Source: a virus. Taken from it: a stretch of 32,323 nucleotides of DNA. The translations under genes and the position numbers were made by a program. The notes beneath the pieces are model-generated. The model saw only the letters and a list, made by a program, of their open reading frames with translations. It made no database searches and was not told where the DNA came from. The stretch spans positions 1-32,323 of the IMG/VR virus record IMGVR_UViG_3300042520_001094. One strand, written 5' to 3'. Positions 1 through 32,323 of this stretch are shown here, in pieces. Positions within the stretch are counted from its first letter, which is position 1, and the number at the start of each line of letters is the position of its first letter.

Positions 1-698
1 AGAACATTTAACACCGCTTTAGGCGTAAATGTTAACTGTTCTATCTTATCTGCTGTTGGTTTACCTACTTTTTTTGCCATAATATTAAAGTTTTCTTTCT
101 TACAAGCAAAGATAATGTTTTTACTCGATATATTATAGTCGTGCTTTATATCAATTAAAAAAAGATTGTTTTTCTTTATACTTATTCGCTCAAATTCAAT
201 TCCCAATGTTTTAAAATATCGTTCTGTTTCTGTATCGCACCCCCTATCTAACTGCCTTTGCCATGCTTTGTAATTACACTTTTCGAGCACCGATTTAGGG
301 AAAAACCGCCCAGCACCGAAATGTTTGTCGAGTTCTAAATATCCGAGTTGCTTATGCTCAGTTGAATAAAAGTAAATATCACTAAATCCAAACACCTTAT
401 CTGTTTGTAGGTGCTTATAAAATTCCACCGTTTGCGGACAAATTAAGTCATCACTCCCCAACAACACAACCGCATCATGTTCATATTTCTGCACCTTTTT
501 TAACATTGCGTTGTTCTTGTAAGTCAATGGACTGTTTGGCGTTTCAATGTATTTAAACCCATTAGCCAACTCTTGACTTATTACGCCCTCACTACCAGCA
601 ATTATTAACTCAATACCTAAATCCCGATAATAGTCTAACACTATTTTAGTTAATTCGTGGCGTTGGTAGATTGCCATTATGTAAACCACTTTATTCAT
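1..698 (-). CDS. Glycosyltransferase-like protein, running off the contig end
   Basis: The ATG at 698 opens a frame with no stop before base 1. It begins MNKVVYIMAIYQRHELTK, and further on reads LLGSDDL, an acidic pair where GT-A enzymes carry their nucleotide-sugar/metal motif, and GAGRFFPKSVLEK. This resembles small family-2-like glycosyltransferases that use nucleotide sugars. The 206 codons before the internal ATG at 80 make a full domain. Closing the contig through the 126-bp repeat continues the same frame into the 64-aa ORF at 32271-32077, giving about 270 aa. It lies between the capsid terminator and the tail genes, so decoration of the virion or a host surface is plausible. The family assignment is by motif only. 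Confidence 0.7.
   Translation of the reverse strand, partial: MNKVVYIMAIYQRHELTKIVLDYYRDLGIELIIAGSEGVISQELANGFKYIETPNSPLTYKNNAMLKKVQKYEHDAVVLLGSDDLICPQTVEFYKHLQTDKVFGFSDIYFYSTEHKQLGYLELDKHFGAGRFFPKSVLEKCNYKAWQRQLDRGCDTETERYFKTLGIEFERISIKKNNLFLIDIKHDYNISSKNIIFACKKENFNIMAKKVGKPTADKIEQLTFTPKAVLNV
7..132. repeat. Terminal direct repeat, left copy
   Basis: Bases 7-132 are identical to 32198-32323 (126 bp). The first six bases do not match the corresponding bases 32192-32197. An exact end-to-end repeat of about this length is what a k-mer assembler leaves on a circular or terminally redundant molecule. The likely meaning is a complete genome with a unit of about 32,191 bp, rather than a biological terminal repeat, but the two cannot be separated from sequence alone. 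Confidence 0.95.
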
Positions 699-703
699 CT
701 TAC

Positions 704-733
704 AAAAAAAAGTGAGGGCAATTACGCCCCCAC
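704..733 (-). terminator. Intrinsic terminator after the major capsid gene
   Basis: On the minus strand an 8-bp stem, GTGGGGGC with GCCCTCAC (one G-U wobble), closes over a 6-nt loop and is followed at once by eight T residues. It lies 35 bases past the capsid stop codon and just before the glycosyltransferase ATG at 698. The wobble pairs only in the minus-strand RNA, which fits the gene direction. It should separate the highly expressed head genes from the next unit. Confidence 0.88.
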
Positions 734-767
734 CATTCAACAATTAAACTATGATATGAAAGAAAGA

Positions 768-2030
768 TTACGTAGTCTGTAATAATGCTTCAGCAGATGC
801 AAAGTCGCCTTTGATAAACGCTGTTCTATCGTTAGTCTTAACCACAACCGCACCTCTCCACTCTGCTAACAATGTAACAAAGTTCTTAGTGAAGTCATCG
901 TTTTCGTAACCGATATCAAACTTAACACCGTCTTTTTCTACTAAGTAAGCTTTATCAAAGTTACCCATTAAGAACTCCCCAGCTGTTACTAAAGTAGTAG
1001 ATACGATTTTTGTAACACCGTCTAATAACAAGCTGTCGCCGATTGCCTGTAAACGGTCAATGTATCTCTTATCTGTACCACTTACTTTTTGAACTTTCAA
1101 TTTCGCAATATCTCTAGGGTTTAAGAAACATAAAGTCGCTTGGCCTTGCTCTGCTAACTCAATTTGTAAGTTACCAGCAACTAACACATCTACAATGTTA
1201 GGATTAACAACCGCTTCGCCAAAATCCGCTCCTGTGATAGCAAACGCAGTAGCAACAGTTTTTACACCTCTTAAGTTAGCACCTGAAGCATCTCCACTAA
1301 ATGCACCTAACTCTACTGCTTTTAACAATTCTCTCATTAACTCAGCTTCGATTTCTGATTGCATCCAATCAACGTCATCTAACATCTCGTTAGAAATTTT
1401 GATAAATGCAGTTGTTTTTTTAACATTTTCGGAAGCAACAACTAAGTTAAAATCGATTTGGTTTTTCTTAACACCTTCAGCAGTTGAACCAGCGGTACCC
1501 TCTTTACCTGATTGAGCCACCCAGCTAACTACATTACTAGAAGTTGCTTTTGGTTGTAACGACGCTAAGAATTTAGTTTCTCTTGAAGCAATTACGTTTA
1601 AACCCTCGATACGGTCTTCAACCGGTACATTACCACCTGATAAGTTACCGCTAAAGGTCATGTTACCAACCGCCTTAAATACTACTGATTTGTTTTTGTC
1701 GTTCTTTAATTCTGCCAACGCTTGTTTGTTAGCAATTAAGCTTTCACGGATTTGTGCCGAGAAACTTTTCATTGTTGCATCAACTGATTTCATTTTTTCA
1801 ATTTTTTTAGATAATTCTTTGAAACCCAATTCCATTTGGTTTTTCATAACCGCAATTTGAGTTTTGTTTTTCTTGTTTTCTTCTTCGTACATTTTAACCA
1901 AACCCGCTAAAGCGTCTTGGTAATCTTGTACTAATTTCGCTTGTTCCTCTTCAGGTAATTCGTCAAAGTTGGCAATACCCAACATTCCTAAATATTCTTC
2001 AAAGGTTGTTTCTGCTGTAAAGTTTTCCAT
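768..2030 (-). CDS. Major capsid protein, HK97 fold
   Basis: This 420-aa protein forms the icosahedral shell. Its first 110 or so residues are rich in Glu, Lys and Gln and predicted coiled coil, matching the scaffolding delta domain that the prohead protease removes from HK97-type capsid proteins. The remainder reads as a capsid body, with a segment near RIEGLNVIASRETKF and a later NPRDIAKLKVQK stretch typical of HK97-fold proteins. It follows portal and protease in canonical order, 6 bases after the protease stop, and is followed by a strong terminator. Length and order fit the family well. Assignment is from fold-like pattern and synteny. Confidence 0.88.
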   Translation of the reverse strand: MENFTAETTFEEYLGMLGIANFDELPEEEQAKLVQDYQDALAGLVKMYEEENKKNKTQIAVMKNQMELGFKELSKKIEKMKSVDATMKSFSAQIRESLIANKQALAELKNDKNKSVVFKAVGNMTFSGNLSGGNVPVEDRIEGLNVIASRETKFLASLQPKATSSNVVSWVAQSGKEGTAGSTAEGVKKNQIDFNLVVASENVKKTTAFIKISNEMLDDVDWMQSEIEAELMRELLKAVELGAFSGDASGANLRGVKTVATAFAITGADFGEAVVNPNIVDVLVAGNLQIELAEQGQATLCFLNPRDIAKLKVQKVSGTDKRYIDRLQAIGDSLLLDGVTKIVSTTLVTAGEFLMGNFDKAYLVEKDGVKFDIGYENDDFTKNFVTLLAEWRGAVVVKTNDRTAFIKGDFASAEALLQTT

Positions 2031-2036
2031 TGTTTT

Positions 2037-2825
2037 TTACTTTTTAATTAAATGTTTATAATAGCTTTTCTTTTTCGGCTCTATTACCTGAGTGATATTT
2101 GTCGGCTCAGTACCTAGAGTGATTTTACAAAATTCATAAAATTTATCTATATCTCCAAATTTTTTATAAATTTCTTTTATAACAGCATCATCTTGCATAG
2201 TTGGGGTTAGGATATTACTTGCCGATAGAACTGCGCTTATTTCAAATAATTTAGCTTCCTTAACTAGGTAAAAGTAACCGCATTCCTCAGCTTCAATCGG
2301 ATTGCCTAACATCGGTAAGTATTTTAACCAATTTGCATAGCCCTCTTTGTCGTATGTATCGTTTATGGCAATATCTAGTTGTATGTATTCCATTCCTACC
2401 GAGTGTTGGTTAATCATACCATTTTTGTATTGGTAATAAACGCTTTTATTTAAGTCTTCAATAACATCAACATTCGCCTTTAAACACTCGGTGTTACCCT
2501 CTTTATCAACTCCTAACTCAGCCCAACTTATCGGTGCTTCCATTACCTCGTTAATTATTCCCACTTTAGCAGTAACATCGTGCTTATGATCCGCTAAGAA
2601 AAACGGTGTACGCTCACTTATGGACTTTGCAAAGCACCCCGACAAATGTACATCGCCATGATTATCTAACCAGTTATAAGTGTTGCCTATAATAGTACGC
2701 TTTAGTACATCGTCTTCGCTCTCAATCTCTACAACATCGGACTTGGTTATAACGTCGTATTTTCTTGCTATTCGCCTAAGCTTTAATACTTCTGCTTTTT
2801 TCTCAATTAGTGTTTTTATTTCCAT
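2037..2825 (-). CDS. Prohead protease, HK97/S78 type
   Basis: This 262-aa serine protease should mature the prohead by cleaving the scaffold part of the capsid protein. The core shows the family pattern: GDVHLSGCFAKSI near 57-69, the catalytic histidine region FLADHKHD with H80 and H82, and the nucleophile region MINQHSVGMEY with S142. The EISAVLSASN stretch further on is also typical, as the last strand of the protease domain. A Lys-rich tail ends the protein. It sits between portal and capsid with very short gaps (2 and 6 bases), so these genes are one translation-coupled unit. Confidence 0.88.
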   Translation of the reverse strand: MEIKTLIEKKAEVLKLRRIARKYDVITKSDVVEIESEDDVLKRTIIGNTYNWLDNHGDVHLSGCFAKSISERTPFFLADHKHDVTAKVGIINEVMEAPISWAELGVDKEGNTECLKANVDVIEDLNKSVYYQYKNGMINQHSVGMEYIQLDIAINDTYDKEGYANWLKYLPMLGNPIEAEECGYFYLVKEAKLFEISAVLSASNILTPTMQDDAVIKEIYKKFGDIDKFYEFCKITLGTEPTNITQVIEPKKKSYYKHLIKK

Positions 2826-2827
2826 TT

Positions 2828-4132
2828 TTAACTTTTTATTAAATTTGCTAATTCCTCAGGTGTTAAACTTTCTAGTAATTTATTCGATACCAACGGACTT
2901 AAACGCATTAAGTTTGTCATTGTCTTAGTTACCGCTAATTCGTCGTTATAGCCTAATATTTGTCTTGCTTCATCTATCGAAATTAACCCTGTTTGGTAAA
3001 GCTTAACTGTACTATCCAACTGCTTTTCAGCGTCAGGCTTCAACGCATCAATATCGTTTTTATCTATCGTTAGCTTATATTTTTGCCCCGATATGTAGTT
3101 ATAACGTTTAATTAGTTGCTTGTTCTTTTGCGCCAAAATTTGCTCCATAATAGGAATACAAGTTTGGTTATAAAAGTCTTTCATGGCTTCTTGCATATTG
3201 TTATAGGTACTAGCACCAACATCGCCAAAGATAACCGATTGAACGCCAAACAATGAGCAAACCGCTCTAAGGTGTTCAGCTCTCATACCTAACAACTCCA
3301 TATCACTAGCACTCATTCCTAACTGCTTGTAGTCAACAGACCCCTGAACGGTTATGATTTTATTGGCGTTTTTTGCACCGCCTACACGATTGTTAAAATC
3401 TCTTTGTAGTTGCTCCCTATCTTCAGCGGTAATTGGATATTCATTCTTACTTGAAATAATACCACTAGCACCTCTATTTTCGTATAGGCTACTTTCGGCT
3501 AAGTTACGGTTATTGGTTGCTTTCAACAAATCAAAACCCGATTGCAAAGGGCTTAACCCCTCGTTGTTGCGTATTCCCTCAATAGTTGGATTAAAATATT
3601 GACAGTGCATTATTTCCGTTGGACTAATCTTCCTAATACTTATCCCGTCGTTAAACTCGTAACGGTCAATGTCGGATAGTATCGACATTGTTTCACGCCA
3701 CGCACTCACATTTTGAGGGGGTAAAATATAATTTTTCGCGGGTAAACTAGCACCGATATACTCGTATGGTGCGTAGTGATAACTATCCCCCGTTAAGATT
3801 AGGTACAAAACTTCTTTAAACAACGCTTGTTCCAAACTGTCGTTATCGTGCCAATTCTCAAAGATAAACCGCTTTAGTTCGTCGTTTTCGTCTTCAATAT
3901 ATTGTCCGTTATTCTCAAGGATAATGGGCAAACTTGCTGTTACCTGAGCAATACGCTTTGCAACAGCGTAAACCATATCATTGGTTATGTAACCCTCATC
4001 AATTAAATAGCTTTCACTTATATTAGTGTTAGCCCTCCCCGTACTAAACAAGGGAATAAAAACATTTTCGGTCGCTGGTTTGCTCGTCTCGAAAACGTTA
4101 TAAGGCTCTGTGTTATAGTTTTTAATTATCAT
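2828..4132 (-). CDS. Portal protein, HK97 family
   Basis: This 434-aa protein would form the dodecameric ring at the capsid vertex, the channel for DNA and the docking point for terminase and the connector. Recognisable family pieces include YLILTGDSYHY, GISIRKISPTEIMHC followed by PLQSGFDLL, and RAVCSLFGVQSVIFG near the stem and crown region. It ends with a helical tail. Position directly after the large terminase and before the protease is canonical. A TAnnTTTG element lies only 6 bases upstream of its ATG, so a second promoter for the head genes is possible. Confidence 0.9.
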   Translation of the reverse strand: MIIKNYNTEPYNVFETSKPATENVFIPLFSTGRANTNISESYLIDEGYITNDMVYAVAKRIAQVTASLPIILENNGQYIEDENDELKRFIFENWHDNDSLEQALFKEVLYLILTGDSYHYAPYEYIGASLPAKNYILPPQNVSAWRETMSILSDIDRYEFNDGISIRKISPTEIMHCQYFNPTIEGIRNNEGLSPLQSGFDLLKATNNRNLAESSLYENRGASGIISSKNEYPITAEDREQLQRDFNNRVGGAKNANKIITVQGSVDYKQLGMSASDMELLGMRAEHLRAVCSLFGVQSVIFGDVGASTYNNMQEAMKDFYNQTCIPIMEQILAQKNKQLIKRYNYISGQKYKLTIDKNDIDALKPDAEKQLDSTVKLYQTGLISIDEARQILGYNDELAVTKTMTNLMRLSPLVSNKLLESLTPEELANLIKS

Positions 4133-4137
4133 ATTTG

Positions 4138-4145
4138 CAAAGTTA
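4138..4145 (-). promoter_or_regulatory. Promoter -7 element upstream of portal
   Basis: The minus strand reads TAACTTTG, an exact match to the Bacteroidota TAnnTTTG -7 element, in the 22-base gap between the terminase stop and the portal ATG at 4132. I see no TTTG box at the usual -33 distance. The transcript start would fall at or within a base or two of the ATG, so any message from it would be leaderless or nearly so. Confidence 0.45.
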
Positions 4146-4154
4146 TAAAAAAAA

Positions 4155-5312
4155 TTAATAAGTATAATCGTACCACCTTAAATAATATCCTAAAGGGTCA
4201 ATAGCATGGTCGTTACCGTCTTCGGGTACTTCCCCCGCTTTGTCCTTCCATTTGTATTTGTATAGTTCGTCTTGGATATTGTAAGATTGCCCTGTGATTA
4301 GTAATTGATAACTAGATAGCAACTGAATACTGTTTAGCTTTTTCTTAGGTAAACATGGTCTTGCATTAAAGCCATTTCGAGTTAGCAACACGATTAAATC
4401 AGGTCGGGCACTATCGCAAATTATAACCTTTGAGCGGTCTGTTATCTTTTTGGCAATAGCTTCAATCATGTTATCTAAATTCGGCATCGGTGCATAAATC
4501 TCTTGATGCGCCCATAATCGTTTGCCTTTTTTGTCAACTGCTACCTTAGTTAATGTAAATGGGTCTTTTGCTCCCCAGTCGATACAATATCCATAAACAT
4601 CCGTTTCGGGAAATGGTGCGACTTCCCAATTATTAATTATCGTACCGCTAACACGCCCCAACAAGCCTAAACCGTAAACACGCCACCAATTATAGTAGTA
4701 GCCTTGTATTCCCCTTTGGCGTTCCTCGTCGTGCTTTCGCTTTGCCATTTCAAAGTCATCAATTTGGGCTGGTGTTAAATTCTCGGCATTATCTAAAAAA
4801 GTGGAGTGTATTAATGTGGTGCGTTCATCTTCCAATATTCCACACGTATCAATCCAGAACTTACTGCTGGGGTTATAGTCTAGAAATATAGTGCCCCTTG
4901 TACGCTGAAATAATTGGTGGCATATTTCATACTTCATTAAATTACACTCATTAATAAATAGTATATCCCTTTTCGCTCCATGTGATTTGCCTACGTTATC
5001 AAAGCCTATAAACTTAATGATTGATACCCCTATTTTGTAGGTGTGTGGGTTTTGCGTTCGTATGGCATCAATGTTAACCTGTTGACCGTTTAGGATATGT
5101 TCAAAATCAACGATAGCACCGTCCTTTAAATGAGGGGTGCTATGGCTTACAACGTGTATGATTAAAGGCTTCTTGCTATCTCGAGCAATAATGTAAAGCA
5201 GTTGGAGGGCAGAGTAGGTTTTACCACTTCTAGACCCCCCCTTATTAACTATAAATCTGCTATTTTTTAAATAGGCTTTTAGGGTGTTATGAAACGTCGT
5301 TGTCAGTTTCAT
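4155..5312 (-). CDS. terL: Terminase large subunit, PBSX-like
   Basis: This ATPase-nuclease pumps and cuts DNA into the prohead. With the ATG at 5312 it is 385 aa; an in-frame TTG lies two codons earlier. Walker A is GGSRSGKT at 25-32. Walker B with the catalytic glutamate is DILFINEC at 116-123. The C-terminal RNase H-like nuclease shows its acidic residues in CIDWGAKDPF (D245), IICDSARPD (D300) and DGNDHAIDP (around 366-372). The layout matches the PBSX-type terminase family. It overlaps the end of the small subunit gene, as expected for coupled translation. Confidence 0.94.
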   Translation of the reverse strand: MKLTTTFHNTLKAYLKNSRFIVNKGGSRSGKTYSALQLLYIIARDSKKPLIIHVVSHSTPHLKDGAIVDFEHILNGQQVNIDAIRTQNPHTYKIGVSIIKFIGFDNVGKSHGAKRDILFINECNLMKYEICHQLFQRTRGTIFLDYNPSSKFWIDTCGILEDERTTLIHSTFLDNAENLTPAQIDDFEMAKRKHDEERQRGIQGYYYNWWRVYGLGLLGRVSGTIINNWEVAPFPETDVYGYCIDWGAKDPFTLTKVAVDKKGKRLWAHQEIYAPMPNLDNMIEAIAKKITDRSKVIICDSARPDLIVLLTRNGFNARPCLPKKKLNSIQLLSSYQLLITGQSYNIQDELYKYKWKDKAGEVPEDGNDHAIDPLGYYLRWYDYTY

Positions 5313-5739
5313 CTTCAAATCTTTTTCTTAATTCCTCTAAAGCATCTGCGGTTTCCTTGTTAGCCACGATTATAGGCGTTTGGTTTATTTCGTTGCCTTT
5401 GGTGGTGTGGTCTAATTGTTGGCGGTCAGTCCACCCATGATTAGATTTTAAATTGATAATTCCCGCAGCAGTATTTATGGACTCAGTTTTTATGTTACGA
5501 AAACAATTTACCTCACAATTAGCCAAAAGCCTTTGTTTATAAGGTTTTAACTCGGGAAATTTATTAATTAAATAATCAAAAGTACCTTTATCAATATCTA
5601 AATCGTAAGCTATTTCCCCAATAAAATCATAGTCCCTATCTTTAGAAAGTGTTAAGGCTTTATCGAATAGGTTTGTAGCTTCTTCAATAGTCCATTTCTC
5701 AGCATTTAGATTATTTTTCGGCGCTCCTACTTTACTCAT
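5287..5739 (-). CDS. terS: Terminase small subunit
   Basis: This 150-aa protein should bind the packaging start site and feed DNA to the large subunit. The N-terminal part (about 15-75) reads as helical DNA-binding repeats, including a turn around DLDIDKGTFDYLINKFPEL. The middle, with NTAAGIINLKSNHGWTDRQQ, is a sequence type often seen in small terminases of Bacteroidota phages. The acidic tail DETDNDVS overlaps the large subunit start. The call rests on synteny plus these patterns, not on a catalytic motif. Confidence 0.82.
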   Translation of the reverse strand: MSKVGAPKNNLNAEKWTIEEATNLFDKALTLSKDRDYDFIGEIAYDLDIDKGTFDYLINKFPELKPYKQRLLANCEVNCFRNIKTESINTAAGIINLKSNHGWTDRQQLDHTTKGNEINQTPIIVANKETADALEELRKRFEDETDNDVS

Positions 5740-5981
5740 AACTTACCCTTTAAATTTTCAATCTGTTTATTAATTTCCTCAATCAATATCTTATCAACTA
5801 CTGGCTTTAACTTATCGTCTTTTTCGAGTACAAAGTCCATATATCCAACCCTTACATTAAGTTGCTCCGTTGGCAAGGCTAAAATCAAAGCTTCGTAAAA
5901 CTTGATTTGCTTAATAGCTTCAAGTTGTTGTTCGATTTCCTTTAATTCTCGCTTTACCTTTATTTTCTTAAAAAAGTTCAT
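5736..5981 (-). CDS. Small coiled-coil protein, first gene of the packaging unit
   Basis: I do not recognise this 81-aa protein. It is highly charged, with a Lys-rich start (MNFFKKIKVKRELKE) and heptad-like Leu, Ile and Glu spacing that predicts coiled coil at both ends. It overlaps the small terminase start by 4 bases, and a TAnnTTTG element lies 7 bases upstream of its ATG, so it leads the late head operon. A role in packaging or in late regulation would be inference only. Confidence 0.65.
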   Translation of the reverse strand: MNFFKKIKVKRELKEIEQQLEAIKQIKFYEALILALPTEQLNVRVGYMDFVLEKDDKLKPVVDKILIEEINKQIENLKGKL

Positions 5982-5987
5982 AGGTTA

Positions 5988-5995
5988 CAAAGTTA
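5988..5995 (-). promoter_or_regulatory. Probable late promoter for the packaging and head genes
   Basis: TAACTTTG on the minus strand matches TAnnTTTG exactly. It sits in a 96-base AT-rich gap, one of the few in the genome, before the packaging genes. No convincing -33 TTTG is visible. The gap also holds an imperfect dyad at about 6008-6025. The ATG at 5981 is only 7 bases from the element, so the transcript would have almost no leader. Confidence 0.55.
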
Positions 5996-6077
5996 AAAAT
6001 ATTTTTTGAGATAATCTAATACCTCTAAATAAGTAACAAATATCTTAAATAAAATGTAATATAGCACTATCATATCG

Positions 6078-6728
6078 TTAAAATAAACTTAATTGGCTTG
6101 TTTCTAGTTTTATACGCTTTACAGCACTTTCAAAATACTCTTTATCCAATTCACAAGCTGTTAACTCAAAACCTAAACGGTTACACGCTATTGCTATACT
6201 TCCCGAACCTAAATGAGTATCAAGTATTTTGTCGCCCTCTTTGGCGTAATTCATCAAAAGCCATTCGTATAATTTAACTGGTTTTTGGGTTGGGTGGATG
6301 CGGTTTGGTTGATTTGGATTTTTATCAAATTTTTTAGCACTTGATTTAAATGAAGTCCACGCTAATTCAAACTGTGCAAAAGTAACATCTTCTGAAAAAC
6401 CTTTATCCCATAATAACCAACACGATGAAACTATATCTAAACCTGCAGAAGCCATTTTTTGAACCATGTAATTTCCACCCCAAACAATTTGATTTTTAGA
6501 TATTCTAAATAATTCTTTAAAATATTCTATATTTGGCGTTTCACTATCATTCCCAGCAAATTTATGATAAGGGCTTTTTTTATCTCCTTTTCTCCTACCC
6601 ATGTTTATATTAATATTTATCCCATAAGGCGGGTCAACAATAGCCAAATCAAAATATTTATCGGGATAACGTGCCATTAGTACCATGTTATCCTCATTCG
6701 TTATTTGTATTCTTTCTGTTACATTCAT
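6078..6728 (-). CDS. DNA N6-adenine-type methyltransferase with C-terminal clamp-binding motif
   Basis: This 216-aa beta-class amino-methyltransferase has its catalytic motif DPPYG at 32-36 and the S-adenosylmethionine motif late, as DTHLGSGS at 170-177 (the usual Phe or Pro is His here). IHPTQKPVKLYEWLL between them is the family's conserved linker. The last five residues are QLSLF, the textbook beta-sliding-clamp-binding pentamer, preceded by a charged helix. It would modify phage DNA, probably in step with replication. Target base and sequence are not readable. It is one of three methyltransferases here, and its start overlaps the DnaA-like gene by 4 bases. Confidence 0.9.
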   Translation of the reverse strand: MNVTERIQITNEDNMVLMARYPDKYFDLAIVDPPYGINININMGRRKGDKKSPYHKFAGNDSETPNIEYFKELFRISKNQIVWGGNYMVQKMASAGLDIVSSCWLLWDKGFSEDVTFAQFELAWTSFKSSAKKFDKNPNQPNRIHPTQKPVKLYEWLLMNYAKEGDKILDTHLGSGSIAIACNRLGFELTACELDKEYFESAVKRIKLETSQLSLF

Positions 6729-7036
6729 AACCTACACTTATTAAAATCTTCCTCTAATCTCGGATTGTACTTCATGTACTTAAATTCCTCTTTGTAATGA
6801 ATAATACTTGCATGGTGCCTGTTAATCAACGTTCCAACCTCTCGCAAAGTATAGCCACTATTAAGTGCAAGTATTGAGTAAACAATTCTTGCCCGTACAA
6901 TTTCTTCAAATCGTGTTCGCCCTTTTACCTCTTTCGGGTGTACTTTTAACTTTTCGCATACCATTTCAAAAATGGATATTAAATTGACTTGTTTTGGCTT
7001 CAATTGTAAGCCTACGTAAATTTGTGGGTGTATCAT
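6725..7036 (-). CDS. DnaA domain IV-like DNA-binding protein
   Basis: This 103-aa protein resembles only the C-terminal DNA-binding domain of the replication initiator DnaA. The pattern VKGRTRFEEIVRARIVYSIL (38-56) followed by TLREVGTLINRHHASIIH (63-80) mirrors the DnaA order of an Arg-rich helix and then the helix-turn-helix with its R-D-H-T-T-V-x-H signature, here R-H-H-A-S-I-I-H. There is no AAA+ ATPase. It may bind a DnaA-box-like sequence in the phage origin or compete with host DnaA. It lies in a run of small overlapping genes and its last codons overlap the methyltransferase start. Confidence 0.78.
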   Translation of the reverse strand: MIHPQIYVGLQLKPKQVNLISIFEMVCEKLKVHPKEVKGRTRFEEIVRARIVYSILALNSGYTLREVGTLINRHHASIIHYKEEFKYMKYNPRLEEDFNKCRL

Positions 7037-7242
7037 AATTCCTTAATTTCTTTTAAAATTGTTTCAGCTAAATTAACCAACTTAGTTTCTAACTCTTTGT
7101 ATTCCTTGCTATTTTGCTCAAAATTACATTGTAAACCTCCAAACCATTCTGGGGGTTTAGTTCTGAAATAAGCAAGGTTAAAGTCATCATTCCTAATTGA
7201 TAAAGACATTTCATCGAATACCATTATGTTTATGTTTTTCAT
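7033..7242 (-). CDS. Hypothetical protein, 69 aa
   Basis: Not recognised. It has a mixed N-terminal half with aromatic residues (FRTKPPEWFGGLQCNFEQ) and a C-terminal helix rich in Leu, Glu and Lys. It overlaps both neighbours by 4 bases, so it is clearly part of the same translation-coupled row of small genes ahead of the DnaA-like protein. Confidence 0.65.
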   Translation of the reverse strand: MKNINIMVFDEMSLSIRNDDFNLAYFRTKPPEWFGGLQCNFEQNSKEYKELETKLVNLAETILKEIKEL

Positions 7243-7592
7243 TTCTTCAAATATTTATCAAGTTCAACTTTATCAAGTGCCAAATCAATTTCATCTATCA
7301 AAGCATCTACAACCTCATCACCCAAAGTGTTACGCATTGAAGTTTCAATTCTTGCATTTACTTTAATTACCAAATCAATAGTTTGGTTAAGATTTTTAAC
7401 CGCTTCGGCTATTTTCTTATCCACTACCTTTTTGTTAGGTTTACTCAAAGTATCGTATTTGTAACCTTGCTTTAAAGTATGGGTATTCATGGCTATAATA
7501 TCAGCTTTACAACCGCTAAACATAAGTGTTTGAATTGAACATAAAGCACTTAGTTTGGTTATATTGTCGCGTTGTTCTTTACTTAGTTTCAT
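7239..7592 (-). CDS. Hypothetical helical protein, 117 aa
   Basis: Not recognised. The sequence is almost entirely helix-forming, with regular Leu and Ile spacing from about residue 55 to the end, and no motif I can name. A short leader at 7593-7609 separates it from the upstream gene and includes TAACCTTAAAACC, similar to the leader of the gene at 18364. It overlaps the next gene by 4 bases. Confidence 0.65.
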   Translation of the reverse strand: MKLSKEQRDNITKLSALCSIQTLMFSGCKADIIAMNTHTLKQGYKYDTLSKPNKKVVDKKIAEAVKNLNQTIDLVIKVNARIETSMRNTLGDEVVDALIDEIDLALDKVELDKYLKK

Positions 7593-7609
7593 TTTATTTG
7601 GTTTTAAGG

Positions 7610-7852
7610 TTAATTATTCCAATCGTTAAAATCTTGCTCACTTACTTCTATTATATTAGTAATAACACATTCGTTTATTCCTTGTCTTTCTTTTATCTGC
7701 TCAACTGTTGTTTTAAGATTTAAAAAACATCCGTCTGTCGAAAAATCAATAAAACCTACAAAGATGTTTGAATTAATTTTACCTGAATAAGAAACAATAA
7801 AGTATCTTTTATCATTTTCTTTGTATGGCTCTTTTAAGTCTTTTATTTTCAT
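7610..7852 (-). CDS. Hypothetical protein, 80 aa
   Basis: Not recognised. The first half alternates charged and aromatic residues (KDLKEPYKENDKRYFIVSYSG), suggesting a small beta-rich fold; the end is acidic. The start overlaps the preceding gene by 4 bases. Nothing in it indicates membrane location or catalysis. Confidence 0.65.
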   Translation of the reverse strand: MKIKDLKEPYKENDKRYFIVSYSGKINSNIFVGFIDFSTDGCFLNLKTTVEQIKERQGINECVITNIIEVSEQDFNDWNN

Positions 7853-8055
7853 TTCTCTAAATATTTTTTAATTAATAATTCTTTATCCTTTGTTTTGTTT
7901 TTAAACTCCCAGTAGTTTGAACCGTCTTCAATTTCTAAAATGCAGTTTAATTTGCGCCTTATGTGTTCGGCATAATCAAACCTTTGCTTTATTTGTATAT
8001 TGTTAGACGGTGCAAATGCTAGGCTTGGGAGTATTAACAAATATATTATTCGCAT
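7849..8055 (-). CDS. Small protein with a signal-peptide-like start
   Basis: This 68-aa protein begins MRIIYLLILPSLAFAPS: one basic residue, a hydrophobic core of about ten residues, then an A-F-A-like cleavage site near residue 15. The remaining 50 or so residues are charged and soluble-looking. It is the only clear export signal in the early region. A periplasmic protein made early could act in superinfection exclusion, but that is a guess. It overlaps the upstream gene by 10 bases and the downstream gene by 4. Confidence 0.62.
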   Translation of the reverse strand: MRIIYLLILPSLAFAPSNNIQIKQRFDYAEHIRRKLNCILEIEDGSNYWEFKNKTKDKELLIKKYLEK

Positions 8056-8387
8056 GGTATGAAGCCTATAAAATAAGTTGCAAACCTCTTGCGGTCATCT
8101 TCATACTCGCCATCGTAGTACTTGAAGATTTTGCATTGGTGTGTTTTACATACTTGATTGAACTGATCAACACGCTTTAACAAATCTTGCTTATAATCTA
8201 ATCCCTCAATGTCGTGTACCCAGTCCATAAAGTTGGTTTCAATCCACTTTAATCGGTAAAGGCAGTCATCCTGTTGCAATGAAGCATCTCTGTGATTTAA
8301 TTCGTAAACAGGTTTTCTTAAAAATTCCTTGTAAAGCTCCACCGCTGGGTGTTCAGGGTGCATTCTGTAATCTACTGCTGTTTTCAT
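8046..8387 (-). CDS. Hypothetical protein, 113 aa
   Basis: Not recognised. I take the ATG at 8387 (MKTAVDYRMHPEHP). A longer TTG start at 8414 would overlap the promoter element at 8412-8419. The protein is rich in His, Tyr, Asp and Cys, with a segment CKTHQCKIFKYYDGEYEDD near the middle-to-end that could hold a metal site, though no standard spacing is evident. It opens the row of small genes running down to the DnaA-like protein and has its own promoter. Confidence 0.65.
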   Translation of the reverse strand: MKTAVDYRMHPEHPAVELYKEFLRKPVYELNHRDASLQQDDCLYRLKWIETNFMDWVHDIEGLDYKQDLLKRVDQFNQVCKTHQCKIFKYYDGEYEDDRKRFATYFIGFIPCE

Positions 8388-8411
8388 AATATAAATGTTT
8401 AATTGTTTATG

Positions 8412-8419
8412 CAAATCTA
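8412..8419 (-). promoter_or_regulatory. Promoter for the small early genes
   Basis: TAGATTTG matches TAnnTTTG and lies 25 bases before the ATG at 8387. The 21 bases at 8396-8416 are identical to 11841-11861, and AAATTTAATTTA is shared upstream of both. Two such matching promoter-leader segments suggest coordinated early control. Confidence 0.65.
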
Positions 8420-8433
8420 TAAATTTAATTTAA

Positions 8434-8682
8434 CTATATAATAACATTAAGATATTTTAACAAAATTTGTTCGTAATATTCCTCATTCTGCAAATATTCG
8501 CGTTCGGCTTCGTGGTAGTTTGGTGGTAATAATCGGTGTTGTTGGTGCGAATTATACACGCGGTTATCTTCAAAATGTTTACCTGTATCTAAGTTTGTAG
8601 CCTTATTAGGGTATTCGAAATAAAACAGCACGTTGTTCTTCCTGAATACCCTTTGTAAGATTGTTATTTTAATGTTTTTCAT
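8434..8682 (-). CDS. Hypothetical protein, 82 aa
   Basis: Not recognised. It has a basic N-terminal half (MKNIKITILQRVFRKNN) and a Glu/Tyr-rich C-terminal helix (NYHEAEREYLQNEEYYEQ). It lies between the hairpin at 8698-8722 and the promoter at 8412-8419, so it may be the last gene of the unit that includes the second methyltransferase. Confidence 0.6.
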   Translation of the reverse strand: MKNIKITILQRVFRKNNVLFYFEYPNKATNLDTGKHFEDNRVYNSHQQHRLLPPNYHEAEREYLQNEEYYEQILLKYLNVII

Positions 8683-8697
8683 AATTATAACATTATT

Positions 8698-8722
8698 TTT
8701 ACGCCATTAAAACGGGCGTAAA
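8698..8722 (-). other. Perfect hairpin between methyltransferase and 82-aa gene
   Basis: TTTACGCC and GGCGTAAA pair perfectly over a 9-base loop in the 60-base gap. No T-tract follows on either strand, so it is not a standard intrinsic terminator. It could be a processing or mRNA-stability stem, or a protein-binding dyad. Confidence 0.6.
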
Positions 8723-8742
8723 TTGGGGTGTTAGCGGTAATG

Positions 8743-9516
8743 CTAAAAACCGCATCGCTGACAGGCAATCTGATAATATTTTGGTTCTTTTTCGATACCG
8801 ATAAATTTACGGTTAAGATTTTTAGAAGCTACCAATGTACTTCCGCTACCCATTGTAAAATCCAATACAGTTTCATTTTCTTTTGTATATGTTTTAATCA
8901 GGTATTCCATAAGTTCAACTGGCTTTTGCGTTGGGTGTTGTTTACCTTTATTATTAGCATTGCTAAAAGTAATAAGTGTTTTTGGGTATTTTTCATCATA
9001 ATTTCTTAATACTCCATCATTATACTTTACACTTGCACTATCACTACTTGCATATATTTTACCTGTTCTTGGTTTTTGTGCTTCCATTATTGGGTAGTAA
9101 TTATGCTTATTTAAAGCAAAAACACTTATATTTTCGGTATCCCCTAATGGTCTATATTTAGCAACTGCAAAAGCACCAGGTTTTATTTTATTCCAAGTCC
9201 AGTCATACTTATAGTTTTTAATGTTGCTCATTCTTAAAGCACTTGAAAATGGCTCACTTCCAAATAAAACAATAGCCCCATTGGGTTTTATAATCCTGTT
9301 TAGTTGTTCCCACATTTTATCAAAAGGAATTACACTGTCCCACTTACAAGCCGTTGTTCCGTAAGGTGGGTCAGTAATTACACAATCAATACTATTATCA
9401 GGTATCAAAGGCATAATATCTAAGCAATCACCTTGAAATAAAGCACTACCGCTAACATCGGCTATATGCAATAGCGGTTTCGGTGCGTTCTTTAACATTT
9501 GTTCTACTACCATCAT
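8743..9516 (-). CDS. DNA methyltransferase, beta-class (DPPY)
   Basis: This 257-aa amino-methyltransferase has DPPYG at 49-53 and the cofactor motif DFTMGSGST at 219-227, with QHPTQKPVELMEYLI between them, so the catalytic motif comes before the cofactor motif. DPPY favours N6-adenine over N4-cytosine but does not prove it. The start is either of two adjacent ATGs (9516 or 9513). It follows the small HTH regulator by 57 bases. Its sequence is clearly different from the other two methyltransferases, so a different target is likely. Confidence 0.9.
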   Translation of the reverse strand: MMVVEQMLKNAPKPLLHIADVSGSALFQGDCLDIMPLIPDNSIDCVITDPPYGTTACKWDSVIPFDKMWEQLNRIIKPNGAIVLFGSEPFSSALRMSNIKNYKYDWTWNKIKPGAFAVAKYRPLGDTENISVFALNKHNYYPIMEAQKPRTGKIYASSDSASVKYNDGVLRNYDEKYPKTLITFSNANNKGKQHPTQKPVELMEYLIKTYTKENETVLDFTMGSGSTLVASKNLNRKFIGIEKEPKYYQIACQRCGF

Positions 9517-9573
9517 TCGTTCTATATTTAAAGTTTTGTGTTCTTAATCCGCTACTGCACATAGCCGTATCCG

Positions 9574-9774
9574 TTACCCACTAATTACATCCGCTAATTT
9601 CTGCATGGTTGTTAAATTTAAACCCCTTTCGCCTTTTATAAACAAATGCAACTGGGTTGGGTGTACCTTAGCAGATTTTGCTAAGGCATTAACACTCATT
9701 TTCTCTTTTTTTAGGTAATCTTTAATTACCCTCTGACAATCTTTTGTCAGGTTCTTTAAGTCTTTTGCTTCCAT
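9574..9774 (-). CDS. Small Cro/CI-like helix-turn-helix protein
   Basis: This 66-aa protein is essentially one XRE-type DNA-binding domain. MSVNALAKSAKVHPTQLHLF (26-45) forms the helix-turn-helix, followed by KGERGLNLTTMQKLADVI, the usual third-to-fifth helix pattern. No dimerisation or cleavage domain is attached. It is the only classic repressor-like gene in the genome. With no integrase present it is more likely a timing regulator than a lysogeny repressor. Candidate targets are the paired promoter segments near 8412 and 11857. Confidence 0.8.
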   Translation of the reverse strand: MEAKDLKNLTKDCQRVIKDYLKKEKMSVNALAKSAKVHPTQLHLFIKGERGLNLTTMQKLADVISG

Positions 9775-9776
9775 AA

Positions 9777-10100
9777 TTAAAATGGTAGGTCATTAGTTGG
9801 TTCAGGTGTTGGCGTTGGATTTGTAACATCTCCAAAATTAATTTTCCACGCTTCAATAGTATTGAAATACTTATCGTTACCGTCTTTATCAGTCCACTTG
9901 CGCCCTCTAAGGTTAATACTCGCGGTAACTTCTTGACCTAGTACCAACTTATCTAATATTCCGCAACGCTCGTTGGTTGCTTGAATTAAGATTTGTTGCG
10001 GGTACTGTTCCGCTGTTTCCAATACAAATTCACGTTTTGCAAATTTGTCGCTTACTTGTTGTTTTGCGCCTATAAAGGCTACTTTTCCTTTGACTTCCAT
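9777..10100 (-). CDS. DUF3127-like single-stranded-DNA-binding protein
   Basis: This 107-aa protein reads as a small OB-fold: VKGKVAFIGAKQQVSDKFAKREFVLET at the start, a central QEVTASINLRGRKWTDKDGN, and WKINF before a Pro/Thr-rich linker. It ends NDLPF, very like the acidic DDDIPF tip by which bacterial SSB recruits partner proteins. DUF3127 proteins are mostly found in Bacteroidota and their phages. It would coat ssDNA for the annealing protein and exonuclease upstream in the same operon. Confidence 0.78.
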   Translation of the reverse strand: MEVKGKVAFIGAKQQVSDKFAKREFVLETAEQYPQQILIQATNERCGILDKLVLGQEVTASINLRGRKWTDKDGNDKYFNTIEAWKINFGDVTNPTPTPEPTNDLPF

Positions 10101-10126
10101 TTTTACTTGTTTTTTAATTGATTAAT
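10098..10126 (-). repeat. Gene-junction direct repeat, copy A
   Basis: This segment spans the last codons of the alpha-CTD-like gene, its stop and the next start. It matches 10379-10407 at 26 of 29 positions. Both copies encode INQLKNK-stop and then a short gap and ATG, so the alpha-CTD-like gene is bracketed by direct repeats. Confidence 0.8.
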
Positions 10127-10381
10127 AATAAAATTGTTTTTTAGCTCTAAAAGTTGAACAAGTCCGCTTTTACCTATATTTCTAATTGTCGTTAAATCTT
10201 CATTAGACCTATTCATTAAATCCTCTAAAGTTAAAATATTTACTCTAACTAAAGCACTAAGAAGCCTTGCATCAATATTTAAATCGGATAAATTAGTGTT
10301 TTTATCTCTAGTTAGCAACTCTTTTTTTACTTCTAATTCTAGAGCTTTTAATTCAAATTTTGTCATTTTTGATAATTCCAT
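10103..10381 (-). CDS. RNA polymerase alpha C-terminal domain-like protein
   Basis: This 92-aa protein resembles a free-standing alpha-CTD. DLNIDARLLSALVRVNILTL (33-52) and DLTTIRNIGKSGLVQL (62-77) line up by eye with the E. coli alpha segments around R265 and N294-S299. Residues equal to R265 (here R39), N294 (N68), G296 (G70) and K297 (K71) are kept; N268, K298 and S299 are changed. The fold is a helix-hairpin-helix type that binds DNA or sigma factors. It lacks the alpha N-terminal domain. It could redirect host RNA polymerase or simply bind DNA. Confidence 0.75.
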   Translation of the reverse strand: MELSKMTKFELKALELEVKKELLTRDKNTNLSDLNIDARLLSALVRVNILTLEDLMNRSNEDLTTIRNIGKSGLVQLLELKNNFIINQLKNK

Positions 10382-10407
10382 GTTTACTTGTTTTTAAGTT
10401 GATTAAT
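10379..10407 (-). repeat. Gene-junction direct repeat, copy B
   Basis: This is the upstream partner of 10098-10126. It covers the end of the exonuclease gene (INQLKNK-stop) and the start of the alpha-CTD-like gene. The mismatches are at positions 4, 18 and 20 of the 29-base alignment. Confidence 0.8.
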
Positions 10408-11025
10408 TAAATTGTTATAATACTCGTTTGCTATTTTATACTGCTCGTACATTTGCGCTTCTATTTCCAAATCTCGTTCGATTGTTACACTCGTTACTCT
10501 TAATGCTGGGTTTATGTGGTCGACCTTATGCAGTGCAACGTCATCGAATTTGGTTAGTAGTTCATCAGGCGTTGAAGTCAGGCAGTAAGTAACTTCTGCT
10601 TTTGGACGGTCAAATAGCATCATATAACCGCGCATTTGCCAGTCGTAGCCACTTTGTTTAACACTTTTCTCGGCTTCTTCGTAAAACGCTGGGAACGTAT
10701 CAAACGACCAACTGCATTTAATATCTATAATCTTATCAGGTGCTAAAATATCACATTCGCCTGTAAGCCATTCGTTTGTTTTACGTACATCGTTTTTGTA
10801 ATAGTCGGTAAAATATACGTTATTTAGCATTTTAATAGCCTTATTTTCGTTCATTATACCTTTGTCCGTGTATTTAGTTGAAACGTTTACGAAAATGCCA
10901 TAAAAGTCCTCTTTTGCCTTTTGCATTAACCACGACTTTGTAGTTTCGCCTAATGGCTCATTTTTGGAGCGTCCCTTTGTCATCAACTTGGATAACTCGG
11001 AGCATCTTACTGTTAGGTTATTCAT
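10384..11025 (-). CDS. YqaJ/lambda-exonuclease-like nuclease
   Basis: This 213-aa protein carries the PD-(D/E)XK nuclease core in its viral-exonuclease form: G..NE..AI at 57-64 with E60, TGECDIL at 88-94 with D92, IIDIKCSWS at 99-107 with D101 and K103, and YDWQMRGYMML at 127-137 with Q130. Such enzymes degrade one strand from double-stranded ends and leave a substrate for an annealing protein, which is encoded two genes upstream. The C-terminus INQLKNK is duplicated at the end of the next gene. Confidence 0.85.
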   Translation of the reverse strand: MNNLTVRCSELSKLMTKGRSKNEPLGETTKSWLMQKAKEDFYGIFVNVSTKYTDKGIMNENKAIKMLNNVYFTDYYKNDVRKTNEWLTGECDILAPDKIIDIKCSWSFDTFPAFYEEAEKSVKQSGYDWQMRGYMMLFDRPKAEVTYCLTSTPDELLTKFDDVALHKVDHINPALRVTSVTIERDLEIEAQMYEQYKIANEYYNNLINQLKNK

Positions 11026-11040
11026 ACTACAAACGTTTTA
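11023..11040 (-). repeat. Gene-junction repeat with 11300-11317, copy A
   Basis: Eighteen bases covering AAA-CGT-TTG-TAG and the next ATG are identical at 11023-11040 and 11300-11317. They bracket the 91-aa gene exactly as the INQLKNK repeats bracket the neighbouring alpha-CTD-like gene. Confidence 0.85.
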
Positions 11041-11302
11041 TTGTGTTTTCTGCTTTTTCTATAATTTTTTTTGCTCTATCAATATCCGCACTTGCTAATT
11101 TTATTAAATAATTTTTAGCTTCTTCATAAGTTAAGAAAAAACAACTTTCGTTATCATTTTTATCATCTATGTTATTTATTTTTTTTATTCTATAAAAGTT
11201 TGAGTAAGTTTTATAAATAAACGTACCGTCAGGATTTACTTTATCAGTTTTTATTTTTTGTATCCCTCTATTATATTGTTGGCAAACTCTATATATTTCC
11301 AT
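11027..11302 (-). CDS. Hypothetical protein between annealing protein and exonuclease
   Basis: Not recognised. The 91-aa protein has a basic N-terminal half with many aromatic residues (IYKTYSNFYRIKKIN), an acidic middle (IDDKNDNES) and a helical C-terminal part ending KRL. It looks more AT-rich than its neighbours, and both of its ends lie in an 18-base direct repeat, which suggests insertion as a unit into the recombination operon. Confidence 0.6.
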   Translation of the reverse strand: MEIYRVCQQYNRGIQKIKTDKVNPDGTFIYKTYSNFYRIKKINNIDDKNDNESCFFLTYEEAKNYLIKLASADIDRAKKIIEKAENTIKRL

Positions 11303-11317
11303 ACTACAAACGTTTTA
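11300..11317 (-). repeat. Gene-junction repeat with 11023-11040, copy B
   Basis: This is the upstream partner of 11023-11040 and is identical over 18 bases. It covers the KRL-stop end of the annealing protein and the start codon of the 91-aa gene. Confidence 0.85.
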
Positions 11318-11831
11318 ATTGTTCATCACTTAACTCAAAACTAGCTGTTAACTTTTCAACTGTATAAGCCCCCTCTTTTATTTTTTCTAAAGCCTTAACA
11401 AACCTTGTTTCGTCTATTTTTGGCTTCGGTGGCTCGTAACCCTCAGGCAAATCTTCTCCAGCGTAAATGTATAAGCCTAAACCATGCAATGCTAAAGCCT
11501 TTGTCGTGCTCCTTTGGATAGCCTTGTTAATATCAAAACTCGTTACTTGGTCTAGTTTAATGCTTTGGTTTCGGTTGTTCATAATCGGCAAGTAGTCGAT
11601 ATGTTCAATATCGCCAATAGTTACGCCTACCTTTACCCAACAAGTATTGCCATCAGTAAAGTAGTTCATGCCTGTTTCGGTTTCGTAAACCTTGCGTTGA
11701 ACATTCGGGTAAAGCTTCTTAACCTCAGCCCACGCCCATGACCAGCTAAGGTAAGTTAAACCTGCTTTTTTTTCTGTTTTGTCGTTAACATTGATACTGT
11801 TCAACGCTTCAAAAATTGTTTTCTTTTCCAT
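11304..11831 (-). CDS. DUF1071 single-strand annealing protein
   Basis: This 175-aa protein matches the DUF1071 pattern of phage annealing proteins: TYLSWSWAWAEVKKLYP (26-42), a beta region with VKVGVTIG, YLPIMNNRNQSI, then SFDINKAIQRSTTKALALHG and LGLYIYAGEDLPE. Such proteins coat and anneal ssDNA during phage recombination. The exonuclease and SSB-like proteins encoded downstream supply its substrate and partner. It has its own promoter (11857-11864) and an AAACAATTAAAAC leader, so the recombination genes can be expressed apart from the helicases. Confidence 0.85.
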   Translation of the reverse strand: MEKKTIFEALNSINVNDKTEKKAGLTYLSWSWAWAEVKKLYPNVQRKVYETETGMNYFTDGNTCWVKVGVTIGDIEHIDYLPIMNNRNQSIKLDQVTSFDINKAIQRSTTKALALHGLGLYIYAGEDLPEGYEPPKPKIDETRFVKALEKIKEGAYTVEKLTASFELSDEQLKRL

Positions 11832-11856
11832 AGTTTTAATTGTTTAATTGTTTATG

Positions 11857-11864
11857 CAAATATA
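11857..11864 (-). promoter_or_regulatory. Promoter for the recombination genes
   Basis: TATATTTG matches TAnnTTTG, 26 bases before the ATG at 11831. The adjoining 21 bases (11841-11861) equal those of the promoter at 8412-8419, and AAATTTAATTTA lies just upstream in both. No clear -33 TTTG is present, so the shared AT-rich block may contribute, or may bind a regulator. Confidence 0.65.
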
Positions 11865-11871
11865 GTTAAAT

Positions 11872-12222
11872 TTAATTTATATATACGTTAATGAAAGTTA
11901 AAAAGTCATCTAAACTTCTAACTAATTGATAATCAAAGCCTAAATTTTTAACTATTTGCTCAAATTCTTTTTGTTTATCGCTTTGTCTTCCTATATCAGT
12001 CTTTACCTCAACGAATAAACATCGGTTAGGTAGTAGCACGATCAAATCTGAAACGCCAGCCACAACGCCAGTAGATTTTAATTTCATTGCTTCGTGCTTG
12101 GAACGTAGCCCACCATTAGGAACTGCGAAAATGCAACATCTTGGATTATTAAATTTTGTACAATACTCGTTGTGAAACCATTTGTAGATTTCTGCTTGGA
12201 TTTGGTCTTCTGTTTTTTCCAT
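11872..12222 (-). CDS. VRR-NUC domain nuclease
   Basis: This 116-aa protein is a minimal VRR-NUC (PD-(D/E)XK) nuclease. The motif order is complete: an N-terminal E..IQAEIYKWF helix, FAVPNGGLR (32-40), GVSDLIVLL (56-64) with D59, FVEVKT (70-75) with E72 and K74, and GRQSDKQKEF (78-87). Free-standing viral VRR-NUC proteins are structure-specific nucleases acting on branched DNA. It is encoded 3 bases after the SF2 helicase, so the pair may process forks or recombination intermediates together. Confidence 0.87.
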   Translation of the reverse strand: MEKTEDQIQAEIYKWFHNEYCTKFNNPRCCIFAVPNGGLRSKHEAMKLKSTGVVAGVSDLIVLLPNRCLFVEVKTDIGRQSDKQKEFEQIVKNLGFDYQLVRSLDDFLTFINVYIN

Positions 12223-12224
12223 TT

Positions 12225-13805
12225 TTATATTTGATTTGAATAATACTTTTTCATTGCCTCGATACTATTATCTATAAATGTTTCAAAGCGCCTATTTCGA
12301 TTGCCCTCTAATTCACTTTTTTGAATTGCAAAATAGTAAGGTGTTAACACCTCTTTTAATCGCTTGTAAAGTTTGCCATTTAATAATGCTACTTCAAATT
12401 TATGATAATCAAAGTCTTTTATCATTTCAACTAAATAGCCATGAACAATTTTAGTTGCTTGTAAAGTAGTTAAATTATTTTTTTGGCAATAATCAACAAC
12501 TGCATTCGCTGAAGGTAACACGAATTTTCCCTCACGTTTTGGAATACCTACAACACTATTTCCATTTGTAAACCTTTTTTCAGCTCCGCATTTAAAGCAA
12601 GTTAAACTATTCGCTGAGTTTATAGCTTCACAAACGTGGCATATCCTTGTTTTTGCTGGTTGAGGTTTACCAACTTTCTTGCGCTCACTATCTGTAAAAT
12701 AAAAGTCCCAATTTCGAGGTGCGCTCCATTTTCCAAAGTCTTCAATATTTGCCCCTAAATCAATCACTTTAAAAGTCGGTTTAAAAATTTTATCAGTAAT
12801 ACGACCACCACGCCCCACCATTTGTAAAAATAGGTTTATCGACTTAGTTTTTTTATTCAAAAATACAACCTCAACATCGGTACAATCAAAGCCTGTTGTA
12901 AAAATATGAACGTTTAAAAGTACAGCATCAGGAGTATTTTTAAACCAATCTATCAATTCCGAGCGGTGTTCCTCACTGTTTTTGCTATCGTACATTTTAG
13001 CGTTTACACCGTTGGCTAACATTAATTCGTAAAGCTTTTTATTTACAATAGTATTCGAGTTAAAAATAATTGTTTTTTTACCCTTGCAATATTCATTGTA
13101 AACATCTAAACTATTTTGCAATGCTTTAGGGGATCCAAACACCAAACTTTGACTTTCATCGGTATAACCGCCTTTGTCATCTTCTTGCAACAATCCTAAA
13201 TCTTCATTTGATAAAGTAAAGTTTTCATCTTGCACCAAATACCCTTGCTCGATTAATTCGTTAATCTCAACGCCTTTAATTAATGTATCATAATATCTTG
13301 CAAGTGGCACTTTTTGTCTGTACCTTTCGCCCCCGATTTTAATCGTTTCTATTTTCTCATAGTTAGGCGTTGCAGTAAAACCTATTAATTTATTATTGTA
13401 AACAGATTTGTCAATTACTTTCATAAATTCCCCCCTGTGACATTCATCAACTATCACAAAATCAAAATCATTTATATTTACTAAACCTTTTTTAATTCGA
13501 TTATTTAACGTTTGAACCATTGCAACGGTAACATTTAATTCTTGCTTGTTTTTATGGTTTGGAATAATCAAGTTATGTTCAATCGGTAAAGTTTTAGAGG
13601 TTTGGTGCACTAACTCTTCTCTGTGTACGCAAATTAAAACTTTGCTATTTTTAAAATGATTTACTAAGTTGCTAAAAATAACCGTCTTACCGCCACCCGT
13701 AGCCAATGAAACACAACACCTATTGTTTATTTCCAAATGCTTTAAAACATCATCTATAACCTTACTTTGGTAATGTCTTAAATTAAAAAGGTGCTTCTTC
13801 ATCAT
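12225..13805 (-). CDS. SF2 DEAD/DEAH-box helicase with C-terminal zinc finger
   Basis: This 526-aa ATP-dependent helicase has Walker A ATGGGKT at 35-41, motif II DECH at 120-123, motif III FTATP at 143-147 and motif VI QMVGRGGR at 328-335, the type III restriction/UvsW-like family pattern. A four-cysteine zinc finger follows (C389, C392, C403, C406). The C-terminal 100 residues are helical. It probably remodels forks or loads the replication machinery. It overlaps the primase-helicase by 23 bases, so the two are translated together. Confidence 0.9.
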   Translation of the reverse strand: MMKKHLFNLRHYQSKVIDDVLKHLEINNRCCVSLATGGGKTVIFSNLVNHFKNSKVLICVHREELVHQTSKTLPIEHNLIIPNHKNKQELNVTVAMVQTLNNRIKKGLVNINDFDFVIVDECHRGEFMKVIDKSVYNNKLIGFTATPNYEKIETIKIGGERYRQKVPLARYYDTLIKGVEINELIEQGYLVQDENFTLSNEDLGLLQEDDKGGYTDESQSLVFGSPKALQNSLDVYNEYCKGKKTIIFNSNTIVNKKLYELMLANGVNAKMYDSKNSEEHRSELIDWFKNTPDAVLLNVHIFTTGFDCTDVEVVFLNKKTKSINLFLQMVGRGGRITDKIFKPTFKVIDLGANIEDFGKWSAPRNWDFYFTDSERKKVGKPQPAKTRICHVCEAINSANSLTCFKCGAEKRFTNGNSVVGIPKREGKFVLPSANAVVDYCQKNNLTTLQATKIVHGYLVEMIKDFDYHKFEVALLNGKLYKRLKEVLTPYYFAIQKSELEGNRNRRFETFIDNSIEAMKKYYSNQI

Positions 13806-16167
13806 CTACTAATAAATCATTGTTAGTATTACCGTTGTTTATTCCACCAATATAAAAGCATACAACCCCATTGCATTTATTTTCTTCTAAATTGATATTG
13901 TAAAATTTGCAGTACTCTTTTACTTTAGTATTAAACTTCTGCGGTGTGTTAAATCTTGCTAGTTGTGGATATTCGGCATTAAATTCCTCTCGCATTTTTT
14001 TACGGCTTAAAGGCGCACCGTTAAATTGTCCGCTCCTAGCTTCCATAAATTCGATAAATTCCAAACCAACTTCATTTCTGAATTTACGCTCTTTTAAGTT
14101 TACTTTTTCCGAAGCTACTAAACCGTTTTTCAAATAGAATTGTACGCATCTAATCATAAAATTGTCAAACTTTTTCCATTCCTCAATATCCCAATCAACA
14201 AAAAACAAGTGCCCAAATTCGTCTTGTGGTGTATGTTCAGCATTAAAAAAGTTAGCAATTTCAACTTCAAACACTCTACGCTCATGGCTGGGACTAAATC
14301 CTTTAACGGTGTAGTTTGTTGTAATTGATATTTTCGGACTGTCTTTAAAGGGTATTTGATACGCATCTTGCCCCTTTTTCTCTACTGTCATCCCCTCAGT
14401 AATTACACTAAATAAATTCTCAAAGTCAAAGTTTTTCGGTACATCATCAATTAAAAATATTTGCGTATCTTTTGCAACCCTTTGGTATGCAAATTGGCTC
14501 TTATGGTCAAAGCTTTTTCCGTCTTCTGTAATTATCTTTTTAATTTTTCCAATAGCCTTATGTATTAAACCTTTACCTGAACCACCATTTGCAACATCGT
14601 CGCTTAACATTTCATCGTTAAAAATGATACTCTTTGGCTTTGCTTCATTTTGGTATGAGTGCATTAAGTAACCTATTACAGATTTTAGCGTATAATAACG
14701 TTCTACATTTTCAGCAGACAATTTCCATAAAAAGGTTTTAAATACCCCTTGACTTTCATTATTTAATTCAATTACTCTGTCTATAACTTGGTTTTCCCAA
14801 ACTAAATCGGTTATGTCGGAGTATTTTAATAGTTCTATTTTATCCTTAGTAGTCTTTACAATACCATTTTTGTAATATAAATATGAAGTATTAGCATCGT
14901 CTTTATTGAAAGTAACATCAATACTTTTAACCATTGATAAAAAATTGGGGTTAAAATAGCTTGTATTATTAGCCATTAACTCAAAAGCATCTATACAACC
15001 CCTAGAACGCAAATCCGACAAGACAAAGTCTTTAATTTTACTCTCTTCAAATATGGCAATGAAATTCTTTGTAGTTTTTACAAAGTCAAATTTTCCACTC
15101 TCTTTATCAGGAAAAAATTTAAAGATTTTATTAGCTTCTAAATACTGTAAAAATCGATAAGTAGCAAGTTGTATTTTTTCATTTTCGGAGTAATACCAAA
15201 AGTCCTCGAATACTATTTGATTTTTATGCTTTTCAAATTCGTTTAAAATAGCTTCCTGATTTACATCGGTAAACTTATCTTTTATTTTGTCGATACTTTC
15301 TCCAGCAATAGCCACATTTTTAATCTGTGTTACCCTTTTTTTATCTTCAAAAAAACGTGTTGCAAATTCATTAGAATAACGGTAAGCGCTATCAATTAAT
15401 TGGCTTATTTCCTCTCTCCTAAAGTCGCTTTGCTCATACCTAAATAAATAATCTTCACATATTGACTTATCAACACCAAAAGCGTTCATTTGCCTTGCAT
15501 AAGCATGAAGATTACAATTCCTATTGGTAGCGCTCCACCTTTTTTTAAACCATTTATCAAGCCTTTCTGCAATTTCGTTTTTATCCGATATTGGAATATT
15601 TATAATTTCAGTTTGAACTGGTAAAGGTCTTAAAAATTTATCGGTAAAAAGTAAGCTATCGGGATTTATAAAGGCACTAGTATCGTAGCTTAAATAACAG
15701 GCTCTTGCTATATCCTTTGTACCCTCATCGGCTTTATGGTATTGCTCAAAATGTTTAGATATTTCTACGTAATAATCTTTGTAATCGTCGTTATTATCTA
15801 CCAAAGGAATTTTTACCAATACTTTTAACCCATTTCCTGAGGGGCTAACAAATGAAGCTAAAGTATATTTGTCTTCATTCACTTTGCTTTTAAGTTCCTC
15901 AACATCTAAAACCTCGTCAAAATCAAAACAGGCTAAACCCGACGATTTTTTTAAGTTGCTATTTGAACGTGTGGAAAATACACCAGCAAAAGTAACATAG
16001 GGTAATTTCTGTTTTAAAAGATTTCGTTTAGCCTTATCTTTTTCAATTCTAATGTTAGCAACTTTTAGTTTATATTTTCCGCTTTTAATTTCTTCAACAA
16101 TTTTTAAAGCATTAACCTCTTTTAAAGGTGTTATTGATTTTATATCTCTAAATAATGATACTTTCAT
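13783..16167 (-). CDS. Primase-helicase: VirE_N/BT4734-like N-terminus plus P-loop helicase
   Basis: This 794-aa protein appears to combine priming and unwinding. The N-terminal 190 residues follow the VirE_N/BT4734 pattern with primase-polymerase-like motifs: CFDFDE (80-85), SPSGNGLKVLVKI (108-120) and DIARACYLSYD (152-162). The C-terminal half is a superfamily 3-like ATPase, with Walker A GGSGKG near 527-534, Walker B IFLIDD near 568, and an ITTNY sensor followed by an arginine pair (HERR). Between them lies a linker with predicted helices. It ends DDEEAPF, an acidic tail. It is the central replication enzyme here, since no DNA polymerase is encoded. Confidence 0.88.
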   Translation of the reverse strand: MKVSLFRDIKSITPLKEVNALKIVEEIKSGKYKLKVANIRIEKDKAKRNLLKQKLPYVTFAGVFSTRSNSNLKKSSGLACFDFDEVLDVEELKSKVNEDKYTLASFVSPSGNGLKVLVKIPLVDNNDDYKDYYVEISKHFEQYHKADEGTKDIARACYLSYDTSAFINPDSLLFTDKFLRPLPVQTEIINIPISDKNEIAERLDKWFKKRWSATNRNCNLHAYARQMNAFGVDKSICEDYLFRYEQSDFRREEISQLIDSAYRYSNEFATRFFEDKKRVTQIKNVAIAGESIDKIKDKFTDVNQEAILNEFEKHKNQIVFEDFWYYSENEKIQLATYRFLQYLEANKIFKFFPDKESGKFDFVKTTKNFIAIFEESKIKDFVLSDLRSRGCIDAFELMANNTSYFNPNFLSMVKSIDVTFNKDDANTSYLYYKNGIVKTTKDKIELLKYSDITDLVWENQVIDRVIELNNESQGVFKTFLWKLSAENVERYYTLKSVIGYLMHSYQNEAKPKSIIFNDEMLSDDVANGGSGKGLIHKAIGKIKKIITEDGKSFDHKSQFAYQRVAKDTQIFLIDDVPKNFDFENLFSVITEGMTVEKKGQDAYQIPFKDSPKISITTNYTVKGFSPSHERRVFEVEIANFFNAEHTPQDEFGHLFFVDWDIEEWKKFDNFMIRCVQFYLKNGLVASEKVNLKERKFRNEVGLEFIEFMEARSGQFNGAPLSRKKMREEFNAEYPQLARFNTPQKFNTKVKEYCKFYNINLEENKCNGVVCFYIGGINNGNTNNDLLVDDEEAPF

Positions 16168-16180
16168 TTTTATATATTTT

Positions 16181-16492
16181 TTATTTATGTAATTTTTCTA
16201 ATTTTCTTAAGTAAGAAATACAAAAGGCAATATCCTTTTTAGTAATATTAAACCATTCGCCCTCTAATCTTTTATCTTTAAACTCCTCATGTAAAAACCT
16301 TTCAGCTTCCATAGCCATTGAGCATTTTTCAAAAGCTATTATTTCAGCTCCAAAAGGTGCATAAGTTTTAAGTTGCTCAAACCTATCCATAGGATTGTTT
16401 TTCGCTGAATAACCAATCTTTATTGGCTTTAATTTCTTGTGCTTAAAGAAGTAAACACAACCGTCTTTTTTTTCAAAAAGTTTATGTTCCAT
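16181..16492 (-). CDS. T5orf172/MUG113-type GIY-YIG protein
   Basis: This 103-aa protein fits the T5orf172 branch of the GIY-YIG fold: CVYFFKHKKLKPIKIGYS at the start, NPMDRFEQLKTYAPFG, a helix with E and H (AERFLHEEF), and GEWFNIT near the end. Family members are small nuclease-like domains, often in phages; their targets are unclear. It is the first gene downstream of the non-coding control region and has a long, structured leader, so it is probably expressed early together with the primase-helicase 13 bases beyond it. Confidence 0.8.
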   Translation of the reverse strand: MEHKLFEKKDGCVYFFKHKKLKPIKIGYSAKNNPMDRFEQLKTYAPFGAEIIAFEKCSMAMEAERFLHEEFKDKRLEGEWFNITKKDIAFCISYLRKLEKLHK

Positions 16493-16517
16493 AAAATAAA
16501 AAACCTTAGCTTCATGG

Positions 16518-16572
16518 GTAGTGCGACCAATCAGCCAAGGCTTTAATAAATAATTTCGTTTGTCGGCACTAC
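16518..16572 (-). other. Structured leader RNA with nested stems
   Basis: In the leader of the early operon, GTAGTGCCGAC at one side pairs with GTCGCACTAC at the other (7 bp, a one-base bulge, then 3 bp). A second small palindrome, AGCCTTGGCT, lies inside at 16533-16542. It starts about 12 bases after the promoter -7 box, so it would be in the 5' end of the message. Confidence 0.6.
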
Positions 16573-16583
16573 TCGACTTTATG

Positions 16584-16591
16584 CAAAAATA
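16584..16591 (-). promoter_or_regulatory. Early promoter for the replication operon
   Basis: TATTTTTG fits TAnnTTTG, and an ATTG lies 19 bases upstream, the expected -33 position. It is one of only two promoters here with both boxes. It drives transcription through the structured leader into the T5orf172 and primase-helicase genes. Confidence 0.65.
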
Positions 16592-16869
16592 CTAAATTTT
16601 ATTCATTTTACAATAAAAAATATAAAAAAGGTAAATAAAATACCAATAAAAAATACGGTTTTATATCTAAGTAATTGATTTTCAATAAGTGCAAAAAAAT
16701 CAAGAAAAAAATACCTTATACTATATATTGTAAAATAAAATATATTTTTTCTAAAATAGATATACCCCCCCCCCTCTTAATTTTCAATAAAAAAAATATT
16801 TTTTAATATAGTAAATAATCGAATATTTTTTTGCATTTTTTACCAAGTATTGATTTTCAGCAATTTACA

Positions 16870-16908
16870 TTGGTATTTTTTATTTTTACACCTTGCAAAA
16901 AATACCAA
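16870..16908. repeat. Perfect 12-bp inverted repeat
   Basis: TTGGTATTTTTT (16870-16881) and AAAAAATACCAA (16897-16908) are perfect complements around a 15-base loop. Similar half-sites occur singly near 16640, 16655 and 16712. It may be an initiator or regulator binding site or a cruciform. Confidence 0.8.
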
Positions 16909-16930
16909 AAACACCATTTTTTACCCTGTT

Positions 16931-17077
16931 TTAAACCTCCCTACAATTACACCAACTATTATGGAGCGTCGTTATCTTCTCAAAAATTTTGTAAGTTTTT
17001 CCGTTGTACTTAAAAAGTGTACCCACTGGGAACTCAAATGGGATGTAAACACTTTCATCTTTAATTTTGTATAGCAT
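16931..17077 (-). CDS. Small ORF, 48 aa
   Basis: Not recognised. It begins MLYKIKDESVYIPFEFPVG and ends NSWCNCREV. The alternating hydrophobic pattern and the phrase TLFKYNGKTYKIFEK look like a small beta-rich domain and argue for real coding. It overlaps the end of the preceding 46-aa ORF in a different frame, an arrangement common in this genome. Confidence 0.5.
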   Translation of the reverse strand: MLYKIKDESVYIPFEFPVGTLFKYNGKTYKIFEKITTLHNSWCNCREV

Positions 17078-17201
17078 ATTTTCTTCTTTCTAAAATTAGT
17101 AAATAAAGTTCTAAGTTAAACCCTGAGCGTATTTGCTCAGGACTTGTTTTTCGTAGCCACCAGCACATCTTAAGTCTGGTTTTTGTGTTTATTTTTTCCA
17201 T
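17061..17201 (-). CDS. Small ORF, 46 aa
   Basis: Not recognised. It starts 3 bases after the methyltransferase stop with MEKINTKTRLKMCWWLRKTS and has a leucine-rich helix (FNLELYLLILERRKYA). Spacing and direction fit translational coupling. A perfect 7-bp hairpin (17123-17142) falls inside it, so the stretch may also, or instead, have an RNA role. Confidence 0.45.
   Translation of the reverse strand: MEKINTKTRLKMCWWLRKTSPEQIRSGFNLELYLLILERRKYAIQN
17123..17142 (-). other. Perfect hairpin after the first methyltransferase gene
   Basis: CCTGAGC and GCTCAGG pair over a 6-base loop. On the minus strand it is followed by GTTTAACTT, not a proper T-tract, so termination is doubtful. It lies about 65 bases past the methyltransferase stop. 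Confidence 0.5.
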
Positions 17202-17204
17202 TTT

Positions 17205-17951
17205 TTAAAGGTTTATACGTTTATTAATGATTTGACAATATTCGGAAGATATTTCACTACCTATCCAATTCCGTTTATTTAAAATACTCATTTTAGCTGT
17301 TGTTCCACTTCCCATAAATGGGTCATAAATTAAATCGTTCTCATTACTCCAACTTAAAATATGGTCATTTGCAAGCACTTCTGGAAATACGGCAGGGTGT
17401 TCGCCCTTTTGAGGAGCTATATACCAATAGTTGTTTCTTCTGCTAAATTCTGCACTTGGTTTACGCTTTTCTATTTTGTGTTCACCAGTTACTAATCTCC
17501 TGCCTACTCCACTTTTGTCTTTACCAAAAGAAGCGTTTGGTTTGTCATAAATTAGATTTGTGGTATTTATTTTACCTTTTGAAAATACAAACATATATTC
17601 AAAGTTTTGTGTGTAACACTTATTGCTTCCTACTGCACCACCACCATCTTTAATCCAAATCATTGTGTCGTGCAAATTAAAACCAATCTCTTTGAAGTAT
17701 AATGCTTGTTTAAATGATGTCCCGCTTTCATTACCTTGAACAGTTGCATCCGAAATAACCCAAACTAATACACCACCATCTTTTGTAATTCTAAATAACT
17801 CTTTTGCAATATCTTCAAATGGGAAAGAATATCCGTTGTAAGTTCTCAATCCATCGTAAGGCGGACTTGTTACAGTTAAATCCACAAAACAATCAGGCAT
17901 CTTTGCCATTGTCTCAAGACAATTTTCGTTGTATAATTGATTTATTTCCAT
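17205..17951 (-). CDS. DNA methyltransferase, beta-class (SPPY)
   Basis: This 248-aa amino-methyltransferase has its catalytic motif as TSPPYD (28-33) and the cofactor motif DPFMGSGTT at 210-218, with EHPAVFPEVLANDHILSWS between them. SPPY is commonest in N4-cytosine enzymes but also occurs in N6-adenine ones. It starts inside the end of the 140-aa gene upstream (10-base overlap). It lies in the accessory region between the lysis cassette and the control region, far from the other two methyltransferases. Protection from host restriction is the likely role. Confidence 0.9.
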   Translation of the reverse strand: MEINQLYNENCLETMAKMPDCFVDLTVTSPPYDGLRTYNGYSFPFEDIAKELFRITKDGGVLVWVISDATVQGNESGTSFKQALYFKEIGFNLHDTMIWIKDGGGAVGSNKCYTQNFEYMFVFSKGKINTTNLIYDKPNASFGKDKSGVGRRLVTGEHKIEKRKPSAEFSRRNNYWYIAPQKGEHPAVFPEVLANDHILSWSNENDLIYDPFMGSGTTAKMSILNKRNWIGSEISSEYCQIINKRINL

Positions 17952-18364
17952 GTATCAATTAATTTAGGTTCATTAAATACAAATTCTTCTAACTGGCTTC
18001 TGAAGTGCGCTTCATCTAATATCTCGCCTGTTTCCTCATCAATTTGGTAAAATCTCGGAAACTCCTCTTGCAGAAAGTCCATTAAAATATCCTCAATTTC
18101 GGCTCCAAAATTATCAAATAAATATTCCTCTTTATTTCGAACTTGGCTACCATTGTAAAGGCTTAAAATGGTGCTTTCGGAATTCGTGTAAAACGTGCCC
18201 TCTAAAGCGTTAAAATCTTTGTGCAAATTATTAAGGTCTGTTACTAACTTTGCGTGGCTTAAATCGACCGAAATTGCCCAATTATTAAATCCGTTGGTCC
18301 TAATTGTAATCGAGAAAGTCACATCGAATTGTCTTCCTACGTAATCTTTAATTCTTTTTTTCAT
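17942..18364 (-). CDS. Hypothetical protein, 140 aa
   Basis: Not recognised. It has a basic start (MKKRIKDYVG), an apparent beta-rich N-terminal half and an acidic helical C-terminal half (FGAEIEDILMDFLQEEFP, EETGEILDE). The leader AAACAATTAAAACC before its ATG is nearly identical to that of the annealing protein. It overlaps the methyltransferase start, so it may be expressed with it. Confidence 0.65.
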   Translation of the reverse strand: MKKRIKDYVGRQFDVTFSITIRTNGFNNWAISVDLSHAKLVTDLNNLHKDFNALEGTFYTNSESTILSLYNGSQVRNKEEYLFDNFGAEIEDILMDFLQEEFPRFYQIDEETGEILDEAHFRSQLEEFVFNEPKLIDTWK

Positions 18365-18383
18365 GGTTTTAATTGTTTAAAGG

Positions 18384-18689
18384 TTAATATCCAAATTTAG
18401 ATGCTGATAATTTATTTATTTGTGAGTTATCTTTAAATCCTATTTTTCCTCCTATTCCGAAAGTTTTTTGATTAAAAGATAAATGTAACTCGTCCATTAC
18501 TCTGTTATAATTAGTAACCGTATGGTTTGAAACTCTTATTTTAACACCATTTGCGTTTTTAAAATAAACCGAAACACCATTTGTATCGGAATAGCCACTA
18601 AAAGAATAATCAAAAATATTTGCTTTTTCCATTATAGCTATTGCTACTTGTATATTTTCGCTTTGAGTATTTGCAGTTAAATTTTCCAT
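18384..18689 (-). CDS. Hypothetical protein, 101 aa
   Basis: Not recognised. It begins MENLTANTQSENIQVAIAIM and has a beta-rich middle (GVSVYFKNANGVKIRVSNH). No known motif is seen. It follows a 97-base gap with the best-formed promoter in the genome, so it opens the accessory unit that runs through the 140-aa protein and the first methyltransferase. Confidence 0.65.
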   Translation of the reverse strand: MENLTANTQSENIQVAIAIMEKANIFDYSFSGYSDTNGVSVYFKNANGVKIRVSNHTVTNYNRVMDELHLSFNQKTFGIGGKIGFKDNSQINKLSASKFGY

Positions 18690-18716
18690 TTTGTATCTGT
18701 TTTAATTGTTATAGTA

Positions 18717-18724
18717 CAAATATA
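18717..18724 (-). promoter_or_regulatory. Promoter for the accessory unit
   Basis: TATATTTG matches TAnnTTTG, with TTTG 21 bases upstream, so both boxes of the Bacteroidota promoter are present. The spacer contains TAAATTAAATTTA, the same AT block as in the promoters at 8412 and 11857. The ATG is 28 bases downstream, after an AACAATTAAAAC leader. Confidence 0.75.
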
Positions 18725-18786
18725 CATAAATTAAATTTATAGATGCAAATAAAAATGAATATTTTAACATTCCTTAACAATTTTAA

Positions 18787-19173
18787 CTAAAATTTATCTT
18801 CTATGATTAATTTAAACGGTTGCCCCTTTGTAATGGCTTCAAGAGTTGCGTGTGCCTTTCTGCTTTGTGTGATAGTGTTTTGCTCGGTTACTTCCATTCC
18901 TAAAGCGATGCAACCATTTAGTTGAGTTGAAAAGTTTGCAGGGTGTATTCTTATACCAGCACGACCACGTACGCCCCGAACCTCGTATAACATACGTTTA
19001 AACCTGTTCGAGTAAGTCATAAGCACGTTGTAACTACCCTGAGGAATACATGAAACCATAGGCGTGTTATTTAACCAACCACGCTCCAAAGTGTGTAATT
19101 CAATACCGTTAATATGTAATTTACCCAACGTTAAATTTGCGTCGGTGTAGGATCTAATTATTTTCGCTTCCAA
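18787..19173 (-). CDS. DUF5675-like protein in the endolysin position
   Basis: This 128-aa protein matches the DUF5675 pattern: IRSYTDANLTLGKLHINGIE, TLERGW, then IPQGSYNVLMTYSNRFKRML and, near 76-92, IHPANFSTQLNGCIALG. The His..Gly-Cys arrangement resembles the active site of L,D-transpeptidase-like enzymes, but catalysis is unproven. It directly follows the holin, where an endolysin is expected, and no other lysin is present. The start appears to be TTG at 19173, overlapping the holin end by 20 bases; no in-frame ATG occurs early enough to keep the domain. Confidence 0.78.
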   Translation of the reverse strand: MEAKIIRSYTDANLTLGKLHINGIELHTLERGWLNNTPMVSCIPQGSYNVLMTYSNRFKRMLYEVRGVRGRAGIRIHPANFSTQLNGCIALGMEVTEQNTITQSRKAHATLEAITKGQPFKLIIEDKF

Positions 19174-19417
19174 TATCTTTTATTTTTTCGGTTAAATTCT
19201 TAGCCACGTAAACGCCAACGATCAATATAATAGCACCCCCAACAATCTCAAACCAACTTTGATTTATTGCACCGTCGGTTATTAGTGTTACACCTGAAGT
19301 CATAAGCACACCACCGCCACCCATTTGTAGTATTCCGTTGGTTTTTGTTTTTGTATCACTTTGTTTAAGTGCTTTAATTATCTCAACTGGGTTAATTATT
19401 TTTAGTAAATTTCTCAT
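19154..19417 (-). CDS. Holin-like small membrane protein
   Basis: From the ATG at 19417 the protein is 87 aa. It has a basic N-terminus, two hydrophobic spans (about GVLMTSGVTLITDG, and EIVGGAIILIVGVYVA) and a charged C-terminus (EKIKDIGSENN), the size and topology of a phage holin. I chose 19417 because its ATG overlaps the PAS gene's TGA in an ATGA, a typical coupled start; an earlier ATG (19429) and GTG (19435) are possible. It would let the lysin reach the cell wall. Confidence 0.75.
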   Translation of the reverse strand: MRNLLKIINPVEIIKALKQSDTKTKTNGILQMGGGGVLMTSGVTLITDGAINQSWFEIVGGAIILIVGVYVAKNLTEKIKDIGSENN

Positions 19418-19809
19418 ATATTTCTGCATGTACACACTAAGTAATTATTCGGAAGCAAAGTTAAATAAACTTCTTCATTAACTTCATCGCCATTTTTTTT
19501 ATAACCAATATATTTGCCGTTCCATTTTCCGTTTGCAAATATAATAGGAAAAACGATTGTTTTAAAAAAATCAATATCATTTGGCTTGTATAATATCTCC
19601 CACGTTTTGCCGATTAATTCTTCAACCGTATAACCAAACATTTCTGCATGAGCTTCGTTAATATAAATGTACTCGCCATTTTCGTTAAGTATGGCTATCC
19701 CCTCGTGACTGGTATTAATTGCTAACCTTAGCAACTCATTCTGCTTAAATAACAAGCTAATTTTGTCGCTTAAACTTTTGATTTCTTCAATGTTACTTAA
19801 AGATTTCAT
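19414..19809 (-). CDS. Free-standing PAS domain protein
   Basis: This 131-aa protein has a short coiled-coil lead (1-25) and one complete PAS domain (about 25-129). The family hallmarks are in order: LRLAINTSHEGIAILNENG, YIYINEAHAEMFGYTVEELIGKTW (47-70), then a later strand segment KWNGKYIGYKKNGDEV and LLPNNYLVCTC. No kinase, DNA-binding or cyclase domain is attached. PAS domains sense ligands, light or redox state, or mediate pairing. It overlaps the holin start by four bases, so its translation is tied to lysis. Confidence 0.88.
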   Translation of the reverse strand: MKSLSNIEEIKSLSDKISLLFKQNELLRLAINTSHEGIAILNENGEYIYINEAHAEMFGYTVEELIGKTWEILYKPNDIDFFKTIVFPIIFANGKWNGKYIGYKKNGDEVNEEVYLTLLPNNYLVCTCRNI

Positions 19810-19810
19810 A

Positions 19811-20137
19811 TTAAATATTTTTTAATATCCACGAAATTATAAAGCCAACAACAACCTCAATTGCGATTAATAATCCTATTGCTTTAGACCATTTATTTTT
19901 TTGATCGTAAACCTCATCTTTAACTTCCTTCATTTGTCTTGGCGACCATGTTTCTGTAACTTCTTTTTGCCACATTTTAATGTCCTGAATTTCCTTTTCG
20001 GTGGTATGAACCTTAGCAATATCACGTCGTAAATTTTCAAATTTTGAGTCAATATCTTCTTTAAGTTTGTCGATTGCGTTTCTATTACGCTCTAACTCGT
20101 TTAAAATTAGCTTTGTGAAGTCGTCAATTTCTTTCAT
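19811..20137 (-). CDS. Coiled-coil protein with C-terminal membrane anchor
   Basis: This 108-aa protein is a charged coiled coil for residues 1-75 (ELERNRNAIDKLKEDIDSKF and onward) followed by one hydrophobic span near the end (AIGLLIAIEVVVGFIISWIL). The layout is like XhlA-type hemolysin or other accessory membrane proteins of phage lysis cassettes. It probably sits in the inner membrane with the coil in the cytoplasm, where it could partner with the holin or the PAS protein. It overlaps the previous gene by 4 bases. Confidence 0.7.
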   Translation of the reverse strand: MKEIDDFTKLILNELERNRNAIDKLKEDIDSKFENLRRDIAKVHTTEKEIQDIKMWQKEVTETWSPRQMKEVKDEVYDQKNKWSKAIGLLIAIEVVVGFIISWILKNI

Positions 20138-20550
20138 TTTATTTTTCTAATCGCCTTAAAAATTTTCATGTAATAAGTTAGTTCTTTTACGTTTCCTTTG
20201 TTTTTGTGGTGTTTTTTGTATTTTAAAGCCCACGCCAAACGTACACCAATATAACGTTTGTAAGCTATGTATTTGCCTAAGCCCCTACGTAACATCATTT
20301 CAAGAAATATCTTATCCGCAACCTTACCACCTCTACCCGTTATCCAATGGAAATCATGAACGAAGCAATCGAATACAAAAAAATCATAGTGTAATTCAGC
20401 CACCGAAGTACAACCGTTGTAATCAGTCATAAAGTCCCAATCATTAGAGTACACCGCTTCTTCAATTAAACGGTAATGTATAGCATCTAAGTTGCAGTTC
20501 TTAGCGTGCTCAAATAAGCTGTCTATTATTTCGCTTCGTGTTCTATTCAT
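20134..20550 (-). CDS. DUF1353-like or phospholipase A2-like protein
   Basis: This 138-aa protein has CFVHDFHW (62-69) followed by VADKIFLEMMLRRGLGKYIA (77-96). The same order of His-Asp and then Ala-Asp-x-x-Phe occurs in DUF1353 phage proteins and, more loosely, in prokaryotic phospholipase A2 (HD pair, later Asp). An earlier TDYNGCTSV fits the DUF1353 first motif poorly. The C-terminus is strongly basic. If it has an active site, H65/D66 and D79 are the residues to examine. Its place in the lysis cassette suits a membrane- or envelope-acting enzyme. Confidence 0.6.
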   Translation of the reverse strand: MNRTRSEIIDSLFEHAKNCNLDAIHYRLIEEAVYSNDWDFMTDYNGCTSVAELHYDFFVFDCFVHDFHWITGRGGKVADKIFLEMMLRRGLGKYIAYKRYIGVRLAWALKYKKHHKNKGNVKELTYYMKIFKAIRKIK

Positions 20551-20620
20551 GGTACAAATATAAAAATATTCCTAACAATACTATAAATGCAACTCTTTCT
20601 AAGTTAGATTTGGGTTTCAT
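20543..20620 (-). CDS. 25-aa single-span membrane peptide
   Basis: The peptide reads MKPKSNLERVAFIVLLGIFL then YLYHE: a basic head, a hydrophobic span of about 14 residues, and a short polar tail. Its ATG overlaps the preceding stop as TAATG, and its TAG lies within the first codons of the next gene (8-base overlap), so it sits tightly in the operon. It could be a lysis accessory or regulator of the holin. Confidence 0.55.
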   Translation of the reverse strand: MKPKSNLERVAFIVLLGIFLYLYHE

Positions 20621-21009
20621 TACACTAAATTAAAACGTTCTTTAACTCCACTATCTATCAACTCATAGATAGTAAACACCTTGTTATCTATATAATAAAC
20701 TATATTTTCAAAAGCATTATCACGTGGTAATGGTGTTTCAGTAGGATTTCCGTCTTCATCTAATTCATATTGAATTTCGCCTAATGTATTCCTTTTAGGT
20801 AAAAATGCACCATTTATATCGGTTGAAATTACACCTTTTTCTACCTTATAATCAGCTGGTTTAGTGCTTACTATTGCTCCTGTTGGGCTTAGTAATTCTT
20901 CCTTTAAAAAAACGGTTATAGATTTATCTTCAATAAAGGTAAAACCCGATAAAACTAATCTTCTATTTAAACCGTTTTCTGTTCCGTAATTCCAAATTTT
21001 ATTTGTCAT
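20620..21009 (-). CDS. Small protein after the tail fibre, 129 aa
   Basis: Not recognised by motif. The sequence is beta-rich with acidic loops (GEIQYELDEDGNPTETPLPRD). It starts one base after the fibre stop, so it is probably made with the fibre. A fibre chaperone or capping/attachment component is plausible. It ends with an in-frame TAATG that starts the next small peptide. Confidence 0.65.
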   Translation of the reverse strand: MTNKIWNYGTENGLNRRLVLSGFTFIEDKSITVFLKEELLSPTGAIVSTKPADYKVEKGVISTDINGAFLPKRNTLGEIQYELDEDGNPTETPLPRDNAFENIVYYIDNKVFTIYELIDSGVKERFNLV

Positions 21010-21010
21010 A

Positions 21011-23182
21011 TTATATATCTATTTTTCCTAAAGTTGCTAAAGTAATATTCGCATTCACAGGCGTACTTGCTACGTTATTATGAGTATTATAACCAACTCT
21101 TACCGTAGTTGCCCCACTTGCGTTTAAGCAATTTGCACTTGAATTGCGTACAGTATAATTACATTTTGTTAACGTAAACGTACCACTACTAATACTTTGA
21201 ACTCTTAATGCGTGACCACTTGAACTATCCAATTGACTTTCGAAATTGCAATTGTCAGCGTTGACGTTGTTAGTAGTGCTTATAATTTCAGCCCCTATTC
21301 CACCAATGGAAATAAAAGTACAATTTCTTAATGCACCTCTAAGTGCTTGTGCTTGTTGAATACGACCGCCAAAACTTGCTCCTAAGTTAATACCTTCAAT
21401 ATTTTGTAGTCTATTGTAATCAGTTGCAGTTACTGCAGCTAAAGTAGCACTATTATTTTGGCAAAACGCATCTTTTGCAATTGAGTTACCCTCTACCCTT
21501 AATGCGTGGTTGTTACCTGTATCAGCTTTAAACAAAGTTGCTATTGCAGTTCCTTTAACGCTTACCGCTTCTCCACTTGTAGATTTAGCTGTAAAATTAT
21601 GTGCTTCTGCACCTGAACCATTTAAATCTAAAGCAATACCACTATTACTTTTACAATCAAATTGCGAAATTATAAAGTTGCTACCTACTGCTAATATTGC
21701 TTTACCAGTTGAAGTATTTTCAGCGTAGAAATTATGTGCTCTACCTGTATCCATATATAGGGCATCTAATGCTCCTGTATGGTACACTCTAAAATTGGTA
21801 ACTGTTGTAGCAGAATTAGGTAATGTCATAGTTCTTGCTCCACTTGCGTTAGAAATAAAAGTAGAACCACCCAAATCACAAACACGGTCGGCATCAACTG
21901 CGGTTGATAAGCCTAACCCAATTCTTGCTGTTTGTCCATTTTGACAATACCATAGCATCTTACTCATCTGTATAGTACCAAATCTACCTGTTTGGTCGCA
22001 TTTTAATGCGTGGTGCGTTCCTGTACCATTGGTACGTAATACTGTACCATTAAGGATTCTTACTTCTTGATAGACACTAGCTGTATTACTTAATTGCAAA
22101 GTAAAAGCATCAGTTGTATTTGCTTGTGCATTAATAACTGAAAAACCGTTAAAGTCAATAGTTAATTGTCTAAACAAGTAAGCCTTACCAGTTCCAGAAC
22201 CTGTATAATCTATTTCAATTGCACTTGTAATGGTTAAGTTACTATACAATTTTACAGTAAAATAACCGCCTGATGCTTTACAAGTTTCTAAAGCACTTTG
22301 TAAGGTAGCAAAAAATGTAGGCACTCCACTACCCGAGCCACTATACACCGCAATAATACCATAACCCGAAGATAAAGCCACCCATTGAAGTAATGTTGCA
22401 TCATATCTGTATATGGCTTTAACATCAGTATTGAATACTAATTCGTTATCCGACATACCTACAATAGCATTCATTTGAATAGTTGTAACTCTGTTCATCA
22501 AGAAACCTCTAGTTACGCTTTGAAGCTCTAAAATATTGTTTCTAACTCTTACATTTGCCCCTAAATCAAGTATGCTGTCGCTTGGAATAGTTAATGTTCT
22601 TGTGGTTGTGCTTGGAATAGATAGGTTATTCGTAGCTATGTTTTCTGAAATAATAGTTATATTCCCTGCACCTAATAAACTATCCCCGTTTAAGGTTTTT
22701 ATATTAGTACCCGAAATTAAAGTATCTTGTTTATCGTCTAAAGCAGTTTGTAAATCTGTTTGGTCGGACAAAGTACCCGTAATTGAACCCCAAACAGGTG
22801 GAATTGCGAACTCTACCCATTCAGTAGTAAATCGGTAATACTTGTTTTCGGTTAAATTATAACCAAAATACCCCGCTGTTGGCGTAACCGAAATAGGTAC
22901 ATTATCAAAAAAACGTACAACATCATTTTCAACTGCGCTACCCCAATCAGCATCAACAGTTCCAGCACCAACTAACACATAAACGTGATTGTTGGTAGTC
23001 GTTGGCGGTGGTAATGTAGGATCTGCAAAATCTATAAACGTGCCTATATTAATGTTATCCACATAACGACTTTCTCCACGTTCATCACGTATTAACTTGC
23101 TGTTGTTACTAGCGTCGGTAAACCCTTTAGGCGTGTGTTTATTCGCTTCGGTTGAATTTCTATGTAGATTTGATATTGACAT
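21011..23182 (-). CDS. Tail fibre/spike with beta-helical C-terminus
   Basis: This 723-aa receptor-binding candidate has an N-terminal adapter with the typical fibre phrases WGSITGTLSDQTDLQTALDD and GTNIKTLNGDSLLGAGNI (about 120-180). The rest is Asn/Thr/Ser-rich with regular short hydrophobic strands (for example LRVEGNSIAKDAFCQNN, and later HALRVQSISSGTFTLTKC), as in right-handed beta-helix, pectate-lyase-like spikes. It may bind or cut host surface polysaccharide; no catalytic residues are evident. The next upstream gene is the head-tail connector. Confidence 0.82.
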   Translation of the reverse strand: MSISNLHRNSTEANKHTPKGFTDASNNSKLIRDERGESRYVDNINIGTFIDFADPTLPPPTTTNNHVYVLVGAGTVDADWGSAVENDVVRFFDNVPISVTPTAGYFGYNLTENKYYRFTTEWVEFAIPPVWGSITGTLSDQTDLQTALDDKQDTLISGTNIKTLNGDSLLGAGNITIISENIATNNLSIPSTTTRTLTIPSDSILDLGANVRVRNNILELQSVTRGFLMNRVTTIQMNAIVGMSDNELVFNTDVKAIYRYDATLLQWVALSSGYGIIAVYSGSGSGVPTFFATLQSALETCKASGGYFTVKLYSNLTITSAIEIDYTGSGTGKAYLFRQLTIDFNGFSVINAQANTTDAFTLQLSNTASVYQEVRILNGTVLRTNGTGTHHALKCDQTGRFGTIQMSKMLWYCQNGQTARIGLGLSTAVDADRVCDLGGSTFISNASGARTMTLPNSATTVTNFRVYHTGALDALYMDTGRAHNFYAENTSTGKAILAVGSNFIISQFDCKSNSGIALDLNGSGAEAHNFTAKSTSGEAVSVKGTAIATLFKADTGNNHALRVEGNSIAKDAFCQNNSATLAAVTATDYNRLQNIEGINLGASFGGRIQQAQALRGALRNCTFISIGGIGAEIISTTNNVNADNCNFESQLDSSSGHALRVQSISSGTFTLTKCNYTVRNSSANCLNASGATTVRVGYNTHNNVASTPVNANITLATLGKIDI

Positions 23183-23184
23183 TT

Positions 23185-23673
23185 TTAAAAGTTAAAATAT
23201 GTAAATTCGGGATATAGCACTATTTTAGTTGCATCAAAATCGGGATAGTCGGCGGTATTGTTTAGTAAGAAATTACCTAACTGCTTTTGATAGTGAAAAC
23301 ATTTTTCATACAAAAAAAACGCTTGTCGGCGTTCATTCTCTTTTGCTACGTTTGAGTAGTCTGTGCGGTTTTCCATTAAACCCTGATTTTCGGCTTGTGT
23401 TTGGATATTGCCCACAACAGAACGGTATGCGGTACCATAACAAACAATGAACTTAATGTATCTATCATAGATTAACTGCAATTCGTCGCTTAAATCGTCG
23501 TCTTCATACGCATCTAATAACACGTAGTAAAGTTCCTCAGTTAATAAATTTTTTAAATATATTTCCTGACAATATAAAATTTCTCTATCAAACCAAAACG
23601 GGTCAATAGACTGGTCAAGTGTACAAACTGCAAGTATATCACTACTCGTAATTAATTTTGTCGTGGTGGCCAT
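23185..23673 (-). CDS. Head-tail connector-like protein (DUF6712-like)
   Basis: This 162-aa, mostly helical protein with aromatic-rich segments (DPFWFDREILYCQEIYLKNL, YDRYIKFIVCYGTAYRS) resembles the DUF6712-type connector proteins of Bacteroidota phages, which form a ring under the portal. The assignment is by overall pattern. Its position between the tail tube and the fibre, rather than after the capsid, is unusual. It starts within the preceding 50-aa ORF. Confidence 0.6.
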   Translation of the reverse strand: MATTTKLITSSDILAVCTLDQSIDPFWFDREILYCQEIYLKNLLTEELYYVLLDAYEDDDLSDELQLIYDRYIKFIVCYGTAYRSVVGNIQTQAENQGLMENRTDYSNVAKENERRQAFFLYEKCFHYQKQLGNFLLNNTADYPDFDATKIVLYPEFTYFNF

Positions 23674-23794
23674 TATCGTAAAGTAGTTTTAGTGTTTTTT
23701 GGCTCAATTTAGAAGTAAGTAAGAAACTGCCTAACTCACTGTGTAGTAGGCAGTTTTCAAACTTTTTCTTTAATATGTACTTTTTCTTAGTCAT
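23642..23794 (-). CDS. 50-aa basic protein after the tail tube gene
   Basis: It starts by TAATG overlap with the tube protein stop: MTKKKYILKKKFENCLLHSE, then LGSFLLTSKLSQKTLKLLYDNGH. The sequence resembles small proteins seen near connector genes in Bacteroidota phages, but I cannot name a family. It overlaps the connector start by 32 bases. A 9-bp hairpin (23725-23755) is contained in it, so regulation at RNA level is also possible. Confidence 0.55.
   Translation of the reverse strand: MTKKKYILKKKFENCLLHSELGSFLLTSKLSQKTLKLLYDNGHHDKINYE
23725..23755 (-). other. 9-bp perfect hairpin downstream of the tail tube gene
   Basis: AACTGCCTA and TAGGCAGTT pair exactly over a 13-base loop, about 40 bases after the tube stop. 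The following TCTTACTTACTT is only partly T-rich, so it is at best a weak terminator; it may reduce read-through to the minor genes beyond the abundant tube protein. Confidence 0.6.
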
Positions 23795-24372
23795 TACGAA
23801 CCGAAAGAAACAGAAGTACCAGTATCGCCATCCTCAACAGTGATTGTTCCAATGAACTCTCTTGTTAATTCAGTACCAGCACCAACTAATGTTAACATAT
23901 AACCATTTTGCCCATTTACCGTAGCTTCTAACATTTGAGCAGTAGTTGCCTTTAAGAAAGCATCGCCACCGATTTTTTTATCGTAACCGAATACTAAAGC
24001 TTGTTTGTTAGTACCCGCACTTTCGTAAGTTTCAACGATTGCAACAGTTCCGCGAATAGCGTCTAATTGCGCTAATACCTCAGCTTTTGTTTTGTTTAAT
24101 TTCGGTATAAATAACTCAATCGTGTGAGTATATCTAACACCACCGTTGTCTTTGTTTGCTTCAGTTGAAATGGACTTAGTCTCAAATCTACCCATATATT
24201 CCACAAACTTAGCACTATCAACGGTTGTAATTCCTGTAATAGTGTGAGCAGTTGAAGCCCCAAAAGTAACAGAAGCAATTTGCTTATCTGCTACCATAAA
24301 AATTCTCGACAAACCACCGTTAGCGGTTTCGTCTGTACAAGTTACTGATAAATTAGAAGTGATTGAACACAT
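23794..24372 (-). CDS. Major tail tube protein
   Basis: This 192-aa protein starts MCSITSNLSVTCTDETANGG, a start pattern I associate with tail tube proteins of Bacteroidota siphoviruses. It continues with a beta-rich body and a late NGYMLTLVGAGTELTREFIG. Many copies should stack to form the tail tube. It has its own promoter (24401-24408) and a hairpin behind it, both in keeping with a protein needed in large amounts. It lies after the tape measure gene, the reverse of the usual order. Confidence 0.75.
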   Translation of the reverse strand: MCSITSNLSVTCTDETANGGLSRIFMVADKQIASVTFGASTAHTITGITTVDSAKFVEYMGRFETKSISTEANKDNGGVRYTHTIELFIPKLNKTKAEVLAQLDAIRGTVAIVETYESAGTNKQALVFGYDKKIGGDAFLKATTAQMLEATVNGQNGYMLTLVGAGTELTREFIGTITVEDGDTGTSVSFGS

Positions 24373-24400
24373 ATTTTTTGAGTTTTAGTTTATATTTTTT

Positions 24401-24408
24401 CAAAGTTA
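24401..24408 (-). promoter_or_regulatory. Promoter for the tail tube gene
   Basis: TAACTTTG matches TAnnTTTG and lies 29 bases before the tube ATG in the 47-base gap after the tape measure gene. No -33 box is obvious. The same eight bases occur at 4138 and 5988, the two other late structural promoters. Confidence 0.65.
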
Positions 24409-24419
24409 ATAAATTTTAC

Positions 24420-26981
24420 TTATATCCGCCTTGCGTTTTGTAAATTTTTTACACGATTTGCAATATTTGTTGTTTCGGTTGCAACATTCACGACTTCAAT
24501 TCGTTGCGGTTGCATTTGCATAGGTGCATTTTTTTGTCCGATTGCTTCTATCGGATTGCCCCCATACGCGGTATTTATAGCCGATAATATAGGTGCTGTA
24601 ATAGGGTTTACTGCTTCGCGCATTATAACCGCCTCGCCTTTCTCGGCTTCAATCATTGTTCCCCCTTGTGAGTGCAATTTTCCACCAACGTTACCACCTA
24701 ATCTAAATTTCTGCGCTTTGATTGTCGCAATTTGTCCCGCAGTTTGGGCAGCTAATGCAACTAATGCGGGTATTGAAAGTAAACCACCTTGCGCCAACAT
24801 TTTAGAAACCGCCACTGCCGAGTTCATAAGCACCTGTTTAATATCTAAGTTCTTTTTTTTCTCAAAAGCTTCTTTTTCAATTTGTAGCCTTTTCTTTTCG
24901 TATTCCTCTTGTGATATTTCCCCCGCTTGGCGTCTTAATGTAAGGCTGTCAATTTCGCGTTTTTGTGTTGCTTCAATTCTTCGCACTTCAGCTTTAAATA
25001 TTTCATCCCCTACCTTTTGCGTAGTATCTATTTGCTCTTGTGTTTTTTTCTCTTGTTTAGCTTTTAAGCTTAGCATATAATCTTGGCGCTCTTTTGCTTG
25101 TGCTTTTTCTTCGTTAATCTTTTGTTGTTCCAATTCCAGCAACGCCAAATCTGTTTCGCGCTTAATTTCCACCTCACTATCTCCTGATAATTTAGCGTAT
25201 TCTAGTTTCAGTTCCAACAATGTTTTTTGGTGCGTAACTTCCATTTCGTACTCCTCTTGTTTTGTGCCACCGAACAAAATTTGTTTTTTCTTAAATTCAA
25301 ATTCTTCTAAAGCAATACGTTCCTGTAATGCTTGTTTTTGATTTTCTAAAGCTGTTTTTTGCGTTTCCTTTTCAGCTTCTTGTTGTAATTTTACACGCTC
25401 CTTTTCACGTTCTTTTGCTTCAGCAATAGCTTGTTTTTGAAAGTCGTTTAACTTGTTTTGCACTTCGATACGCTTACCTGTTGCTTCAGCCAACATACGC
25501 TCGTTTTCGGCTATCATGTCGTAATATTCGCGCTTAGCTTGGTCATCTGTATCGTTGGCTTCCATGCTTAAACGTGCGTGTTCCAACTTCATTTTTGAAA
25601 TTCCGTTTTCGCGCTTTATATTTTCATCCAACAAACGCATGTACTCCTTACCCGCCTTATTCCTTTGCTCGATTGGTAACAGTTGATTTTCTAAGATTAG
25701 TTTTTGCTCTTCCATTTTTCGGCGGTTACGCTCTAAATCTCGGTTTAAAGTAATTTCGCTCTGTCGAATAGCTACAACTAAATCTTGCATCCTTTGAGCG
25801 CGTTTATTTGCTTCATCCATTGCTTTACCAACTTTGTTAAAACCGTTCGCCATTTTGCCTAAGGGGTCTTCTATTCCCGATACTGCTTGTAATGCACCGT
25901 TTGCCATTTTTTTAGCCCCATCTACCACCTTTTTTTCTGCGGTCTTAATATCCTTATCCAATTTATCTAAAGCCTCTTTACCTAGTCCAGCACCTATAAT
26001 AGGCACGTCGTTTAAAGTACGTTTAAGCTTCAATCCTAAAGTTTTGAACACGTTTACAAACGTTTGCGCCCAGCCTTCAAAATACATTTGTATTCCCTTA
26101 AATCTATTTATCACGTTTTGCTTTATGAAATTTAACAAATCTTCAAACGCTTGTTTTGGGTTGTTGATTGCTTCTTTTAAACGGTCGAATATTGCCAACG
26201 CTTTGTCCTGTAAGAAACCAACTAACACTGCAAAAATTTCTTTTACAGGTGCTAAGGCTCTACTGATTGCATCTGCTCCTCTTTGAGTTGAAGCAAAAGC
26301 AGCAATTAACGAACCAATAGCCACCACGATTGCGCCAATTCCCGTACTAATTAAGGCAATTTTAAACAGTTTTAATGCGTTTACACTGCCATTCGTGGCT
26401 ACTGCTTGGGCTTTCATTGCGGTGCTAAAACCTGTTAAAGCAGTACGTATTTGTCCTAGTGTGCCTATAATAGTTTGAATTTGTCCGCCAAATCCACCCA
26501 TTAACGGTAAACTCGATTGTATTGCGTCCGAGTAACTACCCACCATTACCTGAGTATTACCAATGCTAACTTGTAACTCTTTATATTCCGCGTCTTGTTC
26601 CTGTATGGTCTTTAATAACTTACCACCAATTTCTGCATTTTCGCGCTCTTCCTTACTTAAGTTTTGGTACGCTTGTTTATTTTTAAACAATTCCGCGCTA
26701 AGTTGCTTAATACTCATACCAGCACCAGCACTTGCCTTAGCGTTTGCCATGTACGCGGTTTCAGCTTGTCGCGTTGCTTCCTTTAACGACTTAGTTTCGG
26801 CTTCTAACTTAACCTGACTTTCGTAATATTCATCTTGCGAAATTGTACCTTGCTTTAAAGCTTCCTTATTTGCCTTTTGTTGGTTGGTCAAGTCCGCTAA
26901 CTCTTTTTTTAGTTTTGCTAGGTTTTTGGTTGCGTCATCAGCACCCTCAAAGTTTAGTTTGTAAATTAATTCTTCAGCCAT
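24420..26981 (-). CDS. Tape measure protein
   Basis: This 853-aa protein sets tail length. Residues 1-120 are coiled coil (ATKNLAKLKKELADLTNQQK), a hydrophobic segment near 207-235 (ALISTGIGAIVVAIGSLIAA) follows, then about 300 residues of Lys/Glu-rich helix from roughly 400 to 700. The C-terminal part carries the typical small-residue and Gly-rich stretch around RLGGNVGGKLHSQGGTMIEA with GEAVIMREAVNP. At about 1.5 Angstrom per residue the tail would be near 130 nm. Confidence 0.9.
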   Translation of the reverse strand: MAEELIYKLNFEGADDATKNLAKLKKELADLTNQQKANKEALKQGTISQDEYYESQVKLEAETKSLKEATRQAETAYMANAKASAGAGMSIKQLSAELFKNKQAYQNLSKEERENAEIGGKLLKTIQEQDAEYKELQVSIGNTQVMVGSYSDAIQSSLPLMGGFGGQIQTIIGTLGQIRTALTGFSTAMKAQAVATNGSVNALKLFKIALISTGIGAIVVAIGSLIAAFASTQRGADAISRALAPVKEIFAVLVGFLQDKALAIFDRLKEAINNPKQAFEDLLNFIKQNVINRFKGIQMYFEGWAQTFVNVFKTLGLKLKRTLNDVPIIGAGLGKEALDKLDKDIKTAEKKVVDGAKKMANGALQAVSGIEDPLGKMANGFNKVGKAMDEANKRAQRMQDLVVAIRQSEITLNRDLERNRRKMEEQKLILENQLLPIEQRNKAGKEYMRLLDENIKRENGISKMKLEHARLSMEANDTDDQAKREYYDMIAENERMLAEATGKRIEVQNKLNDFQKQAIAEAKEREKERVKLQQEAEKETQKTALENQKQALQERIALEEFEFKKKQILFGGTKQEEYEMEVTHQKTLLELKLEYAKLSGDSEVEIKRETDLALLELEQQKINEEKAQAKERQDYMLSLKAKQEKKTQEQIDTTQKVGDEIFKAEVRRIEATQKREIDSLTLRRQAGEISQEEYEKKRLQIEKEAFEKKKNLDIKQVLMNSAVAVSKMLAQGGLLSIPALVALAAQTAGQIATIKAQKFRLGGNVGGKLHSQGGTMIEAEKGEAVIMREAVNPITAPILSAINTAYGGNPIEAIGQKNAPMQMQPQRIEVVNVATETTNIANRVKNLQNARRI

Positions 26982-26985
26982 TTTT

Positions 26986-29214
26986 CTATTCGTATATTAG
27001 GTTTATAAAATTTCCATTGTCATCAACATCCAACACATTGATTAATTGCCCTGTCGTATCGTCTTCAAACAGTACAAATCGTGCGGGTTGGCTCTGTTGG
27101 TTTTGAGTATTCGCGTTTATATTAGTTCGTTGGCTTGGGTCAACGGTTAAAGGTGCATAGTCTTTGTAAGTTAGCAATTCCACGTTTACCAAATCATCAT
27201 CTAATAAATTTGCTTCAATACTTTGCACCGCGTAATATCCGGCTAATTGTTGAGGTAAGGAAATATAAACAGGCTTACTAAAGTCAAATTTCTGTATCTC
27301 GTATTTCGCCAAACGCACCCTACATTTAACCACAACCGCATTAATTAAGTTGCGTATGTTCTTACTCCAAAACCTTTCAAACAGTCCGTTTGTACCGTTA
27401 AAAGTTAGCTTACTGCTATCGGCAAAAACTACTAAGTCATCAAAGGCTTCCATTACAAAGCTACTGTTCACTATCCACCCTATACGCGGTGCATATCTAT
27501 TATTTGGACTCGGTTGGTCTGTATCAACTCCGATTAAAGGCGCGTACTCTTGGCGCACGATTGAAGTAACCACATTACTTGTACGACCTTGTATGCTTGG
27601 TGCAATTAGTTTAGTTTCAAGTACCGTTTCACCATTTGGAAAACGTGTGCCTAAATTATGGATATATTGCGCGTATGTACGGTTATTGTTTTTCTCCCAT
27701 TGTAGTAACCATTTATCATCGTTATCGGCTTTGTATCTTAACTTTAAATCCCTATTATAGTTTAGCTCGTTGAATATCTCAGGCGGATTTGTATAGTCTA
27801 TTAAGTTTGTCCAATTTGAAGCCAAACCAACGCTTTGATAATATCCGTTAACATCTGCACTATCTACATCAACCCAACTATTGCGGGGCTCAATTTTTAC
27901 AACCTTGCGTTTGATATCAGCTTCAAAGTATAAATTAAACAAAAATTTAAAGTCGCTAATAAGGTCGATTGCTTTCATTTCCTTAGGCACTACTTGACTA
28001 ATTGCATAGGTATCTCCCAACTCTATTTTTGATTTGAATTGGATATTGAAAGTGTTGTTACGCGGTTGTATCTTATATTTACGATTTACAAAAGCTTCTG
28101 CTGGGTTTAACATTTGATTGCGCTCCCTAATGGTAAATGTGATAACGTCATTCGCAAATAAATAAACGCTTAAATTAACGTTTTTTCCTTTTGGCTGTAC
28201 TTCATCGTTAATATCTGTAAATGCAACAACTTCAGTCCCTCTCTTTAATTGTAATTCAATATAAGGGCTTAAACCTCTAGGGTCAAATAATGAACCACCG
28301 TAATATATAGACCATAACGACTGAGAAAAGTCAAAAGTAAATTGATAAAATCCGTCTTTTGGCACGGTGTACCCTACTAAAGGGTCAAACAACCCGAAGT
28401 CATCACTATTTTGTATAGTGTAAAACGGTGTGATATTTCTAGTAGTCTGTACATCAATGGGGGTGCTACCTTGAAATATCCACGCTAAAAAATAATTAAC
28501 TGCATCGGCATTATCGCCACTATAATTTGCAATAGTATCAACTATATCACTTTCATCAAATTCAAAGTTTACGCTTAAATCAACTGCTAAACCGTTGTTG
28601 ATACCCGACCCGTTTACAAATTTACTCGATAAAAAGTTGCTATCAATCGTGTACCCAATTTCAGCAAAAAACAACTCAATCAAATTTCGTACATAAAATA
28701 CAGGTCGATACGTGCCTATATCGTTGGCGGTGTTCCGGTCAATAAACGGATAAAATATATCGTTTAAAATCCTTGTACCTGTATTAACTGCGGTAATTCC
28801 CGACTGCGTAAAGTTCTGCGTATTGTTTTTCCACTCTAAATCTTTAACCAAAATATTTGCACCCTCTTCAATCCATTCAGCATTTCCACCGAAAAAGTTG
28901 CACACGTATTTATCCATGTACCTAGAAGCACGTACCTCTACAAAGCCACGTTGGTACTCAGCACCATTCAAAACTATTACCGCTTCTTGTTTGCCTAATA
29001 TAGATTTGTCCGCATAACTCACATATTCCATACCAAACAAAATGCTATTATTGTTAGCGTTGTTCGGAATTTCAAAGTCGTAGCTAAAATCACTTTCACG
29101 GGCTGTTATATCACTAATATTAGCAATACTTTTTTTAAGCACCAACGGAAAATCCGTAAAGTCCAATAAGTCTAAGTACCCCTTATCTACTATGTATATC
29201 TGTAAATCTTCCAT
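26986..29214 (-). CDS. Large tail-tip/distal tail protein
   Basis: This 742-aa protein starts with a distal-tail-like pattern: MEDLQIYIVDKGYLDLL, SIANISDITARESDFSYDFE and IPNNANNNSILFG (about 50-63), the 'natural peptide' motif often found in tail-tip proteins of Bacteroidota phages. The rest is beta-rich. It lies directly upstream of the tape measure, with 4 bases between, and probably forms the tail tip on which the tube is built. It may contain host-binding domains. Family identity is by pattern only. Confidence 0.68.
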   Translation of the reverse strand: MEDLQIYIVDKGYLDLLDFTDFPLVLKKSIANISDITARESDFSYDFEIPNNANNNSILFGMEYVSYADKSILGKQEAVIVLNGAEYQRGFVEVRASRYMDKYVCNFFGGNAEWIEEGANILVKDLEWKNNTQNFTQSGITAVNTGTRILNDIFYPFIDRNTANDIGTYRPVFYVRNLIELFFAEIGYTIDSNFLSSKFVNGSGINNGLAVDLSVNFEFDESDIVDTIANYSGDNADAVNYFLAWIFQGSTPIDVQTTRNITPFYTIQNSDDFGLFDPLVGYTVPKDGFYQFTFDFSQSLWSIYYGGSLFDPRGLSPYIELQLKRGTEVVAFTDINDEVQPKGKNVNLSVYLFANDVITFTIRERNQMLNPAEAFVNRKYKIQPRNNTFNIQFKSKIELGDTYAISQVVPKEMKAIDLISDFKFLFNLYFEADIKRKVVKIEPRNSWVDVDSADVNGYYQSVGLASNWTNLIDYTNPPEIFNELNYNRDLKLRYKADNDDKWLLQWEKNNNRTYAQYIHNLGTRFPNGETVLETKLIAPSIQGRTSNVVTSIVRQEYAPLIGVDTDQPSPNNRYAPRIGWIVNSSFVMEAFDDLVVFADSSKLTFNGTNGLFERFWSKNIRNLINAVVVKCRVRLAKYEIQKFDFSKPVYISLPQQLAGYYAVQSIEANLLDDDLVNVELLTYKDYAPLTVDPSQRTNINANTQNQQSQPARFVLFEDDTTGQLINVLDVDDNGNFINLIYE

Positions 29215-30347
29215 TATACAACATTTATTCGTTTGTTAGCCATTACCATATTAAAAATAACTCGGTTAATAGGCTCATGATAATTGTAATCTTCGGTATT
29301 CGCATTTTCAACTATTACGGGTATTATTTGCGCTCCTATCTTAACTGCAACTTGCGGACTTACTGAAATGTAGTTCAATTTCTCTATATCTTCCATTTTT
29401 TCATAGTCGCTCCAAATTGTAAAGCGTTTTACACTCTCAACCATGTAGTTGTTTTGCCCCCTATCGTATGAAGTAGGGTTAACAGGTCTTACTTTTTCAA
29501 ATGATTTCTTGTTTATTTGCGTACCAAAGGCAAAATTTGAGTTAAACAATGTTATTTCCATTGCTCCAAATTGGTTAATCCAAAGCACCTCAACATACTG
29601 GCAAGGCTCAGCAACCTTTTCAAAGGTGTAAATTCGGCTCCTAAACGTACGACTAAATCCCGAACCGCCACTATCGGCAATAAAAATACTCATTTTCGTG
29701 GCTGTCGGCTGGTTGAATTGCTGTACCAAAGTACTTCCATAGTTTACATCACTTCCTAGTGTACCGTCAAACACAGGTAAAATTTCAGCGTCTGCTACAA
29801 CACTATCACTTGCGTCGGTAAACACTACGCACCACCTTTGAGAGTTACCCGTCCTAAAGCTACTTAAAGCCACGTAACCGTCTAATAATACCTTTCTAGG
29901 GTTTAAAAAGTCTGTTAAAAGCAAGTTTGTTGCTATACCCACATTCGAGTTCAAGTAGTCGGCAATATTAATTGGTGCTAAATCGTCCACGCTGTAATTC
30001 ATTACCACGTTTGTGCTACTTGCCGACGTTTCGCCACTTATAACATCGTTGTTTACATCTAAGCCCGTAAACACATACGTAAATAAAGTTGTGTTTCCAC
30101 TTGCAACACTACCCGACGTTAATGTTTTTAAATTACTTACAACAAAGTTTCTCAAAAAGCTGTTTAATTCAAAAGTGAATATATCACTTGTACCAATATC
30201 GGGCAGTTGCTCAAAAACATAATCATCTGAACCGATAGTTACGGTCATACGCATTTGAATTACATCTGTATTGTTAGTTTGTGCCCTTGCTACCCTCTTT
30301 TGGGTTAAGTACGGACTACCCGTTAAGCCTAAGTTCGTTGTTGCCAT
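29214..30347 (-). CDS. Tail structural protein, 377 aa
   Basis: This beta-rich protein begins MATTNLGLTGSPYLTQKRVA and contains YVEVLWINQFGAMEITLFN near 255-273, a Trp/Phe-Gly phrase seen in minor tail proteins of Bacteroidota phages. Many Ser/Thr/Asn and short strands suggest repeated immunoglobulin-like or jelly-roll modules. It overlaps the tail-tip gene by one base. A role as tail-tip or hub partner of the 742-aa protein is inferred from coupling. Confidence 0.6.
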   Translation of the reverse strand: MATTNLGLTGSPYLTQKRVARAQTNNTDVIQMRMTVTIGSDDYVFEQLPDIGTSDIFTFELNSFLRNFVVSNLKTLTSGSVASGNTTLFTYVFTGLDVNNDVISGETSASSTNVVMNYSVDDLAPINIADYLNSNVGIATNLLLTDFLNPRKVLLDGYVALSSFRTGNSQRWCVVFTDASDSVVADAEILPVFDGTLGSDVNYGSTLVQQFNQPTATKMSIFIADSGGSGFSRTFRSRIYTFEKVAEPCQYVEVLWINQFGAMEITLFNSNFAFGTQINKKSFEKVRPVNPTSYDRGQNNYMVESVKRFTIWSDYEKMEDIEKLNYISVSPQVAVKIGAQIIPVIVENANTEDYNYHEPINRVIFNMVMANKRINVV

Positions 30348-30835
30348 TGCTTTCTTATGTTAATCATTTCATTTATAAACTCGGTTTTTACCGTTTTATC
30401 AAATATTTCTACTACTTTTTGCAATATAATCTTTTCATTTTCAGTTACCGCAAACTTGATAAAGTCCTTTCTTCTGCCATTTTGCGAATATTGTAAGCTA
30501 CCCATTGTCGGACTGCCCTCTTTAAATATAGCCGTTTGTATTGCATACGCCACTTTTTTAACCTCTGTATCTCCACTTGCTATACCTTTCTGCTCAATCC
30601 ACCCAATTAACGCATCTATTGGCACCATACGAGCTCCTTTTTGTCGCCCACTATCCACAAACTTAGCGTAATCTTCAGCGTAAAACTCGATACTATCGCC
30701 GTTTATCTTGTAAGTCATGCTATCGATTAGCTTACCCGTTGCGCGGTGCCCTTGTTCCTCAAGTTCCGTTTTCATCAAATCGAGCACAAATTCCCCGATT
30801 AAATTCAAACCGTTTGCTCTCCAACTATCCAGCAT
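30329..30835 (-). CDS. HK97 gp10-like neck/tail-completion protein
   Basis: With the ATG at 30835 it is 168 aa; an upstream TTG (30841) is less likely. The pattern LEEQGHRATGKLIDSMTYKI and AEDYAKFVDSGRQKGARMVP (about 30-75) fits the HK97 gp10 family of neck proteins, which commonly have a 'YA.fVe.Gt' phrase. It would help join head and tail. Its start overlaps the previous gene by 11 bases. Confidence 0.72.
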   Translation of the reverse strand: MLDSWRANGLNLIGEFVLDLMKTELEEQGHRATGKLIDSMTYKINGDSIEFYAEDYAKFVDSGRQKGARMVPIDALIGWIEQKGIASGDTEVKKVAYAIQTAIFKEGSPTMGSLQYSQNGRRKDFIKFAVTENEKIILQKVVEIFDKTVKTEFINEMINIRKQWQQRT

Positions 30836-31295
30836 ATTCAAAAGTTCCTAAATCACACGTATTGTTACCCGTTACCTTTAAGTTGGCACTACATTGCTCT
30901 AGTTTACCGTTCATTTGGCGTTTGGCTACAAATCCATTGCTTAACTCCACATTGTAACCTAACTCATTTAAAGCCCTATGTTTGAACTCGGCTAAGTACC
31001 TATCCATTGCTGTTTTTAACTCTTGTTGCTTGGTAGCACGTGCTACAGTTGTGCGCTCTGCTTGGTTGTAGGTATCAAATAGAAATATCCTTAAATCCCA
31101 CGTTGTTTTATTGCCTAAGCTATTATTACGATATTCCCCCTTATTACTCCAGTCGGGTGTATCAGCTACCAAAATATGTGGGAATTGCATACTTGGCGCA
31201 CCGTTCATTTCGTACGGACTTGCATAACTAAACCCCTGTACATAAGTGTAAGCGGTTGCAACTTCTTCTAACAGTTCTATTATTTTGTTAATCAT
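30825..31295 (-). CDS. Putative tail-completion/neck protein, 156 aa
   Basis: The protein starts with a helix (MINKIIELLEEVATAYTYVQ) and has a beta-rich middle with the phrase PHILVADTPDW and WDLRIFLFDTYN. Its size and its place directly before the gp10-like gene fit a tail terminator or completion protein (gp11/gpU-like), though no diagnostic motif is seen. Its start overlaps the frameshift ORF by 8 bases. Confidence 0.6.
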   Translation of the reverse strand: MINKIIELLEEVATAYTYVQGFSYASPYEMNGAPSMQFPHILVADTPDWSNKGEYRNNSLGNKTTWDLRIFLFDTYNQAERTTVARATKQQELKTAMDRYLAEFKHRALNELGYNVELSNGFVAKRQMNGKLEQCSANLKVTGNNTCDLGTFEYAG

Positions 31296-31542
31296 AATTT
31301 ATCATTTTAGCTTGTGCTTGTTTAACGTTTAAATAATGCAGTACGTCCATGCAGTTTGTTTCGTGTACACTTTCTAAAGGCGTTTTGTTAGGTTTACTAA
31401 AAATTCCCAGCTCCGCAACCTCGTAGGCAAAAGAAAACCAAAAATTGTTCTCGATAATTTTCTTAGCAAACGCTCGATACTTAACATTGCCTGAACTCTC
31501 GTTTGTGAATATACCGACAAACAACTTAGAAATTTGTTCCAT
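31288..31542 (-). CDS. C-terminal part of the tail chaperone, made by frameshift
   Basis: This 84-aa reading frame (MEQISKLFVGIFTNESS at its start, ending VLHYLNVKQAQAK) has coding-like composition but lies entirely over the end of the longer chaperone frame. It is in the -1 frame relative to the upstream part. A -1 slip at the U9 site 13 bases upstream joins the two as ..SGFFFVSKGMEQ.. without gap, giving about 266 aa. It may also start alone from its ATG. The arrangement resembles lambda gpG/gpGT. Confidence 0.65.
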   Translation of the reverse strand: MEQISKLFVGIFTNESSGNVKYRAFAKKIIENNFWFSFAYEVAELGIFSKPNKTPLESVHETNCMDVLHYLNVKQAQAKMINYD

Positions 31543-32087
31543 TCCCTTTGAAACAAAAAAAAACCGCTAAAAGCCGAATACAAATCTAAGTCCATAAACT
31601 TTTTCGCACGTTCCTCTATTGCTTTGTCGCTAAAATCTTCGCCATACAACACCGCAACCAATGAAGCTAAGTTTGTAGGATCAACTTCCTTATTACGTGC
31701 TAATATATCGTGCAGCTGCCCCATAAGTGCAAACTGTTTAAAGTTGTTTTTACCAAACATTACTTTAATTCCGCTTAAGGTTAACAATTCTTCGCGTTTG
31801 TAGTACTTAACACCGTCCACTTGCACGTAGTCCATAAATACATCAATATCAGGAGTGCGTAAACCGATTAGGCTCATTTCAGCTAACACCTTAATTTCAC
31901 TTTCAAAATCCAATGTTTCGAGAATATCAACAGGTATGTTTGTTGTTTCTTTTAACAACTTCATACAAAACCTTGGGCTCATGTCGTTTTCGCGCAAAAT
32001 ACGATTTGCCCAAATTAAGTCCTTTATTTTGTATTCGCCAAACAAGGTCTTAACCTCGTAGTTCTTGCCCTCAATCTTAACCCTCAT
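31374..32087 (-). CDS. Tail assembly chaperone, zero-frame product
   Basis: From the ATG at 32087 (an in-frame TTG lies 8 codons earlier) the zero-frame product is 237 aa. Residues 1-175 look like a helical chaperone: VKIEGKNYEVKTLFGEYKIK, then LASLVAVLYGEDFSDKAIEE and KFMDLDLYSAFSGFF. After the slip site the zero frame encodes 60 Arg/Leu-rich residues unlike the rest, so the main long product is probably the -1 fusion. It should keep the tape measure soluble before tail assembly. It overlaps the 64-aa ORF by 11 bases. Confidence 0.65.
   Translation of the reverse strand: MRVKIEGKNYEVKTLFGEYKIKDLIWANRILRENDMSPRFCMKLLKETTNIPVDILETLDFESEIKVLAEMSLIGLRTPDIDVFMDYVQVDGVKYYKREELLTLSGIKVMFGKNNFKQFALMGQLHDILARNKEVDPTNLASLVAVLYGEDFSDKAIEERAKKFMDLDLYSAFSGFFLFQREWNKFLSCLSVYSQTRVQAMLSIERLLRKLSRTIFGFLLPTRLRSWEFLVNLTKRL
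31555..31563 (-). promoter_or_regulatory. U9 slippery site for -1 frameshifting
   Basis: In frame the codons read GGT TTT TTT TTG. Within this, T TTT TTT is a classic X-XXY-YYZ heptamer. Moving back one base after the second TTT gives TTT GTT TCA AAG, which continues straight into the 84-aa frame. The nine-base run could also be a sequencing or assembly length error. Confidence 0.65.
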
Positions 32088-32271
32088 ATACCCCCCAACC
32101 TTTAGCAACAATTAATTTTGCTTTTTCCTCAGGTAGCAATAAGTTGCGCCCGTTTAAGCTTTCGTTTTTGTCGTTGCAAATTACACGCACGTAACCGTTT
32201 AACACCGCTTTAGGCGTAAATGTTAACTGTTCTATCTTATCTGCTGTTGGTTTACCTACTTTTTTTGCCAT
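32077..32271 (-). CDS. Small head-module protein or C-terminal domain of the glycosyltransferase
   Basis: This 64-aa ORF begins MAKKVGKPTADKIEQLTF and ends NLLLPEEKAKLIVAKGWGVY. The last part resembles small phage domains in which a Gly-rich strand is followed by a helix that starts P-E-E-x-A. It may be its own gene, from the ATG at 32271 with a TAnnTTTG element 27 bases upstream (32298-32305), or the tail of the glycosyltransferase frame that enters from the other contig end without a stop. A head-completion role is inferred from position. Confidence 0.62.
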   Translation of the reverse strand: MAKKVGKPTADKIEQLTFTPKAVLNGYVRVICNDKNESLNGRNLLLPEEKAKLIVAKGWGVYEG

Positions 32272-32323
32272 AATATTAAAGTTTTCTTTCTTACAAGCAA
32301 AGATAATGTTTTTACTCGATATA
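32198..32323. repeat. Terminal direct repeat, right copy
   Basis: This is the second copy of the 126-bp end repeat and is identical to 7-132. It carries the start of the 64-aa head-module ORF, its TAnnTTTG promoter-like element, and the last codons of the upstream glycosyltransferase reading frame. Confidence 0.95.
32298..32305 (-). promoter_or_regulatory. Promoter element before the 64-aa ORF (also at 107-114)
   Basis: TATCTTTG matches TAnnTTTG, 27 bases before the ATG at 32271, and lies inside the end repeat, so it appears again at 107-114 within the glycosyltransferase frame. No -33 TTTG is visible at the right distance. If active, it starts the tail transcription unit. Confidence 0.5.

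What the first reader, a model, noticed from the sequence alone, without database searches (positions are those of the whole stretch)
10103..10381. Phage-encoded RNA polymerase alpha-CTD look-alike
A 92-aa gene aligns by eye with the alpha-CTD, keeping the residues equal to R265, N294, G296 and K297 but not N268, K298 or S299. A detached alpha-CTD could occupy UP elements, bind sigma or transcription factors, or tie the phage replication operon to host RNA polymerase. I know of no characterised phage example of this form.
Basis: partly seen in the sequence, partly recalled or inferred. Interest (0 to 1): 0.75.

Follow-up and report, generated by a model that had tools for sequence, protein, structure and literature searches.

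The report
Phage gene resembling polymerase alpha tail
A small phage gene really does encode a free-standing copy of the tail domain of the bacterial RNA polymerase alpha subunit, carried as an optional insert in a recombination gene cluster; similar phage genes are already annotated in databases, but what they do has not been shown.

Summary
Confirmed as a domain, not as a function. The minus-strand 92-aa ORF at 10103-10381 passes the Pfam cut-off for the RNA polymerase alpha C-terminal domain (RNA_pol_A_CTD, 32.4 bits, cut-off 23.8). Generic HHH_5 scores 17.4, below its cut-off of 27. The real sequence scores 28.4 bits against an RpoA-only profile; the best of 5000 shuffles scores 11.0. A model made from an alpha-CTD alignment is closest to solved alpha-CTDs.

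The gene is an optional AT-rich cassette between exonuclease and DUF3127 (SSB-like) genes. Of 12 near relatives covering that junction, 11 lack any insert and one has an unrelated small ORF; a 32-nt direct repeat marks the insertion. No close homologue was found. Looser relatives exist in other phages, detached or fused to sigma region 4 or unknown domains, and some are already annotated.

Best reading: a trans-acting alpha-CTD mimic. Whether it acts in transcription or recombination is untested. New member of a known, uncharacterised kind.

The parts
10103..10381 (-). 92-aa detached alpha-CTD-like gene (GC 24.4%)
   Evidence: ORF; Pfam PF03118 32.4 bits; shuffles; GC
10163..10309 (-). alpha-CTD domain proper (profile positions 9-57 of 67)
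   Evidence: the genome search PF03118 match; hmmscan residues 25-73
10376..10407 (-). direct repeat copy 1: tail of the exonuclease gene plus start codon of the alpha-CTD gene
   Evidence: the repeat finder D1, 91% over 32 nt to copy 2
10095..10126 (-). direct repeat copy 2: last codons (INQLKNK) of the alpha-CTD gene plus start codon of the DUF3127 gene
10384..11025 (-). upstream neighbour: exonuclease (phrog_5715)
9777..10100 (-). downstream neighbour: DUF3127, annotated single-strand DNA binding protein (phrog_4932)
11027..11302 (-). orf91, a second optional AT-rich cassette (GC 23.2%) with repeat edges
11304..11831 (-). Sak-type single-strand annealing protein of the same operon

Best explanation
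The gene encodes a free alpha-CTD: an N-terminal helix (residues 8-27) followed by the compact helix-hairpin-helix domain of the bacterial RNA polymerase alpha subunit, without the part that anchors alpha in the enzyme. SHOWN: family identity, absence of the alpha N-terminal domain, presence as an optional cassette. INFERRED: the phage (probably of Flavobacteriia) makes it with its recombination genes; the free domain contacts AT-rich DNA weakly through R39 and the N68-G70-K71 hairpin and/or a partner of the host alpha-CTD (activator or sigma region 4), and so acts in trans as a competitor that shifts host polymerase away from alpha-CTD-dependent host promoters. This would reach by mimicry what phage LUZ19 reaches by Rac-dependent cutting-off of the alpha-CTD.
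For: Profile match and rejection of generic HHH; rpoA models lead NCBIfam; RpoA chains lead PDB by sequence; shuffle control. The model has the alpha-CTD helix order, pLDDT 85.4; the first eight Foldseek hits are RNA polymerase entries and the top VIA match is the B. subtilis alpha-CTD in complex with Spx, Z 10.0, 1.3 A over 64 residues. R265, N294, G296 are kept. In 60 Burkholderiales genomes, matches above the PF03118 cut-off beyond the full-strength one are listed only at five places in G103 and one in G160 (a 337-aa frame), so the cut-off does not ring on ordinary HHH proteins. Other phages carry alpha-CTDs joined to sigma region 4, which points to transcription for the group. Rac precedent: passages of PMC7552054.
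Against: Four of the seven residues of the DNA-contact set (recalled list R265, N268, N294, G296, K298, S299, E302) are changed. The gene sits among recombination genes, not regulators. Foldseek E-values are weak (none under 0.001) and the model rests on an alignment of alpha-CTD relatives, so it leans to that fold; RAD51/Dmc1 HHH domains come close at Z 8.6. The single-sequence model was poor (pLDDT 66.9, merged helices). No close homologue exists in what I searched, so selection on the gene could not be measured. No expression, binding or polymerase data.
Confidence: 0.4

Rival explanations
1. A small DNA-binding helper of the recombination module: the HHH domain is reused to hold DNA ends or single-strand junctions for the neighbouring exonuclease, Sak annealing protein and SSB, with no role in transcription.
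For: Genes on both sides are exonuclease and DUF3127/SSB, with Sak a little upstream; RAD51/Dmc1 HHH domains are close structural matches (Z 8.6).
Against: The sequence prefers alpha-CTD over every HHH model in Pfam; the gene is missing from all 35 loci found that cover the exonuclease/DUF3127 junction, so the module works without it.
Confidence: 0.25
2. A passenger cassette: an AT-rich moron-type gene dropped into a tolerant slot, whose product serves the host or phage elsewhere (for example superinfection control) or does nothing.
For: GC 24.4% against 36.9% and 38.9% in the flanking genes; precise insert with duplicated edges; orf91 shows the same pattern and L002 has another small ORF in the same slot.
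Against: The ORF is intact, in register with the operon and keeps the fold; this rival does not exclude a transcriptional role.
Confidence: 0.2
3. A decoy against host defence proteins that use an alpha-CTD-like domain, such as PglW of BREX.
For: Weak matches to PglW models: padloc E 0.001, 15 bits; NCBIfam E 0.0043.
Against: The score is far below the NCBIfam cut-off (14.8 against 990 bits) and below the alpha-CTD match; a shared domain alone explains it.
Confidence: 0.05
4. A generic helix-hairpin-helix protein whose likeness to the alpha-CTD is convergent.
For: HHH_5 gives 17.4 bits, E 0.0064; HHH-type folds are structural neighbours.
Against: Below the HHH_5 cut-off while above the alpha-CTD cut-off; 28.4 bits against a pure RpoA profile.
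Confidence: 0.07

Closest known systems
C-terminal domain of RNA polymerase alpha (RpoA; Pfam PF03118)
   Same: Profile match over residues 25-73, same helix order, R265/N294/G296/K297 kept
   Different: No alpha N-terminal domain; N268, K298, S299, E302 changed; extra N-terminal helix
Phage proteins annotated as RNA polymerase alpha C-terminal domain (Erythrobacter phage vB_EliS-L02 ORF 40; Bacillus phage Goe8 c00050; Mycobacterium phage Mithril, Rhodococcus phage Finch and uncultured Caudovirales entries in BFVD)
   Same: Phage-borne alpha-CTD outside a full alpha subunit
   Different: Goe8 is 210 aa with a further N-terminal region; BFVD entries named so are 98-240 aa; none came up as a close sequence relative of the window protein
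Detached 81-96 aa alpha-CTD genes in six IMG/VR contigs (L161-L166)
   Same: Also a small free alpha-CTD above the Pfam cut-off
   Different: Lies beside DUF4494 and dUTPase-like genes; has N for R265 and F for N294
Sigma region 4 plus alpha-CTD phage proteins (L157-L160)
   Same: The third alpha-CTD of L157 is the most similar row of alignment A4 (34%); 44% in the best tblastn segment
   Different: 167-440 aa proteins with a sigma70_r4 domain and one to three alpha-CTDs
LUZ19 Rac (PMC7552054, passages read)
   Same: A phage factor that takes the host alpha-CTD out of play
   Different: A predicted acetyltransferase that leads to cleavage of alpha, not a mimic

Membership tests
PF03118 RNA_pol_A_CTD domain family | Profile score above the curated cut-off | tested here: met
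   32.4 against 23.8 bits; 31.9 bits in the six-frame search
PF03118 RNA_pol_A_CTD domain family | Alpha-CTD helix order and fold | tested here: met
   Model pLDDT 85.4; top matches alpha-CTDs, Z 10.0. Caveat: alignment made of alpha-CTD relatives; the single-sequence model failed
RpoA, RNA polymerase alpha subunit | Alpha N-terminal domain joined to the CTD | tested here: not met
   92-aa protein, only the CTD region of rpoA models matched
UP-element-binding alpha-CTD (function) | Complete DNA-contact set R265, N268, N294, G296, K298, S299, E302 (list recalled) | tested here: not met
   3 of 7 kept; weak or altered DNA binding is not excluded
UP-element-binding alpha-CTD (function) | Binding to AT-rich DNA or to RNA polymerase partners | not testable with these tools
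   Needs protein
Generic HHH proteins (ligase, UvrC, HHH_5) | Score above an HHH family's cut-off | tested here: not met
   HHH_5 17.4 against 27 bits; no other HHH family listed at E up to 1
BREX PglW | Score above the NCBIfam cut-off | tested here: not met
   14.8 against 990 bits

The most novel reading that the evidence does not exclude
Phages repeatedly take over the host alpha-CTD as a free regulatory part: a dominant-negative or redirecting subunit that competes with the polymerase's own alpha-CTDs for upstream DNA, activators or sigma. The window's gene would be the minimal form, and the sigma-region-4 fusions a more elaborate one.
Probability: 0.2. Interest if true: 0.7.

Novelty: new member of a known kind. 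Interest (0 to 1): 0.36.

Why it matters
If free alpha-CTDs act in trans, phages have a very small tool to rewire host promoter choice by mimicry, next to the known modification (T4 Alt/ModA) and cleavage (Rac) of alpha. The catalogue here (free, sigma-fused and other forms in several phage types) makes that testable. If they do not, it shows how readily a DNA-holding domain of RNA polymerase is recycled in recombination operons.

Tried and rejected
Close homologues of the 92-aa protein: none in IMG/VR with peptide patterns (22 stretches, 0 confirmed), none in genome contigs (166 stretches, 0 confirmed), none in plasmids at E 0.01, none among the other loci (141 sequences: L001-L140 and the window; only the window and its own copy L001 matched). 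PHROGs: no family.

Phage-collection hits H1-H7 rejected as phage examples: six of the seven are whole or end-cut rpoA-like frames, i.e. apparent bacterial DNA in fecal 'phage' records; the seventh (L145) is a 258-aa frame with several alpha-CTD-like repeats. The same contamination probably explains many hits.

Single-sequence structure model: low confidence, not used for conclusions. Host assignment through genome contigs: the exonuclease scan brought only five Burkholderiales-type relatives at 37-42%, so no Bacteroidota genome could be used as a centre and the host's own rpoA was not compared. In phages the exonuclease relatives are mostly Acinetobacter phages (80 of 94 records), whereas DUF3127 relatives are mostly Flavobacterium phages (79 of 96); I follow the latter plus the lack of Shine-Dalgarno-like cores (1 of 37 starts). 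BREX decoy: only weak matches. The repeat edges could partly be a shared start-site signal: over 666 pairs of gene starts the alpha-CTD pair ties for the top with an unrelated pair (11831/18364), and the orf91 pair is next.

Full report
WHAT IS THERE. The ORF at 10103-10381 is on the minus strand, ATG to stop, 92 aa. Two bases separate it from the exonuclease gene (10384-11025) and two from the DUF3127 gene (9777-10100). The window is a 32,323-base virus record, searched as G000, with portal, terminase, capsid and tail tape-measure genes.

IS IT AN ALPHA-CTD? Pfam: RNA_pol_A_CTD 32.4 bits (cut-off 23.8), residues 25-73; HHH_5 17.4 bits (cut-off 27); no other HHH family listed at E up to 1. NCBIfam: rpoA models fill the top six places, in their C-terminal region. 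PDB sequences: RpoA chains lead, best E 1.4e-5. Against a profile of nine RpoA CTDs from fetched DNA the protein scores 28.4 bits; the best of 5000 shuffles scores 11.0. As a specificity check, 60 Burkholderiales genomes gave PF03118 matches in 58; beyond the one full-strength match per genome, matches above the cut-off are listed only for G103 (five places) and G160 (one, in a 337-aa frame). So the cut-off does not ring on the ordinary HHH proteins that every genome carries.

STRUCTURE. Alone, the protein gave a poor model (pLDDT 66.9). With a 12-row alignment of the protein and phage alpha-CTDs (A4) the model reached pLDDT 85.4, with helices 8-27, 38-46, 52-56, 60-63 and 70-91. Foldseek has RNA polymerase entries in ranks 1 to 8, though with E-values no better than 5.9e-3. 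VIA-align gives Z 10.0, 1.3 A over 64 residues, for the B. subtilis alpha-CTD, and RNA polymerase entries in ranks 1-11; RAD51/Dmc1 HHH domains follow at 8.6. The alignment was made of alpha-CTD relatives, so this agrees with the sequence result rather than proving it independently.

RESIDUES. In E. coli numbering the protein keeps R265, N294, G296 and K297 and has S, S, G and Q at N268, K298, S299 and E302. The DNA-contact list is recalled, not from a call. Three of seven are kept. For comparison, in the same call L160 and L189 keep all seven and Goe8 has only K298 replaced (by R), whereas L161 has N for R265 and F for N294.

AN OPTIONAL CASSETTE. Of 66 loci found through the exonuclease, 35 cover the exonuclease/DUF3127 junction; 29 have a gap of at most 40 nt, L002 has 257 nt, and five distant ones 138-161 nt. 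None of the other loci has a homologue of the 92-aa protein. Among the 12 near relatives (exonuclease 93-95%) that cover the junction, 11 go straight from exonuclease to DUF3127, and L002 has an unrelated membrane-type ORF. In the window the insert is framed by a 32-nt direct repeat, 91% identical, which holds the last codons of the exonuclease gene, the spacer and the next start codon; as a result the exonuclease and the alpha-CTD protein both end in INQLKNK. The single site in relatives occurs in two variants (CAACTTAAAAAC and CAATTAAAAAAC); the left edge in the window has the first and the right edge the second. GC is 24.4% against 36.9% and 38.9% in the two flanking genes. orf91 (11027-11302, GC 23.2%) shows the same: it is found in 4 of the 11 near relatives in which read the Sak/exonuclease junction (L011 and L012, left out by that script's 93% threshold, lack it too), and its edges share 18 identical bases. 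The repeats may in part reflect a shared start-site pattern, as an unrelated pair of gene starts scores equally high.

OTHER PHAGE ALPHA-CTDs. Scanning whole records with PF03118: 0 of 50 exonuclease relatives and 2 of 50 Sak relatives exceed the cut-off. The two led to six contigs with a free 81-96 aa alpha-CTD (L161-L166), beside DUF4494 and a dUTPase-like ORF (that name is my reading of the sequence). Alignment searches brought L157-L159 (a 414-aa protein with sigma70_r4 and three alpha-CTDs, next to a 167-aa sigma70_r4 plus alpha-CTD protein), L160 (440 aa, sigma70_r4 plus alpha-CTD) and L187-L189 (205-265 aa, unknown N-terminal part plus alpha-CTD). IMG/VR contigs may hold bacterial DNA, so single cases such as L188 and L189 need care. 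Cultured phages with a match above the cut-off: Bacillus phage Goe8 (210 aa, annotated RNA polymerase subunit alpha), Microbacterium phages Mazun and Morrill ('DNA binding protein'), Ruegeria phage vB_RpoS-V16. In BFVD, 10 of the 50 listed matches (78 in all) bear an RNA polymerase alpha name.

PRINT. Nine answered paper searches listed no functional study of a phage-encoded free alpha-CTD in the open-licence library. [quoted passage not shown] PMC7552054 (passages) shows that LUZ19 removes the alpha-CTD from host polymerase through Rac. PMC7824862 (12 of 22 passages) covers jumbo-phage transcription; the shown passages do not mention a phage alpha-CTD.

HOW IT MIGHT WORK. Shown: identity, no alpha NTD, optional cassette. 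Inferred: trans action as a competitor of the host alpha-CTD (about 0.4). The sigma-region-4 fusions in other phages favour transcription for the wider group; the neighbours and the changed contact residues favour a recombination helper (about 0.25) or a passenger (about 0.2). Host: probably Flavobacteriia, from 79 of 96 DUF3127-bearing phage records being Flavobacterium phages and only 1 of 37 starts with a Shine-Dalgarno-like core; that such starts are usual in Bacteroidota is recalled, and exonuclease relatives point elsewhere (80 of 94 Acinetobacter).

VERDICT. A correct and well-spotted observation; a new member of an annotated but uncharacterised kind of phage protein.

Noticed in passing
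window 11027-11302: orf91 is a second optional AT-rich cassette, between Sak and exonuclease, with 18 identical bases at its two edges; present in 4 of 11 near relatives read.
   Followed up: partly
L157 2583-3083 and 3137-4378; same in L158, L159: Large phage contigs (61-259 kb) carry adjacent proteins with sigma70 region 4 plus one and plus three alpha-CTDs.
   Followed up: partly
L187 3554-4168 and L190 1554-2186: Goe8 (Herelleviridae) and a 141-kb contig share by eye a similar N-terminal region of about 140 aa joined to an alpha-CTD.
   Followed up: no
L192 2923-3789: Ruegeria phage vB_RpoS-V16 has an alpha-CTD near the start of a 288-aa protein; the two database versions call it HTH protein and pyrophosphatase.
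   Followed up: no
L170-L174 (genome G103, Comamonas koreensis): Ten non-RpoA alpha-CTD-like matches at E up to 0.1 in one genome, in frames of 93-183 aa; nothing alike in the other Burkholderiales sampled.
   Followed up: partly
L141-L147: Records labelled 'Bacteriophage sp.' from human feces contain what look like bacterial rpoA genes.
   Followed up: yes
window 6078-6728, 8743-9516, 17205-17951: Three DNA methyltransferase genes in one 32-kb phage record.
   Followed up: no
L002 6640-6890: A different small membrane-type ORF sits in the slot that the alpha-CTD gene occupies in the window.
   Followed up: no

What the first reader, a model, noticed from the sequence alone, without database searches (positions are those of the whole stretch)
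19414..19809. A lone PAS sensor coupled to the holin gene
A complete PAS domain with no output domain overlaps the holin start by ATGA and follows a coiled-coil membrane-anchored gene. PAS domains are rare in small phages. A sensor that adjusts lysis timing to redox, light or metabolite state, acting through the neighbouring coiled coil, would be a new kind of lysis control.
Basis: partly seen in the sequence, partly recalled or inferred. Interest (0 to 1): 0.75.

Follow-up and report, generated by a model that had tools for sequence, protein, structure and literature searches.

The report
PAS sensor in phage lysis cassette
A small uncultured phage, probably of flavobacteria, carries a single sensor domain (PAS) paired with a membrane-anchored coiled-coil protein among its cell-bursting genes; the pair is conserved, under strong selection and exchanged between phages as a unit, so it may let the phage tune when it bursts its host, although no function has been tested.

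Summary
Window 19414-19809 (-) encodes a complete 131-aa PAS domain with no output domain (PAS_9 8.8e-12; AlphaFold pLDDT 84), overlapping the next gene by ATGA. Relatives sharpen the picture. In 7 of 7 intact copies, and at the cut edge of an eighth, the PAS gene lies exactly 1 nt behind a 108-aa gene (coiled coil plus C-terminal membrane helix). Both are under strong purifying selection. The pair sits among lysis genes whose identity varies (different holin-like genes, DUF5675, M15 peptidase, amidase, spanin-like), has moved between cassettes as a block, and in a close sibling phage is replaced exactly by a 68-aa holin-like gene. The ATGA overlap and this particular holin are not conserved: the real partner is the 108-aa protein. 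LOV photochemistry is excluded by sequence and a DosP/FixL-type haem ligand is absent; ligand and function are unknown. Isolated Cellulophaga phages carry membrane-anchored PAS-like proteins (fold evidence only) in similar places. Best reading: a lysis-timing module in which the PAS protein gates the coiled-coil membrane protein. Lysis role likely; sensing unproven. No earlier description was found in the library searched.

The parts
19414..19809 (-). Lone PAS gene, 131 aa; no output domain
   Evidence: Pfam/NCBIfam PAS matches, AlphaFold and Foldseek, dN/dS about 0.04-0.12 between copies
19714..19809 (-). PAS residues 1-32: predicted N-terminal helix, candidate contact to the 108-aa coiled coil
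   Evidence: AlphaFold helix 2-32; heptad pattern here not significant (p 0.17); contact is inference
19426..19434 (-). Codons of C126 and C128 (CTC motif), both invariant in the phage copies
   Evidence: Alignment A1; C126 also invariant in bacterial relatives
19811..20137 (-). 108-aa partner gene: coiled coil then C-terminal membrane helix; 1 nt upstream of PAS in all 7 copies with both genes intact
   Evidence: Heptad and hydropathy analysis, AlphaFold all-helical, conservation and spacing
19823..19879 (-). Membrane segment of the 108-aa protein (residues 87-105), preceded by lysines 82 and 85, which suggests the coil is cytoplasmic
   Evidence: Hydropathy; topology by the positive-inside rule, inference
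19154..19417 (-). 87-aa small membrane protein, putative holin; start overlaps the PAS stop by ATGA
   Evidence: Sequence, hydropathy; no holin HMM match; occurs without PAS in L030 and L031
18787..19173 (-). DUF5675 protein, putative cell-wall enzyme; same family follows the PAS-like gene of Cellulophaga phage Ingeline_1
   Evidence: PF18925 7.7e-28; Ingeline1_38 PF18925 1.7e-20; lysis role inferred from place
20134..20550 (-). 138-aa gene upstream, overlaps the 108-aa start by ATGA; weak DUF1353 likeness
   Evidence: the left edge of the module swap in L030/L044 lies at its stop codon

Best explanation
The 108-aa gene and the PAS gene form one two-gene module of the lysis cassette. The 108-aa protein is anchored in the inner membrane by its C-terminal helix with its coiled coil in the cytoplasm. 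The PAS protein is soluble and binds it there, most simply through its N-terminal helix. The pair acts as a holin partner or antiholin: the PAS protein restrains or promotes clustering of the 108-aa protein (and through it the holin), and its pocket or cysteines tie that step to a cytoplasmic cue, so lysis timing follows host state. Shown: the PAS domain, the strict pairing, selection, exchange as a block, a place among lysis genes, and replacement by a holin-like gene in a sibling. Inferred: physical contact, role in lysis, topology. Conjecture: sensing of a ligand or redox state.
For: Pairing at 1-nt spacing in 7 of 7 copies plus the cut edge of L025. Purifying selection on both genes. Neighbours are putative or recognised lysis genes in every copy: amidase (Amidase_2 1.4e-18, phrog_822 lysis), M15 peptidase (phrog_894 lysis), DUF5675, small membrane proteins. 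Block exchange: L005's pair is 95% identical to L004's despite different neighbours, but 88-91% to L007's despite the same neighbours. Natural replacement: in L030/L044 the pair is swapped exactly for a 68-aa membrane gene with weak holin likeness, flanks 94% and 88% identical. No signal or membrane segment in PAS. PAS-like, membrane-anchored proteins lie in lysis regions of isolated Cellulophaga phages (fold evidence only).
Against: No functional data. The 87-aa gene has no holin HMM match and the holin likeness of the replacing gene is below cut-offs. Contact between the two proteins was not modelled. PAS is dispensable in sibling phages. The heptad pattern of the PAS helix is not significant. 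The copies come from few lineages (two clades about 72% identical).
Confidence: 0.45

Rival explanations
1. Host-signalling decoy: the PAS protein pairs with PAS domains of host sensor kinases or soaks up their ligand and rewires the host late in infection; the 108-aa protein only holds it at the membrane where kinases sit.
For: Closest cellular relatives are PAS domains of hybrid histidine kinases, 38-45% identical. The phage also encodes lone RNA polymerase alpha-CTD and lone DnaA C-terminal domains, a pattern of free-standing host regulator domains.
Against: Place among lysis genes in every copy and exchange with a holin-like gene; late gene block rather than an early one. Close host homologues (Bacteroidota) were not found by the one genome scan.
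Confidence: 0.2
2. Superinfection or defence accessory: a small cargo cassette in a variable slot next to the lysis genes, without a part in lysis itself.
For: The slot is variable (pair or 68-aa gene) and the pair moves as a block.
Against: The alternative occupant looks holin-like rather than defence-like; the pair keeps overlapping or abutting neighbours within the lysis gene string. The PADLOC library was not searched.
Confidence: 0.17
3. Virion or structural role, for example a tail-associated protein.
For: The module lies just after tail and fibre-type genes.
Against: It lies among small membrane-protein genes. The PAS-like proteins of phi19:1 and phi18:3 carry no virion-proteomics note although those genomes are annotated from MS/MS.
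Confidence: 0.06

Closest known systems
VqmA-phi of Vibrio phage VP882 and relatives (PMC12802170)
   Same: A phage-encoded PAS domain that reads a host cue and affects when the phage lyses its host
   Different: VqmA-phi has a DNA-binding domain and acts by transcription of qtip on the lysis-lysogeny choice; here the PAS is alone and lies in the lysis cassette
T4 antiholin RIII (PMC8385771)
   Same: Works like: a small soluble cytoplasmic phage protein that binds the cytoplasmic part of a membrane lysis protein
   Different: RIII is not described as a PAS sensor; no sequence comparison was made here and antiholin function is untested for this PAS
XhlA/XhlB/XlyA lysis genes of prophage PBSX (PMC5589764)
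   Same: A small membrane protein that works with a holin, encoded just upstream of holin and endolysin; the coil-plus-C-terminal-TM build of XhlA is from my own knowledge
   Different: No sequence match of the 108-aa protein to XhlA; PBSX has no PAS gene between them
Short LOV proteins such as PpSB1-LOV and DsLOV (PMC4335406; PDB 3sw1, 7a6p)
   Same: Free-standing PAS-fold sensors with helical extensions and no output domain; among the Foldseek neighbours
   Different: LOV adduct cysteine is Trp70 here; those are bacterial, not phage, genes
phrog_10199 / phrog_31932 proteins of Cellulophaga phages (phi3:1 gp11, phi18:3 gp090, Ingeline1_36, phi19:1 gp108)
   Same: Membrane helix, further helix and PAS-like fold, next to holin-like, endolysin and spanin-like genes; Ingeline_1 has the same DUF5675 family downstream
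   Different: One polypeptide instead of two, anchor at the N-terminal side, no detectable sequence relation

Membership tests
PAS domain (PF13426, TIGR00229) | Curated profile score over the family cut-off | tested here: met
   45.7 bits against 27; 56.9 against 22.9
PAS domain (PF13426, TIGR00229) | PAS fold | tested here: met
   AlphaFold pLDDT 84 and Foldseek matches to PAS structures
PAS sensor | Binds a ligand or cofactor and changes state | not testable with these tools
   Needs purified protein
LOV photoreceptor | Conserved flavin-adduct cysteine | tested here: not met
   W70 aligns with the Cys of SBW25-LOV and PF5-LOV
Haem PAS of DosP/FixL type | Proximal His on the F helix | tested here: not met
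   No His in helix 76-93; the only His are H35 and H54; position of the ligand in DosP/FixL from established knowledge
FAD PAS (NifL/MmoS type) | Bound FAD | not testable with these tools
   Profile matches to 3ewk and 2gj3, but pocket residues were not examined
XhlA | Sequence match of the 108-aa protein to the XhlA profile | tested here: not met
   Not among Pfam matches at E <= 1
XhlA | Small protein with coil, then C-terminal TM, upstream of holin and endolysin genes | tested here: met
   architecture alone does not make it a member
Holin (87-aa protein) | Holin family profile match | tested here: not met
   No match
Holin (87-aa protein) | Permeabilises the inner membrane and triggers lysis | not testable with these tools
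   Needs expression
Antiholin (PAS protein) | Binds holin or holin partner and delays lysis | not testable with these tools
   Needs expression
VqmA-type phage quorum receptor | PAS followed by a DNA-binding domain | tested here: not met
   The ORF ends with the PAS domain

The most novel reading that the evidence does not exclude
A two-gene lysis switch in which a free-standing cytoplasmic PAS sensor controls a tail-anchored coiled-coil protein, so that a phage reads host physiology directly at the lysis step without transcription; membrane-anchored one-piece versions exist in Cellulophaga phages, making this a general kind of lysis control in phages of Bacteroidota.
Probability: 0.27. Interest if true: 0.85.

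Novelty: new variant of a known kind. Interest (0 to 1): 0.6.

Why it matters
Lysis timing is usually described as a clock set by holin accumulation, with few known inputs (superinfection in T4, loss of membrane energy). A PAS protein wired to a membrane lysis protein would give a phage a direct physiological input at the last step. The module is small and naturally swappable, has a natural PAS-less sibling for comparison, and isolated Cellulophaga phages with analogous genes make the question testable now.

Tried and rejected
LOV-type light sensing: rejected, the adduct Cys is Trp. Haem of DosP/FixL type: no His on the right helix. Coupling to this particular holin through the ATGA overlap: rejected as the essential feature, since the overlap is in 3 of 7 copies and L002 has it with a non-holin gene. 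Chance or spurious ORF: rejected by selection and conservation. XhlA membership: no match. Sequence relation to the Cellulophaga PAS-like proteins: no support (hhalign probability 0.04; no PDB hit). Search for the same PAS subfamily in other viruses with a profile including bacterial relatives: only the same contigs. Further scans with other copies gave no new contigs. Relatives of the PAS, 108-aa or 87-aa protein among named phages: none. Literature on a phage PAS in lysis: nothing found; the library holds open papers only.

Full report
What was checked. The window is a whole IMG/VR virus record of 32,323 bases with portal, terminase, protease, capsid, tape-measure, replication and methyltransferase genes, nearly all on the minus strand. 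Its primase-type protein is closest to flavobacterial phages, so the host is probably one of the Bacteroidota.

The PAS gene. ORF 19414-19809 (-) codes for 131 aa. Five Pfam PAS models pass their cut-offs (best 8.8e-12), the NCBIfam S-box model gives 2.2e-15, the AlphaFold model has pLDDT 84 with a long N-terminal helix followed by the PAS fold, and it matches hundreds of solved structures, the best being PAS domains. There is nothing after the domain. The closest cellular relatives found, 38-45% identical, are PAS domains within long sensor kinases of cyanobacteria and Alphaproteobacteria; the phage protein stops where those continue into the linker. PHROGs has no match and 50,697 named phage records hold no relative.

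Gene packing. On the minus strand the order is: 138-aa gene, ATGA overlap, 108-aa gene, 1-nt gap, PAS gene, ATGA overlap, 87-aa small membrane protein, 20-nt overlap, DUF5675 gene. The 108-aa protein has a strong coiled-coil pattern over residues 1-56 and one C-terminal transmembrane segment; AlphaFold gives two long helices.

Relatives. Seven IMG/VR contigs encode the PAS protein, one of them only its last 26 residues, and an eighth contig is cut just after the PAS start. Wherever the upstream DNA is held, the 108-aa gene is there, 1 nt away. What lies around the pair varies: 87-aa gene and DUF5675 (window, L003), a homologue of the 87-aa gene and an M15 peptidase (L005, L007), a spanin-like gene of about 171 aa with an amidase upstream (L002, L004, L006). 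The PAS-holin overlap is therefore incidental and the 108-aa gene is the partner. dN/dS between copies is about 0.04-0.12 for PAS and mostly 0.02-0.13 for the 108-aa gene, up to 0.19 in one pair; several distant pairs are saturated at synonymous sites.

Exchange as a block. L005 and L007 share their flanks (95% upstream, 91-92% downstream), yet L005's 108-aa/PAS pair is 95% identical to that of L004, which has other neighbours, and only 88-91% to L007's. In the sibling L030 (L044), 94% identical upstream and 88% downstream, the pair is replaced, gene boundary to gene boundary, by one 68-aa membrane protein with weak holin likeness (Phage_holin_2_1 0.0049, phrog_20 holin 0.01; the L031 counterpart 0.002; all below curated strength). 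Neither the PAS nor the 108-aa gene occurs elsewhere in that record. A holin-like gene and the pair thus occupy the same slot.

Other phages. A Foldseek search of predicted viral structures with the PAS model returned, besides giant-virus and phage kinases, a 240-aa protein of Cellulophaga phage phi19:1 and a 172-aa protein of phi18:3. By length I take these to be gp108 and gp090. Both, and relatives in phi3:1, Ingeline and Nekkels phages, have a hydrophobic helix, a further helix and the PAS-like part, and lie in lysis regions: phi3:1 gp10 (3 TM), gp11 (PAS-like), gp12 (L-alanoyl-D-glutamate peptidase), gp13 and gp14 (spanin-like); phi18:3 gp088 (2 TM), gp090, gp091, gp092 (GH108), gp094 and gp095 (spanin-like); Ingeline_1 35 (2 TM), 36, 37 (1 TM), 38 (DUF5675, 1.7e-20). 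Lysis genes, possible antiholins and spanins in Ingeline and Nekkels are noted in PMC8776804, which does not mention PAS. The PAS assignment in these proteins rests on fold similarity only: profile comparison and a PDB profile search gave no support.

Mechanism. The best reading is that the 108-aa protein, anchored in the membrane with its coil in the cytoplasm, is a holin partner or antiholin whose clustering is controlled by the soluble PAS protein. The parallel for a cytoplasmic regulator is T4 RIII (PMC8385771), for a small membrane partner of a holin XhlA of PBSX (PMC5589764), and for a phage PAS sensor VqmA-phi (PMC12802170). What the PAS senses, if anything, is open. LOV photochemistry is excluded (W70), DosP/FixL-type haem is unlikely, and the conserved C126/C128 (with an extra CxxC in L004 and L006) make thiol redox or metal worth testing.

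Limits. No function is shown. Holin labels are weak. The number of independent copies is small. The second most likely view is that the protein interferes with host PAS kinases, which gains some weight from two other stand-alone host regulator domains in the same genome.

Noticed in passing
window 10103-10381 (-): 92-aa ORF whose only domain is an RNA polymerase alpha-subunit C-terminal domain (PF03118 7.5e-8; PDB alpha chains 1.4e-5); no relative among named phages. A free-standing alpha-CTD could redirect host transcription.
   Followed up: partly
window 6725-7036 (-): 103-aa ORF with a lone DnaA C-terminal DNA-binding domain (PF08299 6.3e-10); lone DnaA-type genes are also annotated in Cellulophaga phages phi19:1 and phi18:3.
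   Followed up: no
window 6078-6728, 8743-9516, 17205-17951 (-): Three separate N6/N4-type DNA methyltransferase genes in one 32-kb phage.
   Followed up: no
L030 3811-4017 (= L044 4408-4614): 68-aa membrane protein gene that replaces the 108-aa/PAS pair exactly between gene boundaries in a close sibling; weak holin likeness.
   Followed up: yes
L004 6001-6417 and L006 6001-6417: PAS copies with a C-terminal extension VDICKPCNK, adding a CxxC after the CTC motif; possible metal or redox site.
   Followed up: no
L057 3911-4546, L054 39102-39620, L056 3935-4537, L053 6203-6925: Membrane-anchored PAS-like proteins (phrog_10199, phrog_31932; unknown function) in lysis regions of isolated Cellulophaga phages.
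   Followed up: partly
window 16181-16492 (-): 103-aa T5orf172/MUG113 (GIY-YIG-type) domain protein.
   Followed up: no
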